Below the pieces are notes generated by a model. It did no database searches and had not been told where the DNA came from. It saw nothing but the letters and a program-made list of their open reading frames with translations. Below, piece by piece: positions 1 to 64,000 of a stretch of DNA of 64,000 bases (positions are counted from its first letter, which is position 1; each line of letters opens with the position of its first letter). Origin of the DNA: Lampris incognitus (taxonomy: Eukaryota > Chordata > Actinopteri > Lampriformes > Lampridae). Location: the NCBI RefSeq assembly GCF_029633865.1, contig NC_079214.1, forward strand, positions 25,965,000-26,028,999, written 5' to 3'. The translations under genes were made by a program, and so were the position numbers.

Positions 1-166
1 AAGTTTGATGTAAAAAAATCTTATTTCAAATACAAATCATTATTTCTAACCTTGTCAATGTCTTGACTCTATTTTCTATTCATTTCACAACATATGGTGG
101 TGAATAAGTGTGACTTTTCATGGAAAACACAAAATTGTTTGGGTGATCCCAAACTTTTGAACGGTA

Positions 167-169
<3 letters not shown>
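1..169. mobile_element. End of a palindromic Tc1 derivative (truncated by window edge)
   Basis: The sequence matches the outer end of the two complete 1197-bp palindromic elements at 7373-8569 and 13991-15187. It finishes with the same terminal motif (ACTTTTGAACGGTAGTG) and is followed by TA, the Tc1 target dinucleotide. At the position near the tip where the two arms of the complete copies differ (TG versus CG), this end has TG, like the right arm of the copy at 7373. Because the rest lies outside the window, it could instead be the end of a full-length parent element. Confidence 0.85.

Positions 170-200
<31 letters not shown>
170..200. repeat. (TA)n microsatellite at the element insertion site
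   Basis: About 15 TA dinucleotides follow the end of the Tc1 derivative directly. TA-rich DNA is a preferred Tc1/mariner target, so the element probably landed in this repeat. Confidence 0.85.
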
Positions 201-203
<3 letters not shown>

Positions 204-3100
204 GAACATGCATACATTGCCAGATGAATTATTTAAAAAATATTGGAATCATTAAATAAATTACACGTCTTAATTGCCATTTGTTTGTTTGACTTGTGTG
301 AAAATTTCCAAAAATAAAGATTAGGCCTATCAATATAAGTGAATTAATCCTCCCTTTCCTCGTGTCTAAATTCAACATCATATTTAACAAAGGTGATTCT
401 AAACTGCAACCAAGTTCTCTGTTTAGAAACGTCGACACATCAATCCAGAAAATCTTGCAGGCAAAATCTTTTTTTCTTTTCTTTGAAAAAGCCCGTTTGT
501 CAAGCCCACAAATGAGGTGCATCCGTCAAAGTGACGTATCCAGGGTTCCCATGCAGGGAGTGTGGGATTTGTTTGGGCATGCCCTGGAAGTTATCCTGAG
601 GGGGGGGGGGCACATGGGCAAATAAATGCCCCGTGCACTTCCACGAAGACACGCGCAGTTCGACCTTGCATTTCTAGGATCCAGTAAATAAGGAGCACGG
701 TAAGATCACTTTAATATCTTATAGATGCTGAGCCCCATGTTTGGCACATTATTTGAGTGCCTTAAAAAAACAGAGACATGCGAGATATTGAGGACAAACG
801 TTCCACTGTGGTCTTTGCTCAAGTATTTTTACACCCCCCTCCCAAACTTTGTGAGCTGCAGTTTTCAAAGCGTTGGCAGAGAAGACAAAATGGTCTTCAT
901 GGGATTATTGCAGTGACAGTTGCAAAGGATGGCGACAGGAATCAAAATCAATCCAGTCCAGTGGCCCTGCTTTGGTAAATGGCGCCTCTGTGAGGTACAA
1001 TTAGACCAGCTGCAGCATACAGCACTGCAACGTACTCTCAGGGCAGCTGTTATGTCATTATACAGCGTGGGCTATTTAGTATGTGGAAGTTCACAACCTG
1101 TTAAGTTTTATCTCTTGTGTCACCTCGTATCCATCCTGATGTACGTGGATTTCCAATGACAGGCTACAGTGGCCGAGTTGATTATTTTTGGCTTGAGGTG
1201 TCGTTGCTCTGCTGCTGGTCACGTTTCTTATCATAATGTTTTGGAGATACATCTATTGACTATGTAGTCATGTAATGCATAGTAGGAAGCACCCGATGCC
1301 TTGCTGTCATTAGATTTTAGTTAATTTTAAATTGGTCTGCAAATGTTGTTAAATTTGGGGGTTTAGTTTAACTTTAAATGGGTTTTTTTTATGTTAGTCT
1401 GACGCCTAATAATTTCATTGCTAGAAATGTGTGCCACTGCTGTATTGTTGTGCATTTGCTAATTATACTTGAAACGTGAAAACTTGTACCATAGGGTCCA
1501 TTTTAGTTGCGCATGTCTCTTGCAGTCGTTAAGTAGTAATGTGAGCAAAGCTTCAACCAGCCAGGAGAGGTCAGTGTTTGCACATGGATCACAAGAGGGA
1601 GCGCAGCTCCGAATGTTTTTCTGTTTTACGGTAAATCATGTTATAAACCCTGAATTGAAAACTACGGTGCTTATGTTAAGAAAATAACAGGAGCATTTTT
1701 ATTTGGTTTCCTAGTACGTCGTAGTCATGTACATGGAAGAGTCACTATGGTGCGTTTCCATCCAAAGTCCGAGGTCGGAATTTCCTAGTTGAATGTCCAA
1801 TTTCCGACCTCTAAGCCTTCCACGCGCACGACGCCAAACATTAAAAAAAAACAAAAAAAAAACATGGCTGACCGTGACAAACTGGTGTTTTGGCAGTTGT
1901 TCACACAAGTCAGTAAATACCGTATATTTCCAAATATTTTCGCTTTTTTTGTGGTATTTCGACGTTTTCCCGAATAACTTTTGTGCAGAGAAGATAACTT
2001 TCAGAGATTTTTACCAGCTACCTAATAACATTGACGACATATTTTGCCACCAATTTACATGCGGAACAGGTTTTACTTTATGATCATGTGTTACTTTAGT
2101 AAATACAGGCACATCGACTTTACGTTGCCTTTTAGCTGATGGTTTACCATTTACACTGTGCGCCCCCGTGGGTGCTGACATTGTTGTGTGACGTCGGGCA
2201 ACTGCTTCCCCATGAAATGGGGGGTTGATGGCTTTGCCCCGAGTTTGTAAGTGGGAACTGAGGCTGAGTGGCGTCCCCACTGTACTTTTTCTAGGAGGAG
2301 GTCGGAGAACCTCGACTTCCGAGTTGTCTGGAACAAAGCAGAACCAGTTACTGCGGTTTGCCTTTAGACTCGTGTACACATTTATGCACCACAAAGTTAC
2401 TGCATGCCGCTGCATTCTATCAAGCTATGTGTGCACACACATGTACGTGCATCCGTTCATGCGCATTGCAAGATGCAGCGGCTAGTTGGCGATAATATAC
2501 TGTTCCAACTCAGCTGTCACTCACTGTTCCCTGGTAGCCGAGCTGTGTGAGATATACTTTACATGTCTTTGCATGCCTAACAGTAACCAAATCTGCAGTG
2601 TTCAAGTTTCTATACAGAGGTTTCCATTCTCTCGTGCGTCTTCTGCTTGTTGAATATATTTTGCTTCATCTTTCCTTATATTATAGAGAGCAAATAACGT
2701 TTTTTTTTTGCAATAGGTAAAAAAAAGAAAAAAGTTTTCAACTAACATGTTTGCCACGGTTTTTACAAAAGAGGTATCAGTAACAATACCAGGGAGCAGG
2801 AGAAACAAACAGGAAAAACGGCTTGTCGTAAAACTAGAAAAACTGCATTGCTGGGTTTCTACTCATAGTGACACATGGAAAAGTTGAGAGCTTTTTCTTT
2901 TCTTTTTTGAGAGAGAGAGTTTTGCAGAATCTCAAGAACTGCTCTTTGTCTTTTTGACCTATGCCCATGAAATTGTCCTTATCATTTGCTTATCAGCTTT
3001 TTCTTATTGTATGTTGTTCCTTGGCTCCCATGAGCCCGGCTTGTGTGTGTGTTTTTTTTTTTCTGTACTTCAACTTGTTGAATGCCAGTGCCCTGCCCTC
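201..3100. other. Intergenic DNA upstream of the RNF128-like gene
   Basis: I see no gene here; the open frames are short, overlap on both strands and resemble nothing known to me. The stretch 1770-1812 holds a short hairpin (GAGGTCGGAA paired with TTCCGACCTC). Similar GAGGTCGGA words recur near 2295-2330, so 1745-2340 may be a decayed non-autonomous DNA transposon. A G-run (600-610) and an A/T-rich tract (2700-2735) are low complexity. Confidence 0.4.
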
Positions 3101-3103
3101 CAG

Positions 3104-3144
3104 GAGGAGTGTTCACTGGTCAAGGTTCAGGAAGATAACCAGAG
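3104..3144 (+). other. Possible 5' untranslated exon of the RNF128-like gene
   Basis: A pyrimidine-rich tract ending CCTCCAG precedes this stretch and a consensus donor (GAG|GTGAGT) follows it, about 200 bases upstream of the intronless coding region. That arrangement would fit a small noncoding exon spliced to a second exon carrying the start codon. I cannot identify the matching acceptor before 3350 with confidence, so this is a weak inference. Confidence 0.2.
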
Positions 3145-3349
3145 GTGAGTGGCTGACGCAAAGCCTGTGTTGTGTTACCAAAGTCTCATATCAGATTACT
3201 GTAGACAGCAGGTTGGGTGAAACTTAAGCCCTATTCAGATCGCTGTGACTCGAAGAACCAGGAACTGAAACTAAAGAGACTTCCCTGATAGACTAAAGAA
3301 GCTTTCCCAGACCACTTCATGTTGTTGTTTTGAAGAGAAGAGTGTTGCC

Positions 3350-4444
3350 ATGGGTAAGAAGACTGACCAGTGTTTGGTGCTTCTGTTGTTTCTGTCTGGG
3401 CTTGTCCAGTGTACGACTGCAATGATTTTCTGGACTGCCTTGGTGGATATAAGCTACTTCGACAACCAGATCAACGACACTGTCAACCGATATTGTGAAT
3501 GTGGGGTGTATGGTCGCAACTCTCCCCTGGAGGGGGCCTCAGGCATTGTAACACTGCCGAGCCACGACCCCAAAGGCTGTGGCCAAGATGTCGTCTACGG
3601 CCGTAACTCCAGCTCACCGCCCTGGATAGCCTTGGTAAAGAGGGGCAATTGCAGCTTTAGTGAGAAGATCATTGCTGCTGAGCGGAAGGGGGCAGCTGGC
3701 GTGGTGATTTACAATGTAGATGGCACTGGGAACAACACTACTCACATGACACACTCTGAGGTAACTGATATTGTGGCTATAATGATTGGAAACGACCATG
3801 GCATGGAAATCGTCAAATTGGTAAAGACTGGACTAGAGGTTACCATGGTTATTGAGGTAGGCAGTGCCCATGGATTATGGATGGATGCCTACTGGCTGTA
3901 CTTCCTCTCAATTGCCTTCTTCATTGTGACAGCAGCATCCATTGCCTACTTTGTGTTCATCTCTGCCCATCGTATTCACAGCATGCGAATGCAGAGGTGT
4001 GCTGAGAGAAAGCTGAAATCTGAGGCTAAGAAGGCAATTGGTCAGCTGCAGGTGTGCACGCTGAAGAGGGGGGACGCGGAGGTGGGGTCTGACTCTTACA
4101 TGTGCGCTGTGTGTATTGACGCCTACAAGGCAGGCGAGGTGGTGACAGTGCTCACATGTGGACATATCTTCCACAAGGCTTGCATTGAGCCCTGGCTGCT
4201 AGAGAAGAGGACCTGCCCCATGTGCAAGTGTGATATCTTGAAGGCCTTGGGGGTTGAGGAGGAGAGGAAGGACGAGAGAGCCTTGACGTCATCACCAGCG
4301 GCGGAAACTGTTATCACAGTGTCGGGGGGAGATCCAATGTATGAGGTTCCTCTGACTGACTCCCCAGCCCCTGACCCAGAGAGACATCAGCATCGCTATG
4401 ACAACAGAGCCTTTGAGGGAGACTCTCACTTTGCTACAGCGTAG
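3350..4444 (+). CDS. rnf128: RNF128/GRAIL-type RING-H2 E3 ubiquitin ligase, intronless (364 aa)
   Basis: Goliath-family ligases sit in endosomal and other endomembranes and ubiquitinate membrane cargo through a cytosolic RING. The protein starts with a signal peptide (about residues 1-24). A protease-associated domain (about 60-170) holds possible N-glycosylation sites at N42, N86, N100 and N128/129. One membrane helix follows (about 181-204). The RING-H2 zinc ligands are all present: C252, C255, C270, H272, H275, C278, C289 and C292. The motif after the RING (CKCDILKALG) and the GVYGRNSPLE segment near the N-terminus are typical of RNF128/GREUL1. The whole protein is in one uninterrupted frame, whereas mammalian RNF128 is split among several exons. 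This may therefore be a functional retrocopy or a fish-specific intronless paralogue. The ATG lies in GCCATGG, a good Kozak context. The family is certain; which RNF128-like paralogue it is remains open. Confidence 0.92.
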   Translation: MGKKTDQCLVLLLFLSGLVQCTTAMIFWTALVDISYFDNQINDTVNRYCECGVYGRNSPLEGASGIVTLPSHDPKGCGQDVVYGRNSSSPPWIALVKRGNCSFSEKIIAAERKGAAGVVIYNVDGTGNNTTHMTHSEVTDIVAIMIGNDHGMEIVKLVKTGLEVTMVIEVGSAHGLWMDAYWLYFLSIAFFIVTAASIAYFVFISAHRIHSMRMQRCAERKLKSEAKKAIGQLQVCTLKRGDAEVGSDSYMCAVCIDAYKAGEVVTVLTCGHIFHKACIEPWLLEKRTCPMCKCDILKALGVEEERKDERALTSSPAAETVITVSGGDPMYEVPLTDSPAPDPERHQHRYDNRAFEGDSHFATA

Positions 4445-4859
4445 ATGAGAACAACAACATCAACAATGGACCGGGACGGTGACGAAATCACATGTCGGAG
4501 TGGATTTTCCCATTTTATTCCTGGATATTTTGGACATTCCTGGATCTTTGAAATCAAACTAAATTGTTCCAGTAGCAGACCCCTGCCCTCCTTGTAATAC
4601 AAGCTTGCTTAAGTGACATTTCAAAGGACTTCTTTCCTCTTCAGTACCAAGTATCTTGTTGGCTATGTTGAAATGACAGAAATTGTTTCTAAAAGTTTGG
4701 GATACAGAGGGCCAGAATATAATCTGGCACTAAAAAAAAAGACCAAGTGTGTAAATTGGTAATAATATCATAATTGGCACATTCAGAACATCACCTTTTC
4801 AGAGCAGTTTGTTCACACACTTAGCATTAAGTCCAGATGTAAAGGCAGATGTATAGCCA
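4445..4859 (+). other. Probable 3' UTR of the RNF128-like gene
   Basis: Non-repetitive sequence follows the TAG stop without any other gene. I see no AATAAA before the Penelope-like fragment that begins near 4860. The first candidates are inside that fragment (about 5370) and at about 5853. The transcript may thus end in or beyond transposon sequence. The exact end cannot be set from the sequence. Confidence 0.35.
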
Positions 4860-5436
4860 GATCACAGAAAGTTGAATCAGTTCATCTGGACAAAACGTAC
4901 ATTGGGGAAACCAAACAGATGCTGACCAAGAGGATGGCACACCACAGAAGAGCTAATGCGTCAGGCTAGGACTCCGTAGTCGACACCCATCTACAGGTCA
5001 GTGGCCACTCTTTCAAGGATGAGGATGTGCACATCCTTGATAGGGGGGAACGCTGGTTTGAACAGGGAGTCAAACCAGCGTTCACATAGGCCATCTATGT
5101 GAAGAGGGAACAACCATCGCTGAACGGGGGGGGGGGGCTAAGAGTACATCTGTCACATCTTACAATGCTGTGACTGCAAACATTCCCCAGTCCTCTGTGA
5201 ATAGTACACATGGCCATTGAAACTCTAGTTAATGCTCATGGCAGTTTGCATATGAAACTGATGGTTGGTTTCGGTCGTTATGCCACTGTATTGTTTATAA
5301 GGGTGGGGGTACCTGCAGTGAGTTTAGACTGAAGAGGTCACTTAGATGAGTGATGAAACGTTTCTCACAATAAACGTTGTAGCCAGATGAACTGATTCAA
5401 CTTTCTGTGATTTCCTTACCTGGATTATTGAGCATG
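4860..5436 (+). mobile_element. Penelope-like element fragment with decayed GIY-YIG endonuclease
   Basis: Starting at 4898 the + strand reads YIGETKQMLTKRMAHHRRAN, then a stop, then HSFKDEDVHILD and, in the same region, ERWFEQGVK and IYVKREQPSLN. This is the C-terminal GIY-YIG nuclease of Penelope-like retroelements as found in fish. At least one stop and a short duplication (around 5042-5095) break it, and the reverse transcriptase is absent. The fragment is bounded by an inverted repeat: CACAGAAAGTTGAATCAG at 4864-4881 and its complement near 5390-5413. The same flanking sequence recurs at 20810 and 28887. Confidence 0.85.
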
Positions 5437-7011
5437 AAGACAGTATAGCCAGATCTCACCACGTCAAAAGTCTACACATGTCATCAAACAAGCCACCATA
5501 GGCCTGTTAGTGAGAAACACTTACTCGACTTTCCACAGCCTCTTAAGTTTTGCACGAGCTGAATTTCAGTATAAATTTGTGACTCTCAACAATTTCGCAA
5601 TTTACTTTACCATGTGTTCCAACAGACTTTAATTCTTTTTTGACCTAAAAGTGTCAGGATGCATGTATGAACACACCCAACAAGGCATTACTGGAAATGC
5701 TGGATAGTGCACATTGCACAGGGAGGACTGACATATGACACCCAGGGGGCGGGTACTCTTTATAAATTTGATTCATAGACACAATACCGTCATAAATCTT
5801 GAGGGATGATAGGTGTTTTCCAGTCATACTCACTCAAGAAAGACAGAACATGCAATAAATGCTCCATATCAGTCATGTGAAATCAGTCTACTCAAAGTAC
5901 CTTGTACCATGGGATATTACCTTTATCTTAGTGCCTTCTGTTGTTATAGTTGTTGTTGATGTAAAATCAAATTATTATGATATTGATATACCGAATTGTC
6001 AATCATCAAAATTATTTCTGAGTAGGTAATGGATTGTCTATTTCCAGATAAAAGATGTTTCTCTCCTTAAACATTCAACTCTGAAAAGTACATGTCCACA
6101 TGTTTTTATTGTTGACCAGGTCTTCCACTCTTCTTTTTTTTTAATACTGGAGGTCATTTTCTAAGGCCTACCTCTGTCACGGACGACTTTACACCACAAA
6201 AAATACAGGTGTGTGTAAGAAGTAAAACGACCTCTTGGTAACTTCATTTTTTTCCCCTCTGGTAGTGCTTTTCTGATTATGATGGGGTCTTGGTATAGTT
6301 TTTCTCTATTGAATCATTTTTTTCTTCACTGTATTTACAGATTCTTGGAGTCTTGAAGTCTTAAATTGTTCTGTAAAGATGAGTTTGACTTTGCTGCATT
6401 AAATCACATTGATGCTTATTAGAACACATTAAATCCCTCAAAATGAGGAAAACTTAATATGCATCCATGTTTGAAAGAGCAGTGCTTATGTGCCAGTGTT
6501 AACGTGTGCCTTTGCATGTGCGTGTGTGTGTGTCCATCAGTTTGCTTCTCAGAGTCATCACATGTCACTGCACATGACATTGTCACGTGCATGCAGGTCT
6601 ATGCACATATGTGTGGGCCATATCAGGCAAAGATAACTGGATTTTAAGTTGTGTCTCAAAGGAAGAGTGATGCAATGAAATATTTGTACGAATCCGAGTG
6701 ATGGAGACTGTAATTACTTCTGCACAGCAGCGAGTCAGACCTCTCACACAAAGAGCTTTGAGCTGGATAACCATCAGCATAGTGAGGCTGTAGTGGAGCC
6801 AGACCCAAGGCAAAGTGCGGACATGCAGCTACGTGTGGCTAAGGACAGAACTACTGACTGCTCCCCTTCACCCATCCCCACCATGAGATGGGGGTGTTTA
6901 AAAAGAAAATAACAGGAACTAGCACACCAGTGTGGTGTCGAGTGATATGGAGAATATTATTATCATGGTAACCACAGGGAATTATACACTGTCAATATAG
7001 TATAGCACAAT
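5437..7011. other. Intergenic stretch without a recognisable gene
   Basis: The region is AT-rich and mostly unique-looking. It holds a short GT-rich patch (about 6500-6535) and no convincing open frame. An AATAAA near 5853 might serve the RNF128-like transcript. Nothing else is supportable. Confidence 0.4.
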
Positions 7012-7360
7012 AAATCCCCGTGTTACCTCTGGCTTGGTCGGGCATCCCTACGGACTGAATTGGCCTTGTCTGTGGGTGAGAAGCTGGATGTGGATATGTG
7101 TCCAGCTCACTCAGGGCACCTGTTCGGGGGGAAGGGGGAACTGGGGGGAATAGTGTGATCCTCCCACGCGCTATGGCCTCCTGGTGAAACTTCTCACTAT
7201 CAGGTGAAAAGAAGCGGCTGGCGACTCCACATGTATCAGAGGAGGCATGTGGTAGTCTGCAGCCCTACCCAGATCGGCAGAGGGGATGGAGCAGTGACCA
7301 GGACAGCTCGGAAGAGTGGGGTAATTGGCCAGACACAACTGGGGAGTAAAAGGGGGGAGA
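7012..7360 (+). mobile_element. 5'-truncated tRNA-derived SINE
   Basis: This is the same family as 20868-21297 (minus strand). Shared blocks include the TTGGTCGGGCAT region, GTGAAGCTGGATGTGG-like words, the segment containing CACATGT..GAGGAGGCATGTGGTAGTCTGCAG, and the 3' end GGCCAGACACAACTGGGGAG. The copy begins inside the box-B-like segment (AAATCCCCG), so the tRNA-like head is missing. A (TA)n run separates it from the following Tc1 derivative. Confidence 0.75.
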
Positions 7361-7751
7361 TATATATATATACACTACCGTTCAAAAGTTTGGGATCACC
7401 CAAACAATTTCGTGTTTTCCATGAAAAGTCACACTTATTCACCACCATATGTTGTGAAATGAATAGAAAATAGAGTCAAGACATTGACAAGGTTAGAAAT
7501 AATGATTTGTATTTGAAATAAGATTTTTTTTACATCAAACTTTGCTTTCGTCAAAGAATCCTCCATTTGCAGCAATTACAGCATTGCAGACCTTTGGCAT
7601 TCTAGCTGTTAATTTGTTGAGGTAATCTGGAGAAATTGCACCCCACACTTCCAGAAGCAGCTCCCACAAGTTGGATTGGTTGGATGGGCACTTCTTTGAG
7701 CAGATTGAGTTTCTGGAGCATCACATTTGTGGGGTCAATTAAACGCTCAAA

Positions 7752-7946
7752 ATGGCCAGAAAAAGAGAACTTTCATCTGAAACTCGACAGTCTATTCTTG
7801 TTCTTAGAAATGAAGGCTATTCCATGCGAGAAATTGCTAAGAAATTGAAGATTTCCTACACCGGTGTGTACTACTCCCTTCAGAGGACAGCACAAACAGG
7901 CTCTAACAGGTACTATTTAATGAAGATGCCAGTTGGGGACCTGTGA
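7752..7946 (+). pseudogene. Tc1 transposase N-terminal fragment (64 aa), copy A short frame
   Basis: Residues 1-52 equal the first part of the convergent frame at 7903-8190, then 12 unrelated residues are read from the antisense spacer before a stop. It includes the first helix-turn-helix only. Confidence 0.75.
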
Positions 7947-8190
7947 GGCGTCTGTTTCTCAAACTAGAGACTCTAATGTACTTATCTTCTTGCTCAGTTG
8001 TGCAACGCGGCCTCCCACTTCTTTTTCTACTCTGGTTAGAGCCTGTTTGTGGTGTCCTCTGAAGGGAGTAGTACACACCGGTGTAGGAAATCTTCAATTT
8101 CTTAGCAATTTCTCGCATGGAATAGCCTTCATTTCTAAGAACAAGAATAGACTGTCGAGTTTCAGATGAAAGTTCTCTTTTTCTGGCCAT
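7903..8190 (-). pseudogene. Tc1 transposase N-terminal DNA-binding fragment (95 aa), copy A long frame
   Basis: The frame begins MARKRELSSETRQSIL and includes a helix-turn-helix of the paired-like PAI type (about residues 5-47, GYSMREIAKKLKISY). A basic GRPR AT-hook-like linker (about 57-62) and the start of the second DNA-binding subdomain (about 72-90) follow. It stops where the spacer meets the opposite arm, so all of the DDE catalytic domain is missing. If expressed, it could bind transposon ends without cutting them; that is inference. Confidence 0.8.
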
Positions 8191-8578
8191 TTTGAGCGTT
8201 TAATTGACCCCACAAATGTGATGCTCCAGAAACTCAATCTGCTCAAAGAAGTGCCCATCCAACCAATCCAACTTGTGGGAGCTGCTTCTGGAAGCGTGGG
8301 GTGCAATTTCTCCAGATTACCTCAACAAATTAACAGCTAGAATGCCAAAGGTCTGCAATGCTGTAATTGCTGCAAATGGAGGATTCTTTGACGAAAGCAA
8401 AGTTTGATGTAAAAAAAATCTTATTTCAAATACAAATCATTATTTCTAACCTTGTCAATGTCTTGACTCTATTTTCTATTCATTTCACAACATATGGTGG
8501 TGAATAAGTGTGACTTTTCATGGAAAACACAAAATTGTTTGGGTGATCCCAAACTTTTGAACGGTAATGTATATATAA

Positions 8579-8873
8579 AACTTCGTTAAAAGAAACACTC
8601 AATGGTAGGAAAAGTGCTCAACAGATAAGGAGCAAAATAATCCAGTGAGTCAAATAAATTCTTTAATAGACAGTACAAGACTGTTTCATGCCATAAGCAA
8701 TTCTCAGCTGTCAATAAAGCTATACGGGAAATAATTTTATTGACAGCTGAGGATTGCTTGTGGCAGGAAACAGGCTTGTACTGTCTCATAAAGAATTTAC
8801 TTGAATCACTGGATTATTTCGCTCCTTATCTGTTAAGCACTTTTCCTACAGTTGAGTTTCTTTTAACAAAGTT
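8579..8873. mobile_element. Palindromic MITE (foldback, 17-nt loop)
   Basis: Two arms of about 138 bp (8579-8718 and 8736-8873) are reverse complements with scattered mismatches, around a 17-nt loop (8719-8735). The tips are AACTTCGTTAAAAGAAAC and the complement of AACTTTGTTAAAAGAAAC. There is no coding capacity. I cannot assign a superfamily because no clear target duplication is visible; the element abuts other transposons on both sides. Confidence 0.8.
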
Positions 8874-8992
8874 GTGCATCTCAAAAGTTCATTATTTTCC
8901 ATAATTTAATTCAAAAAGTGAAACTTTCATATATTCTAGATTCATTACACATAAAGTGAAATATGTCAAGCCTTTTTTGTTTTAGTCTTGAT

Positions 8993-9009
8993 GATTATGG
9001 CTTACAGCT
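8993..9009. repeat. Target site duplication (17 bp), left of LINE
   Basis: GATTATGGCTTACAGCT here is repeated exactly at 12153-12169. The sequence belongs to the Tc1-like left arm, which shows that the retrotransposon inserted into it. Confidence 0.92.
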
Positions 9010-12000
9010 AACACAGCCACTGAGGATGTACAAGCCAGTGCATTCTTAGTGCCAGTCCCAAGCCCGGATAAATGGGGAGGGTTGCATCAGGAAGGGCATC
9101 TGGCGTAAAATCTTTGCCAAATCAAATATGCGGATCATAAATGAGATTTCCATACTGGATCGGTCGAGGACCGGGTTACCAACTACCTTTCTGACCTTTC
9201 TGATTAAATGTACTGTTAACCAGCAGGGTGCTGGTGGAAACTATGCTACTGTTGGACGAAGGAGAAGGAGAGGGGGAAGGCATGTCCAGAGGCAGCGAGA
9301 CAGGAGGAAGGGTAGGAGTGTGGAGGTGAGAGTTGGAACTTTGAATGTTGGCACTATGATTGGTAAAGGGAGAGAGCTGGCTGATAGGATGGAAATAAGA
9401 AAGGTAGGCATACTGTGTGCAAAAGCCCAGGTGGAAGGAGAGTAAGGCCAGGAGTGTTGGAGGTTGGTTCAAACTCTTCTACCATGGTGCGAATGGGGGA
9501 GAAATGGGGTAGGGGTAATTCTGAAGGAAGAGTATGTCAAACGTGTGCTGGAGGTGAAGAGAGTGTCAGACAGAGTGATGAGTATGAAATTGGAAATTGA
9601 AGGTGTATTGCTGAATGTTATCAGCGCATATGTCTCACAAGTTGGTTGGGAGATGGAAGAGAAAGAAGAATGCTGAAGTGAGTTGGATGACGTGGCAGAG
9701 TGGATACCCAAGGAGGAGAGAGTGGTGATTGGAGCAGACTTCAGTGGACATGTTGGTGAAGGGAACAGAGGTGATGAGGAGGTGATGGGTAGGTATGGTG
9801 TCAAGGAGAGGAATGTGGAAGGACAGATGGTGGTGGATTTTGCGAAAAGGATGGAAATGGCTGTGGTGAATACATAGTTCAAGAAGAGGGAGGTACACAG
9901 GGTGACGTACAAGAGTGGAGGAAAGGGCACACAGGTGGACTATATCTTATGTAGAAGGCACGATCTATAAGGGATTGGAGACTGCAAGGTGGTGACACGG
10001 GAGAATGTAGCTAGGCAGCATCGCATGGTGGTCTGTAGGATGACTTTGGAGACCGAGAAGAGGAAGCGAGTGAAGGCAGATCCGAAGATCAAATGGTGGA
10101 AGTTGAAGAAGGAAGACTGTTGTGTGGAGTTCAAGGTGGAGTTAAGACAGGCACTGGGTGGTAGTGAAGAGTTGCTGGATGGCTGGGCAACCTGACAGAG
10201 ACAGCTAGGAAGGTACTTGGTGTGTCATCAGGACAGAGAAAGGAAGACAAGGAGACTTGGTGGTGGAACGAGGAAGTACAGCAAAGTATACAGAGGAAGA
10301 GGTTGGCAAAGAAGAAGTGGGATAGCCAGAGAGATGAAGAAAGTAGACAGGGGTACAAGGAGATGCAGCGTAAAGCAAAGAGAGAGGTGGCAAAGGCAAA
10401 GTAAAAGGCATATGGTGAGTTGCATGACAGGTTAGACACTAAGGAAGGAGAAAGGGACTTGTACTGATTGGCTAGACAGAGGGACCGAGCTGCGAAGGAT
10501 GTGCAGCAAGTTAGGGCGATCAAGGACAGAGATGGAAATGTGCTGACAAACAAGGAGAGTGTGCTGAGAAGGTGGAAGGAGTACTTTGAGGGGCTGATGA
10601 ATAAAGAAAATGAGAGAGAGAGAAGGTTGGATGATGTAGGGATAGTGAATCAGGAAGTGCAGTGGATTAGCAAGGAGGAAGTGAGGGCAGCTATGAAGAG
10701 GATGAAGAGTGGAAAGGCAGTTGGTCCTGATGACATACCTGTGGAGGAATGGAGATGTTTAGGAGAGATGGCAGTGGGGTTTTTAAGTAGATTGTTTACC
10801 ACAATCCTGGAACGTGAGAGGATGCCTGAGGAGTGGAGAAGACGCATACTGGTACCGATTATCAAGAACAAGGGCAATGTGCAGAACTGTATCAACTACA
10901 GAGGTATAAAGTTGATCAGCCACAGCATGAAGATTTGGGAAAGAGTAATAGAAGCTAGGTTAAGAGGAGAGGTGATGATTAGCGAGCAGCAGTATGGTTT
11001 CATGCCATGAAAGAGCACCACAGATGTGATGTTTGCTTTGAGAATGTTGATTGAGAAGTATAGAGAAGGCCAGAAGGAGTTACATTGTGTCTTTGTAGAT
11101 TTAGAGAAACCATATCTCAGGGTGCTGAGAGAGGAGGTGTGGTGTTGTATGAGGAAGTCGGGAGTTGCAGAGAAGTATGTAGGAGTGGTGCAGGATATAT
11201 ATGAGGGAAGTGTGACAGTGGTGAGGTGTGCGGTTGGAATGACAGATGGGTTCAAGGTGGAGGTGGAATTACACTAAGGATCGGCTCTGAGCCCTTTCTT
11301 GTTTGCAATGGTGATGGACAGGTTGACGGACAAGATCAGGCAGGAGTCTCCATGGATGATGTTGTTTGCAGATGACATTGTGATCTGTAGCGAGAGTAGG
11401 GTGCAGGTTGAGGAGAGCCTGGAGAGGTGGAGGTATGCACTGGAGACAAGAGGAATGAAAGTCAGTAGGAGTAAGACGGAATACCTATGCGTGACTGAGA
11501 GGGAGGACAGTGGAATGGTCAGGATGCAAGGAGTGGAGATGACAAAGGCATATGAGTTTAAATACTTGGGGTCAACTGTCCAAAGTAACGGGGAGTGCAG
11601 GAAAGAGGTGAAGAAGAGAGTGCAGGCAGGGTGGAGTGGGTGGAGAAGAGTGTCAGGAGTGATTTGCGACAGAAAGGTACCAGCAAGAGTTAAAGGGAAT
11701 GTTTACAAGATGGTTGTGAGACCAGCTATGTTATATGGTTTGGAGACAGGGGCACTGACAAAAAGACAGGAGGCGGAGCTGGAGGTAGCAGAGTTGAAGA
11801 TGCTAAGATTTTCACTGGGAGCGACGAAGAAGGATAGGATTAGGAATGATTATATTAGAGGGACAGCTCAGGTTGGACGGTTTGGAGACAAAGCAAGAGA
11901 GGCAAGATTGAGATGGCTTGGACATGTGTGGAGGAGAGATGCTGGGTATATTAGGAGAAGGATGCTGAATATGGAGCTGCCAGGGGAGAGGAAAAAAGGA

Positions 12001-12152
12001 AGGCCAAAGAGGAGGTTTTTGGATGTGGTGAGGGAAGACATGCAGGTGGCTGGTGTGACAGAGGAAGATGCAGAAGACAGGAAGAAATGGAAATGGATGA
12101 TCCGCTGTGGCGACCCCTAACGGGAGCAGCCGAAATAGTAGTAGTAGTAGTA
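9010..12152 (+). mobile_element. Near full-length non-LTR retrotransposon (RTE-like), decayed
   Basis: The element is 3143 bp, has an exact 17-bp target duplication and a short (TAG)n 3' tail. It encodes an apurinic-type endonuclease followed by reverse transcriptase. The clade assignment (RTE-like) rests on this short single-ORF layout and the trinucleotide tail, and is inferred. Frameshifts and stops split the open frame into at least eight pieces, so it is not active. Confidence 0.9.
9321..12120 (+). pseudogene. Endonuclease/reverse transcriptase ORF, broken
   Basis: Endonuclease motifs are LNVGTMIGKGRELAD (about 9340), [17 protein letters not shown] (about 9735-9785) and TQVDYILCRR (about 9930). 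Reverse transcriptase motifs are SGKAVGPDDIPVEEW (about 10708), NYRGIKLISHSMKIWER (about 10895), LHCVFVDLEK (about 11080) and the catalytic FADDIVIC box (about 11365). The C-terminal part (11299-12120) is the longest intact piece, ending in IRCGDP before TAA. Breaks include stops near 9673, 9877, 10195, 10404, 11008 and 11275 and a frame change near 9440. Several codons differ from the usual family pattern through CpG-type decay. Confidence 0.85.
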
Positions 12153-12169
12153 GATTATGGCTTACAGCT
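12153..12169. repeat. Target site duplication (17 bp), right of LINE
   Basis: Exact repeat of 8993-9009, directly after the (TAG)n tail of the LINE. Confidence 0.92.
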
Positions 12170-12339
12170 CATGAAAATCAAAAATCCAGTATCTCAAAAT
12201 ATTAGAATATTACATAAGACCAATAAAAAAAGGATTTATAATACAGAAGCCCAGGTTGCTTTGATAGTGGCCTTCAGGTCGTCTGCATTGTTGGGTCTGG
12301 TGTCTCTCATCTTCCTCTTGACAATACCCCTAAGCTACA

Positions 12340-13222
12340 GAAGGTCATTGCTGAAAGGGCTGGCTGTTCACAGAGTGCTGTATCAAAACATATCCATGGA
12401 AAGTTGACTGGAAGGGAAAAGTGTGGTAGGAAAAGGTGCACAAGCAACAGGGATGACCGCAGCCTCAAGAGGATTGTCAAGCAACGCCAATTCAAGAACT
12501 TGGGGGAGCTTCACAAGGAGTGGACTGAGGCTGGAGTCAGTGCATCAAGAGCCACCACACACAGACGTACCCAGGAACTGGGCTACAAGTGTCGCATTGC
12601 TAGTGTCAAGCCACTCCTGAACTAGAGACAACGACAGAAGCATCTTACCTGGGCTAAGGAGAAAAATAACTGGACCATTGGTCAGTGGTCCAAAGTCTTC
12701 TTTTCAGATGAAAGTAAATGTTGCATTTCATTTGGAAATCAAGGTCCCAGAGTCTGGAGGAAGAGTGGAGAGGCACAGAATCCAAGTTGCTTGAAGTCCG
12801 GTGTGAAGTTTCCACAGTCAGTGAAGATTTGGAGTGCCATGTCATCTGTTGGTGTTGGTCCATTGTGTTTTATCAAGCCCAGAGTCAACGTAGCTGTCTA
12901 CCAGGAGCACTTCATGCTTCCGTCTGCTGACAAGCTTTATGGAGATGCTGATTTCATTTTCCAGCAGGACTTGACACCTGCCCACAATGCCAAAACTACC
13001 ATGGTACTACTGTGCTTGATTGGCCAGCCAACTCGCTTGACCTGAACCATTGTCAAGAGGAAGATGAGAGACTCCAGACCCAACAATGCAGACGAGCTGA
13101 AGGCTGCTATCAAAGCAACCTGGGCTTCCATAACACCCCAGCAGTGCCACAGGCTGATTGCCTCCATGCCACGACGCATTGATGCAGTAATTCATGCAAA
13201 AGGAACCCCGACCAAGTACTGA
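12340..13222 (+). pseudogene. Tc1-like transposase, broken
   Basis: Pieces in order are a helix-turn-helix (AERAGCSQSAVSKHIHGK, about 12353-12405), the second DNA-binding part (to 12624, ending in a stop after KPLLN), the first catalytic aspartate in FFSDESK (about 12700-12720), QQDLTPAHNAKTT with the second aspartate (about 12961-13000), and a C-terminal PRRIDAVIHAKG region (about 13170-13205). The segment that would hold the third acidic residue is deleted around 13042-13050. Stops and frame changes rule out activity. Confidence 0.8.
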
Positions 13223-13498
13223 GTGCATAAATGAACATACTTTTCAAAAGGTCGTCATTTCTGTATTATTAATTCTCTTTTTGATAGGTCTTATGTAATA
13301 TTCTAATATTTACGATACTGGATTTTTGATTTTCATGAGCTGTAAACTGTAATCATCAAGATTAAAAAAAAAGGCTTGACATAGTTCACTTTATGTGTAA
13401 TGAATCTAGACTATATGAAAGTTTCACTTTTTGAATTAAATTATGGAAAATAACGAACTTTTCCACAATATTCTAATTTTTTTAGATGCACCTGTATA

Positions 13499-13890
13499 GG
13501 GCAGCATGGTGGTGCAGTGGTTAGCGTGGTCGCCTCATAGCAAGAAGGTCCTGGGTTCGAACCCCAGGGTAGTCCAACCTTGGGGGTCATCCTGGGTCGT
13601 CCTCTGTTTGGAGTTTGCATGTTCTCCCCGTGTCTGTGTGGGTTCCCTCCGGGTGCTCTGGTTTCCTCTCACAGTCCAAAGACATGTAGGTCAGGTGAAT
13701 TGGCTGTCCTAAATTGTCCCTAGGTGTGAATATGTGTGTGTGTGTGTGTATGTGTGGGCCCTGTGATGGCCTGGCGGCCTGTCCAGGGTGTCTCCCCACT
13801 TGCTGCCCAATGACTCCTGGGATAGGTTCCAGCATCCCCGTGACCCTGAGAGCAGGATTAACAGTTTGGATAATGGATGGATGGATATAT
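13499..13890 (+). mobile_element. tRNA-derived SINE with GGATGGAT tail
   Basis: A tRNA-like head carries a box A (TGGTGCAGTGGTTAGCG) and a box B (GGTTCGAACCCC). A body with GGAGTTTGCATGTTCTCCCC and CCAAAGACATGTAGGT follows, then a tail with GGATAGGTTCCAGCATCCC and GGATGGATGGAT. It begins directly after the TA of the Tc1-like element. Fragments of the tail recur at 23310, 23493 and 34394, and a related head at 61205-61590. Confidence 0.85.
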
Positions 13891-14360
13891 ACGTATATAT
13901 ATAGCGTTTTTTTCCAAAACCGTCAATGGTGTTGAGTGCTCGACTAATGAGGAGCGGAATATATATATATACATGAGAAGTAAAGATATACACTACCGTT
14001 CAAAAGTTTGGGATCACCCAAACAATTTTGTGTTTTCCATGAAAAGTCACACTTATTCACCACCATATGTTGTGAAATGAATAGAAAATAGAGTCAAGAC
14101 ATTGACAAGGTTAGAAATAATGATTTGTATTTGAAATAAGATTTTTTTTACATCAAACTTTGCTTTCGTCAAAGAATCCTCCATTTGCAGCAATTACAGC
14201 ATTGCAGACCTTTGGCATTCTAGCTGTTAATTTGTTGAGGTAATCTGGAGAAATTGCACCCCACGCTTCCAGAAGCAGCTCCCACAAGTTGGATTGGTTG
14301 GATGGGCACTTCTTTGAGCAGATTGAGTTTCTGGAGCATCACATTTGTGGGGTCAATTAA

Positions 14361-14657
14361 ATGCTCAAAATGGCCAGAAAAAGAGAACTTTCATCTGAAA
14401 CTCGACAGTCTATTCTTGTTCTTAGAAATGAAGGCTATTCCATGCGAGAAATTGCTAAGAAATTGAGGATTTCCTACACCGGTGTGTACTACTCCCTTCA
14501 GAGGACAGCACAAACAGACTCTAACCAGAGTAGAAAAAGAAGTGGGAGGCCGCGTTGCACAACTGAGCAAGAAGATAAGTACATTAGAGTCTCTAGTTTG
14601 AGAAACAGACGCCTCACAGGTCCCCAACTGGCATCTTCATTAAATAGTACCTGTTAG
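14361..14657 (+). pseudogene. Tc1 transposase N-terminal fragment (98 aa), copy B long frame
   Basis: Equivalent to the minus-strand frame of copy A, with an upstream in-frame ATG adding three residues (the family start is at 14370). It holds the first helix-turn-helix, the GRPR linker and part of the second subdomain, then ends at LNSTC where the opposite arm begins. Differences from copy A include K36R (LRISY). Confidence 0.8.
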
Positions 14658-14808
14658 AGCCTGTTTGTGCTGTCCTCTGAAGGGAGTAGTACACACCGGT
14701 GTAGGAAATCTTCAATTTCTTAGCAATTTCTCGCATGGAATAGCCTTCATTTCTAAGAACAAGAATAGACTGTCGAGTTTCAGATGAAAGTTCTCTTTTT
14801 CTGGCCAT
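14614..14808 (-). pseudogene. Tc1 transposase N-terminal fragment (64 aa), copy B short frame
   Basis: The translated sequence is identical to the short frame of copy A (7752-7946), including the 12 spacer-encoded residues at the end. This supports recent copying of the same palindrome. Confidence 0.75.
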
Positions 14809-15189
14809 TTTGAGCGTTTAATTGACCCCACAAATGTGATGCTCCAGAAACTCAATCTGCTCAAAGAAGTGCCCATCCAACCAATCCAACTTGTGGGAGC
14901 TGCTTCTGGAAGTGTGGGGTGCAATTTCTCCAGATTACCTCAACAAATTAACAGCTAGAATGCCAAAGGTCTGCAATGCTGTAATTGCTGCAAATGGAGG
15001 ATTCTTTGACGAAAGCAAAGTTTGATGTAAAAAAAATCTTATTTCAAATACAAATCATTATTTCTAACCTTGTCAATGTCTTGACTCTATTTTCTATTCA
15101 TTTCACAACATATGGTGGTGAATAAGTGTGACTTTTCATGGAAAATACGAAATTGTTTGGGTGATCCCAAACTTTTGAACGGTAGTGTA

Positions 15190-15547
15190 TATCTCACAAT
15201 ATCGCCCTACATATCCAGAAATAACATGTCTAACATTCTAGCTGACGCTCAACACATTGAACTGTTTGATATTATTCTTTACATTACCAAACCAAAACTA
15301 ATTTCCAAATAATACACTCTGAAATATTTCAGACCTAATTTTCTGACAAATTATAGGTAATAGGTTTCTCGTTATCGGTAATTTAGACAGCAAAATTGTG
15401 TCTCACGATATGACAATACGTGAATTTCATCTCGATACAATACTATTAAAAGATGATAAATGATAACATTGACTTGTATTTCCCAGCCCTGTAACAGAGG
15501 GACTCAAACACTCACTGTCCTGGCCCTGAGCAGTGAATCCCTGCAAG
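15190..15547. other. AT-rich stretch, possible old DNA transposon remnant
   Basis: No gene. Words such as TCACGATATGACAATACG and ATCTCGATACAATACT resemble common fish non-autonomous transposon ends, but I cannot find a matching inverted end. Confidence 0.3.
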
Positions 15548-15562
15548 CTCTCTCTCTCTCTC

Positions 15563-15650
<88 letters not shown>

Positions 15651-15652
15651 TC
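15548..15652. repeat. (CT)n-(CA)n microsatellite
   Basis: About 90 bases of CT with a few CTCG interruptions followed by a short CA run. Confidence 0.95.
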
Positions 15653-16248
15653 ACTCACATGCCCTTGCAACTTTCCTGCAATCAAAGGTTCCAAGGTGCT
15701 ATGATAATTTTGCAGGTCATCAGATGTCAGCTGAAGGAATGTGAGTGTATTGACCCACTTTAAAACTCCTTTCTGAGGCAGCACTATATATATATATCAA
15801 AGATTGGAAGGCTGTCTGAGATGAGAGCCATACATGTTCCAATTAAGCCTCCTATTTTCTTCTTTGTTGTTCCCTCTCAAGTCAAAGGGCTAAATGTGTT
15901 CTGGATTTCAGGCCAGTGTCATTACCTCAGCAGCTGGAGGTCAGATGGTTGTAGTGGTAGCATAGCGAGACAGAGAATCAATACGGGACTAACTGGCTTG
16001 GCTGGGAATGACTGGTACGAGTTAGAGGCAGCTTCTTTGGTGGCACTCTTCTGATTTATTGCCGTTGTTAAAGAGAAAATTGAGTCAGAAGAATTTCATT
16101 TAATGGCACACCAGTTGGTTGTTCAGCACTTGCACTAGACTTGACCTTAAGTTCTAGATAGGAATACAACTTTGTGAGGACAGCTTGTGGCTAGTGAGCT
16201 TGGCTACTCTCATGCAGTTTGATAAGAGCACATATTAGTGTCACGTCA

Positions 16249-16249
16249 T

Positions 16250-16330
<81 letters not shown>
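16249..16330. repeat. (GT)n microsatellite
   Basis: About 40 uninterrupted GT units. Confidence 0.97.
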
Positions 16331-16331
<1 letters not shown>

Positions 16332-16639
16332 CGAACCGTGCCTGGAGACAGGACAGAAAATAAAAGAAATGTGTTTGCAGTAATAGAACATGAGTTCATT
16401 TCTTCGCTGATGCAGGTTGTGTGGCGGTGCTCTTTGCAACACTGCTCCCTCTGTCGCTGAATATGTGATAGCACTCTACTACCACCTGGTGGGGAAAATC
16501 ACTACCTGCAATTGAGCTGATTTCCAAAATCAATCTCATCATTTCTCAGTGGCCATAATGTACTTGGCCAATTTAAATTAAAGAAAAAACAAAAGAATTA
16601 AATCACACCGAAAAACTGAGCACTTTTCTAAATGTTTTC

Positions 16640-16756
16640 TTTTTTGTGTGTGTGAGTGATGTCTGCAAGTGCTAGAAGCTGATGTGCACCGGAGTCAAAT
16701 TCCTCGTGTGCATAGGCACACTTGACCAATAAAGATGATTCTGATTCTGATTTAAT
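16640..16756 (+). mobile_element. LINE 3' end fragment with (ATTCTG)n-type tail
   Basis: The piece contains GGAGTCAAATTCCTCGTGTG, CACTTGACCAATAAAG and the tail GATTCTGATTCTGATTT. This is the typical 3' end of fish L2/CR1-like retrotransposons. No coding sequence remains. Confidence 0.65.
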
Positions 16757-16835
16757 AGGCTAGTTTCAGAGCTCTACCAGTCTCTGGCTCCCAGTAAATC
16801 ATTATGGAGACATCAGCTATATTAAAACTAAGTTT

Positions 16836-17396
<561 letters not shown>

Positions 17397-19220
17397 ATAT
17401 TGGAACTCTTTGACACACTTAAATGCACTAAGGTCAACAAAGACCTACTACACTTACACCACACATTTATTAATAGAAAATGCAATTTCTTACCTTATGG
17501 CTTCATCTTTGCCCCTTATACAGCCATCTTCCTTGTCCCACTGGATGCAAAGTCCTTTATAATGTATTCAAAGTCCATCTTTTTAGCCAGTTCACACTCA
17601 ATGGCAAGCATTGCCATAATCAGGATGAACATAATTATTGCTGGCCTCTATGCCCCCCCCCAGTGGCTTGGCGGCAGAAAGCTTTCCCCTTTTCCCCCCT
17701 TATGGGTGGCCCCGTGTGTGTGCGTGTGCGTACGTGTCCTTGCGCCCGCATACGTGTTGGGGTTCAACTCAGAGAAAAGGCCTTTCTGACCTTTCTGATT
17801 AAATTACAATAGCCTGTCTCTCTTGTCCCAGACTCTCCGAGTAATTATTCTAATGAAGCAAGGATTTGATTAACAAAGAGCAGGAGGAGAAACAACTGAA
17901 TCCATGCGGTCAGTAAATGGTTCATAACACATTTGTTCCCTGAAGCTGCTAATCTAGACTGGATACTCGGTGGGTAATTCAGCAGGTGTGAAATCCCACG
18001 TTGCACAGCTCGGCTGTTTTTCGAGGATCTGCAACAAGGTGCAAATGTTCAGTGAGAGCGGAACAGCGGCATTCATTCCTTTTAGGATATTTGTTCACCG
18101 GCCAATCAGGGGACCTTTGTTTGCACTCATACCTGATTAGATTTGAAGAAAAATGTCATATCTCTAGTGAGGCTCAGGCGCCTTTGCGAATCATTGCTTT
18201 GACATTTTTCTTGGCAGTGACATTCACGTTTGCCTCCTGACTTTCCACACTGCAGAAAGCTGGTATATTGAATACCATGCTGATAGTGTTGTCGAATCAG
18301 GTGAAGTGCTCTCTGGGTGTTTTAGTGTGTTTTAATGGCGATGTTCCTTCCACAGGAATAGCGGCCTAGATGCGAGTCGCAGCTGCTGTGAGATGCCCCC
18401 ACCCTCTTCCTCCTTCCCTCTCCACTCCCCCACCTTGTTGTCTACCTTTGCTCCTCTCTTCCCGTAGTTGTAAGTCAGCCAGATCAGATGGCGGGGGAGT
18501 GTCACTGAGGAGTGACAAAAAACATCTCTCATCCTGTGTCATGTCGCTCCTGCTTGTCCCTCCGCCAGCTGACCTCTCTGCTCCCTCTTTTTGTTCCACT
18601 GACGGAAAAAAAAAAAGGAGCAGGAACACAGATAATGGGAGGATGGAGCCGATGAGAGGATGTGGACAGTCCTGTCAAGGAAGAGCACTTCCTCTTCCCT
18701 CTCTGTGGCTTATCCGTAATGGCACCACAGCCACGGCAGAAGGAAGTGATGTCACAGACCCATGAGAAAGGAGTAGATGTCAAAACTGGACTCGGGGAAA
18801 AGGGGTACCTCACATGGTACCATCGTTTGCCATTTTTTATCATCCAAACAAAGCCATGGGTGTTGTTCAGTGTTATTTGACTGGTAACTGCATGTCTTGT
18901 TATAGGTTAAAGTCTGCCATCTACTGGAGAGAATCAATTTGGTCTCTGTAAAGGTCACTACCGGCCACTTCCTTCAAGATTACATGGATGAGTTGGGAGG
19001 CTAAACGATCAAGACGGGGGGGGTGTAAAGATGCTAATGGGCAGGGGTAGGGGGTGCGTTGAAACTAGATGCCGGGGTTTGGAGTTTTTGATAGGCATTT
19101 CTTCCAGAGGCACCTCCTGCTGTGTGCTGCGTCTAAAGATCCCTCCTTACCGCTTTCACTTTTAAAAAAAAGGTCATATTCAGTTAAACAGCAATGCTTG
19201 TAATGCACCCACAGTCACTC
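17397..19220. other. Intergenic stretch, no recognised gene
   Basis: A 131-codon frame at 18370-18765 and its antisense partner have no recognisable domain. The composition around 18370-18800 is more GC-rich than its surroundings. I see no splice-framed exon or repeat that I can name. Confidence 0.35.
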
Positions 19221-19221
19221 C

Positions 19222-19274
<53 letters not shown>

Positions 19275-19293
19275 ACACACATACGCACACACA
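19221..19293. repeat. (CA)n microsatellite
   Basis: CA repeat with GTGCACACACATACG interruptions at its right end. Confidence 0.95.
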
Positions 19294-19959
19294 CAGATGC
19301 AGAGGTTGGCAGTAGAGAGCAACGGCAAACGAACTGAGATGGCAACAGACAGGGAGACAGACAGGGAGAAAAGTAGATGGCATATCTGTCTCAAGAGGAA
19401 CTCACCTTTAAAGAGGGAAACGTCTTGAGAAACATGCCTGCATCCACAATCACCGCCTCTCGACAGCCCCTCTTTCAAAATGGTGTCAGCGTTGCATCTG
19501 CCTGTATAGGAGACCAACCTTGTCGTTATTCAACCTATCTGCCAAGCTTAATCCAGAATATTATAAGCCTTTGTAGCACTAGCGTCCATCGGCCCATTCG
19601 TGTATAACTCACGAAAATGACGTGTCAGCATTCCTGTGCCTCAGCTGAGGGAACTGCGTAGCATCAGATGGTATATCCTCGTGTCTCACTCTGATGCTGG
19701 TGGCCGGAGGCAATGTCTCAGTCAAAGTTTCTTTACAGAAGGATCTGCCATTCAGCAGACTGACACAAGGCATCCGTGATCAAACGACTTCTTGACAGCT
19801 GACACCATTCACTTATGTTTCCTTTAGTGGAGACGTTGTCTTCAGGAAAATCTGTACTTGAGTCTATTCTGCGTATGTGTGCGTGCATGCACTTGCATAT
19901 GCTTTTGTTTGTATTTGTGTTGCATGCTTGCAGATGTATTTGCACGGCACACGCATGTG

Positions 19960-19961
<2 letters not shown>

Positions 19962-20015
<54 letters not shown>
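19962..20015. repeat. (GT)n microsatellite
   Basis: About 26 GT units. Confidence 0.96.
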
Positions 20016-20017
<2 letters not shown>

Positions 20018-20808
20018 TCTTGCTCTGTCCCAGCAGTCTATCCATCCAGTCTGGTTGACCCCTTGTGTGTCCTGTAGCCTGTGGCGATTAATTAATGACC
20101 CATTTGTTTAATTGTGGTGAGCTAATAAGGACAGAGATGTAAAGGGAGAGGGGGGTAGTTCTGGGAGGTGGGGAGAGGTGTTTGTCATGATGGTGGAGGG
20201 AAAGAACACAGCAGAAGAGAGAGATGAATGAAACTGAAAATCAAATCTGATCTCAAACTACACGTCGTGTGCAAGAAGAAACCTCCCCTCTTCCTCTTTG
20301 TCCTCTTCTGCTGGGGGAGCGTCCTGCTGAAGTATCACTGCATGTGGGGCTTGTGGTGTTGTACAGTGTGAGTCTCTCTATACATTGTGAGTTCGGTGTC
20401 ATCGTGATACAGGGCAAGCGTCGCATCCTGTCTTTCTCCCTATCTCTTTCTCTGTCACATTGCTGAATATGCCTTCCTGAGCAGACTGCACACTGACAAC
20501 CGTCACCTATTCACACTAGTGGCCATCTGCCACAGCCCTGCCTGCGCTTTCATACACAGTTTGCGGACAATCTGTGGTTACCATTTGGTGGACCAGCAAA
20601 GGTCTCTTGGAGGTTTTGTCTGCATTTCATTACATTTCGGGTCAGTCCAGGGTCATGGCTCAACAGACAAGATGTGCTTGTGCGGTAGTTATGCATGCAG
20701 TGGGGCTGAACAGGTCTATGAGAGGTTGATATCTGGTTTGTTACCCCTGTAGTGAGATTACTGGTGTTTATAGATGAAGATACATTTTTGGAGGAAATGT
20801 GGTTATGC
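20016..20808. other. Intergenic stretch, nothing identified
   Basis: Unique-looking sequence with no supportable exon, RNA gene or named repeat. Confidence 0.35.
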
Positions 20809-21520
20809 ATGCTCAATAATCCAGGTCAGGAAATCACAGAAAGATGAATCAGTTCATCTGGACACAACGTTTATCCCCCCCTTTTTTTCCCTCCCCAATT
20901 GTATCCGGCCAATTACCCTGTTTTCTGAGCTGTCCCGGTCACTGCTCCACCTCCTCTGCCAATCCAGGGGGGCTGCAGACTACCACATGCCTCCTCCGTT
21001 ACATGTGGAGTCACCAGCTGCTTCTTTTCACCTGACAGTGAGGAGTTTCACCAGGGGGATGTAGCGCATGGGAGGATCACACTACCCCCCCCCCCCCCCC
21101 GGACAGGCGCCCTGACCGACCAGAGGAGGCGCTTGTGCAGTGACCAGGACACACACCCACATCCAGCTTCCCACCCGCAGACACGGCCAATTGTGTCTGT
21201 AGAGATGCCTGACCAAGCTGGAGGTAACGCGGGGATTTGAACCGGCGATCCGTGATCCCCATGTTGGTAGACAACGGAATAGACGCCCTAGACACAACAC
21301 TTATTGAGAGAAACTTTTCATCACTCATCTAAGTGACCTCTTCAGTCTCAAATGACTGCAGGTATCCCTTATAAACCCTTATAAACAATACAGTGGCACA
21401 ACGCCCGAAACCAATGATCGGTTTCATATGCAAATTCCCATGACCATCAATTAGAGTTACAAGGGCAATGTGTACTAGTCACAGAGGATTGGGGAATAGT
21501 TGCAATCACAGCATTGTAAA
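20809..21520 (-). mobile_element. Penelope-like element 3' fragment interrupted by a SINE
   Basis: The outer parts (20809-20866 and 21298-21520) match the flank and non-coding end of the fragment at 4860-5436 on the opposite strand. Shared words include CATGCTCAATAATCCAGGT, GAATCAGTTCATCTGGAC and ACTCATCTAAGTGACCTCTTC, plus the GTTTCATATGCAAATTCCCATG block. The coding part is absent. A complete SINE sits in the middle. Confidence 0.8.
20868..21297 (-). mobile_element. Full-length tRNA-derived SINE inside the Penelope-like fragment
   Basis: On the minus strand the head contains box-B-like GGTTCAAATCC, followed by a body shared with 7012-7360, and the 3' end GGCCGGATACAATTGGGGAG. The flanks read ACAACGTTTAT (left) and ACAACACTTAT (right). 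This is an imperfect target duplication of about 11 bases within sequence that is continuous in other Penelope-like copies. Confidence 0.8.
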
Positions 21521-21996
21521 ATGGTGAAGGAATGTGGTTATTTCAATTTAATCGATAAATAAATGTAGAAATCAATTGTTAGGATAAAAAAGAAGACATC
21601 TATAGTGACATCATGCCATCGCAATAAAAAAATATTTTAAAACTAAATTAAACATGCAAGAAAATGGCATACTTTCCCAAAACGTCTTCCAACTAATACA
21701 AATGTAATCAGCGTTTTGTAACCTTAAACTTAGACAATATTAGATCAACAGATGTGGTGTGTAAATATTCTGTTTGGCCTCGTTTTGTAATGCGGAAGAG
21801 ATCCTTCATCCAAGTGAATTATCACTGCTGGGTGTTTTTTTTTTTTGCTTTTGTAGGGGAACATTATATGAGCCTTCAGCCACCCTTTTCTGGATTTTGT
21901 TCCAACCTTCTCAGATAAATAGTGCAAGCAGTGTGCTTCTTCTGTGGGGAGAAAAACATCACTGCTCTTTTTTCATCCTAAATATGTGCTTGCAGG

Positions 21997-22036
<40 letters not shown>

Positions 22037-22632
22037 TCATGTCTCCTTTGTGTTGTGTTGTTCCTTTGCCCTGAATGTCAGGCCCTGTCATGTCCGCCGG
22101 TACGTGCCGAGGCTCCTTGTCATTGTGGCTGTTGCTTATGTTAGCTGCTGATATGTCCCTGCTCCAACACCACTAACCATTGTGCATTTATTGTCTTTTA
22201 TGAATAAAATCATTCTAATAATATCCTCTGATGACAGATCGCCACAGGTTGCCTCTTTTTCTCTCTCCCGTTTCGTACATTGAGTGATTTTTTTTTTGTC
22301 TTATTCCATATTTTCCTCTAGTCTGGGCCGATTCTGCATCTGTATTCATACGGTGTCATAACGCCAGTGTGGGTTATGTCTGCTGCCTTTGGTTGGTAGA
22401 CGCAGCAGAGGCTTTCACTACCAGCGAGTCTGCAAACAGAGGAAGGTGATAGGATAGAGAAGGGGGAGAAGGATACGGGGTGAAACGGAGGGACGGAGAG
22501 AGGATGAGGCATTGTTTGTGTTGGTTGAGTGGTGCCAGCCAGCCATGGTTGAAAGACAATAACAATTCATCAGTGTGGGAAAACTCAGATTACTCCTAAA
22601 AGTTTAGACAGCATGCCGCGATGGCAAGAACG
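21521..22632. other. Intergenic stretch with a short (CA)n repeat
   Basis: A (CA)n run occupies 22001-22032. The rest is AT-rich and unique-looking; I recognise no gene. Confidence 0.35.
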
Positions 22633-23010
22633 TAGAGGTCTGCGAGCCCGCTGGGTCCCAGCATGCTGAGTTGATTCGGGCCAGGTTCGGGCCAATTATT
22701 TTCTTATAGATCGGGCTGGGGTCAGACTCGGGCTCATTTAAGTTGTCTCGCTTCATTGTGCCCATATGTATACAAAGCACATATAGGTCACTGTATATAA
22801 ATATGTTATATTAATGATATTATACATATGCAGGTCTGCATATATTACACATGACAGTTGACCATACTGTAGCGAATTCGGGGGGCAACCACAGGAACTG
22901 CCTCAGCCGGGACGTGAACCCATATCTCCCTCACCGCGGGAGACATCGCTAACCGCTTGACTAAAGGGTCTGACCCGTAATGTGTCTACTTATTCATGTA
23001 CGTTACAATA

Positions 23011-23064
<54 letters not shown>

Positions 23065-23164
23065 TGTAAAGTGATATTGGTTTCAGTCCCGGCTCGGGCT
23101 TGGGCTGAAAAGTTGCAGAATTTGTCGGGGCGGGGCTGCAGCTTTTGGCCCGTGTAGGACTCTA
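22633..23164. mobile_element. hAT-type MITE with 8-bp target duplication, hosting a SINE
   Basis: The ends are TAGAGGTCTGCGAGCCC and, reversed, TAGAGTCCTACACGGGCC. They are flanked by CAAGAACG (22625-22632) and CAAGAAAG (23165-23172), a 7/8 match typical of hAT insertions. The interior is rich in CGGGC words. It contains a tRNA-like SINE (22866-23011) and a TG/AG microsatellite (23009-23064). Confidence 0.75.
22866..23011 (-). mobile_element. tRNA-related SINE module
   Basis: It starts with ACTGTAGCGAATTCGGGGGG and ends with GTGTCTACTTATTCATG and GTTACAATAC, like the module at 29922. On the minus strand, TAGTCAAGCGG fits box A and GGTTCACGTCC fits box B. Confidence 0.7.
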
Positions 23165-23309
23165 CAAGAAAGTATGGAGCACGGTGGTGCATCCCACAAT
23201 GATAAATGAATCAAAAAAAGAGTAAATAACTGTGAAAATTGGAAGATGACTTTAAAAAAAGGAAAATACATTCAAATATGGATAAACCTGTAATTTACTA
23301 TTGAAATTC

Positions 23310-23405
23310 CCCGCCTGCTGCCCAATGAATGCTGGGATAGGCTCCAGCATCCCGCGACCCCATTTGGGATAAGCGGCTTGGATAATGGATGGATGGATGG
23401 ATGGA
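23310..23405 (+). mobile_element. SINE tail fragment with GGATGGAT repeat
   Basis: It matches the 3' part of the SINE at 13499-13890: CTGCTGCCCAATGAATGC, GGATAGGCTCCAGCATCCC and GGATAATGGATGGATGGATG. Confidence 0.8.
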
Positions 23406-23492
23406 TGAATCAGTTTATCTAATTTTTTTTAAATTTTCACTTTTATTTTTGCATTCGTTTTCAGAAATATATATGTTCACGTTTATATATTC

Positions 23493-23592
23493 ATCCCCCC
23501 ATCCATTATCCGAAATGCTTATCCTGCTCTCAGGGTCGCGGGGATGCCGGAGCCTATCCCAGCAGTCATTGGGCAGCAGGCAGGGAGACACC
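23493..23592 (-). mobile_element. SINE tail fragment, reversed
   Basis: The reverse complement of the same SINE tail (CCATCCATTATCCGAAATGC, CTCAGGGTCGCGGGGATGC). With 23310-23405 it forms a separated inverted pair of SINE tails. Confidence 0.8.
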
Positions 23593-25334
23593 ATTTACAA
23601 TTTATATTTCTTTTGCATCTATTTCACTGCTATTTATTAATTCATTGCCATATATATATATATTTCTCCATTTATTTCTGCATTCGCTGATGGGCCCAAA
23701 ATGTCAACTTGTTTTTGTCCATCCATTAAGTCCAAACCATTACTCCCATTTGTGATTGTTAGTGCTTTTCAAGACCGTCATGCAGTATTTCTCAATGTGA
23801 ACTAACAGAGGAGTCAAGTTCTCACATTTGGTGGTGTTGGTGGCTCTGACTGGAGTAGCACCATGGGACCCTGTGGATAGTAGGTGTGAATCACATTTTT
23901 TCTAAATATGCCTGCATAAACTGGTAAATTTCATTGCCATTGGCGATATAACCCCTAACTTACCTTGACGTTTTGCAGTAGTGATTTTATCATTATAAGA
24001 ATATTCACCAAAAATGCAGAAACTGTACAGAACAGTTTGGAGATTTACAGAATCAGTCAACATCAATTAATTCTTTAAAAATTATTCAATCTGCTCCACA
24101 AAAGTTGGACTGTGACAGAATGTTATTAGCTTTGCTCTGTGGTGGGATGCAAGCTTCCCAGGTGCCAATATCCAACCACGGAGCAAAGCTTCCACATTAC
24201 GGTCCAGGGGAGACAGATGCGGTCATGCTTGAGGTCATGTTGCCACAGGCTATGAAAATTTACCAATGCAACAGGTAATGCTCAAGCGTTCTCATATCCA
24301 AGCTAATCAGTTTACAGGCACATTTCATAAATATTACATCTACCATCCACTGGGTCCATCTCAGGCCTTACCTTACCTGACACTTTTCAGGGCTGCATGC
24401 AAGAAGGCAAACTGACTCCCTCCATCCTCGCTGTTCTGTCCATCCTGGCCATGTTAAACACACTCGCGCCACAAAGAGGACAATGATGGTGTCTGCAGCA
24501 GGAAGCACACTGTTCCAGTATCGGCAATGAGACTGCTTTTCGTATTTCTCTTAAAAGAAAGGATAAGAAAGCGCATCAATAAGAGCAGAGTATTTCCCCC
24601 TGGATGGTAGAGCGTGATAAAGTCAAAGGCAAAACCTCACAGAGGTGTCAGTGGACACCAAATATGACAGAAACACAATACCAGCACTTATCTTCAGTAT
24701 TCTCATTTTACTAGTCCTAATTTCTCAAAGTGAAAGAGGCAGAGAGATAGACATTATGCATTATTCATCTATGACTAATGGAGCACACTGAAGAGCTAAA
24801 TCCTCTGTCATGTTGAGTAAAGGCGTTTTTTCTTTCTTCCGGAGGTGTTATGATGCCGCTACATATGTACCTAGTCAGTCTATGTATTTCAAGGGAATGA
24901 ATAGTAATCCAAGGAGGCGTGAAAGAGCAAGGTGTTATACAATAGCAAGGGTGATGTTCATGCTTGCATGTCAAAAGATATATATGGACTTTTCACTCAG
25001 AAATTCCCCAATTAAAGACTTCCTCAAAGTGAGGAGAAAGGATGAATAAGAGGCAGTTATGGATCTTGGGTGCCTGGGAATTACCTTAGACTCAATTGGA
25101 CTTGAGTTTTAGATTGCATTTTGGAAAAACACAGATATTTACCAGAGCCGGTTTTGAAGACCAAATTGTCAAGTTTTTCAATACCAATCTTCACACAATT
25201 ACAGGAATCACACACTGATCCACAAAGCTCAGACTATGAAATGTGCCATGCATGCCAAACTGTTCCCTTGGTGCTATTGTGCACAATAGGTTTAAGTGAG
25301 AAAGGCTAAAATGTTAACTACTTGTTGGTTCTTT
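23593..25334. other. Intergenic stretch, no gene seen
   Basis: Contains a short near-perfect inverted repeat (24128-24143 with 24175-24190, 15 of 16 paired) and otherwise unique-looking AT-rich sequence. Confidence 0.35.
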
Positions 25335-25432
25335 TTTTAGAGAACTTAATGGATTACATTTTCCCCTCGGGGGAATACCCAATTTCCCCTCAGGGATGAA
25401 TAAAGTATTCTGATTCTGATTCTGACTTTATC
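25335..25432 (+). mobile_element. LINE 3' tail fragment with ATTCTG repeats
   Basis: The segment with TTTCCCCTCAGGGATGAATAAAG followed by ATTCTGATTCTGATTCTGA is the typical 3' end of fish Rex1-like non-LTR elements. No coding sequence remains. Confidence 0.65.
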
Positions 25433-25640
25433 TTGACACCCAAAGCGCTTCACATCGAAGGGGGAAACCCACCTCAGCCACCACCAATGTATAGCACCCA
25501 CCTGGGTGATGCACGGCGGTCATTTTGCACCAGAACGTTGACCACACATCAGCTTGAGGTGGAGAGGGAGGAATCATTGAGCCAGTTACATGGGGGGATG
25601 ATTAGGGGGCCAGATGGATGACACTGATGTTGAACACTGA
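25433..25640 (+). repeat. Interspersed repeat fragment of unknown class
   Basis: The block with CCCAAAGCGCTTCACATCG, TAGCACCCACCTGGGTGATG and CATTTTGCACCAGAACG resembles a repeat seen in many fish genomes. It follows a LINE tail directly. I cannot assign the class. Confidence 0.5.
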
Positions 25641-26114
25641 TATTGAAATGTTTTCTTTTGCTCAATAGCAAGTGCTAAGGTGAAACACACTTAAATGCGA
25701 ACAGCCAGGGTCTTCCTGCAAATTGGTCCTTGATTCATGATGACTAAATAGCAAAGTTGCATCTGTCTGTGTTAATGGCCAGAACTGTAAATATGATTAT
25801 ATTTGGATTGAGCATTGCAACATACGTTTACACTTGATAACATCAGCATCCAACTGTCATGACGTCTACCAGTTCCAGCATCTGCTTAGATTTTCTGCAC
25901 GAGCGTTTCACACATGCACCATCGAGACCAAACGAGAAATGAGTCAGACTTAGTGCACCAAAATAAGTTCAATGACAGAAATAACCTGACTAACATATCC
26001 AGAGATACATGAATAAATAAAACTGATAACACATTTGTAAATAAATGAAGAAATTAAATGATAAAAAAATACATTTGGATATACATATACATATATATTT
26101 AAATATTATATAGA

Positions 26115-27410
<1,296 letters not shown>

Positions 27411-27464
<54 letters not shown>

Positions 27465-27470
27465 ATAAAT
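27411..27470. repeat. (GT)n microsatellite between two Tc1-like elements
   Basis: About 22 GT units then TATGTGTATGTA. Confidence 0.95.
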
Positions 27471-27498
27471 AAATTGTGTGTGTGAATTGAAAAATATA

Positions 27499-28711
27499 CA
27501 CTCACTGGCCACTTTATTAGGTACACCTTGCTAGTACTGGGTTGGACCCCCTTTTGCCTTCAGAACTGCCTTAATCCGTCATGGCATAGATTCAACAAGG
27601 TACTGGAAACATTCCTCAGAGAGTTTGGTCCATATTGACATGATAGCATCACGCAGTTGCTGCAGATTTGTCGGCTGCACATCCATGATGCGAATCTCCC
27701 GGTCCACCACATCCCAAAGGTGCTCTATTGGATTGAGATCTGGTGACTGTGGAGGCCATTTGAGTACAGTGAACTCATTGTCATGTTCAAGAAACCAGTC
27801 TGAGATGATTCGAGCTTTATGACATGGCGCGTTATCCTGCTGGAAGTAGCCATCAGAAGATGGGAACACTGTGGTCATAAAGGGATGGACATGGTCAGCA
27901 ACAATACTCGGGTAGGCTGTGGCGTTGACACGATGCTCAATTGGTACTAAGGGGCCCAAAGTGTGCCAAGAAAATATCCCCCACACCATTACACCACCAC
28001 CACCACCAGCCTGAACCGTTGATACAAGGCAGGATGGATCCATGCTTTCATGTTGTTGACACCAAATTCTGACCCTACCATCCGAATTTCGCAGCAGAAA
28101 TCGAGACTCATCAGACCAGGCAACGTTTTTCCAATCTTCTATTGTCCAATTTTGGGGAGCCTGTGCCTCAGTTTCCTGTTCTTAGCTGACAGGAGTGGCA
28201 CCCGGTGTGGTCTTCTGCTGCTGTAGCCCATCTGCCTCAAGGTTCGACGTGTTGTGCGTTCAGAGATGCTCTTCTGCATACCTCGATTGTAATGAGTGGT
28301 TATTTGAGTTACTGTTGCCTTTCTATCAGCTCGAACCAGTCTGGCCATTCTCCTCTGACCTCTGGCATCAACAAGGCATTTTCGCCCACAGAACTGCCGC
28401 TCACTGGATATTTTCTCTTTTTCGGACCATTCTCTGTAAACCCTAGAGATGCTTGTGCGTGAAAATCCCAGTAGATCAGCAATTTCTGAAATACTCAGAC
28501 CAGCCCGTCTGGCACCAACAACCATGCCACGTTCAAAGTCACTTAAATCACCTTTCTTCCCCATTCTGATGCTCGGTTTGAACTGCAGCAGATCGTCTTG
28601 ACCATGTCTACATGCCTAAATGCATTGAGTTGCTGCCATGTGATTGGCTGATTAGAAATTTGCGTTAATGAGCAGTTGGACAGGTGTGCCTAATAAAGTG
28701 GCCGGTGAGTG
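27499..28711 (-). mobile_element. Nearly intact Tc1-like element (1213 bp)
   Basis: TA flanks both ends (27497-27498 and 28712-28713). The terminal repeats are CACTCACTGGCCACTTTATT and its inverted partner near 28692-28711 (one mismatch within the first 10 bases). The internal transposase has a single frameshift. The 88-bp gap to the previous Tc1-like element is mainly GT repeat. Confidence 0.92.
27579..28564 (-). pseudogene. Tc1/mariner transposase with one frameshift
   Basis: The N-terminal part (28564-28139, 141 codons) has a helix-turn-helix (GLSISEIADLLGFSRTSISR) and a second DNA-binding region. A frame change near 28150 separates it from the catalytic part, whose SDES motif is readable at about 28101-28118. 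The downstream piece (28043-27579) has QQDNAPCH with the second aspartate and SPDLNPIEHLW with the glutamate. I count 36 residues between those two, unlike the 34 of classic Tc1, so it fits DD36E-type families. All three acidic residues are present. The frameshift alone prevents expression of a full protein. Confidence 0.85.
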
Positions 28712-28885
28712 TATATGTAAATAGGTAAACATGAATATATTATGAAAATGAATTTAAAAATAAAAGCGAAACACATAAAACACTAGATAAAATTTTGTTC
28801 CCCTGAATTTATACTGATATATTTTAGATTATTCTATATATTTGTGAAAGAATTTTCAATTGTTTTTCCCCCCTTTATGTCTTGA

Positions 28886-29024
28886 TGCATGCTCAATAAT
28901 CCAAGTAAGAAAATCAAAGAAGGTTGAATCAGTTCATCTGGATACAACGTTTATAGACAGATATGTTTCATCGCTCATCTGAGTGACCTCTTCAGTGAGA
29001 TTGAAGAGGATGAACTGATTCAAC
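28886..29024 (+). mobile_element. Penelope-like flank fragment ending at the assembly gap
   Basis: Shares ATGCTCAATAATCCAAGTAA, GGTTGAATCAGTTCATCTGG and CATCTGAGTGACCTCTTCAG with the other two Penelope-like copies. It then reads back into GATGAACTGATTCAAC, the inverted repeat, exactly where the N run starts. Confidence 0.75.
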
Positions 29025-29224
29025 NNNNNNNNNNNNNNNNNNNNNNNNNNNNNNNNNNNNNNNNNNNNNNNNNNNNNNNNNNNNNNNNNNNNNNNNNNNN
29101 NNNNNNNNNNNNNNNNNNNNNNNNNNNNNNNNNNNNNNNNNNNNNNNNNNNNNNNNNNNNNNNNNNNNNNNNNNNNNNNNNNNNNNNNNNNNNNNNNNNN
29201 NNNNNNNNNNNNNNNNNNNNNNNN
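29025..29224. other. Assembly gap (200 N)
   Basis: A run of exactly 200 N, probably a placeholder of arbitrary length. The left edge lies inside an inverted repeat and the right edge inside an unrelated coding fragment, so sequence is missing. Confidence 0.98.
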
Positions 29225-29712
29225 GTTCTGGTCATCGGTAGCAGAGTCGGGACAAGGGGATATATGGACTAACACAGGGCTGAGTGAGTTGAAGCACTTT
29301 TCAGAACGGGCTTGGAAACACGAGACAAACAAAGCACATTTACACTGTGGTATGAAACTAGCCATGTTTGATCAAGCTGACATAGCAGCACAGCTTGACG
29401 AGAGCTACCATGGGAGTGTGTGGAATCACAATAAGGAGGTGGACAAAAACCGGCACATTATGTCAAAGCTTATAGACTGCATACAATTCTGTGGAGCATT
29501 TGAACTAGCCCTTAGAGGACACGAAGAGACCGAATCATTCGATAACACTGGCGTCTTCCGTGGCCTTGTGGATTTAGTTTCATCGTTGTTAGTTTCGTGC
29601 AATGCAGGGGCACCTAAAAAGGCAACGGTTTTCAAAGGTACGTCCAAAAGCATCCCAGAACGAGCTACTCGATAGCATGGTAGACGTAATGCAACTGTCA
29701 TGTCCTTCTCAT
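29225..29712 (+). pseudogene. ZMYM1-like / hAT transposase (DUF4371-type) fragment
   Basis: An open frame runs out of the gap with FWSSVAESGQGDIW, then GLSELKHFSERAWKHE, IDCIQFCGAFELALRGHEE and GVFRGLVDLVSSLL. This is the N-terminal region of the zinc-finger MYM-type 1-like / hAT-derived proteins common in fish. Reading continues in another frame at about 29650 (QNELLDSMVDVMQLS), so one base has been gained or lost near KGTSKS. The upstream part is in the gap. Downstream reading is lost after about 29712. It is probably a dead transposon copy. Confidence 0.7.
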
Positions 29713-29921
29713 AATTATGGGGTGGGGGTGGAGTAAGTTATTTTAGACATTGCTTTAGTTTATCGTGTGTTTTTTGTTTTGTTTTTTTGTCGCTTATACT
29801 CTGGTTAAATGATGGCCTATTGTTCATCTTTGAAACGTGTTGTCTAGTGCGACGTTAGGTGGGCTGCTGGCTGGTATGTTTACAGGTATGTACTGTCTAT
29901 TCCCTAATATAGCAGTTATTA

Positions 29922-30229
29922 CACTGTAGCGAATTCGGGGGGCAACCACGGGAACTGCCGCAGCCGGGACGCGAACCCGTATCTCCTGCACAGCGGGAGA
30001 CATCGCTAACCAGTCGACTAAAGGGTCCCACCAATAGCCCAGGGCTACTGAGCCTATTCAACCGTGATCGTTATGTTGCCCCTTTCCTTCGAGATTCGCC
30101 ATAGTCAGGACGCGAACCTGGGGGTTCCCGCACCGCAAGCGATTACGTTAACCGCTCGACTAAAGGCTCCGACCCGTTAGCCAACGGCCAACGTGTCTAC
30201 TTATCCATGCAGGTTACAATACTTAATTA
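29922..30229 (-). mobile_element. Dimeric tRNA-related SINE
   Basis: Two tRNA-like modules lie in the same (minus) orientation. The first (29933-30030) has box A TAGTCGACTGG and box B GGTTCGCGTCC. The second (30085-30180) has TAGTCGAGCGG and GGTTCGCGTCC. The outer ends match the single-module copy at 22866-23011, so the second module is an addition or the other copy has lost one. Confidence 0.65.
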
Positions 30230-32209
30230 ATATAAGTATTTAATTGACCAATTATTAAAATAACGATATCAAAAGTGGACGTGGTTAGCGATTCTAGAGC
30301 TGGAGCCGGTGTCCGCCCCACTAGTATTTATGCCGTTACATAAACCATATAACTTGTGCTCATCTGTGCTACACCAATGCACGAGTATCAATTGCTTGTT
30401 GTAGAGTAATGAAGCGATTTTAGCGAAATAAATAACCCGACAGTTTTGCAAAGGTAAATTAAGGATTTTAAAAGTTTTTCAAGTGTTTGTCCGCATCTTT
30501 TCAACATGAAATGTAAATTAGATATGGAGGTAGGCTAATTTTCTTTAAAATTCTCAGTTGTGCACAGCTATGCTCACCATCTTAAGTAATGTCGAACATT
30601 CAAGATGACGGTCCTTTGAAAATAATGAAACAGTCAAATAATTCAAGCAAAAGATGCTTACTAATATGAGAAATATACTGTTTTCTACCTCAGTACCTTT
30701 ACCTTATAAAGACAGCAGTCCCTTAATCCATTGGGATGTATTCCTATTTATGACCTTGACGCTGTGAAGTAACCCCATCTGTGTTCAGCACAGTACCTCT
30801 ACCTTATGGACCATACCTCAAGGTGAGATACACCAGCACCGATAGTGATATCGGATACCGGGCTGATGCCTGGCTAAAATGGAGCATTGATATTGGAGAT
30901 TTTACACAAGACTAAAATCCAATACCAAAATCCATAAGTAACATGTCATACATAAAAGCAAAATGGCTTGATGTATTGCATCTTTGGCGCATTGAAGCCT
31001 GCCCTTACTTTAAGTACATGTAATGGTGGGAAAAAACTTATTCTGTCTCAATTAGTGTGCCAATTGACCATAAACTAATGGTCTGAGTCTGCACTTTTCA
31101 GCAAAAATAATGGATTTGAGTCGGTTCTCGATATCGGCTGATTCGTATTCAGAATCAGTGTTGGCACGGAAACTTATATTCGTGGATCCTTAACCCCCAA
31201 GTCTTTTGGTGTGTATATATTGCACAGCCGTACACACAGAGGTGCAATAAGACGTTAAAAATGAAGTGATGGAGAGGGAAAAAAGACACTATACATTGTT
31301 AGAGTGTCTGTAGAGCTCATATAAGATACTGATGAAGCTCGATCTCTCTTCCTTGCTGCCCTTGGTGCCAGTGCCATTGATTGTTGAGCTGGGCTGAGCC
31401 TCAGTACTGAAGAGTTGGTGGAAGTACATTATTATGCCATGATTTTTTTTACTCATTAAAGCTATTTATGGATAATCCTACCATCTAGATGTCTTTGTTT
31501 ACTCATAAAAGCATAGGATGTGCTAGTCCCTTGCTCTGTGTTCTTCCCTTTCCTCCTATTCAAACAGTCCATTTCTTTTCCTCCCTTTGAGTTGATAGCC
31601 TTTTAAGTCACACCTCAAAGCAATATGTCCCATTAACCAACTGTCAGTGCATGGGTACTTGGCATATGGATTAGATGATTTAGATGCTTTTCACTGCCTG
31701 TAGAGTCTAGCACTCTTCTGCAAGTGTCAAAAGTTTTCACCGCCCCCCCCCCCCCCAAGTCAACTCAGTTTGACTACTTCTCTGTCATTTTATTGCACTT
31801 TCCAGTGAAGAATTTCATGGAGGCTCTGTTAGGTTTTAGTGTATCACAGAGAGGATGTGTACTCAGAAAAGCACACAAGGAATCCACATTTCCGTTGTAA
31901 ATATAATTGCAGGTTTCACCTTCTGGCTTTTAAGAGAGGTGGATGGGAATGAGTCTAGATTGGTTATATCAAAGTTTAATTTGCACCCCTGCATTCTTTG
32001 CCATTATATTGTGCATAAGTGTGTGTTTGTTTGTTTGCTTGTACATATATTTGCTAGAGCTGTGTTCATGGGCGTGTATTAGTATTTACCCACAAGTAAT
32101 GAATTAAGTCTACCGGTGTAGCGACTTTGGTGCGCTCCACTTCCTCTAGGATGAATATGGTTTGTTTAAGCATGAACTTCAGTCTTGTGAGTCCTGATAC
32201 ACACTCTGT
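30230..32209. other. Intergenic stretch with a possible decayed DNA transposon
   Basis: 30820-31175 contains repeated GATATCGG words (CACCGATAGTGATATCGG at the left, CTCGATATCGGCTGATTCG and AGTGTTGGCACGG at the right), like the ends of common fish hAT-type MITEs; the inverted ends do not pair cleanly. A C-run lies at 31742-31756. No gene is visible. Confidence 0.35.
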
Positions 32210-32771
<562 letters not shown>

Positions 32772-34393
32772 CACTTAAACACCGATTTAGCCACAAGCAT
32801 ACACTAATAATGAAACTAAGTGTGGCCAGTTGAAAGGACAAATGAATGAAAGTGGCTACAGCATCACTAGCTGTGTTTACTCTGCCTTTACAAATTCAGA
32901 TAAACCATCTGATAAATTGAGAGGACGAGATATACATTAGAATAGCCAGAGTCACCACTTCGTCCTGTGCTGTTCCTAAACCAAGTCACTAACCACCCTG
33001 TCCTCTTGAACACTAACCCAGACAATATTTCACGTTCTGAGTGAGTGTTGGAGAGAATGTATGTAACAAAGAAATAGAGGATGGGAAAGGAAAGAAACTG
33101 CGTCTGCCACTGGGTTACTAGGAGGTGTGAGTTTTCGGGAGGTCCTGCTGAAAGCAAATGCAGAGCACTTGTGTCAACATCCTGACGGTAACGATGGGCC
33201 GTTATACCTCCTGGTCCCACATCCTTATGGCTGCTCCACCTTCCTGCAAGGCAACAGCAGCCATGCTGTCAAAGCTAACTCCACTGGCTCTGCACTTCTT
33301 CATATGCAAATGCAGTGGATGAAAAGCCTTTTTAAGTCACGCTGCACATTTTCGACTCAACAAGCTACACCTGTCATTGACTTGAGTTGTTTTTCTTTTT
33401 TTCTTGCGGAGTAGCAATGTTTGGAGTTAATTTCAAGTGATAGCCAAATTGTTGATTTATAATTCTGCGTAGTTTTGAACAATTTGGACCGTTAAATCGG
33501 CATTCTTGTTCTTACCTTTCAGTGCTAAATTGTGTTTTCTTTCTTGCTGCAGCATGCTCAGTGAGGGCCTGTGCTTTAGCGAACAGCATGAATAACTTTT
33601 AGATGAATGCTTACAAAAAGTGCTGTACTTAAAACAACCAAGGAAAGAAATGGACCATTAGGTAATTCTGTTCAAGTGATGACTGCACATGAAGCGCACA
33701 GGAAAAGTGTGTGCATGTGCATGCTTGTATATATGAGGGGAAAGCAAGATGTCATTCTTCAGTTGGCAGTGTAATTATTGTCTATTCAGCGGATCGTAAA
33801 CATGGGAAAAGCAATCACCCTTACCACAACCACCTCTGCTTTGTACTCTCTCAGTGATGGCTGATCTTATCACATCCTCGCATAACACGGCCCTGTCTGA
33901 ATGCACAGTAACAGCATGCAATGCGTGTGAGTGTGTGTGTGTGTGTGTTTGTGCACGCGAACACAGTGGCTCAGATCTTAAGCCCAAAGCAGCAGTGAAC
34001 CAGATGTTCAGTCTCTACAGCAACAAACCACTCTGGAAACTTTCCCACATGCTATCTGGAGTGGTTGACTCTGAGCTGGCCTCAAACTTCAAAACAACCA
34101 AGTTCCAAAAATATCCTGCAACCTCTTAATCATTCTGCACTCTTAAGTTCCCTGATACTAACCCCACAGGACACAGCACCCCCCCCCCCCAAAGTGACAG
34201 AGGGGTTATAACGGACTGGATTCACGTAGCTAAAGAACACAGTTGCTCGAACTGGGAAATATGCATTTGAGATTTTTTTGTTGTTGTTTTTTTGTTTGGT
34301 TCAAACAGTTGAGAATATACTCAGATTAAAGGTTTAAAACAGTTCTGCTACGCTTCCTACTCCAGCCTCACAGAAAACAGTTGTATAGAAGTC
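32772..34393. other. Intergenic stretch, no gene seen
   Basis: A short GT run lies at 33928-33950 and a C-run at 34180-34189. Otherwise the sequence is unique-looking without a supportable exon. Confidence 0.35.
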
Positions 34394-34512
34394 TTCATCC
34401 ATCCATTATTCAAACCGCTTATCCTGCTCTCAGGGTCGTGCGGATGCTGGAGCCTATCCCAGCAGTCATTGGGCGGCAGGCGGGGAGACACCCTGGAAAG
34501 GCCGCCAAGCTA
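34394..34512 (-). mobile_element. SINE tail fragment, reversed
   Basis: CATCCATCCATTATTCAAACCG, CTCAGGGTCGTGCGGATGC and CTGGAGCCTATCCCAGCAG are the reverse complement of the SINE tail at 13790-13890. It lies just beyond the probable poly(A) site of sema6d. Confidence 0.8.
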
Positions 34513-34554
34513 TTGTATGGAAGTCTCGAAAAAAAATAATAATCACAAAACCAT

Positions 34555-37401
34555 GTTTTCTGTGCGGTAATATTTTATTTCAACTATACATGCCGTGTTA
34601 CAAAAATTCAACAAAAAATATCATGAAACAAAGAACATCATTATTATTTACACATTCACAGTACAACTTTACACCGTATCTACACGCTCAAATACTCTGG
34701 AGAACATATATACAGCTGGCCTTGCATCGCCATGTTGCACAGTATTTAAATCAAAAGTACATGTTGACAAAATCTGGTTTGTCTGCACATACACGGAGCT
34801 CAGACTATAATATAAAGGCTTTACTTGAAATTGCAACAGAAAGACTCGGTTCATATTGCAATGTACAAGGCAGCTGAGCCCAGCCGGTGTGGGTATGCGT
34901 GTGTCTGTGTGTGAATGTGTAAGAGAGAGCCCAAACACTTGGTTAGATGACTGGCAGAAAGTCTTTACATACAATCATCACTTGTAAACAAAATGTGGAT
35001 TTGGGCTCAAACAGGCAACTGACACTCAAAAGGATTACAGTTATTTTCCAAATTATGTACCCATTACTAAGAGAAATCATCCGCTAGTCATCCTCTCTGG
35101 CCCTTAGATAAAATCCCTGCTTCTGTGCAATCCTGGGGAATTATAGATTCTGCATGACCACTTTCCGTGCCAATAAATGGCTTTCATTTGAACACTGTGT
35201 TAATGTGTTGGCCAGTGAGCAGGATTTTCCATGTTCTGAGCTGACTAGAGGAGCGATGTCTAGCCACCCTACATCCTGTTGTAGGTTGGCAGTCGAAAAT
35301 ACATTCACAGCATGGCACCTCCATGTGGCAATTTAAAAACCATCTTAGCACATCCGAAAAATAGAACATAATTTCATGCCCCGAATACATTTTTTTTTTG
35401 ACCGTGCTTTGCCATTATTTGCATTCACTGGTGGAATGTTTGCCAGTTGATTCATTTTCCTGTTTTCACTCGGTTCACTTCGGTTTGGGAATAGGTAGTG
35501 ATTATCCTACACATTGACTTTCAAATAATTTGTTTTTATAAAAATTGCTTACATAGTATATGACAATAAGATACTGAAGACCAACTGACATTGCCAATAT
35601 CATATAGTATAGTAGATCATTCATTGAATAAGGCACACAATGCACAGATTCAGGTTCACTTGCCTAAAAATATTTATACTCCTATATATACCTATGTACA
35701 GGATCTCGTCATTCCCAGCATGACTCATTAGGACACATTGGTAAATGTTGTGTTGATTGTACACTGGCCATTCATAGGGAAGCTGTACAGGAGAAACAGG
35801 CTACAGAACCAGCATAGCAGATAACAGAGCTATTACATCCAAGTGTTCTTCTACGGTCGGTTTAATATGTGTTCTCATAGGATTAATGTTGGAAAAGGTC
35901 GACAGGATTCCAGTTTAATACGAGCACACGGCTTCTAAAAAGGAGCAGACGTAATTGACAGGGGAAATGCGTGTTAACTGGGCCTGGAGGTTTCTGTTCT
36001 TAAACATGGTGTAATCCTCGTGTCACTTTCTTAAAGAAAAATAATAAACCATTTTGTTCAAAAACTCATGTATTCCAAGGTGAGAAATGTCCCGTTTTTA
36101 TTTTTTCACTTCCTCATTGCTACATAAAGATAAGAGTCTCAATAAACCATCCATATAAATCCTATATAGCAGGGCAGAAGAGGTAAGGGAGCTTTCGGTC
36201 CTGGAGGGAGAGGAGGTTTCCCATACATGTCTATTCACTCAGTTATAACAGTGCATTAGATTGGTGGGTGCACTGCTGAATCTGACGGTCTTGGCCTCTG
36301 TCTGCACTGTAAACACACACACACACACACATGCACACAAACACACTCACACACGCCAGACATCCAAAGACTAAAGTACACATGACAGATAGCTTCATCT
36401 AAAACCAATAGCAGCAAATGTAGTTAGTAATATCATTCCAGTGAGTTACAGACAGCCGCTCGCCCAGTGGAAAAACCTGACCAAACCCATCAGCAGACAC
36501 ATTGCCCCTTAGCTGGCTGAAGCCCACGTTGAAGTTCATGCACAGAGAAATGTGATTTTAGATCAGGCTGGGGATGGCGTTGAAATCAGCTGAATGGTAA
36601 AAGCTAATCTCAATGTGGAAACAATTGACAGTGAGGCAGGTCTTAAGGTGCATCTGAAATTTTAGGGCACCACTCTAGACTGTGAAAGCCTAATATGTGT
36701 GTTGTCAATACACCCTGTGATTCCCACTCAATGCTCACTCATAAACCTAATGTTTGCACACTTCACTGTGGCCCTATTTAGTGTCCTGCCAGATTCAGCA
36801 TTTTTCCGATTAAATGTATCTTGAGCAACATGCATACTCGATTTATTAGGTTTCATTTCCTCTCTTCTCCTCTCCCATCATCATCCCTCTCTTCTCCTCT
36901 GCCATCTGACTGACGTAGGCATATTTCTCCTCTCTGATTACTTCACATTAGTGGGAAGACAGTGCTCAAAGGCAGTGACAAATGAGACCTATTCTTCAAG
37001 TATTCCACTGTGCTGGACCCCATACCTTGCGCAAAGGCAGCATAATGGCCCACACCAATGTCATAAACCTCGTACACAACAAGGGGGCTGGCAACACACA
37101 AACCCAGATATAGTGGGGAGCAGCGGTTCCCTCTTGTCTACTGTTTATGGGCTGGGCTATGATGAAGGGTGGTGGAGATGGAGACATATGGGGTAAACAC
37201 ACCCCAAGGAGTATCTTTGGCCATGTGTGAATTTTATTTCCCTTTTTTAGAGTGAATGAAAGTGCACATCATTCAATGGGGGAAAAAACGCCTTAACATA
37301 CAAACGCACACTAGGCCCTACTCCAGCCTTAGGCTCTCATGGCCATCAGGTCTCAGTCAAGACCATAGTCCTGGAGCTCACTCAAAAGTGTCCATGCTTC
37401 T
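34555..37401 (-). other. sema6d: Probable 3' UTR of sema6d
   Basis: About 2.85 kb of complex, AT-rich sequence follows the TAA stop with no repeat until a SINE tail. On the minus strand an AATAAA lies at 34574-34579 (TTTATT on the plus strand), which would place the poly(A) site near 34555. Mammalian SEMA6D also has a long 3' UTR. The end is inferred. A few short CA repeats (36308-36330) lie within it. Confidence 0.5.
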
Positions 37402-38529
37402 TTAATAGCTGAACTTGTTGACCACTCTCATCTGTGAAGTCTGTGGTGAAAACCCATTAGGTTTAGGGGGCACGTCCGGCTTTATGGATGGGGTCCGTTT
37501 CACCCCTGTACGGGGGAGCGAGCCATGCCCGCTGTAGCTGCTTTGTCTCGATATGGAGGGGGGGTGGGGTGAGTGCATTCCTGCCCCTACTGCCCCACCA
37601 TGGGAGTCCAGTCTGGAAGGGGGTGTTGGAGGCATGTAGCCCCCTCTGTTCATACTGTGTTGGCGAGACACAGAAACCCCCATGGTCACCCCGTTGGGCG
37701 AGGTGGAGAGAGAGTGCCTCTGGGAGGCACTCCGGTGGAGGTGGTACCCCCCTCTTTGCCTCTCCAGGGTTCCCCCCATGCTCAGGCTGCCCGTTGGAGT
37801 GGTAGGGGTGCTAGGCATGGGCACATCTACCCTCTTAGTTGGGCTGTGTCTGGGCAAGGAGGAGGAGGGAGAGTACAGGGAGGCTTCTCGACTGGGAACT
37901 TTGGGGGGCACTTCGTTCAGGGCCTCCATGGGCTCCAGCATCAGGTGTTGCCTTGGCCGAGGCCCCGATCCCTCTTGAAGGATAGCCTTGGGGTTGGCTC
38001 CGGGGTCATTGAGATGTTTCAAAAGATCGTTCAATGTATTTCGAGCATCCACAGACCTCTTCTGCTCCTTCCTGCTTCCTTTGGAATCAGTGTTCTTGAG
38101 CTTCTTGTCAGAGGATCGTGGCAATGTATCATCTCCGTTGTCGTGGTTGTGATCATGAGTAGCATTGGGCAGGACAACTGCACTTGGGATGTGGGAGTGT
38201 CCCAAAGCAAGGTGAGGGTGGTGTGAGTTGGAGTGAGGAGGAGGAGGGGAGGAAGGGAGGAACTGAGGGCTCTTGGACGATGCGTTGGATTCTTTGCGGG
38301 AGCCACTGACCTTCCCATGAGCCCTCTCCCACTGGTTCTTGATGGGCTGCAAGCCTTTCTGCTGCAGGACAGGGGTGGACTCAGGTGTAGGAAGCGCAGC
38401 CAGCTCAGGTGGCTGACAGCCATCCCGCAGGATCATTGTCTTGGTGTCACTGTTGGGTGTGTTAAGGTCCTTGCCGTTGCTTAACAGGTTAGTGTACAGC
38501 TTGGGAGAGTCAATGTTGGGCTGGTACTC
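37402..38529 (-). CDS. sema6d: sema6d coding exon 19 (cytoplasmic tail)
   Basis: Residues 734-1108 and the TAA stop. It opens [16 protein letters not shown] after acceptor CTCTTAG and contains [19 protein letters not shown], a polyproline patch (SSPPPPHS), [16 protein letters not shown] and the KPDVPPKP motif near the end. Proline-rich SEMA6 tails are known to bind Ena/VASP-type and Abl SH3 proteins. Fourteen or so extra residues in low-complexity parts explain its greater length than human. Confidence 0.95.
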   Translation of the reverse strand, partial: EYQPNIDSPKLYTNLLSNGKDLNTPNSDTKTMILRDGCQPPELAALPTPESTPVLQQKGLQPIKNQWERAHGKVSGSRKESNASSKSPQFLPSSPPPPHSNSHHPHLALGHSHIPSAVVLPNATHDHNHDNGDDTLPRSSDKKLKNTDSKGSRKEQKRSVDARNTLNDLLKHLNDPGANPKAILQEGSGPRPRQHLMLEPMEALNEVPPKVPSREASLYSPSSSLPRHSPTKRVDVPMPSTPTTPTGSLSMGGTLERQRGGYHLHRSASQRHSLSTSPNGVTMGVSVSRQHSMNRGGYMPPTPPSRLDSHGGAVGAGMHSPHPPSISRQSSYSGHGSLPRTGVKRTPSIKPDVPPKPNGFSPQTSQMRVVNKFSY

Positions 38530-41480
38530 CTAAGAGCAAGAAAACAGGATCAAAATCAGCTTTACATTCTGTTCCAGCCTACTCCCATTTGACAATGAAG
38601 AATCTGAAATTAACAGAGTTGCTTCAACGGAAATACCTTCACAGGGCTGTCAAAAAGGCCATTGAGCTTGGCAAAACTTCCAGTAGAGTCGGAGCAAGAC
38701 GGGGCAGACTCTACATCCTTGTGGACATGTCTTGGTTTGCGGAGGAAGGAGTCTCTGTAACAGAAGACCACCAGTCCAGCGAGCAAAGCACCAAGGAGGA
38801 AGGCAGCAAACACAGAGGTGATAAGGATATTCATGTGGACCATCTGGTTGGCTTCACTTGCCTGGATCTCCCACACACCTATAAACCAACAGTGGATTGG
38901 TTAAACCTATGGATGTAGTGAACCAGAGTTCTCTGTGCTATAGCAAACCCTCCCAGAAGCAGAAGGGTGCATGTTTGTGTGTGACCTCAACCATGCATGA
39001 GTTTCTGCCTTTATCCCCCACCCACCAATAGTAGCTCATAAGCTCAGTCCAACAAATCCACATGTACCGACAGATTTCTCTTCCTTTAAACCCAGATGAA
39101 AAAGAAACATGCTGAAAATTGGTAGAAGTTGTTAGGTACTCAAATCCAGTTCACCATCTATGAGAAGTAATACTATATTAGTTTCAGAAGGGAAGACTCA
39201 GTGTTGCCTTTTTACATTAGGGGCTTTTGTCATGCATTTAACCAGTGAGAAAGGAGTTAGGAGCACACTCTGTCTGGAACAGACAACCAAATCAAGCTGC
39301 TCTTCAAAATCAGTCATCCAGGTGGTTTTCAGCAGAAAGCGGGGCACTGATTTGCAAACCGATTGCCAAGAAGCCTGCATTTCTACTAGAGATTTGTTAG
39401 TAACCACAGACATTGAAAGAGTTAGTCATCCACCATGTAGTCTACATAGAGGTGCAATGAACTGGGTTTCGCCAATGATCTATCATGCAGGCATAAAGGA
39501 TCTATATGGGAAGAAACAGAAACAAGGGCCAAAGAAAAGAAACTGAAGAGAGTTAAATGAATATTGAGTGGAAGGTTTAATAATTAAGAAAATTGAAAGA
39601 AAAAAAAATTGGAAGAAGAAAGAAAAAAATGGTAATTATGAAAACCATTGAAATGATGGACAGTAGCTTAAATTGTGAACAAATATATGAGAGAAAGAAA
39701 ATTAAAAATCTCTACGTTGTCTGATGGAATTCGTAACAGCTGCCATTTTGTTTGTATATGTGTGTCTAGATATGCAAATGTGTGTAGATTTCTTTTGGTT
39801 GTATGTGTGTGTACATATCGCTTTAGGTTGTGCAGGTTTTGATGTGAAATTAGTGTATGCATATCTGTGTGTGTGTGTGTGTGTGTGCGTGTGTGAACAT
39901 ATGCTATATATATATTTGTCTATAACTGGGCTGGTGGTAGCTAATATCAGATAGGGCTCCATGCAGCGATCTGGCTGCCTCCCTGTGGGCCTTACCCTCT
40001 TGCCCCCCTGGGAGAGAGTCTAAAGAATGGGAGGTGGCTGGATCATCCTGCTGCACAAAGCCTGAGCCGTAGAGCTCTGGACCAGGCCCAGAGCCTGGGC
40101 TCTGAGTGGGAATGAGTACTGGGGGGTGTATGGGCCCACTGGGCTGGCCAGTGACTGGTGCTGATGAAAACTCCATGTCTGTGGTGACAAACAAATTGTT
40201 AACAAACGGTGCAGACGTGGGAAAAGCGTAATGTTATCATCCTAGTTAGTAGGCATGGGGCAATGGGTATTTTTCCAAGGTTAGTTTCTGAGGACATAAT
40301 AATAATGTTGTTTGAACATCAGAATGTCGTCAAAAAATTGACATCAAGCAAGAAAACAAAACATTGGAAAACAATGACATGAACAGATCCCCACAAGTAA
40401 ATCTTGCTCCGAACGTTTGGGAGGGCAAAAAGGAGCAGAACTTGAGGTTGAAATCAGAGCTGGTACACAACATTTAACAGCCAGAAAAGAAGTGGGATCA
40501 GGTGGGCATGCAAGAGGGAAGAGATGTTGGAGTAGGAAGTCATGTGTGAAAACAAGGAAGTGAATCTGTGCTGAAGCAGAGCACAGATGGAAAACTGTTG
40601 TCGCCTGGTGGAGCTGTTGTCGATGACAATGAAAATGATGAAGGTGACAAGTGTTCAGGAGGGCTTGTTAAGGAAGATGAATGAGCATTGAGACAGTGGG
40701 AGAGAGAGAGAGGGTTGAGATGCTGAACGTGAGGGAAGAAACCATTTGAGTAAAAGATCAAACTAACCAGAGGTTGGGTCACCAAATGATTTGTAATCTG
40801 GCGCTGATGTAGTAGCCAAAAATGCTAAAAGAATTAAAAAGGACAAGAAATCAGTATAACGGAATTCAGAGGTAAAAACCAAAGAAAAAAAATACTAAGA
40901 GTGCATTTTACTTAGTTTAGCAATATGGATGTGAAGCACTCGCTGTCAGTGTCCTCCTCTCCACGTCTGTACACTAGACTCATGGGAGGTCCTCTGGTTC
41001 TGATCAATACTGAGGTTCAGCCTGGGCCATGTTCAGTTGGCACAGATGAAGGGACTCAGGACCAAACATCCATAAAAGGCGCATTGATTTCTGCCATCAG
41101 ATACCATAAGACCTCTTCTATTTGCACCAGCTGAACATACCCCTGTTGTGCACATGTCCATGTCTTTGCCTTACAGGGCACATTAGTTACAGGTGGCCAT
41201 GTACGGTATGTGGATGTGTGTGTTAATATTACACATAGAATCATGTAGGGACAAGTTACTGGAGTGGTTACTGGTGTGAGTGTGCAGGCTCATGGTGTGT
41301 GTGGAGATGGGTTGTTTTGTTTGTGTACATGTATGCATGTTTGTGTTATTGTGTGAGAAAGATGGCATGAGATGGAGATGAGAGTCTTACCATGACAGTC
41401 TCCCAGGTGGGCAGTGTTTCCAGACTGAACGTCCTGCTCATATCCAGTCCTGAGAGAGCAAGAGCGAGAGCGAGAGCGAG

Positions 41481-41522
<42 letters not shown>

Positions 41523-44500
41523 TGAGTGAGACAGAGAGAGAGAGAAATGATTTGACCTGTTATTTCATCTATTCATGTTTGGACCCTTCTGCAACTGATT
41601 CCTAACTGTAACTGGGACTAGTACTCACAGAACACCAGGCTGTGTCCTCTCACAGGCACCATGAGACTTCCATCCACAGTAGGGGTCCCTTGATGCTATG
41701 CAAGACCTAGGACCACACACAAACACCATCATAACATTGGGTTTAATAATTCTGTCAAGTATAACATTAACCTTTGTGGCTGACTGATCATTAACCACTG
41801 GGCTGAAGTTGAAGGTAGTAGTCTCTTTATGGCGAAACATAAAACAATAAAGTCACAAACCTATGACCAAGAGTAGCATCGAGTCATCTCTTGGTATTTT
41901 TTTTTGTGTTACTCACTTGTGGCAGGAGGAATGTCTTTCACAGCGGCTAAGGGGAATGCGAATGACACAGCTGGAGAAGGCGATGTAAAGACTGTGTGTG
42001 TCTTTGTCTACATGCAGGGAGAGGACTTTCTTGTCATCCTCATGACCAGACAGGCACCTGGATGGCAGCAGGTTCAGAGAAAACAAGAGAGAGGGAGAGA
42101 GCGGGAGAGGGGAAACCTGATCAGATTTTGTCTACTGTTTAACCCTGTAGATCTAATCAGATGTTGGGTGGAGGGATCACAATAAGCTTTTACGCAGTTT
42201 AACAGGATTGTAACCCCTGGCACACAGTCTACACGTAGACTTCCACACACAAGAAAAAAAAAATTATGAATGCACACACACACACAAGAAGTAGACAGAC
42301 AAAGCTCCCTGTGCAGGGAAGTAACACTGCTCTGGGTTAACAGTTGCTGACTCCTCATCCAGAAGAGGGAACGGGAAGAGAAAGAGACACTAGGGTCAGA
42401 CAAAAACAGAGAGAGAGAGACAGAAAAGCAAATGTGTCCCTACTTGGCCCTGTTGAAGATGTCTATCTCCTCCAGCAGCAAGCTATCATTGAGGGACACT
42501 GCGGAGGTCTTGGCCAGCACCTTGAGGACCACCCCGGCCTCAGAGCCAATGAACACCACTGTGTAGTTCCTATGGGGCCCTGCTGAATTGTCCACTGCGA
42601 GAGCTGTTAGTCTGTACCTACACACACACAGACACACACACACGCGCGTGCGCGCAAGCACCCCAAACAGCATGATTTAGTCAGATGTTATAGCATGCAA
42701 AAAAGGAAAGCCCATTCGAATATGTAAATTGCTTAGGCCCCTAAGGATACTTGAGGTCAAACTCAATTATCTTGTTGTGTGTATTTGCTATAAAGCCAAA
42801 AGAGTAGTCCTGTAGCTAATGTGGTTATGATTATTATTAAGATTATAGGTCTTGATCATTTCAACAGTGGCACTCAGACTGTGGCTCTGATGACTATATT
42901 GCGGCTCTTTAGTCTCCGATTTTGCGTTTGCTAATGCTTTTTTAACCAAATATTTCACCAGATATTGTTTGAGATACTTGCAGCAGTATCGTTAATAAAC
43001 CAATCCCCCCCCCCTCTGAATTTCCAATTAGAATTTAGCTTGGAGCTTACATCACGAGCCATGCACACAGAACATGGAAAAAAAGCTAACTTGCTAGTGC
43101 ACGAAACATCAATCTAAAATGGCGAAAGTAACCAAAAAAAAAAAAAAAACCGCAAATTCGAAGGAATATGGGACATTCAAAGAGGAGTGGGAACTGGAAT
43201 TTTTCTTTTGTCCAATGGTTTGGGCAAGTTTATATGTCTCCTCTGTGATAAAACAATTTCGCAGTTCAAAAGGTCCAATTTACAACGGCACCATGAGACC
43301 GAACACCCAACGTTAAGTACTGATTTTCCTATGGGAGGGGGAGAAAGGACTGAAAAACTTAAGACTCAAACAACTGTGATAAGTACAGAAAATAATTCCA
43401 CATCAACACCAGTGAAAAGGCGACAACAGCATCAGACATTTCAGAAAACATCGGAAATATTCTTAAGGATAAATTGTCATCCGCTGAGCTTGTCAGTCTT
43501 GTGATGGACAAAAGTCTGGATATTAACAACATTCCCTGGTTACTCATCTTTGTCAGAGCAGTCGACAGAGAACTTGATGTGACAGAAGAACTACTTGACA
43601 TGGTTCCCCTGCAAAATGGAACAACTGGCCAGGAGATCAAAACAACTGCACTGGAAACTTTGAGAAAGTTTGCTATTCAGCCTGCTAATATTACAGTGAT
43701 CACAACAGACGGTGCACCAGCTATATGCTCAGTAAGAGAAATGGGGCGGTGGCTTTATTAGAAGAAGCAAATGGGGTAATGAATGACATTTTCTCTTACC
43801 ATTGTAATGTGCATCAACAAGCGTTGTTTGCCAAGTTTAACTCAATGAATAATGTGATGGCAGGTGCACAGGAAGATGTTTTAAGTAGGGGGGCTGCTGG
43901 TGAGCCGGTGTGGAAGAATGAGTCGAGAGGCAGAAATCTCTTTTTAATCGCAACTCCTATGCCCCATACACTGCATGACCCCAGCAGTGCTCTTTTATTC
44001 ACACCGGCCAGAACGGACCAGAACTGACAGTTACCCCCCCCCCTCCTTCAACTATGTCCCAAGTGGTGACATCCGTTAGTTAGTCAGTAAACGGTCTCCT
44101 ACTTAGTCTGAGTCAAACCCCCAAAACAACAACATCAGAATAGCCACAACATGAACACCACATCGTTAAAACACAATTTAAAATCTAACATTAACAGCCT
44201 CATCAGCCATTGCGCTCCCCCAGCGCAGAACTGCTGACAGTCAGTGACCGCCTCCCCCCGGTCGCTACAGTATGATGTCATTGTTTTGTTTGTAAGGTGC
44301 ATGTGTAGCAGATTTGGAATGGAGTGTTTACTCACTTTATTATTAAAAATGTACATTCCATGCAGCCCTAGCCCACTGTTTAAAATAAAGGTATGCTTTA
44401 TTTTTTTTGCATTTGTACATTAGGAAAAGTTAGGCATACTGTTGGGTCTAAGATGTTACACAGCCACCTGCCACTTCTGGGGGGGGGGGGGGGGGCTTCC

Positions 44501-47500
44501 CGTGCTAATGAGTGATGGCAAATATAATCGAGTTGGCGAATTACATAAGGGCCCGTGCAAGAAACCACCGGAATTTTAAACTTTTTTGCGACGGATTTGA
44601 TACGCTATATGGGGATTTGGCGTTACACACCGGAATATGATGGCTATGTAAAGGATGCGTGCTTGCCCATTTCACTGACATGCTTGAACCAACTGAAAGT
44701 ATTCGTTGTTGGACTAGGGAAGACAATGAGATTTTCCTTTTTGGATTAAAAAGGGTGTTTTCTCTTTCACTCCTTTGTGACTCCCTCTCCTCTCTAGTGT
44801 GCTGCCACCAAGACTCTACAGCTGCAGTTATAACTGTGGTAAGCAGTATCCTTACTGAAATAAAAATGTGAATTACATAACACTGCACGGTTATGATTTG
44901 TCATTCCATGTAAATTGGCTATCAGTAGCCTTATTATTTTAGCTTTGTTTAAAAGGTTGGGTGAGGAGGCATATTTTTGTAATGTGGCTCTTTCAAAAAA
45001 AATAAATATTGATGTGGCTTCAGAGTTGGCAAAGTCTGAGTACCGCTGACTTAGATGATCCATTTGTAACTACAGTGGAAATTCAACATTAACTGAATTG
45101 CTGTTATATTACATTATATTCTACAATCTAAATCACGATGGGTGATTATAGACAATTAGTTTTGCCCCGTTGTGTTTCTCCCTTTTACCTGACACGGGTC
45201 TTAGTAAACCAGGGCTCATCCCCTATGGAAGGCACAGCTGTATCCATGAGGGGGTGGGACTTGATGAATTGCAGGGTGTCATCGGGGAACTCAATGGAGC
45301 TCTTATAGGACTCAGCCTGACCATGACCTGCACAGCACCCAGGCCTAAGGTGGAGGATACATACACACAGGTATGGCAAAAAGTCAGAGAACAGCCTAAA
45401 CTATTACTCGCCAGGTAGTCATATAGGTGCACTGAAACTCTGAGAAAGGGTGCGGCTGAGGAGCAGGTGCTTGTGGGATCAGAAAAAAGGCCCTAAATAG
45501 AAACATAAAATATAGATATGCATGTTTATTTCCCCCCATCAATGATTTACTAAGGTAATGAGCTACTCCATGGACTTTGTGTTTTGGACACGGGCAAGGC
45601 TACTAACGTATGCTCTGACTGTAAACAGGTTAAATATGCAGCTGGTCTAATTATGCCAGATTAATAATTTAAACATTAACAGATGGTGAATATGTGTGCT
45701 GGGTCATAACTAATAACTAGAGATTTGATTTCACTGGGGTTACCCTGGTGTTGGAAGGGTTAACTAAAGGCTAAATAACAGGTTGTAAACAGATGCTGTG
45801 ACAGCTGTCATTTAAGTCTGTCCAAAAAATGCCAAATCAGAAATTAAACGTCAAGAAACTCAAGAAAAAGCTATTTTTCTATGTTTTGTTTGGTTATGTC
45901 ATTTGTCATCTCGATATCTTTGAAGTTGTTTACCTGGACAGCTCCCAAAAAGCAAAATATTTACCTGGGCTTAGGCAACTTCTCCTCTGGGTAGGGGGTC
46001 CACACAGAATCAGGGGTCTTCTGCTCCTTGAATCGGCCACGAAACACCTTCTCAATGTCGGCCATGGTGAAGGCACACACAGCTGACCCTGGGATACTGA
46101 GGAGAAAGGAGCGCAGTAACATCATGTTAACGTCTCATAATCTTTCTTGACTTCCACGTTAACATTATATGTTGGATGTAATGGGAATGTGGAAAACCAA
46201 AACGCTGTTGTGAAATCGTGGATAGGTGAGTTGGGTGGAAATGGTTACACTGTCATGGCTCACCTGTTCATCTGCGTGGTGAACACGCCCACCACGGAGG
46301 GCTCTCCGTTGATGTCGATGATGTCTGTGACGGACTGAAGAACATCGAAGTAGAAGAAGGACTCCCCTGGGACGGAGCAGTTCAGCCTGGCCTTCATAAA
46401 TGATGTCCAGTGCTTCTCCAACACACGTTGAGAGCCGCCAACATCATTCTTACAGATTCGCGCCACACGGGAGTATACGGCCTGTGAGGCGCCAGGGTTG
46501 AAAAAGGACAGATGGAAGAAGAAAGAAAACGGAATGAACGTCACGCTAAAAACACTTCAGCATACTGAATAATACATCCTGCATTCCTTTGGCCTTGCAG
46601 CTCAGCGCACACAATTTTATACAAAACACACACCCATCTGAAACTTTTAATGTTGTTTGCACAATCTGATTGAAGCAAATATAAAACATACACACAGACT
46701 CTCTCTCTCTCACACATACACACACACATACACACACACCTTGACTGCCTTTAACAGTGCTGTGTGAGTATGTTTGTCTGGGTGCATATTATTGTACATG
46801 TTGCAAAGATTTAAGGTATAAATGAAGTATGTATGCAGTATGCTAAGACATCATTAATAATTTATTAATGCAAACTTCCATTAGAAGCCAGGTGTCACCC
46901 ACAGCATTAGTAGGACTGAAATATTTATTTACTGGTGGCTGACAGAGGATGCTTACTTCCTGTAGTCCATCCAGGCTGGTCAATCTCTAGATGACGCATG
47001 GCCAAATCTGGGGCTGGCCCCAAACATAGAACATCCCTATGTTGTGTGTGTGTGTGCGTGCGTGCACATGTGTGTGTCTTTGTATCTGCATGGCAGAGAA
47101 TGAGTGAGGATGTGTGTCTTTGTGTCTGTACGGCAGAGTATGAGTGAGGAAGAGCGACCCGAGAGAGAGACGAAGAGAAAAAAGAGCCCTTTCTGTGGGA
47201 GAAAAAGCCTCTCATAGAGTAATAATTTTTACACTGGCTGAATATTTTCAGAAAAAGCTGCCCGATGGTTTTCTCATGTTATTCTAATGTGCTGTGAGGC
47301 ATACAGTGGTTGCCTAGTTGGGTTTTGATTCTCAGCCAGTGCACCCATAGAACTGTAAGGCACTTTGTTTAAATAAAAACATCAACAAACAAATGGTGTA
47401 TAAGGGCGCACATGTTCATGTGGAGGATGTAACACAGATACAACACCAGGTGGACTGCCTTACCTTGCCCAGACTGTTGTGCTCCACAGCAATCTCTCGA

Positions 47501-48187
47501 TAGAAAAAGTACACATAATTCCCATATTCCACTGCATGCAGGAAATGAGGTTCTGCAGGGGAGACAGAGGGAGAGAATTTAAGTGTATTTTTGCACCGTC
47601 ACCACCACTGTGCGTGCTGAATATTTCAGGGATTTCTGCAAGTCTGTATGTGACTGGGGTTGACCTAGATTTCCTCAGTAAGAATGGGCCATCTTCCCAG
47701 GGAGTTGGGCCAAGGCCTGGAGCTCTCAATCACTCCAACAGCCCTGACAACCTCACACATTTACCGCTGTACTATTACAATGGGCATTTGGTTAGCTGGC
47801 AGGTAGGGTAGAGTATCTCCAGGATGGCAGAGGGAGGGAGAAAAAGAAAATAATGGAAGTAGATAGTTTAACACCCATAAGCCTTGTGTTTACCTTTCAG
47901 CCACTTGGAGTCGTACTTGATGGTCCTGAGGGCTGACCCGTCCCCCATACTGCGATAGATGACAGAGTCACTGGCCTGGAAGTCTGCCACTGTAGCTGAG
48001 TACAGCTTCCCATCTAAAAACAACAACCATGAAGAGAAAGATCACTGCAAACTCAGGTTTACTTCAGTGTTTTCTGTTTCATAATAAAGGCTTAATTGGC
48101 CAAGTTGTTATTGCTGAGGTTGTATTCGAGCATAGACAAAAGAGTAGATAATGAGGATCTAACTAGGAACACATTACTTGTTCAGAA

Positions 48188-48246
<59 letters not shown>

Positions 48247-50093
48247 GCGTGTGCATGTGTGTGGAATGTGTGCCCAAGTGTATTTCAATGCCTTACCGGC
48301 GAAAAGGGCAACATTGGTCTGCTTAGAGTCAAATGGGCATCGTGCCAGTCCACTGATCTCCTCCCCATCAAACTCCAAGTTATCAAGCTAAAAGGCAAAC
48401 AACAGCAAAAAAAGCATCACACAGGGCAAAGGGAAAATATTAAACAAACAAACAAACACACCCAGATACACATAGCAGACACACACATATTTCTATGGTA
48501 AATCAAATACAAAGTATTTAAAAGAAGTGAGTCACAGTTTACTTTACAGGATATCAAAAGCACATTGAAAACACCAACAAGCGGGTTGAAACAAAGGAAA
48601 ACCACTGCTGCACGTTTAAGCTACGCCAAAGACTTGCACATACTTGCACCGTTTGTGTGTATGTGTGTGTGTGGGTGTGTATGTGTGTGTGCGTTTGCAT
48701 GTGTGTGTGGTGGTGGGGTTGTGATATAAGAACACGTAGACATTACCAGAGCAGAGACTGGCTGTGAATACTGACCCTGTAGTATCTGCACATAGGGTTG
48801 AAGCCATTGGTACCGCAGATGAAGATCAGATCATCATTTCTGGGCACCAGCACTTTAATGAAGTTGTGGCACTCGTCCTAACAACAGAGACACAACAAAG
48901 AGATATTTCAGCAAGCTGCCAGTTTTCATTGCTCACAGCTCTTAACATTGTGGCAGAACATGCAACAGAAGAGACGGGTGTTGGGTGAATGAGTCGGCTA
49001 CTTACTCTGTGTTTTCCCTTGACAGCACACATCTCTTTATCTGCTTGGCCAGATCGCCATGTCAACTTCTGTAAATACCAACACGGGGGAGCATTACACA
49101 CATCGGAAAGGGTTACGGGTACTACACATGGTACTAACAACTGCACACACAGGCCCAATAGCCTTCTCTTTTTCCTAGTGTTTTATTCTACAGCGTGTCC
49201 AATGGTGCTGTGTTTTTTATGGAGACCTGTGAGTGTGTGTTGGTTGACAAGAGCAGCTCTTGGCCAGACGTACCCTGTATGGAATGATCTCATTCCTGTA
49301 GGATTCTCTCAGACTCACTAGGTACACCTGGTCTCTGTAGGCACACAAAACAAACACAGCTCAGCGATGGCATGAGAAACAGCACAGCAGTAGCACGTCT
49401 TAATATAATAAGCAGTAATGAATTAACCAATCTGTGACTGCATCATGATATCATTTGAGTATTTAATTGTTAATGTCTCAATATGCGATGGCAAAGCAAC
49501 TGTTTGTAGTAGAATCTGTATGAGTCTAGCTGCTGCCAGGTGAGAAGTAAGATATCATGTCTTTAAAGTGTCATTTTGTCATAAATAAATAAAAAAACAC
49601 TTTCTTATTAGAGTGATAACCAATCAGATTACATTTTTTGAGACATTTTACCTCTCTAAGCTCAAGAAGCATGTACTTTTGTCAACGTATAGAGGACCAC
49701 AAATCCTTCTTCATTTCAAATAAAAACATGACAATCCACAAAATGGAAGTCACGCACATCTTCAACAGACAACAGTGATTACATTTGGTGTTGATTACAC
49801 CCCTCCCCTCACTCTGCAAGTGTTATACCGTACCTGTCGGGGTGATTTCCTGCAACAGTATTACTGCTGGTGCGCTTATTAATCACAGTGCCCATAAATA
49901 CTAAGAAAGGCATGTAAAAATGCCAGGAGAACCCTGACAGATCATCAGGCCTGGATGATGGACATCACTGACCAGATCGATACTGGGCATATAGTACGTC
50001 AGACTGGGGCTTACAAACCACGGATCCAATAATGTTAAGAGCTCCCCTACCCCCACCCTGACAGAACTGTTTACCTGTCAAGGAGAGAGTGAG

Positions 50094-50129
<36 letters not shown>

Positions 50130-50982
50130 CCTGCCAGCAATGAACAGGGTGTCCTGTATCTTGGTCATCAACTGGAAGTCAAGGCGATGCTGTGACTCGT
50201 TTCCAGAGGGCCTGCCTCTGAACACAGGATACTGCCGTGAATCTGGAACCAGAGCACATGCGTATGCAGTTGTACCATCTCTGAGTTTGAGAAGATAACA
50301 CATTATGGCTTTATTTCTATATGAATAAAGCATTTCATTATCTATATACACACACTATGCACTGGATCACACTTAATATTAGATGTGAAGTTACTGTGTT
50401 AAAAGGTTTTGAGGAAATCTTTAAACAAAAATGATGTTCACAGTAAAAATATCTTTGTAGTGTGGGTAAAGCTATGACATCTGTGTGTGTATGTGTATGT
50501 GTGTGTGTGAGCGTGTGTGACTGTGCCTGAGCTAATGGCTGCCTAGGTCAGCACATCTCTGTTCTCTCAGTACATCACAGAATGAGGAAAGTGGAATCCA
50601 CTTAATGTTACAACTGGCGATAGGGCAAATTCATTTTATTACCATGGATACGCCATGTTAGAATCTATTTTGCTGACAAAACTCGAAGGAGGGGGTTGCT
50701 AGTACTTTCGCTCACTTCAACAACTATTATGCACAACAATGTGGGCCTTGAAATTCATTAAAAATCTATAAACATATTAAAATGAAAAGACGGTTTGTTG
50801 GCTTTTTAGTTGAAATTTTAATGTGAGTAAACTGGTTTGTTTGGGTTGTGTGTGTACTCACAGTGTGAATCAATGACATCGAGGGGTGTATTGTCTTCAG
50901 GGAAGCTGACTGCATGGAGTGTGTGTGAGGCTGTCAGCAGCAGCAGCAGCTCGCTGAGCAGAAGCACAGCTCTCCGGCCCAT
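37402..50982 (-). CDS. sema6d: Semaphorin-6D, 19 coding exons (1108 aa)
   Basis: SEMA6D is a single-pass plasma-membrane guidance protein that binds plexin-A receptors and can also signal backwards through its tail. The joined exons total 3327 nt with no frame break. The order is signal peptide (1-24), sema domain (about 60-505), PSI domain with [12 protein letters not shown] (about 515-560), stalk (560-668), membrane helix (about 670-692), then a 415-residue proline-rich tail. Tail blocks [39 protein letters not shown] and [14 protein letters not shown], with a C-terminus VNKFSY, are diagnostic of SEMA6D rather than 6A, 6B or 6C. Length is close to human SEMA6D (about 1070 aa). The start lies two residues before a hydrophobic run and directly downstream of a spliced 5' UTR. 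Fish have two SEMA6D-type genes; I cannot tell sema6d from the sema6d-like paralogue. Confidence 0.95.
38637..38878 (-). CDS. sema6d: sema6d coding exon 18 (membrane segment)
   Basis: Residues 653-733: SNQMVH-like ANQMVHMN leads into the membrane helix ([20 protein letters not shown]), then a basic stop-transfer and [19 protein letters not shown]. Acceptor TTATAG, donor GTATTT. Confidence 0.94.
39866..39895. repeat. (GT)n microsatellite in sema6d intron
   Basis: Short GT run with one GC interruption between coding exons 17 and 18. Confidence 0.9.
39996..40178 (-). CDS. sema6d: sema6d coding exon 17 (stalk, skippable)
   Basis: Residues 592-653, a proline/glycine-rich juxtamembrane stalk ([20 protein letters not shown]). 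Acceptor CCACAG, donor GTAAGG. It is 183 nt with phase 1 at both ends. The stalk is the part that varies among mammalian SEMA6D isoforms. Confidence 0.88.
40768..40824 (-). CDS. sema6d: sema6d coding exon 16 (stalk, skippable)
   Basis: Residues 573-592 ([18 protein letters not shown]). Acceptor CTTTTAG, donor GTTAGT. It is 57 nt and has phase 1 at both ends, so skipping keeps the frame. Confidence 0.88.
41391..41449 (-). CDS. sema6d: sema6d coding exon 15
   Basis: Residues 553-573 ([18 protein letters not shown]). Acceptor TCTCTCAG beside a (CT/GA)n tract, donor GTAAGA; 59 nt, ending in phase 1. Confidence 0.9.
41459..41545. repeat. (GAGAGC)n/(GA)n microsatellite beside exon 15
   Basis: GAGAGC repeats then about 40 bases of GA. 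On the minus strand this is a long pyrimidine tract just upstream of the acceptor of coding exon 15. Confidence 0.93.
41629..41706 (-). CDS. sema6d: sema6d coding exon 14 (PSI domain)
   Basis: Residues 527-553 ([20 protein letters not shown]), the cysteine-rich PSI core. Acceptor TCCTAG, donor GTGAGT; 78 nt. Confidence 0.94.
41917..42057 (-). CDS. sema6d: sema6d coding exon 13
   Basis: Residues 480-527 ([36 protein letters not shown]), the end of the sema domain and start of PSI. Acceptor CATCCAG, donor GTGAGT. Confidence 0.93.
42444..42617 (-). CDS. sema6d: sema6d coding exon 12
   Basis: Residues 422-480 ([49 protein letters not shown]). Acceptor GTGTAG inside a CA-rich tract, donor GTAGGG. 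Confidence 0.93.
43119..43880 (+). pseudogene. hAT transposase (BED finger / GTF2IRD2-like), broken
   Basis: The start is [10 protein letters not shown]; a BED-type zinc finger reads [20 protein letters not shown] in the next frame. Catalytic-domain pieces follow: [16 protein letters not shown] (about 43470), [12 protein letters not shown] (about 43602), [10 protein letters not shown] (about 43705) and, after a frame change, [15 protein letters not shown] (about 43795). At least three frame changes break it. It resembles the transposase that also gave rise to vertebrate GTF2IRD2-type and ZBED-type genes. Confidence 0.75.
43888..44268 (-). mobile_element. Possible solo LTR inside the hAT-like element
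   Basis: The segment interrupts the hAT coding region. AGTA flanks both sides (43884-43887 and 44269-44272), as expected for a 4-bp target duplication. On the minus strand it starts GTAGCGACCGGGGGGAGGC, contains an AATAAA near 43990 and ends with a C-run. The ends do not show a clean TG...CA. No internal retroelement sequence is present. Confidence 0.45.
45189..45344 (-). CDS. sema6d: sema6d coding exon 11
   Basis: Residues 370-422 ([44 protein letters not shown]). Donor GTAAAA. The next intron (about 2.6 kb) holds the antisense hAT-like element. Confidence 0.94.
45965..46096 (-). CDS. sema6d: sema6d coding exon 10
   Basis: Residues 326-370 ([32 protein letters not shown]). Acceptor CCTCAG, donor GTAAAT. 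Confidence 0.94.
46264..46481 (-). CDS. sema6d: sema6d coding exon 9
   Basis: Residues 254-326 ([51 protein letters not shown]), the most conserved core of the sema domain. Donor GTGAGC; 218 nt. Confidence 0.95.
47464..47552 (-). CDS. sema6d: sema6d coding exon 8
   Basis: Residues 224-253 ([20 protein letters not shown], then [10 protein letters not shown]). Acceptor CCCTGCAG, donor GTAAGG. Confidence 0.93.
47894..48013 (-). CDS. sema6d: sema6d coding exon 7
   Basis: Residues 184-224 ([36 protein letters not shown]). Acceptor TTTTTAG, donor GTAAAC. Confidence 0.93.
48189..48262. repeat. (GT)n microsatellite in sema6d intron
   Basis: About 26 GT units followed by GCGTGTGCGTGTGCATG, close to the donor of coding exon 6. 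Confidence 0.95.
48297..48387 (-). CDS. sema6d: sema6d coding exon 6
   Basis: Residues 154-184 ([24 protein letters not shown]). Acceptor TTTTAG, donor GTAAGG. A (GT)n repeat follows in the intron. Confidence 0.93.
48776..48877 (-). CDS. sema6d: sema6d coding exon 5
   Basis: Residues 120-153 ([10 protein letters not shown], then [14 protein letters not shown]), including conserved sema-domain cysteines. Donor GTCAGT; 102 nt. Confidence 0.93.
49006..49068 (-). CDS. sema6d: sema6d coding exon 4
   Basis: Residues 99-119 ([20 protein letters not shown]), in phase 0 at both ends. Acceptor TTACAG, donor GTAAGT; 63 nt. Confidence 0.93.
49274..49334 (-). CDS. sema6d: sema6d coding exon 3
   Basis: Residues 78-98 of the sema domain ([20 protein letters not shown]). 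Acceptor CTACAG, donor GTACGT; 61 nt. Confidence 0.92.
50096..50124. repeat. (GT)n microsatellite next to exon 2 donor
   Basis: A GT run begins 6 bases inside the intron after coding exon 2 (on the minus strand it reads as CA). Confidence 0.93.
50131..50242 (-). CDS. sema6d: sema6d coding exon 2
   Basis: Residues 41-78, start of the mature ectodomain ([19 protein letters not shown], then LDFQLM). Acceptor GGTTCCAG, donor GTATAT. A (GT)n repeat lies just inside the following intron. Confidence 0.94.
50862..50982 (-). CDS. sema6d: sema6d coding exon 1 (signal peptide)
   Basis: Codes for residues 1-41: a leucine-rich signal peptide ending about LHA|VSFPED. The exon runs upstream as UTR to 51021, where an acceptor (TCTTACAG) precedes it. 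The donor is ACACT|GTGAGT. Confidence 0.9.
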
Positions 50983-51021
50983 GGCTCCTCACTTCCTGGT
51001 TTACACTGACAGAGCTGTTAC
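50983..51021 (-). other. sema6d: sema6d 5' UTR part of exon with start codon
   Basis: The 39 bases upstream of ATG follow an acceptor (GTTTTCTTACAG|GTAACAG). The start codon is in GAGCCATGG, a strong Kozak context. Confidence 0.75.
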
Positions 51022-51985
51022 CTGTAAGAAAACAAACAAATCTCAGTGTTACTAGAATTACAACAACATCAAACTGCAAATATCTCATAATTACAAAAGG
51101 GGGGAAACAAAACCCTTGGCCAAATGGCCCTCTCAATTCCACATTTTCTATTCATACAAGGACATTTGGACTCTTTAATTTGTAAAGACACAACACAAAC
51201 ACGGCTGCCTGGTTTGTTTACTGCTGACTGAGCTTTCAGTGGCAGAATTGGTGTTTCCCCTGTACCTCTCCCTACATCTGCTGTCCGTGAGAAGGTCAGC
51301 CAACTGACCAATACGGTGTCTCACTATGGGTTGGATGCAGCGGATGTCCACTCTGCTAGAGGCGCGGCAGGCCTGCTGTCTATGTACATCTGTGCTACGA
51401 TTGGTTCATCTTGAGCCAGGCTCAATACTAATCAGCACATTGCAAGTTCATCACCACCACCAGTGCTGCTTCTGCTTTGACCTCGGCTGACTTCTATTAG
51501 CATCCAATTGGTTGTTTCAGCTCTAGCCTTTTTTTGGTGCCTCTGGATTTTATTACGATGCAGTGATTCAGCTCATGTGGATCCAGTCAAGTTGTTGTTT
51601 TGACATGGTGGTAAATTTTGCAGATTAGTTTGCACAGTATCTTATTGTGGACATGACACACCGACAGCTACATGGGAACACAACTTATTGTGGGAGTGGC
51701 AGGGGTTTAGTGTGTACGGGACTGTGTGAAGCAGCGCTTCAGAGACAGGCTGTGTCTGTGCATGTTAATGAACAGTGTACAGTCAAATATTTATAAGGCA
51801 AACAAATTATTCATGCGGACGAAGCCTGAACGGATATAAACAATTTACCGGGAGACGACACACAGGCAGAGGGACGGATTAGTTGGGGGCATACTGGGAA
51901 AGAGATATACATGCACGCTCATAAATACACACACCACAAACACACACAATCCTGCTTTCACATGCAGCAATGCAAAGATTTAAAT

Positions 51986-52019
<34 letters not shown>

Positions 52020-55000
52020 CAGTATTGACACATTTTTCAATTAGCCCCAAAGCACACCTGCTCCAGCGCTGTCTGTGAGCCCTGCCTGCCAAGCCATTAG
52101 TGCTCTGATTGATCCACACAGGAAGTGTGTGGCAAATCAGGAGGCAGAAACCACCAATGAAAATCTACAAACTCTGCAATATGAGTGACCGCATTGGCCT
52201 TTTCGGACCATTTGCAAATGTCCCTCACATATGTCCTCATAATATATGATTAGGTAATGTACACATTGACAGCAGAGTGTTGCAGCTTCTGTCTTGCTGA
52301 ATGAAGAGTAATGTTCATACCAGACACTAATAATTCTAGCTTGGTCAGAGCAGTTATAATGTGCCACTGAGATGAATGGGCATGGTAGAGAGAAGAAAGG
52401 GGAGGGGGACGGCAGAATGTTTAAGTCATCAACAGTGTGTGTGTGTGTGCGTGTGTGTGTGTGCAATCACAATCATCTACCGCTCCGAGGAATAGTGAGT
52501 GAGTCTTTCCCTTGAAAGAGCGACGTCATTACAATGGTGGGAAATACAAGGCCCAGGCAAGTCAGTGCTTTGCCTCGACCAGTCAGGTTGTTAGCAAAAT
52601 TATTGGTTTGATGGACAAGTTCTACAGAACACAAAAAAGGTCGCTGCCACCCCCTGTAATTTGAGATGTCATTGAAGCAGCAGTAGCCACCTTACTCTTA
52701 ACATGCAATTTAATCTCCGTCCATAAATGATCCACAGATCTATGCAGCGGGGCACCTGAATTAAATCTAAACAAAAAGTCACAATACTTCTATGCAAAGA
52801 CACAGCTGCACTCCTGAAAAGCATCACGAGTTGTACATTTAATACCTGATCCAGAAGCAAGGACCAGGGAATATTTAAATATTTAAACTGAGATTAAAAA
52901 TCTCACAATGATTCATTTAGTTTTCCGGAGACCCTGGGGTAGGAATCAAGACCAAATGAATAACAATAGGGCAAAAAAACAAAACAAAACAGGAAGCTAT
53001 GAAAGGTAAATAAAATGTGCGGCTCATTGCATCTCTATAGCATTATCATACAGCCTGCGGGCTGCGCTTATGGAATTCATTGAACATGACACTGAAGTCG
53101 TTATCTCCTTTGCCAGCTTTTAGGACACCGTTAAAAAATGTCTTATTTAATCTTGAACCTTATGATAAGATGCTTCTGTTGGTTGTGCATATCTGCTTAT
53201 TCTAGGCTTGTTTTCTTTTCATTTATTACTGTTTATGCTTGCTTGTGTGTTTTGTGTATGCATTTATATACACAATATCTATATTTTATATATATATATA
53301 TATATATAGTTTGTGCTATGTGTTGTTTGTTTGGTTTCATTTTTTGGTAATAAGGGGATGACTGAATAAACCTTCTAGCCTTCCTTCCTTTCCTGCACTA
53401 CAATTAACATCTTTTGCATTGAATGTATTTGTATTCTCATTAATGTGCAACTAAACTAGACTACATTAAATGCCCCCAACTACGCTTTTTATTCACAGGT
53501 AAATCCTCTCCCTGGCTGTCAGGATTTAAAGTCTTACTCTATACTGCTAAACACATAAACAGCACACTGTACTCTTACATCCTTGTTCACGTAGCAATTT
53601 GAGAGAAAAAACACTCCAACCAGAGGCAAAAGCCCAGCTCGAAATCTCCCATGATTCCTTGCGTGGTAATAGCCATACTGCGGGGGGAGAAGGCTTTCTG
53701 CAGAAACTTTAATGCAAAACAGAAAAAGAAGACATCTAGAGGTCAGCGATCTAAAATTACCTCTGTCTCTGCATTTTCTTTTGACTATTCCTTTGCGCTC
53801 TCTAGTCACTGCCTTAAGACAAGCACACGTATGTATGCATGTGTGTGCGTGCATGTGCGTGTCTGCATGTGCGTTTTTGTAAGCGTAGGCCTCAACAGGC
53901 TAGGAAACGCCAAGCTTGGTCATGCAACATAGTACCATTCCGCTATGTCCCTTTTTGCCCCTGTTATTACAAGCTTTTCAGTGTTTGATGTCCTACAATC
54001 ACGCGCTTTCTCTGCTAATGTTGTTAGCTCAAGGCCCATGGTGTTAAATGGGGGGGGGGTTACGGTTGCTACTCCTAATTGACAAGCGGGTGTCTGCTAG
54101 TTAAAGCTTAAGTTTTAGTGCTGAAAGTTAAGTGTTGACAGATCAATTCATATTCTCCTGGATGTGCTCCGTCTCGAGCACTTGCACTGTAATCTGTTTT
54201 TCCCAAAACCTCTTGTCATTTGGCAGCGACAGATGCCTTTCATGGCGAAGCCTACCGAGAGGTGTAGGGGCCAATAAAAAGATGGCAAACAACATTACTG
54301 TGTGAGGTTTCGTAACGTCAATGTGAAATGTGATGGGCAAATGTAATCACGGTGGAACAATGGCCACTGGTCCTCGGGGGCAGCTCGACATGTCATCCTG
54401 CACCATGCTGATCTGTATACTTGCGGCACAGAAAAAAAAACTCAGGAGTTCAATTAAAGGCCTTTTGCGCATGTTCACCTTGTCCACACTTGGTACATGT
54501 GTCTGTGTGTGCAAGGACACGTGTCTGATGGTTTGTTTCTAGAGCCAAAATTGGATGTGTCCTTTAGTGCTGTTGTCCCAACTCCTGACCGAGGTTCTGA
54601 GAAAGTAATCAAGATGCAGCCACACAGGAGAGTGAGTCAGCCAGATGATTAGAGCAGCCATCCACACAGGCCCAGAAATGATTACTACCCCTACTCCCAC
54701 TTCAATAATAACCACTACCCCTAATCGCTTGCTATTTATGAAAGGATTACTTCTAAGGGACTAGGCTGGACTTGTTCCTTCAGGGATTTGGCAAAAGGAG
54801 AGGGTTGTGCCAACCAAAACCAGGCCTCCCTCCTTTCTCTTCTACCTTGGTAAGAGGAGGAGTGAAACAGGAGAAAGGCTGATCTCAGCAGTAGTTCTGC
54901 TATAGTAGAGCACAAAGGGGCTAAGCTGCAGGTGTGACTGAGAAACAAAGGGGCTTTGGGCAAGGCAACACAATAGAGCCCCACCCCCGTCAGTGGCCCG

Positions 55001-56837
55001 GCTCTCGGGGCTCCAGCAGAACTGCTTTGGGGCTCCTAAAAGGGGTTAGGGTTCATAGCTGTGCTGGGGATACATATATCCTTTGTGGAAAGAGCAGAAA
55101 AACACACAGTTTAACTGTTATAACCCAGGGCAGATTTTGATTTTTGTTTTTGTGTGTGTGTGTATGTGACTGAATCGGGATGAAGCGAACAGATGGATTT
55201 TGAGCTGCACTTTAGAACAACCACCAACTCGTATGGCTATAAGGGGTTAATGCTGATCACCGAAGTGTTCAACACTGGTTGTTCCGGGGTTATAACTGGC
55301 TGTATTGGGGGTTAACGGTGGTCGTTCTGGTCGCTGAGATCTGACCCAGTGGTCAGTGAGGCGGAGTGACACATAACCCAACTGGACTGTCAGCTGAACT
55401 CACAGCTGGTCCTGACTGCTCACCTGCACACAGCATGGTGCTGCTGTTGACACCAAGGCTCAACATTCAATAGAATGACTGAGGCCCTGTCATAGAGCCA
55501 AGGTAGTTAAATAAACGTGATATATATACACTGCATACCGATTTGTTTTTACCCCGCTTCGTGCAGACAGACTAGTCCGAACAGTCTAGAGAGATGTTAA
55601 TTTAATATCCTTATTGGCATGCATTAAGACAGGAAATTGAGAATATTATAGTGTATTTATTTCTATGCATGCATAACTTTTGCTTTGTTTTTTCATGATT
55701 TAATGAGACATGTCTATTGACCGATTCCGTTTTCTATCACAAATACAAAACCACACTGTTCCCACAGTATTAAAAGGAGAAAAAAATGTGGTGAGTCTGA
55801 TTTTCATCCCTTCTTTTTTTACGGCTGACATTCCAATAAATCTTTATTTCAGCTCTTTCAGTTCACTGATGTCGACCCCCCCCCCCCCCAAGTTTTAGCA
55901 TCACAGTTGTACTGACGCCGATGCACGGCTGACATTGGTCCCTTTGGCAAATAGGATTCATGCAGCAGCCCGGGCATCAATGCTTGAATTGTCCATACTG
56001 GGCGTAAGGGCATTCAAGATCGACCCGTGGTAAATCTTTTCAAACCTTTTAGTCCACACGTAGGCCTAAAGCAAGAGACAACAAAGAGGCGAGGAGCAGC
56101 AGAGGAGTGACAATGGTGATGGGGTTGCGTTCAAATCGCCTCCACCGAGGAGATTGACTAGGAGGGGAGGGGGACAAAAAAAGTGCGGTGTGTGATGCTC
56201 TGCCTCCGAAAGGGGATCCGCGCGCATCTCGGTTATCAGTCTGGTCGCGTGATGAAATCAGCGAGCTCAAGAGAAAATTATGGCGGTCTTTTAAATCAAC
56301 CCGGCTGTCCTAATCGACCTTCATGTTATTGTGCTGTGTCATATTCGGACGGTCCGTCCAACTTAAAACGCCGATAGCGTCTCTAAAGTAAATTTTAAAT
56401 TCCAGGGTCAAGATTTTTCGCGTTTCATCTTTTTTTTTCTTTTCTCTTTTTTGACGACTTGAGCAGAACTGGCGACGCGTCATTGAAAATAACACGGTAA
56501 CTATATTACGAGTAAGTAAAGCCATGCTAGGTGTCTCATGTTACTGTCCGTCAATCATCGACGCAACGACGCGGGGTTCGTCGGACAATCAAAACTGGAT
56601 TAAACACATTAAAACTGTAGTCTTACCTTCAATTTAAAGTGCATTTACAACCAGTTCTTTAAGAAGCACCGCTTCGAAAAGTACCAACATAGCACGAAAG
56701 CCAGTAGCCTTAAATCTACACACAATCTCCGAACACGAACGGGGGGGATTGTTAGCATGAAAATGAAATGAGTATGTATAGCATGTATATAAAAAACATC
56801 ATGGGCACTTTGAAAACGAGAATTACACGGCACCTAC
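51022..56837. other. Long 5' intron of sema6d
   Basis: Between the candidate first exon and the start-codon exon. It contains simple repeats (51985, 52436-52462, 53290-53309), G- and C-runs (54050, 55876) and otherwise complex sequence. I recognise no other gene or named transposon. Confidence 0.4.
51985..52018. repeat. (CA)n microsatellite in 5' intron
   Basis: About 16 CA units in the long intron before the start-codon exon. Confidence 0.93.
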
Positions 56838-57480
56838 CTTGAGTATCCAAATTTTCTCTGGAACTGGACGGTCCAAATAAACGTTGTATTCCTTTTGTAA
56901 TCCATTTAAGAAAGAAAAAAGGCTCGTCTTTTTTCCCCCTAAGTTCCTTAAAATTTAATGCTCCATTTGGACCCCGCGTCCCTTATCCAGAGGCGCACAG
57001 ATTTGGTTTTCCGCTGATCGCCAGTGGGCTGCGATATGATTCCCTCTCTGACTCTCCGCGGACTGCTGACTGAATCTGATCTTCAAAGCTCAACAACGAT
57101 CAAATAGTGGTGCGATGCCCCCCCCCCGTACTACCATTAACTTTGTCAACCAAAGGCAAAATATAAACATCACCGGAGCACTATATCTACATCCTATCGA
57201 CGAAGTGCACCGAGGGGTAAAATCACAAGCCCGAAGCAATGACAGATATGAACTGTGCACGATTCGTCAACAATGAGCGAATATGCATATGCGATTTGAG
57301 CACGAACAAAAGCTAACTTTTTGCACAAATGATCTCCGTCCTGCACACCGTGCAGGAGAAGGCTCGCAATGCTGTAGTCTTCGAGAAATCTGTTTACTAG
57401 ACCCGAGGTGTCTTTCACTTTGGTTTCCCTCGACTTTCGCCTGCTTATTGTGCAGCGGGGGGGAAAGAAGAAAGTACCCC
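56160..57480 (-). promoter_or_regulatory. sema6d: CpG-rich probable promoter region of sema6d
   Basis: CG dinucleotides are clustered (for example 56215-56240, 56470-56590 and 56990-57065) in contrast to the AT-rich, CpG-poor surroundings. Three minus-strand donor consensus sites lie in or near it (edges at 56627, 56838 and 57505), suggesting alternative first exons. No clear TATA box is evident. Confidence 0.45.
56838..57110 (-). other. sema6d: Candidate noncoding first exon of sema6d
   Basis: The minus strand ends in a consensus donor (GGATACTCAAG|GTAGGTGCC, exon edge 56838) that could pair with the acceptor at 51021. The upstream boundary is unknown; a GC-rich stretch to about 57110 could hold the start site. 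Confidence 0.45.
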
Positions 57481-57699
57481 CTTTATATCTGCAAAGTGAC
57501 TCACCTCATTTGAAATGATATTTGGATTCCTTTAGTGTAAACTGTAATCCAACAAAAATAACAAAAAAAAATGTGCACGTAGTGAACCAACTTCTCTCCC
57601 GTCGCTCTCCCTGGGTTGAGGAAAACAAACTAACAAACTAATGCACGGCAAATGGTGTAATTCGATCCATGCTAAGTCAATCCATCGAGAGGCTCCACA

Positions 57700-60600
57700 G
57701 TCTACCAATAAGCCGCGCTCTTGCTCCGGTCCCTCCCCCATCTATTTCTAACCCCCCCCCCTCTCTCTCTCTTTCGCTGGCTGTGGGTTTTGGCTTCTCT
57801 CCCTTTCTTTCGTGGATCCTGGCGAGAGAAAGGAAAAGCAGCCCCCATCTCTCCTAGGTGACCCCATACTGCCCCCACCCCCTTTTTTGAGCCCCCATCC
57901 CCCCACTGTAAGTCAGCAGAGCGCTCAGTTAAAATCTCTTACAAACCGAGGAGTCGTTGCGTTAAGGTTGCTTAGTTAAAAAAAAGGAATAATAGACCTC
58001 TCTGGTAATGTTTGCACTTAGGCAACAGCTACTTCTTTAGTTTATCCCCATCCACTTCAACATGGCGCCATGCAATATGAGATGCACAGACGTTTTTTCT
58101 GAAGTTTTCAAGAATTTTTTTCTTCTTCTTGGTACTCATGCCCTTATATTTGCAATGCGCCCACACAGATATTCATTTTGACCTAAGAGAAGGCTAATTT
58201 CTAGAAGACAACCATTTCCCCCCTAACTGCTCTTTTTATCACTATATAAGCAGTTAACAGGCAGAAGATGACTATTGACATGCAAAATAAAAATTACTTC
58301 TGCACACGTGTATGACAGACACTGCACAATAGTGCAAGTTTATTTGGGTGGACTTTTGTAATTTTGCAGTGCACTAGTGTGTAAATGTGCATACACGTAT
58401 GCGGAGGGGGAGTCCGTGTTGACAGTGTTAGGGCATTCCAACTAGATGTGCTAACTCAGACAAAGGTGTCCTATTTACACCCAATTATGCCAGGATCAGA
58501 CTAAGCAGGTTAGCAGATGTGTGAGAATCTCTGCCACATTACATGTCCTCACCCACTCAGGCACACTCTCTTGACCCCCCTCCTCCCATTATGAGTTGCG
58601 CAAATGGGATCTGCATCTCAATACTTGCACAGGAAACTCTGGTTTGCTTTGCCGATCTGCCTAATCCTGTGTTGGCACCACTTGTGTTTTTCTCTACCCC
58701 CTCTTCTTGAGGTATTATCTTACTGAGATATGCCTGTGCATCCATTTGATATAATCAGTCTATCTGCATGGCTTTGTTGTCATCTTGACACCTTAGTTTT
58801 TTTTGTTGTTGCTATCTCTACCTTGTTACGGCTCTATCCAAATTTGATAGAATACGTTCTCTCACTTGTGTGACTTATTTCTCTCCATTCCTCCCCAGTG
58901 GTCTCACCTCTCAGAGGAGCCAGTCTGTTTCTCCTCTGTTACCTCTGACTGCTGGTTGTGGGGTCCTGTGAGGACTGAATCAGCATGTGCATCTATCATT
59001 GCAGGAGAAGAGGAAAGATGGGAAGATCAATGTGAAAAAGGTAGAGGCAGACAGAGGTGCTGAATGTGTGGCTTGGTGGATAGATATATTCATCAGTGGG
59101 GGTTTGGTGCGTGCATTGATTAATGCAATTGCTACATGATAACATTTTTATTGTTTTTTGTGCACAATCGATAGCGTTAACAACTCTTATGTTTATAACA
59201 TAACATACATTTGCTTTAAAACTGAGAAGAATGCATGAAACACAACCTTCAGGATTTCGCAGTATCAATGCGACAAACTGAAGGTGGTTCATTTTGTGAT
59301 AAAAGAAAAATAAAGCCATTGGGTAAAGTTGTAGTGATTAGCTTGTCGACAGGTGTTTTGACTGAACTGTTCAGATAGAAATATAGAATCACATAACTGA
59401 AAGCATAGTGCAGGAAATTGTTGAAAAATCGGATTACAAAACTCCTGGACAAGCTAAAAATAACTATGGGAATTGTGAGTGGAGGGGTTCGGTGTAAAAA
59501 ACAGATACAGATATAGTAGTCATAAGGGTGAAGCAGATGGGTGAATGTAATAGTTCTCTGAGAGTCGGTGTGTCTTCAGATTGATGGCGGGCATAGACCG
59601 ATGAATGTATTGATGCTCTGAAAAGGAAGGGAGGACGGGGAGATGGATGGTGGGAGTAGAGTGCTATGCATGTAGGAGTCGGACGGGGGAGGATAGACAG
59701 ATGACAGAAGGGGCTTTGCTTGTCCCAGAGCCTGCCATACTCCCTTGGGGACCCCACAGTGTTTAGGTCGACCCCTGGGGGTGTGCAGGGATCGGGCCTG
59801 GGGCACAAGGGAGAATGTGAGGGCTTGGCCTAAGGCTTGGCCTACTGAGGACAGGGCCACCTCCACTCCTTAATTTACTGCCTTAAATGCCACTACAGAT
59901 GGCAGTGGGTCTACGATGGGGAACACAGCCTCAAAGCTGGGGCTGTGGCCAGAGAACATTTGATAATGTACTGCAAAATAATAATTTTCCATCAGGCAGT
60001 CCATATGACATAAACACAACAGACAATCTACGTAATTGGCACCAGGTGTCACGCTTTAGAGCCAGGTGTCACACCTGTGGAGACGCTCATCAAGAATAAC
60101 ACAAGACATAAAATGAAATAAAATCAGTTCCTGGAACAATTTGTCTCTCAATCACACAGTGACATAGAAAGCAACAATGTCTTACAGAAATATATAAATG
60201 ACAAGCCAAAAAATAAAAATCAGAGAACATAAAAACGGACTTTATGGCACAGAGAAAAGATGACAATTCAAGTCACAGCACTTTGGTAACAAGGAGAGAT
60301 GGCTATGTGCTTCGTGGCTTGGCATTGAGTGGTCTATCAGATGGCTGTCTCCCTGGGTGGGGGCAGTCTGGACTGAACCACTGTGGTGACCTCTGATTGA
60401 TTAAGAGGCAATTTCTGGCACTCAGCTAGCCTGGGGCACCATTTGTCACCTGACTGTGCATTCCTATTGAGAAGCTTCTTGTCCTCCAGCCCAGGCCTTC
60501 TCTCCAAATCCCCAACTCAGCCCAATCCACTGGGGCCACCCATGTAAAAACCCTTTCCATTCACACTCCTGCACAGCCTTTTGGTGGCAAACCTTTTGCT

Positions 60601-61084
60601 TCCACTATATACCACACCTTACCCTGTAACTGATTCTGTATTTGGAGTAATACGTTTAACGGGCAAGTGCCCTATATTATTTGCTGCTGTGGTTTAATTA
60701 ACGTAACACCCTTAAAAGATGGTTAGACCCCTGGAATTCTTTAGGTTGATTTATGCATGGGACCAATGGTACCGTCTTTGGTTGATATGTCTGAGATTTG
60801 TATTTCTAATCTAAAAATGAAGGTAGCTTTAGTAAGGTAGCTTTTAACCTGGCAATAACCTGAGTAAAAGACCCCAAGTCGTCTTCTATAATTTCAGTTT
60901 CCTCCATTACACTATATCGGCTGCTTACAGAGAGTATTTATGTTAACTAAAGGTTAGGGAAAGGTTAGGCATAATTGATTTTGATGTATAGACAGGAGGC
61001 AATATCGGAAAGTATCTCTGTAATTTGTAGTGGAATGACCTGTGCACCTCTGCACAGATATCCTCTTTTTTTTAAAAGATTATT
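57700..61084. other. Upstream intergenic DNA, no gene seen
   Basis: It begins with C-rich and CT-rich patches (57750-57905). The rest is complex, moderately AT-rich and without a supportable exon or a repeat I can name. Confidence 0.35.
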
Positions 61085-61204
61085 TTCTTGGTATTTTTAC
61101 TTTATTCAACAGTGATAGTTGATAGACAGGAAAGAGAGGGGCTGACATGCAGCTAAGGGCCCATGCCGGATTCGAACCCAGGCTACTGCAGTAAGGACAC
61201 AGCC
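61085..61204 (-). mobile_element. SINE-like fragment with box-B-like motif
   Basis: The block GACAGGAAAGAGAGGGGCTG, ACATGCAGCTAAGGGCCCATG and GGATTCGAACCCAGGCTACTG is a repeat common in fish. On the minus strand GGGTTCGAATCC fits a tRNA box B. Confidence 0.6.
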
Positions 61205-61590
61205 TTATGAGAGAAAGAGAGAGAAAGCCACTTTATATGATATTGTATTCTTACAATGAATTGTATTCCTACAATTTGAATTTGTTCTCTGCATTTAACC
61301 CATCATATTGTATAGGAGCAGTGGGCAGCTGCAGCGCCCGGGGACCAACTCCAGTTCTCTTTCCATTGCCTTGGTCAGGGGTACAGACAGGAGTATCAAC
61401 TCTCACATGCATGTCTTTTTGTTGGTGGGAGGAAACTGGAACACCCGGAGGAAACCCACACAGACACAGGGAGAACATGCAAACTCCACACAGAAAGGAC
61501 CTGGGATGGCCTGGGGTTTGAACCCAGGACCTTCTTGCTGTGAGGCAACAGTGCTAACCTCTGGGCCACTGTGCTGCCCATGTGGTACGT
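61205..61590 (-). mobile_element. tRNA-derived SINE, second tail type
   Basis: On the minus strand the head (GGGCAGCACAGTGGCCCAG and GGTCCTGGGTTCAAACCCC) and body (GTTTGCATGTTCTCCCTGTG) match the SINE at 13499. The tail differs: a CTGCCCACTGCTCCTATACA block, then AGAACAAATTCAAATTG and AAAGTGGCTTTC. Confidence 0.8.
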
Positions 61591-61829
61591 ACTCCACTAG
61601 GTGAGCCACCGGGACCTCTGCACAGCTATCTTGCTCTATCATTTGTAGCTATTTACTTTTTCTTTTTCTTTTTTTTTTGATGGTGAGGAGAAAGGAGAAA
61701 GGCTGGAGGGAAGCAGCTCTATTTTGCCGAAACTTGTTTGGTGCCCCACAGTTCAGGGAATGATTCAGTTTGCTTTGATGGAATCCCAATGACTGTCACA
61801 TTTACTCACAGATACGCACACAAAAATGG

Positions 61830-62440
61830 GATAAACTCTGATAGCCTGTAATTGAGTTTATTAGGGTTTGCTGATGGAAATGAAAATGCTAATCAAATTC
61901 ATAGCCAATGCTGCGGGTAATTTACAGTCCGCATTGGCTGCCATATCAATGTGAACTGCTGGATGATTGAAAGAAGCACATGACATTTTCAGCTCATTAT
62001 TTATTGATCCCCCTTTCAATTCCAATCAAAATGTTTTAATCCGCTTGGTTATCCAAGGACTCGTGTGGGAGTACTGTGTCAAATGTCCATAGATTTAAGC
62101 TGTGTTGGGCACCACAACCTTGACTCATTAGGACAATGTTTCCATCTCAAAAGGTTACTACTCTGGGCCTGACATTAACACTGTCATTCATTTGATGTAG
62201 GAGGAAGCCCATTGTTTTCAAGACAAGACTTCCATTACTTTTGATAAGATAATAAATGCATACTCCCACAAGCACTGCCCTTCACTAAAATGTTCCTTCC
62301 ATAACATCTCTGGTCAAATCCATCACTGCAGCTGTGGTAATGAATGCTTCAGACATAGCAGTCAACCACACAGGTGATTCCAGACCTTGTCACGTTCCCA
62401 GTAATGAAGGTAATGCAAACAGAGAAGTTTACATTTTTGG
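61830..62440. promoter_or_regulatory. Candidate conserved noncoding element(s)
   Basis: This sequence is of high complexity, AT-rich, repeat-free and dense in homeodomain/POU-like words (GCTAATCAAATTC, CATTATTTATTGATC, ATTCCAATCAAAATG, GATAAGATAATAAATGCAT). It lies upstream of a developmental guidance gene. Such stretches in fish often prove to be conserved enhancers, but without an alignment this is only a suspicion. Confidence 0.25.
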
Positions 62441-62580
62441 GAGGAATTATATGACTTTAGGAGGAGAGAGGCTGGATTTAAAATGGCTGATATAAAAGTG
62501 GGAACAGGAAAGTGAGAGCTGTGGAGGCTGCTCAGTTCACACGCTCTGAGGAATACGTCTATTCCTGTGTGTCTCTAAAT

Positions 62581-62608
62581 GGCCACACACACACACACAC
62601 ACACACAT
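62581..62608. repeat. (CA)n microsatellite
   Basis: About 13 CA units. Confidence 0.92.
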
Positions 62609-63666
62609 TTAGACAGGTGTTTTGTTGTGATGTACTGACAGTATAGTGAACAGCTGTGTGTGGAAGCGTGTCCGGGGCGCGCTGGGAGGTAGCTGTTGCA
62701 TTCTCAGAGCGCCCCACCGGACGCCAGACTAGACAGACACGCACATAAAGTTACATACACACTTACACACACCAAATACATAAACTCTCACACACATGGG
62801 CTAAGGGCAGCTGCAGGGTGACATCCATGGGCTGCAAAGCCAACTGCACCAGCCCACACAGAACTCTCTGTGTCCAAACATGATATTCTATCATTATATC
62901 GAGGCCCTAGACTTCAGCAACAATGCCCTCAGCTGTACATCCTAAATCTTTGGAATTTCCCCCAGCCATATATCTGTTACTGCTGCTAGCCAGGCAGCCC
63001 TACCCCTAGCCTAAGCCAATCCCTTATACTACAACTGCTGCGCCAAATATTTACCTATCCCTTGCCCCGATATATCAACAGCACCAGCCATAAGCCTCAG
63101 CCTCAAACCCCTGTACCACCTCCCATTCTGGCTGCCAGCTTGTCGGTCAGGCTAGTTAAGTCTCCCTTGGAGCTGTGAAACTATCGGGGATTTAAGGGAA
63201 AAGCCCTTTATCCAGGAACTTTCTCTACAGGCAGGGGCAAGCAAATGTCTCATGTCAGCAAAACAACACAAATGCTGCAAATGGCATTTCTGCCTTTCGG
63301 AGGTAAAAAGCAAACTTCCCTAACAGAGCAAACACATGGCGTCTAGCCTCTGAGCAAAGGCAGAATGAGGTCACTGGAAACTGCACTGCCAATAATTTAG
63401 TGTTTTCATTGTAATTGTCTTCATCAGTTCTGTAGAATTTCACATTTACTTCCATTGACGATGATGCATTTTAACACTTTGAAACTCATGGAGGGATTTC
63501 TGTCTATTTGGGAGAAGGTGAAGTGTGGGATAGTGGGATGTGGTACTACATGCTGATTAGCCTGCGGTAAACCATATAGGCTAATCTGAGGGATTAAACT
63601 CACAGGCCCAAGGAATGTCAATGACTTCTAGAGCCAGACCAGGTGTCCACACATAGGCAGCTAGAG

Positions 63667-63669
<3 letters not shown>
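62609..63669. other. Intergenic stretch, no gene seen
   Basis: Unique-looking sequence; the short open frames on the minus strand show no recognisable domain. Confidence 0.35.
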
Positions 63670-63712
<43 letters not shown>

Positions 63713-63730
63713 GCGCGTGTGTGCGTGCAT
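63670..63730. repeat. (GT)n microsatellite with GC interruptions
   Basis: About 20 GT units followed by GCGTGTGCGCGTGTGTGCG. Confidence 0.94.
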
Positions 63731-64000
63731 GTGTACTGCATGACAATAGCAAGTGCAGGGCTGCAGAAAATACATGGGATTTGTGGTATAACTGCTAACA
63801 CTTTTTCACAACATTTCCCTTTTGTTGGCGACAATCCCTTTTACTGGCCAAATTTACCTATGGATTATTGCTGTTGTTCCTTGTCATTGAGCCTGTGTAG
63901 ACAGAGACAGGTTTTCCTGGGGAGACAGTAGGATAGGTGTATAATTATCGGGCAGTATGGCTTAGAAGTTGTGAGCCCACATTCATTTTCTTATTGTTTG

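Follow-up and report, generated by a model that had tools for sequence, protein, structure and literature searches.

A palindromic Tc1 parasite with two right ends, found with its parent and a probable half-way form in the genome of Lampris incognitus

How does a transposon come to consist of mirrored parts of its own parent, and does such an element restrain the family that it came from? These questions are raised by a 1197-bp element in a 64,000-nucleotide stretch of Lampris incognitus DNA (contig NC_079214.1, positions 25,965,000–26,028,999), which was analysed as a whole and is called the window below. An initial annotation, made from the letters alone, had proposed a palindromic Tc1 derivative with a doubled transposase N-terminus, and its anatomy agreed in part with ours. 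An inverted repeat occupies positions 7365–7907 and 8035–8577 with 127 nt between, and the two arms of the element proper are 99.25% identical over 535 bp. Transposase codons 1–52 were found in each of the two arms, and the frame of 95 residues, with its helix-turn-helix (HTH) and GRPR linker, was found on the minus strand (Table 1). The annotation missed both a second complete copy and the end of a third family member; the terminal 22-mer was matched five times in the window (≤3 mismatches), versus no match in 100 shuffles, and of the three matches outside the main element two bound the second copy and one marks the partial copy.

Table 1. Members of the palindromic family in the window and the parts of the main element
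Feature	Position in window	Strand	Basis
Partial third family member: right-end sequence, truncated at the window edge	1..169	+	22-mer and alignment
Palindromic Tc1 element, complete, 1197 bp	7373..8569		TA at 7371-7372 and 8570-8571
Parent right end (parent 1295-1618: last 53 transposase codons, stop, 3'UTR, TIR)	7373..7696	-	Parent alignment; codons at 7538-7696, minus
Arm 1: parent 351-568 (62 bp of 5'UTR and codons 1-52)	7691..7907	+	Parent alignment
95-aa ORF: 94 transposase residues and Cys, stop created by the junction	7903..8190	-	ORF list
Spacer, 127 bp: unexplained base 7908 (J2) and parent codons 53-94	7908..8034	-	Inverted-repeat and parent alignment
Parent 351-694: 5'UTR and codons 1-94, through the spacer	7909..8251	-	Parent alignment
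Second copy of parent right end (parent 1295-1618)	8246..8569	+	Parent alignment
Second 1197-bp copy, spacer oriented oppositely, 99.5% identical, TA-flanked	13991..15187		22-mer and alignment

A full-length parent, on which the annotation had counted, is present in the genome at 1618 bp, and alignment to it gave the origin of all but one base of the palindrome. In each arm, the right end of the parent, made up of the last 53 transposase codons, the 3'UTR and the terminal inverted repeat (TIR), is fused to the 5'UTR and codons 1–52. Read in the orientation of the 95-residue ORF, the palindrome runs through inverted parent 1618–1295, parent 351–694, inverted parent 568–351 and parent 1295–1618, so that right-end sequence of the parent bounds it on both sides. 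The left end has been lost: the parent's first 350 bp are missing, save for the 27-bp TIR common to both ends. The outer 324 bp of each arm is antisense to the adjoining 5' piece. In all, the palindrome contains sequence from 668 of the 1618 parent bases, including 444 coding bases; the arms alone account for a 535-bp part. The junction of the right-end piece with the 5' piece (J1) has a 3-bp microhomology, CTT, and the spacer–arm junction (J2) may be read in the alignment either as one unexplained base or as 1 bp of microhomology with a CpG change after it.

The proposal of a palindromic Tc1 derivative with a doubled N-terminus thus stands, but not the idea that a DNA-binding domain is its sole transposase content, the outer 324 bp being the parent's 3' end. 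An arm composed of a terminal region and DNA-binding domain only was ruled out by the same alignment. We concluded that the element is a palindromic, two-right-ended Tc1 parasite, of a kind already known and in a new variant. It is a non-autonomous derivative: it has no transposase, its copies are uniform, and its ends are common with those of an autonomous element.

That autonomous element is abundant. Sequence continuing beyond codon 94 was matched at 3104 places (1546+1558) and the left-type 5'UTR at 2990 (1494+1496), both with ≤2 mismatches and with no match to the reversed controls. We read four parents, picked, as were the first two of the half-way forms described below, from exact matches on contig C1. 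All four were 1618 bp long and had TIRs of 27 bp, with one mismatch in L083, and the 347-residue frame was open in each; L082 lacks the stop, and its frame extends by 14 residues. The transposase carries the Pfam domains HTH_Tnp_Tc3_2 and DDE_3, both above cut-off, and its only match among PDB sequences (E up to 0.01) was the Sleeping Beauty catalytic domain (E 9.1e-54). By eye, its catalytic triad is D154, D244 and E283, with 38 residues between the last two (DD38E). The parent shares with the DD38E/Intruder family, as described in PMC7731502, the DD38E triad, a single ORF, a TA target and a recent burst, and its 1618 bp and 347 aa fall inside the family's range of 1.5–1.7 kb and 341–379 aa, as do the roughly 1586 bp of the half-way form. 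That description also includes short- and long-TIR members alike, as here. Judged by triad, size and TA target, the parent and its derivatives are best classed as Tc1/mariner elements of the DD38E/Intruder type. A simple fuzzy match gave no convincing inner direct repeat in either parent end.

A profile search with DDE_3 yielded no full parent among the best 30 loci (150 scored of 25,700 candidates). Those loci were distant transposases, seven of them matching the 95-aa fragment at 26–32%, and one (L043) was a right-end piece of the present family. The C-terminal ORF of the right-end piece had a 35% match in a Tc1-like transposase locus (L059).

The annotation's expectation of further copies with identical junctions was borne out on a large scale in the 1.48 Gb searched. 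J2 was matched at 5834 places (2906+2928) and J1 at 11441 (5727+5714), about two per palindrome, both at ≤2 mismatches and with no match to the reversed patterns; many of the 100 J1 matches listed were facing pairs 548 bp apart. Among the best 30 loci for a one-arm query (40 scored, 218 candidates), one of which was the window's own element, the palindrome's spacer junction was present in all 30 and the palindrome was complete in 27, two of the complete copies being 1196 bp long and the rest 1197. The three left out as incomplete were L007, L021 and L023. TA flanked all 28 complete copies in the set that includes both window copies, a set that is query-biased because it was ranked by identity to one arm.

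A second set was chosen by position: along C1, 20 of the first 22 loci on the J2 list, each with an exact J2 match, the two others being skipped as close to a chosen locus. TA duplications flanked all 19 complete elements (1186–1198 bp) in this set; the remaining locus, L070, has an internal deletion and was left out of the divergence and selection counts. Pairwise divergence among the 19 palindromes averaged 6.06 substitutions per 1197 bp, about 0.5%, and among the four parents 10.3 per 1618 bp, or 0.64%. Parent and palindrome are similarly diverged and therefore spread in about the same period, a rough estimate with only four parents.

Two site pairs that distinguish the arms (39/1159 and 275/923) occur in matched and mismatched states among the copies, and in one of 47 copies (L011) both pairs are swapped relative to the spacer. 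The simplest reading of these states is that the spacer of L011 was inverted between its arms and that conversion between arms took place in others, and several source copies could be a partial explanation. Some copies are damaged. One arm is lost near the centre in L007 and L021 (alignment to the consensus stops at 497 and 483, respectively), about 332–515 is deleted from L070 and about 673–937 from L090; these possibly represent the centre breaks typical of long palindromes. Two loci, L023 and L091, run into N at the element, and a parent and a palindrome are separated by 14 bp at L069.

A third form of the family combines features of the other two. At two loci in the part of C1 that the J1 list covers, L085 and L086, a J1 match lies 334 bp ahead of a parent-type match, in TA-flanked elements of 1586 bp. 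Both ends of this form (RR) are right-type, with near-identical TIRs of 324 bp that differ at a few positions within each element. Three further J1 matches without a J2 partner were read, and proved to be another RR (L089), the deleted palindrome L090, and L091. The three RR elements read (L085, L086 and L089; 1586, 1586 and 1585 bp) all had TA flanks and an open, full transposase gene. A DNA query spanning J1 and the parent gene gave at least four full-length matches on four contigs, L085 included, with 11 candidates scored. In the first 16.4 Mb of C1 we counted three RR elements versus 33 exact parent-type matches, two of which were RR; RR thus makes up roughly 8–9% of the copies that carry the gene, a figure with a wide margin of error.

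Only RR elements that had been read out were counted. Eleven of the 100 parent-type matches listed had no left-type partner and were dropped as a count of RR, being subject to the same ordering effect as the converse case. There, 11 of the 100 left-type matches listed, all on the minus strand, had no parent-type partner in the list. Two of these that were read (L087 and L088) were ordinary parents over the stretch covered, and we took the missing partners as an effect of exact matches coming first; the shared strand is perhaps a listing effect also.

We consider it likely that the palindrome is a non-autonomous DD38E Tc1 derivative that arose by end replacement followed by a fold-back of RR, and that was trans-mobilised by the parent's transposase. 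In the first step, an inverted copy of the right end would have replaced the parent's left end at the CTT microhomology, creating RR with its 324-bp TIRs and whole transposase gene. In the second, during later repair or replication, codon 94 of the copied strand would have folded back onto codon 52 within the transposase gene, and self-copying from this fold-back would have produced a palindrome whose loop is 127 bp long and whose two sides both finish in a right end. Both the order of the steps and the repair mechanism are inferred. In yeast, fold-back inversions via single-strand hairpins, including those with a large loop, are documented in PMC7467729. The microhomology at J2, at most 1 bp, argues against the fold-back step.

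RR could instead be a recombinant of palindrome and parent and not a precursor; the sequences give no order. The fullest alternative of this sort is a single complex event, in which two template switches in an ordinary left–right parent gave the palindrome, and RR came later through recombination between palindrome and parent. Every piece of RR exists in the palindrome and the parent, RR is rarer than either, and the swapped site pairs of L011 suggest that arms do exchange, all of which is consistent with such a history. It requires more events at one time, however, and RR carries precisely the one junction that the palindrome needs. We regard the single event as unlikely, yet deserving serious consideration, and favour the two-step origin through RR.

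Because the palindrome has no transposase, its spread after a two-step origin would have been in trans, with the parent's transposase moving it. Two copies of one preferred end, together with a shorter length, would make it a good substrate that outgrew its parent by about 2:1. The right end is probably the preferred end of the parent transposase, and the doubled preferred end and short length are most likely behind the palindrome's success. In PMC4505599, Mos1 with two right ends is reported to transpose 26 times better than with the natural pair, and having the preferred end on both sides is described as best for both Mos1 and Mboumar-9. The Intruder report (PMC7731502) describes donors with a consensus TIR, identical to the 3' TIR, that beat the natural pair, although the ends of that pair differ by only 2.4%. 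RR is rare despite having the palindrome's ends, and ends alone are therefore insufficient for the palindrome's success: shorter length, chance and timing must matter as well. The family is also a natural setting in which to test the finding, made in the laboratory, that a transposon performs better with its preferred end on both sides (PMC4505599).

The value of the family is that parent, half-way form and product occur together in one genome, are young, and have junctions readable to the base. The origin of long matching ends in short-TIR Tc1 elements, and that of palindromic non-autonomous elements, is usually guessed from end products. Here, because the parent and the half-way form are still present, the probable steps of the parasite's origin can be read directly.

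The annotation had further suggested that the element acts as a brake on its parent family, by way of either RNA or protein. One premise held in the prediction: if transcribed, the palindrome would form a long hairpin RNA, with a predicted fold of a single long stem (MFE −1025 kcal/mol), and the family, with 535-bp inverted repeats in thousands of copies, could be an abundant natural source of long double-stranded RNA. The brake itself gained no support here, given an ORF that shows no constraint in the few changes counted, the loss of the parent's upstream region, and the similar youth of parent and palindrome.

For the RNA route, a read-through hairpin with a 535-bp stem would be processed into small RNAs, and these would silence the transposase of the parent. 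The predicted fold and the parent bases covered by the palindrome both point this way. Effective RNAi from long double-stranded RNA is limited in vertebrate somatic cells, however, and the similar divergence of palindromes and parents gives no sign that the parent stopped first. The closest precedent is Mu killer of maize, for which such silencing was proposed and which has an identical plan; as described in PMC3440606, both of its TIRs come from the mudrA-side end, and two partial copies of mudrA form an inverted duplication. Mu killer is described there as a locus, whereas the palindrome here is known from sequence as thousands of dispersed copies. On balance we think an RNA brake improbable. 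We would call it distinctly doubtful that the palindrome is a self-spreading Mu killer, that is, a hairpin able to move throughout the genome and to silence the element it came from; if it were, every jump of the parasite would add a copy of the RNA brake, and the family would be self-limiting.

Truncated transposases of the KP-like type act as repressors, and a protein brake would work similarly, the 95-aa N-terminal fragment binding transposon ends in competition with the transposase. The fragment does retain the HTH and GRPR linker, and its ORF is open in 45 of the 47 complete copies, but an open ORF is expected in copies so young, and the changes in it fit neutrality. Across the 19 positional copies there were 6 nonsynonymous changes, 2 synonymous changes and 1 stop, against neutral weights of 790:294:56, in small numbers. 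There was no synonymous excess, and one stop and one frame-breaking deletion occurred among the 19, in numbers too small to rule out that a handful of source copies are under selection. The 28 query-biased copies had 15 nonsynonymous and 3 synonymous changes, some common to several copies. Set aside from these counts were 25 indel bases and 9 arm-diagnostic changes in the 19 copies, and 2 and 3, respectively, in the other 28. Moreover, the fragment ends at residue 95, inside the second subdomain (HTH_Tnp_Tc3_2 covers parent residues 71–141), and, apart from the TIR, the first 350 bp of the parent, where its promoter would be expected, are missing. We judge a protein brake very unlikely.

The weakest alternative, an artefact of assembly or mapping, draws on the difficulty of assembling palindromes and on the N runs at L023 and L091, and was ruled out for practical purposes by thousands of matches to the same junctions and by 47 complete copies bounded by TA at either end, many of which clearly differ in the sequence farther out.

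Several known systems resemble parts of this family. Tc4 and Tc6 of C. elegans, in the Tc1 superfamily, and Angel of teleosts are non-autonomous and consist mostly of long inverted repeats, like the palindrome here. Tc4 and Tc6 are named in PMC4678618. In Drosophila, Bari comprises close relatives with TIRs of 28 bp or about 250 bp, some of the long TIRs being identical (PMC4877112), much as in parent and RR; the mechanism of origin of its perfectly matching ends is stated in that paper as still to be identified, whereas here both forms and the junction occur in one genome. The palindrome also resembles MITEs derived by internal deletion in being non-autonomous, uniform in length and TA-flanked, with the ends of an autonomous element. 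It differs from them in its 1197 bp and in that one end was replaced and the rest mirrored, with no simple deletion. The main text of PMC7731502 gave no match for a palindromic, MITE or non-autonomous Intruder member, and we found no palindromic Intruder element in a literature search of titles and abstract openings, a coverage outside which most subscription journals fall.

The terminal 22-mer was not found in viral contigs, and no Rfam family reached threshold. The window contains other repeats besides the palindromes. A different palindromic element, about 87% self-complementary over some 295 bp, begins ten bases past the main element (8579–8873). Judged by eye, frames at 9050–12120 resemble a LINE-type reverse transcriptase, and fragments at 12626–13045 and 26482–28615 resemble other Tc1/mariner transposases. 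A long open frame at 3275–4444 looks, again by eye, like a gene for a membrane-bound RING-finger protein.
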